Positions 1 through 5,439 of a DNA stretch of 5,439 nucleotides are shown piece by piece (within the stretch, counting starts at the first letter, position 1; each line of letters opens with the position of its first letter). The position numbers and the translations under genes were made by a program. The DNA is from Elusimicrobiota bacterium (lineage in GTDB: Bacteria; CAYTYR01; UBA6262; DAOVJB01): the NCBI GenBank assembly GCA_030673425.1, contig DAOVJB010000097.1:1-5439 (forward strand). Direction: 5' to 3'. A model generated the notes under the pieces. The model was not told where the DNA came from, did not search any database, and saw nothing but the letters and a program-made list of their open reading frames with translations.

Positions 1-7
1 AATGGAT

Positions 8-54
8 AAAGACGTCCTTTTTAGTAGCAGAGTTTGCTAAGAAGGGCGTTTTTT
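8..54 (+). promoter_or_regulatory. Leader hairpin-terminator, copy 1 (putative attenuator of the sigma-like gene)
   Basis: The 5' arm ACGTCC (12-17) pairs with GGGCGT (44-49). The helix extends outward through G11-T50 and the A's at 8-10 with the T's at 51-53. Inside is a second stem, TAGCA (25-29) with TGCTA (35-39), closing a 5-nt loop GAGTT. A run of T's (49-54) follows, as in an intrinsic terminator. It ends 6 nt before the AAGGAG ribosome binding site of the next gene, so a constitutive terminator here would silence that gene; conditional termination is the simplest reading. It matches copies 2 and 3 before glnB; 17 of the 21 bases from position 2 match those from 742. Because the window starts here, it could instead end an upstream gene. 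Confidence 0.65.
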
Positions 55-60
55 TATAAA

Positions 61-66
61 AAGGAG
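61..66 (+). promoter_or_regulatory. Ribosome binding site supporting a GTG start
   Basis: AAGGAG lies 5 nt before the GTG at 72 and decides that start for the sigma-like protein. It follows the T-run of hairpin copy 1 almost directly, so any structure that spreads past the terminator could also affect translation. Confidence 0.7.
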
Positions 67-71
67 AAACT

Positions 72-614
72 GTGGATTTTAATATACTATTTAACAAAAT
101 AGCTCCCAAACTAAAAATGATAGCCAGAAGGCATAACGGTCATGGTTTTTTCATTGATGAGGATGATCTGTATCAGGAAATGTGTATCAGGCTCTGGAAT
201 AATTTTAAGGATGGAGTTCCTGATGGTATAAATGAAGCTTATATAGCGAGAGGTTGCGAATTTCACATATTAAACTATCTCAGGATAAAAAGAGAAAAAG
301 CACACCTTATAAGTTTAGAAGAACCTATAGGTGAAAATGGAACTACACTAAAAGAATTCTTACCGAATAAAGAGGAGTCTTTAGACAGATATATAAACAG
401 AACAATAACTATTGATACTATAAAAAATAACGGCTTTAGCAAAAGGGAAAAGGAGGTTTTTTCACTTTTACTGGAAGGTTATACAGTAAGAGAAGCTGGA
501 AATAAAATGGGTGTTTCTCACGTCATGGTTATCAAGCTTAAACAGAGTATAATCAGGAAGTGGAAGGAAAAAGATAAAATAAAGGTTACCAAAAACAACA
601 GATATTTACTTTAG
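72..614 (+). CDS. Sigma-70 family RNA polymerase sigma factor-like regulator
   Basis: A 180-aa protein with two parts. Residues 5-80 resemble sigma region 2: a helix ending in the acidic motif IDEDDLYQE (28-36) typical of region 2.1-2.2, then a basic stretch around YIARGCEFHILNYLRIKREK (57-76) in the position of regions 2.3-2.4. Residues 122-166 resemble region 4, with SKREKEVFSLLLEGYTVREA (123-142) leading into a helix-turn-helix and a basic recognition helix. There is no region 1.1 or region 3, as in small ECF-type sigma factors. The start is GTG, with AAGGAG at 61-66 spaced 5 nt away. It is preceded by the same kind of hairpin-terminator that precedes glnB, so it probably shares their control and may itself control the nitrogen genes; this is inference. 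The tail (about 167-180) is lysine-rich. The sigma assignment rests on motif resemblance only; a non-sigma HTH regulator is possible. Confidence 0.75.
   Translation: MDFNILFNKIAPKLKMIARRHNGHGFFIDEDDLYQEMCIRLWNNFKDGVPDGINEAYIARGCEFHILNYLRIKREKAHLISLEEPIGENGTTLKEFLPNKEESLDRYINRTITIDTIKNNGFSKREKEVFSLLLEGYTVREAGNKMGVSHVMVIKLKQSIIRKWKEKDKIKVTKNNRYLL
576..594 (+). repeat. 19-nt direct repeat, copy A
   Basis: AAAATAAAGGTTACCAAAA occurs here and again, identical, at 2934-2952. This copy lies inside the last codons of the sigma-like gene (the lysine-rich tail). The core GGTTACC is an interrupted palindrome, GGT-N-ACC. Confidence 0.6.
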
Positions 615-632
615 ATGGTAAGAACATAAGAT
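605..632 (+). promoter_or_regulatory. Weak candidate sigma-70 promoter for the glnB leader
   Basis: TTTACT (605-610) and TAAGAT (627-632) each match 4 of 6 consensus bases with a 16-nt spacer. A start near 640 would make a leader holding the hairpin at 645 and both terminator copies before glnB. In an AT-rich window such matches arise easily by chance, and transcription could equally read through from the sigma-like gene. Confidence 0.2.
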
Positions 633-644
633 AGCAATATTTAA

Positions 645-660
645 GACACGTTGTCGTGTC
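645..660 (+). promoter_or_regulatory. Perfect short hairpin at the start of the glnB leader
   Basis: GACACG (645-650) pairs with CGTGTC (655-660) across the tetraloop TTGT, a 6-bp G+C-rich stem. No U-tract follows, so it is not an intrinsic terminator by itself. It sits 30 nt after the stop of the sigma-like gene and 5 nt before hairpin-terminator copy 2. It may be a leader structural element, a stabilising 3' end of the upstream transcript, or a palindromic operator in DNA. Confidence 0.45.
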
Positions 661-665
661 AAGAC

Positions 666-712
666 AAAGGCGTTCAATATGGCAAGCAATGTAAGCCAGA
701 AGAATGCTTTTT
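666..712 (+). promoter_or_regulatory. Leader hairpin-terminator, copy 2
   Basis: The 5' arm AAAGGCGTTC (666-675) pairs along its whole length with GAATGCTTTT (702-711), with G-U pairs at G669-T708 and G672-T705. An inner stem TGGC (680-683) with GCCA (695-698) closes an 11-nt loop. A T-rich tract follows (708-718). Outer-arm composition and the nested stem match copies 1 and 3, but the inner stem has a different sequence that still pairs. It lies upstream of copy 3 in tandem, well before any start codon. It could end transcription of the sigma-like gene, but its likeness to the two copies placed next to ribosome binding sites argues for a regulated attenuator. Confidence 0.6.
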
Positions 713-716
713 ATTT

Positions 717-739
717 TTAAGTACTAAGCAAGTATTTAA
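717..739 (+). promoter_or_regulatory. Linker hairpin between the two tandem terminators
   Basis: TTAAGTACT (717-725) pairs with AGTATTTAA (731-739) through 9 bp, one of them a G-U pair (G721-T735), around the 5-nt loop AAGCA. It follows the T-tract of copy 2 and ends 8 nt before the paired A's of copy 3. It is AT-rich and may be only a spacer, or a structure that insulates the two elements. Confidence 0.35.
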
Positions 740-747
740 GTATGGGC

Positions 748-800
748 AAAGGCGTCCGTTTTGCTGCCGGGATGGCAGATGAAAATCGGATGCCTTTTTT
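748..800 (+). promoter_or_regulatory. Leader hairpin-terminator, copy 3 (putative glnB attenuator)
   Basis: This is the strongest of the three. GGCGTCCG (751-758) pairs with CGGATGCC (787-794), A's at 748-750 face T's at 795-797, and TTTT (759-762) can pair with AAAA (782-785) around a bulged T786. The inner stem CTGCC (764-768) with GGCAG (774-778) closes the 5-nt loop GGGAT. Six T's (795-800) follow. The result is a near-continuous long hairpin with a U-tract, a textbook intrinsic terminator. It ends 15 nt before the glnB ribosome binding site and cannot serve as the end of an upstream gene without also blocking glnB, so attenuation is likely. In Klebsiella nasF and in Geobacter nitrogen genes, leader terminators are overridden by ANTAR proteins; whether this is related is unknown. 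Confidence 0.75.
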
Positions 801-815
801 ATTTAAGCTAAGAAT

Positions 816-820
816 GGAGG
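816..820 (+). promoter_or_regulatory. Ribosome binding site that sets the glnB start
   Basis: GGAGG lies 11 nt before the ATG at 832. The reading frame is open further upstream, to an ATG at 742, but that start would place the terminator hairpin inside the coding region and has no strong ribosome binding site. The PII family begins MKKIE, which matches the ATG at 832. Confidence 0.65.
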
Positions 821-831
821 TGGAACTCAAG

Positions 832-1152
832 ATGAAGAAGATTGAATGTATAATCCGTACTGAAAAATTAAAAGAGTTAGAAGGAGTCTTACGACAGATT
901 GGGGTTGGTGGGATGACAATTACTGAAGTTAAAGGATTTGGGAAGGAGACCACTCGGCCAGATGCTTATTTGATTTTACCTAAAACTAAAGTGGAGATAT
1001 ATGCTACTGACCAGCAGATTGAAGAACTGACCAAAGTAATTATCGATACCTGCTGTACAGGGGAATTGGGAGATGGAAAGATTATCATCTTGCCTGTGGA
1101 GGAGGTGATTCGAATAAGAACTGGTGAGAAGCAGGATGAGGCTATATTTTAA
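832..1152 (+). CDS. PII nitrogen regulator with a shortened T-loop
   Basis: A 106-aa PII signal protein, against about 112 aa for E. coli GlnB. It begins MKKIECIIRTEKL and keeps GGMTITEVKGFG (26-37), the B-loop TGELGDGKI (76-84) and the C-loop RIRTGE (94-99), so trimer fold and ATP/ADP binding are probably retained. The T-loop is different. Between GFG (35-37) and LPK (49-51) there are 11 residues where E. coli has 18. The QKGxxExYRGxxY stretch is gone, including Arg47, which plugs AmtB, and the uridylylated Tyr51. Gln39, a 2-oxoglutarate/Mg ligand in classical PII, is Glu here. It may therefore sense nucleotides without canonical AmtB blocking or uridylylation; this is inference. The amtB ribosome binding site starts right after its stop codon, so the two are cotranscribed. 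The start at 832 follows family length and GGAGG at 816. Confidence 0.9.
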   Translation: MKKIECIIRTEKLKELEGVLRQIGVGGMTITEVKGFGKETTRPDAYLILPKTKVEIYATDQQIEELTKVIIDTCCTGELGDGKIIILPVEEVIRIRTGEKQDEAIF

Positions 1153-1159
1153 AAGGAGG
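1153..1159 (+). promoter_or_regulatory. Ribosome binding site that sets the amtB start
   Basis: AAGGAGG lies directly after the glnB stop and 9 nt before the ATG at 1169. An in-frame ATG at 1124 lies inside glnB with no such site. The 1169 start gives a clean signal peptide, so it is preferred. Confidence 0.7.
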
Positions 1160-1168
1160 AAGAAAAAA

Positions 1169-2536
1169 ATGTTTAATAAAATAGTAAAGATGGCAAAAAC
1201 CATGAGCTTGACTGTTTTAATTATGTTAGCATTGCCTTTATTTGCGTTTGCTGATGAGGCAACCGCAGCAACTAATGCTGTAGCCATTGATACAGTCTGG
1301 GTTTTGGTGGCAGCATTCCTGGTATTTTTTATGCAACCAGGATTTGCAATGGTGGAGACTGGTTTTACCAGGGCTAAAAACGCATCTAATATTTTGATGA
1401 AAAATCTTATGGATTTTAGTATTGGGTCAATTGCCTTCTGGCTAATTGGTTTTGGCATAATGTTTGGTGCGGACAAATTTGGACTTTTTGGCACAAGTGG
1501 GTCTTTCTTAAGTTTTGCTAATCCTTCAACTTCTGAAGGATTATGGCAGTTTGCCTATTGGATGTTTCAGATAGTTTTTGCAGCTACGGCAGCAACTATT
1601 GTTTCAGGAGCAATGGCTGAGAGAACAAGGTTCCCTGCATATTTAATCTATTCATTTTTTATTTGTGCTCTAATCTACCCTGTAGTAGGACATTGGATTT
1701 GGGGTGGAGGATGGCTTGGAGGTAAAGGTATGATAGACTTTGCCGGCTCTACAGTAGTTCACTCAGTTGGTGGTTGGGCAGGTTTGGCCGGGGCGTTACT
1801 GCTTGGGCCAAGGTTAGGTAAATATGCTAAAGATGGTACATCACGGGCTATTCCTGGACATAATATCCCCTTAGCAGCCTTAGGTGTATTTATCCTTTGG
1901 TTTGGATGGTTTGGTTTTAATGCGGGGAGTACTACCTCAGGTACAAACCTAAGTATTGCTACTATTGCAGTAACTACTAATTTAGCAGCTGCTGCAGGAG
2001 CAATCATGGCTATGTTTACTGCCTGGTTTAGGTTTGGAAAACCTGATACCAGTATGGCTTTTAATGGTGTTTTGGCAGGTTTGGTGGCAATAACTGCTCC
2101 CTGCGCAAGTGTCTCTCCTTTAAGTGCAATCATCATTGGAGCAATAGCTGGTGTATTAGTTGTCTTCAGCGTAGAATTTCTTGATAAAGTTTTACATATT
2201 GATGATCCTGTAGGTGCAATATCAGTTCATGGAGTTTGCGGAGCGTTTGGGACCCTTGCAGTAGGACTATTTGCAGAAGCTGCATATGGAAAAGCAAGTG
2301 GAGCAGGAGCTGTTAATGGTCTTTTCTTTGGCGGAGGACTCTCGCAGTTTTTCATCCAATTAATAGGTGTGGTTTCCGTATTCTTGTGGGTATTTGGCTC
2401 AGCATTACTTCTGTTCTACATTATTAAAAAGACTATAGGGCTTAGAGCTTCTGATGAAGAACAATTAAAAGGACTGGATATCACTGAGCACGGGATGGAA
2501 GCTTATTCTGGATTTGAGATATTTACTACAGAATAG
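1169..2536 (+). CDS. amtB: Ammonium transporter AmtB
   Basis: A 455-aa inner-membrane ammonium channel of the Amt/Mep/Rh family, which works as a trimer. Residues 1-28 form a signal peptide: basic start, hydrophobic core LTVLIMLALPLFAFA, cleavage predicted after Ala28. The mature part begins DEATAATN and continues with FMQPGFAMVETGFTRAKN, the first-helix signature of the family. The pore twin histidines are His198 (in STVVHSVGGWAG) and His354 (in GAISVHGVCGAFGT). Asp190, eight residues before the first His, and Trp182 in GGGWLGG match the structural Asp160 and recruitment-site Trp148 of E. coli AmtB. FNAGS carries the pore Phe and Ser. The C-terminal tail after YIIKKTIGLR (LDITEHGMEAYSGFE) is the usual cytoplasmic tail that couples to PII. 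It lies between two PII genes; amtB-glnK pairing is widespread, having one on each side less so. Confidence 0.97.
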   Translation: MFNKIVKMAKTMSLTVLIMLALPLFAFADEATAATNAVAIDTVWVLVAAFLVFFMQPGFAMVETGFTRAKNASNILMKNLMDFSIGSIAFWLIGFGIMFGADKFGLFGTSGSFLSFANPSTSEGLWQFAYWMFQIVFAATAATIVSGAMAERTRFPAYLIYSFFICALIYPVVGHWIWGGGWLGGKGMIDFAGSTVVHSVGGWAGLAGALLLGPRLGKYAKDGTSRAIPGHNIPLAALGVFILWFGWFGFNAGSTTSGTNLSIATIAVTTNLAAAAGAIMAMFTAWFRFGKPDTSMAFNGVLAGLVAITAPCASVSPLSAIIIGAIAGVLVVFSVEFLDKVLHIDDPVGAISVHGVCGAFGTLAVGLFAEAAYGKASGAGAVNGLFFGGGLSQFFIQLIGVVSVFLWVFGSALLLFYIIKKTIGLRASDEEQLKGLDITEHGMEAYSGFEIFTTE

Positions 2537-2538
2537 AG

Positions 2539-2564
2539 TAAGGACTAAGAAAACTTAATCCTTA
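2539..2564 (+). promoter_or_regulatory. Intercistronic hairpin between amtB and glnK
   Basis: TAAGGA (2539-2544) pairs with TCCTTA (2559-2564), and after one C/A mismatch TAAG (2546-2549) pairs with CTTA (2554-2557) around an AAAA loop. No U-tract follows, so it is not a standard terminator. It lies just after the amtB stop and may slow mRNA decay or set different levels of amtB and glnK. No function is shown. Confidence 0.4.
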
Positions 2565-2592
2565 ACACTAACTTTAAAAATGGAGGTAAAAA

Positions 2593-2934
2593 ATGAAACT
2601 GATAATAGCAATGATACAACCCCATAAATTACCTGATGTTAAAAAAGCCTTATATGATGCAGAAGTATGCAAGATGACAGTCTCTAATGCCTTAGGATGT
2701 GGTCAACAAAAAGGCTACACTGAAACTTATAGGGGCGTTATCCATGAGGTAAATCTTCTTAAAAAGGTAAGACTTGAGATAGCAGTCAACGAGGACTTTG
2801 TCAAGTCGACCATTGATGCCATAATAAAAGGTGCTAAAACCGGCAAAATCGGCGATGGTAAAATATTTGTTCTAGATTTACCGGAATGTATAAGAATCAG
2901 GACTGGAGAACGAGATGGGAAAGCAATTGGGTAA
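2593..2934 (+). CDS. glnK: PII nitrogen regulator, GlnK type
   Basis: A 113-aa PII protein of normal length. It keeps the full T-loop [20 protein letters not shown] (35-54), with Gln39 for 2-oxoglutarate/Mg binding and Arg47, which enters the AmtB pore in E. coli GlnK. The B-loop TGKIGDGKI and C-loop [13 protein letters not shown] are intact. Residue 51, the Tyr that GlnD uridylylates in E. coli, is His here, and position 49, the phosphorylated Ser of cyanobacterial PII, is Val. Control by ATP/ADP and 2-oxoglutarate alone is therefore likely; this is inference. GlnK is used because it follows amtB; glnB is an equally valid family name. The ribosome binding site GGAGG lies 7 nt before the ATG. 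It starts 56 nt after amtB and 64 nt before glnA, so a single operon is likely. Confidence 0.93.
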
Positions 2935-2952
2935 AAATAAAGGTTACCAAAA
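2934..2952 (+). repeat. 19-nt direct repeat, copy B
   Basis: This is identical to 576-594 but lies in the gap between glnK and glnA, starting at the last base of the glnK stop. It may be a protein-binding site or a remnant of duplication that also carried leader sequence. Confidence 0.6.
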
Positions 2953-2978
2953 TGAACGATTAGAACGTCTTTTATTTT
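2939..2978 (+). promoter_or_regulatory. Possible degenerate fourth leader element before glnA
   Basis: The 3' part, GAACGTCTTTTATTTT (2963-2978), looks like the 3' arm and T-tract of leader copy 2 (GAATGCTTTTTATTTT). A 5' AAAGG (2939-2943) is in the expected place, but only about 6 bp, AAAGGT with GTCTTT, can form, and no inner stem is evident. It may be a decayed or different version of the glnB-leader element. The glnA ribosome binding site follows at 2986-2994. Confidence 0.25.
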
Positions 2979-2998
2979 AAACGAAAAGGAGGAGAAAA

Positions 2999-4330
2999 AT
3001 GGCAAAAAGAACAAAGCAGGATATTCTAAGACTGGTTAAGGAAAACGATGTTAAATTCATCAGGTTATGGTTTACTGATGTTTTGGGACAGGTTAAAAGC
3101 TTCGCTATTACAAATAGCGAATTAGAAGGGGCACTGGAAAACGGTATGGGTTTTGATGGTTCATCAATCACGGGCTATCAGGATATTGAGGAATCAGATA
3201 TGATTGCGATGCCTGACCCTGATACTTTTGCTATACTCCCATGGAGACCAGAACAGAAGGCTGTTGCAAGAATGATCTGTGATATACTCAATCCTGACAG
3301 GACTCCTTATGAAGGAGATCCCCGTTATGTTTTAAAAAGAGCTTTACAAAGAGCAAAAAAGATGGGTTTTGATCATTATTATGTTGGTCCTGAACTTGAG
3401 TATTTCTATTTTAAGAATGACGAGGGTACCCAAGTACTGGATAAGGGAGGATATTTCGATCTCACCACTTTGGATGTTGCAAGTGATCTGAGACGAGAAA
3501 CAGTTTTAGCACTGGAGAAAATGGGTGTAGACATTGAGTATTCACACCATGAAGTTGCTCCATCACAGCATGAAGTTGATATGCGATACAAAGACGCGTT
3601 ACTGATGGCTGATACTGTTATAACCTACAAGGTTGTTGTTAAAGAGATTGCCAATAAATTCGGCGTGTATGCTACATTTATGCCAAAGCCGATATTTGGA
3701 GAGAATGGTTCAGGTATGCATACTCATCAGTCTTTGTTTAAGGGTAATAAAAACGCATTTTTTGACCCTAATTCAAAGGATAATCTGTCAGAAATTGGCC
3801 ATAACTACATTGCTGGACTGCTTAAGCATGCAGAAGAGATATGTTCAATCTTTGCCCAGACAACAAACTCTTATAAGAGACTGGTTCCTGGTTATGAAGC
3901 ACCTGTATATATCGCATGGAGCCGTAGAAACAGAAGCGCGCTGGTCAGAGTTCCATTATATCATCCAGGACAGGAGAAGGCAACACGCTGTGAATTCAGA
4001 GCATGTGACCCGGCATGTAATCCGTATCTTACATTTGCTGTGATGCTTCAAGCCGGATTAAACGGTATAGAAAAAAAATACAAGGTTCCCGATGCCATGG
4101 AGCAGAATTTGTATCATCTTACGGATGCAGAAAGGAAAGAAAAAGGTATACAGACTCTACCGGATAACCTCGGAAATGCCATAAGTATAACCGAAAATAG
4201 TGAACTTGTGAAAAAGACCCTTGGCGATCATATATTCCCCAGGTTTATTAAGCTTAAAAAGAAGGAATGGAATGAGCACAGAATTCAAGTTCCTCAGTAT
4301 GAACTTGACCTATATCTCTCAATTCTCTAA
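2999..4330 (+). CDS. glnA: Glutamine synthetase type I
   Basis: A 443-aa enzyme that makes glutamine from glutamate, ammonium and ATP, normally as a cytosolic dodecamer. Length and sequence match the GSI-alpha group (Bacillus GlnA is 444 aa). The beta-grasp N-terminal domain carries MGFDGSSITGY (50-60), with the Asp-loop that completes the neighbouring active site. Metal ligands are Glu132 and Glu134 in GPELEYF, Glu185 and Glu192 in HHEVAPSQHEVD, and His241 in NGSGMH; MPKPIFG is at 228-234. Arg294 and flap Glu300 lie in NSYKRLVPGYEAP, and Arg312 and Arg330 complete the site. Residue 62 is Asp, where Bacillus GlnA has Arg62, needed for glutamine feedback inhibition. A Tyr (372) is present in NLYHL at the position of the E. 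coli adenylylation site, but no adenylyltransferase is visible. AAGGAGGAG at 2986 precedes the ATG. glnA lies downstream of glnK in the same direction. Confidence 0.97.
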   Translation: MAKRTKQDILRLVKENDVKFIRLWFTDVLGQVKSFAITNSELEGALENGMGFDGSSITGYQDIEESDMIAMPDPDTFAILPWRPEQKAVARMICDILNPDRTPYEGDPRYVLKRALQRAKKMGFDHYYVGPELEYFYFKNDEGTQVLDKGGYFDLTTLDVASDLRRETVLALEKMGVDIEYSHHEVAPSQHEVDMRYKDALLMADTVITYKVVVKEIANKFGVYATFMPKPIFGENGSGMHTHQSLFKGNKNAFFDPNSKDNLSEIGHNYIAGLLKHAEEICSIFAQTTNSYKRLVPGYEAPVYIAWSRRNRSALVRVPLYHPGQEKATRCEFRACDPACNPYLTFAVMLQAGLNGIEKKYKVPDAMEQNLYHLTDAERKEKGIQTLPDNLGNAISITENSELVKKTLGDHIFPRFIKLKKKEWNEHRIQVPQYELDLYLSIL

Positions 4331-4353
4331 TAAAAGAATAAATAAGATGATAG

Positions 4354-4394
4354 CTTCAAATAAAGTGAAGACATAAGTTTTTTTGTACTTATGT
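4354..4394 (+). promoter_or_regulatory. Two adjacent hairpins after glnA
   Basis: CTTCA (4354-4358) pairs with TGAAG (4366-4370). Directly after, ACATAAGT (4371-4378) pairs perfectly with ACTTATGT (4387-4394) over an 8-nt T-rich loop. The T-run lies in the loop, not after the stem, so this is not a canonical intrinsic terminator on either strand. GCGTAAAATTTAGGCATTTTT follows, with only a weak 4-bp hairpin (GTGC/GCAT). The 116-nt gap after glnA (4331-4446) holds nothing else I can name, so it is uncertain whether transcription stops, pauses or continues here. Confidence 0.4.
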
Positions 4395-4446
4395 GCGTAA
4401 AATTTAGGCATTTTTAGAAAAGTAAACATTAAAGAGTGTAATAATT

Positions 4447-4680
4447 ATGAACATAGCACTTAATAGTATAGATAAATTTGATGACTATTTTCTGAAAGTC
4501 ACCAAGGGTGAGATTTACTATACTGTGATAAGACATGTCGAAAAGATACTAATTGAGAAAGCGCTTAAGCGTTCATCCGGGAATCAGATTGCGGCAGCAA
4601 AAATGTTAGGAATTAACCGAAATACTCTAAGAACAAAAATCAAAAAATTAGGTATCAAGGTAGAAAAATGGAAACTTTAA
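4447..4680 (+). CDS. Stand-alone Fis/NtrC-type helix-turn-helix protein
   Basis: A 77-aa protein made almost only of a Fis-type (HTH_8) DNA-binding domain. Helices around IYYTVIRHVEKILIEKALKR (23-42) would dimerise, and GNQIAAAKMLGINRNTLRTK (45-64) forms the helix-turn-helix, ending KIKKLGI. This closely follows the C-terminal DNA-binding domain of NtrC-like sigma-54 activators, but there is no receiver and no AAA+ ATPase. It cannot activate sigma-54 by itself; it could repress, bend DNA or work with a partner. The ribosome binding site is weak (GAG about 10 nt before the ATG). The stop overlaps the start of nadE by 13 nt in another frame, so the two are translationally coupled. A role in nitrogen control is suggested only by glnA and the PII genes nearby. 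Confidence 0.85.
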   Translation: MNIALNSIDKFDDYFLKVTKGEIYYTVIRHVEKILIEKALKRSSGNQIAAAKMLGINRNTLRTKIKKLGIKVEKWKL

Positions 4681-5439
4681 GAATTGCTCTGGCACAGATT
4701 AATCCAACAGTTGGAAATCTTAAGGAAAACAGAGAAAAGATCATCAACTATATTAATCAGGCAAGAAAGAGTATATCTGATATTATTCTGTTTCCTGAAC
4801 TATCATTAACAGGTTATCCGCCAGAGGATCTGTTATTTAAGGAACATTTTATACTTGATAATTTAACAGAGTTAAAACGTATTGTTAATACTACAAAGGA
4901 CATTACTGCTATAATTGGCTTTGTAGATATGGATAGAAAAGCAAATATATACAACGCTGCAGCAATAATTCACAATCAGAAATTGAGACATGTATATCAC
5001 AAAATATGTCTGCCAAACTACGGGGTTTTTGACGAAAAGAGGTACTTTCAAGCAGGCAGAAAAATTTCTCTGTATAGCTTAGGTAAGCTTAGATTCGGAG
5101 TTAATATATGTGAAGATATCTGGCAGAAGAACGGGGTTGCTGAAGTTCAGGCAGAAAACGGTGCCGGACTGATTATAAATATCTCGGCTTCCCCATACCA
5201 TATGGGTAAGGGTAACCTAAGAGAGAAAATGTTAAATGTGCAGGCAAAAAGAACAGGAAGCTATATATGTTATACCAACCTGATTGGCGGGCAGGATGAG
5301 CTCGTTTTCGACGGGCAAAGTTTCATCATTGATCCTAAAGGAAGCGTATACGTACGTGGCAAACAATTTGAAGAAGATTTGATTGTTGCTGATATATTAT
5401 TAAAAGATATTGTAAGAACAAGAAAAAAAAGATATACTA
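4668..5439 (+). CDS. nadE: Glutamine-dependent NAD+ synthetase, N-terminal part (cut by the window end)
   Basis: 257 codons are open to the window edge with no stop. The protein starts METLRIALAQINPTVGN, typical of the nitrilase-fold glutaminase domain of NadE. The Glu-Lys-Cys triad is present: Glu44 in LFPELSLTGYPPEDLL, Lys112 in YHKICLPNYGVFDEKRYF, and Cys148 in VNICEDIW. This domain frees ammonia from glutamine and passes it to the C-terminal synthetase domain, which amidates deamido-NAD+ with ATP; that domain should follow beyond position 5439. The visible end, VRTRKKRYT, is in the linker region. The ATG at 4668 has AAGG 7 nt upstream and lies inside the end of the Fis-like gene. It links the cluster to use of the glutamine amide. 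Other carbon-nitrogen hydrolases share the triad, but PPEDLL, the PNYGVFDEKRYF stretch and CEDIW point to NadE. Confidence 0.93.
   Translation, partial: METLRIALAQINPTVGNLKENREKIINYINQARKSISDIILFPELSLTGYPPEDLLFKEHFILDNLTELKRIVNTTKDITAIIGFVDMDRKANIYNAAAIIHNQKLRHVYHKICLPNYGVFDEKRYFQAGRKISLYSLGKLRFGVNICEDIWQKNGVAEVQAENGAGLIINISASPYHMGKGNLREKMLNVQAKRTGSYICYTNLIGGQDELVFDGQSFIIDPKGSVYVRGKQFEEDLIVADILLKDIVRTRKKRYT

Follow-up and report, generated by a model that had tools for sequence, protein, structure and literature searches.

Probable ANTAR-type attenuators before a sigma-like gene and nitrogen genes of an Elusimicrobiota bacterium, with a candidate regulon in neighbouring uncultivated phyla

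Why should one small cluster of nitrogen genes carry three related hairpin-terminators, and what would let RNA polymerase pass them? The window analysed here is the whole of contig C159 (5439 bases) of an Elusimicrobiota draft genome, G000 (1.32 Mb, 199 contigs, 88% complete); its features are collected in Table 1. An original prediction, made from the letters of the sequence, took the hairpins for attenuators but set the ANTAR class aside and proposed that they might form a distinct RNA class. Our analysis indicates that all three are very probably ANTAR-type transcription attenuators and that the leaders are best described as a variant of that class, in which two textbook details fail: the A at position 1 of the first hexaloop of copy 2, and the linker. 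The mechanism is known; the regulon architecture in uncultivated phyla appears to be new.

Table 1. Genes, terminators, alternative hairpins and promoter-like motif in the window (bracketed letters are hairpin loops)
Feature	Positions	Strand	Support
P2-type hairpin of copy 1, GGAU[AAAGAC]GUCC, loop 8-13 (A1, G4)	4..17	+	RNAfold, R1 partial match
Intrinsic terminator, copy 1, arms 8-17 and 44-53, before sigma-like gene	8..55	+	RNAfold
Sigma-70-family (ECF-like) protein, 180 aa, GTG start	72..614	+	TIGR02937, alignment A5
Promoter-like bipartite motif GGTTACC-N14-TTTACTT; GGTTACC 584-590, TTTACTT 605-611; overlaps 3′ end of sigma-like gene	584..611	+	
P1 hairpin GACAC[GUUGUC]GUGUC, loop 650-655, G4 = 653, position 1 G not A	645..660	+	RNAfold, R1, held-out loop rule
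P2 of copy 2, GAC[AAAGGC]GUU, loop 666-671 (A1, G4), overlaps terminator 5′ arm	663..674	+	R1 alignment
Intrinsic terminator T1, copy 2, arms 666-675 and 702-711, then T-tract	666..718	+	
Weaker second P1-P2 match, AAGUAC[UAAGCAA]GUAUUU and P2′ GGGC[AAAGGC]GUCC, loop 748-753	718..758	+	R1
Intrinsic terminator T2, copy 3, arms 748-757 and 788-797, T-tract, then glnB ribosome binding site	748..802	+	
P-II protein gene (glnB-like), first gene behind T1/T2	832..1152	+	PF00543
amtB ammonium transporter	1169..2536	+	PF00909, TIGR00836
Second P-II gene (glnK-like)	2593..2934	+	PF00543
glnA, type I glutamine synthetase	2999..4330	+	TIGR00653
Fis-like helix-turn-helix protein, 77 aa	4447-4680	+	
NAD+ synthase	4668-	+	

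The two P-II genes flank amtB and share only about 35% mutual identity. The Fis-like protein resembles the C-terminal part of NtrC, and its gene overlaps the start of the NAD+ synthase gene.

All three predicted terminators are present and fold well above shuffled sequence (RNAfold). Copy 1 (1-60) reached -23.7 kcal/mol (z -5.9) and copy 2 (660-720) -16.0 kcal/mol (z -3.4), with none of 200 shuffles as good for either, while copy 3 (742-806) reached -26.6 kcal/mol (z -4.2), matched by one shuffle in 200. Direct reading of the sequence bore out the common 5′ arms (AAAGACGTCC, AAAGGCGTTC, AAAGGCGTCC), the T-tracts and the named pairs A12-T49, C16-G45, T674-A703 and G752-C793; the inner stems differ in sequence and keep their pairing, as had been noticed. 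The claim that copies end close to a ribosome binding site holds for copies 1 and 3, which stop shortly before AAGGAG/GGAGG and a start codon, and not for copy 2. A simple terminator scan overlooked all three hairpins because it allowed only short loops. That the family is a repeat confined to this genome was ruled out: other exact AAAGRCGTYC matches in G000 form no such terminator.

The 5′ arm of each terminator has a second partner. With the 3-6 nt just upstream it forms an alternative, mutually exclusive hexaloop hairpin (P2), in which the bases before the arm complement GTYC and AAAGRC is left as the six-base loop, its first base A (A1) and its fourth G (G4). Likewise, the published ANTAR antiterminator has A1 and G4 in the loops of its two hairpins, and the second of these shares the 5′ side of a terminator (Ramesh et al. 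2012, PMC3369931).

Copy 2 has both hairpins. A covariance model of P1 and P2 from 17 sequences (R1) matched it at 643-676 with 39.9 bits, the element itself being in the R1 seed. Its stems have 5 bp (P1) and 3 bp (P2), where ANTAR targets have at least 3 bp each; both hexaloops carry G4 (G653 and G669), and P2 overlaps the terminator 5′ arm in the correct orientation. A1 is found in P2 and is replaced by G in P1 (GUUGUC). The linker measures 2 nt between full stems, 4 nt counting 3-bp stems and 10 nt between loops, and does not keep to the 5-12 nt range of the E. faecalis eut leaders. In RNAfold a G-C pair inside the P1 loop shrinks it to 4 nt, and P2 of this copy, which is weak alone, stays open without protein. 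For copy 3 the R1 match scored 23.5 bits (E 1.3e-4 in the window); P2′ (744-757) folds alone at -6.2 kcal/mol, and the P1-like loop upstream has U at position 1. The P2-type hairpin of copy 1 folds at -3.2 kcal/mol, and R1 matches it at 3-17 with 9.2 bits, only partially, because the contig starts there and any upstream P1 would be off the contig. A canonical P1 is thus absent from copies 1 and 3, the former being cut by the contig end.

These folds overturn the argument against ANTAR. The loops GAGTT and GGGAT on which it rested are terminator loops; the ANTAR loops lie in the alternative antiterminator fold, where the P2 loops AAAGAC and AAAGGC (A1, G4) together with the P1 loop GUUGUC (G4) give the ANTAR arrangement, and a distinct class is not called for. 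The attenuator reading itself is supported.

Because the left half of P2 lies outside the terminator stem, its ability to pair with the arm counts as separate evidence. In 17 sequences, terminators flanking the sigma-like gene were picked without reference to P2, and 25 of 43 formed a P2 hairpin (at least 4 bp, six-base loop, A or G at position 1, G at position 4). When the upstream 16-nt segments were dealt anew, 4.3 ± 1.8 such hairpins appeared (maximum 10 in 2000 trials), and hexaloop hairpins were seen at 9 of 47 control terminators. A hand-picked P2 set gave G4 in 39 of 39, but it was partly chosen on that letter and its count is biased by selection, so the terminator-first test was relied on. 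In an alignment of P1 and P2 from 17 leaders, 95.8% of cells were paired and 4 of 7 pairs had changed on both sides. The covariation score was 0.288, compared with 0.167 ± 0.025 for shuffled alignments (0 of 500 as high), and slid versions all scored lower. The suspected selection on RNA structure is thus borne out by covariation of P2 across relatives.

The loop rule was examined on a held-out set of 28 sites, fetched by the DNA motif only from other members of the phylum to which G085, an Omnitrophota MAG, belongs; hairpins were chosen by stem and closing pairs. Such a hairpin was found at 25 of the 28 sites and began 12-44 nt past the motif; the first loop base was A in 21 and G in 4 of them, and the fourth was G without exception. 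Among the 8 hairpins of the reversed control, each of the four letters filled the fourth loop position twice. A few first hairpins were P2 rather than P1 (e.g. L168, L178), and the loop rule is valid for both. R1 scored 19 of the 28 sites at E <= 0.01, just downstream of the motif. A covariance-model search of relatives, which the original prediction had proposed, recovered elements in 21 genomes, 1-5 per genome at E <= 1. Two other procedures were rejected: loose dual-hairpin scans over whole loci, in which chance matches dominate and which gave way to the terminator-first and motif-first tests, and a count of P1 loops by the strongest hairpin of any kind, which caught terminators and was replaced by the choice on stem and closing pairs.

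Across relatives, conservation falls on the hexaloops of P1 and P2, with their G4, and not on the inner terminator loops. Variants include seven-base P1 loops, loops that begin with G, short linkers (the distance between P1 and P2 stems runs from 0 to 14 nt or more) and tandem second terminators with P2 only. In the Rfam comparison that had also been suggested, no family matched the window or the relatives above its gathering score.

Elements upstream of nitrogen genes had been predicted for relatives, and they were found there before glnB, amtB, glnA and the sigma-like gene. Strong R1 elements precede genes for amtB, glnA, type III glutamine synthetase, P-II, nifH, beta-barrel porins, GAF-ANTAR proteins and the sigma-like protein, and a Prismane-family protein and an amino-acid permease are also encoded downstream of the element. 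Most of these are of the kinds listed by Ramesh et al. for ANTAR regulons (PMC3369931). At L104, L107, L108 and L117 the P1-P2 element lies before the GAF-ANTAR gene itself, which suggests autoregulation. By inspection, a second terminator follows, or appears to follow, in the window and at L038, L039, L042, L045, L155, L159, L160, L165, L168 and L169. These tandem terminators have their own P2-type hexaloop hairpin, usually without a canonical P1; binding of a single hexaloop by ANTAR dimers would be sufficient for their relief. Such leaders are relevant to the proposal, made in 2022, of one hexaloop as the smallest ANTAR target.

A candidate binding protein is widespread among the relatives. 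Of 20 other genomes that carry the sigma-like gene, 19 encode the ANTAR domain (PF03861; E about 1e-16 to 1e-24), as do 78 of the 82 genomes of the phylum of G085 that have this gene. The 18 aligned ANTAR proteins are GAF-ANTAR proteins of about 235 aa. They align with EutV (6wsh) over the ANTAR domain in a 61-to-61-residue correspondence; if this is ungapped, the EutV RNA contacts R142, K143, K149, E160, Y164, M172 and R175, described by Walshe et al., are kept in most rows of alignment A2, and position 177 is not. At L038 the GAF-ANTAR gene adjoins the sigma-like gene, in the order NAD synthase, glnA, GAF-ANTAR, terminators, sigma-like gene, P1-P2/T1, P2′/T2, glnB, porin-like gene, amtB, glnK. 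No ANTAR domain was found in G000, where GAF domains occur in other proteins only, or in G079, the genome of the closest relative, L039. At L039 a nucleotidyltransferase-like gene (PF12281; 49-840) stands upstream of the sigma-like gene in place of the ANTAR gene. The window begins 7 nt before copy 1; at L038 about 130 nt separate the end of the ANTAR gene from the corresponding element. Since the contig starts just where L038 has this gene, we read its absence from G000 as probably an assembly gap.

Could the hairpins be ordinary intergenic terminators that resemble P1 and P2 by chance, AAAG-GC being a common terminator arm? Terminator arms are often A-rich and then G+C-rich, and hexaloop hairpins turned up at the control terminators too, but the excess of P2 hairpins over redealt segments, the invariant G4 of the held-out loops and the placement before the first genes of nitrogen operons make this explanation extremely improbable. 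A distinct attenuator class, with an unknown RNA-binding protein or ligand acting on the inner terminator loops, would fit the pairing of inner stems that differ in sequence, the lack of an Rfam match and the lack of an ANTAR gene in the genome's own bin. It is nevertheless very improbable: relatives conserve the hexaloops instead of the inner loops, GAF-ANTAR genes are present in nearly all of them and can adjoin the elements, and four such genes themselves stand behind one. It is also improbable, on present evidence, that these are ancestral ANTAR leaders whose protein was lost in the lineage, leaving terminators that now only lower expression constitutively. Such a loss would agree with the missing ANTAR domain in G000 and G079, with the change of A1 to G in P1 and with the weak P2 of copy 2; yet copy 2 still has its P1, P2 and terminator intact (39.9 bits), and the bin is incomplete and fragmented, with a contig end at the critical place. 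We thus keep to the reading of the three copies as ANTAR-type attenuators.

What starts the leader transcripts is a separate matter. The sigma-like protein scored 49.1 bits against TIGR02937 (cutoff 42.9; residues 3-166) and 22.5 bits against Pfam Sigma70_r2, just below the cutoff of 24; the TIGR02937 match gives it the region 2 and region 4 homology of ECF-like sigma-70 factors. Its nearest relatives come from MAGs labelled mostly as Candidatus Omnitrophota, and also as WOR-3, Aerophobetes and others. At L041 and L043 the sigma-like gene lies directly upstream of glnA. Before glnA in the window, a relic-like stretch at 2934-2975, AAAATAAAGGTTACCAAAA...TTAGAACGTCTTTTATTTT, repeats the end of the sigma-like gene (about 576-594); it ends like a terminator 3′ arm, has no TTTACTT, P1 or 5′ arm, and folds no better than shuffles.

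The bipartite motif GGTTACC-N14-TTTACTT lies 33 nt upstream of P1 and is the sole site in G000. With a spacer of 14-17 nt it occurs at 34 sites in the set of 21 genomes, 19 of which have it, and the reversed pattern matched once. Among 285 genomes of the phylum of G085, 61 contain the motif and 5 the reversed pattern. It was present in 56 of 82 genomes with the sigma-like gene versus 5 of 203 without it (Fisher 4e-33, uncorrected for common descent); the corresponding counts, likewise uncorrected for kinship, are 54 of 78 versus 4 of 133 in ANTAR-positive genomes, and 48 of 82 versus 5 of 203 when motif sites within 400 nt of the sigma-like gene are left out. In the sigma-like gene GGTTACC specifies V-T close to the end of the protein, but coding constraint was ruled out as its source because the motif is found with identical spacing away from the gene (L009; 48 genomes). 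At L162 (G243) and L173 (G247) the motif and a P1-P2 element are present and the sigma-like gene was not detected; either these bins are incomplete or the motif has another reader.

Judged from these sequence associations, the motif is probably a promoter recognised by the sigma-like protein. GGTTACC might instead bind a separate regulator beside a housekeeping -10 element, in which case the association with the sigma-like gene would reflect shared ancestry. We consider this possible but doubtful. GGTTACC is a small dyad, the motif occurs in five genomes in which no sigma-like gene was found (two of them, those of L162 and L173, with an element behind it), and the genomes are not independent; however, the fixed 14-nt spacer is compatible with a -35/-10 pair, and the contrast between genomes with and without the sigma-like gene persists among ANTAR-positive ones. 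For a promoter read by the sigma-like protein, we know of no ECF group tied to GGTTACC/TTTACTT or to ANTAR leaders, and none was found in the open-access literature. That literature also gave no published link of the sigma-like factor or the motif to ANTAR leaders, though other journals may hold such work. What appears to go beyond the published work found is thus the way the leaders are tied to a sigma-like factor and to a dedicated promoter-like motif.

Taken together, these elements suggest the following model. By default, the leader RNA would fold into the terminators of copies 1, 2 and 3, leaving the sigma-like gene and glnB-amtB-glnK-glnA off. A GAF-ANTAR protein, presumably activated under nitrogen shortage, would bind the P1 hexaloop and then P2; because P2 uses the 5′ arm of the terminator, the terminator could not form and RNA polymerase would read on. 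Copies 3 and 1, each with its own P2-type hexaloop, would be relieved in the same mode. The bipartite motif is the most likely site from which the leader is transcribed, and we propose that the sigma-like protein reads it. A nitrogen gene would then need both the sigma factor and an active ANTAR protein; and since the sigma-like gene is itself behind such a terminator, the circuit would feed forward. We give a somewhat better than even chance to the wider proposal that Omnitrophota and neighbouring uncultivated phyla have a two-key nitrogen regulon, in which an orphan ECF-like sigma factor reads the motif, a GAF-ANTAR protein relieves one or two tandem terminators, and the sigma gene, sometimes with the ANTAR gene, lies inside the regulon.

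These results extend ANTAR antitermination, studied in few cultivated bacteria, to phyla represented by metagenomes only. R1 and the DNA motif may be used to predict which genes are switched on for nitrogen in such organisms, and the proposed link between sigma factor and ANTAR protein offers a testable model for the control of ammonium uptake, glutamine synthesis and nitrogen fixation in Omnitrophota and their relatives.

The leaders described here resemble those of EutV/eutP in E. faecalis, NasR/nasF in K. oxytoca and AmiR/amiE in P. aeruginosa (PMC3369931, PMC8934654) in having two hexaloop hairpins with G4, P2 within the terminator 5′ arm, conserved closing pairs and nitrogen genes downstream; the relatives' ANTAR proteins, with their predicted RNA-contact residues, are a further likeness. 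They differ from those leaders in that the P1 loop has 6 or 7 nt and begins with A or G, the linker between full stems can shrink to 0-2 nt, and tandem arrangements occur in which the second terminator has a P2 and lacks a canonical P1. In E. faecalis, a linker of 3 nt impaired the leader (PMC3369931). The EutV-RNA structure shows contact to G4, none of a specific kind to A1, and one hexaloop as the smallest site (Walshe et al. 2022, PMC8934654). The ANTAR protein of the relatives is of the GAF type, whereas that of the known system is a response regulator, and its gene was not found in the bin of the window. The sigma-like protein, for its part, falls above the cutoff for ECF-type sigma-70 factors (TIGR02937), and the motif has spacing of the -35/-10 type. 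The closest parallels at the level of regulons are the predicted ANTAR nitrogen regulons of Desulfotomaculum acetoxidans, for which 13 attenuation systems in six transcription units were reported (PMC3369931, Fig. 9), and Pelobacter carbinolicus (PMC3369931): there too, several elements per genome precede P-II, ammonium transporter, glutamine synthetase and nitrogenase genes. In contrast to these, the regulon proposed here belongs to other phyla and also includes a sigma-like gene and a common upstream DNA motif.
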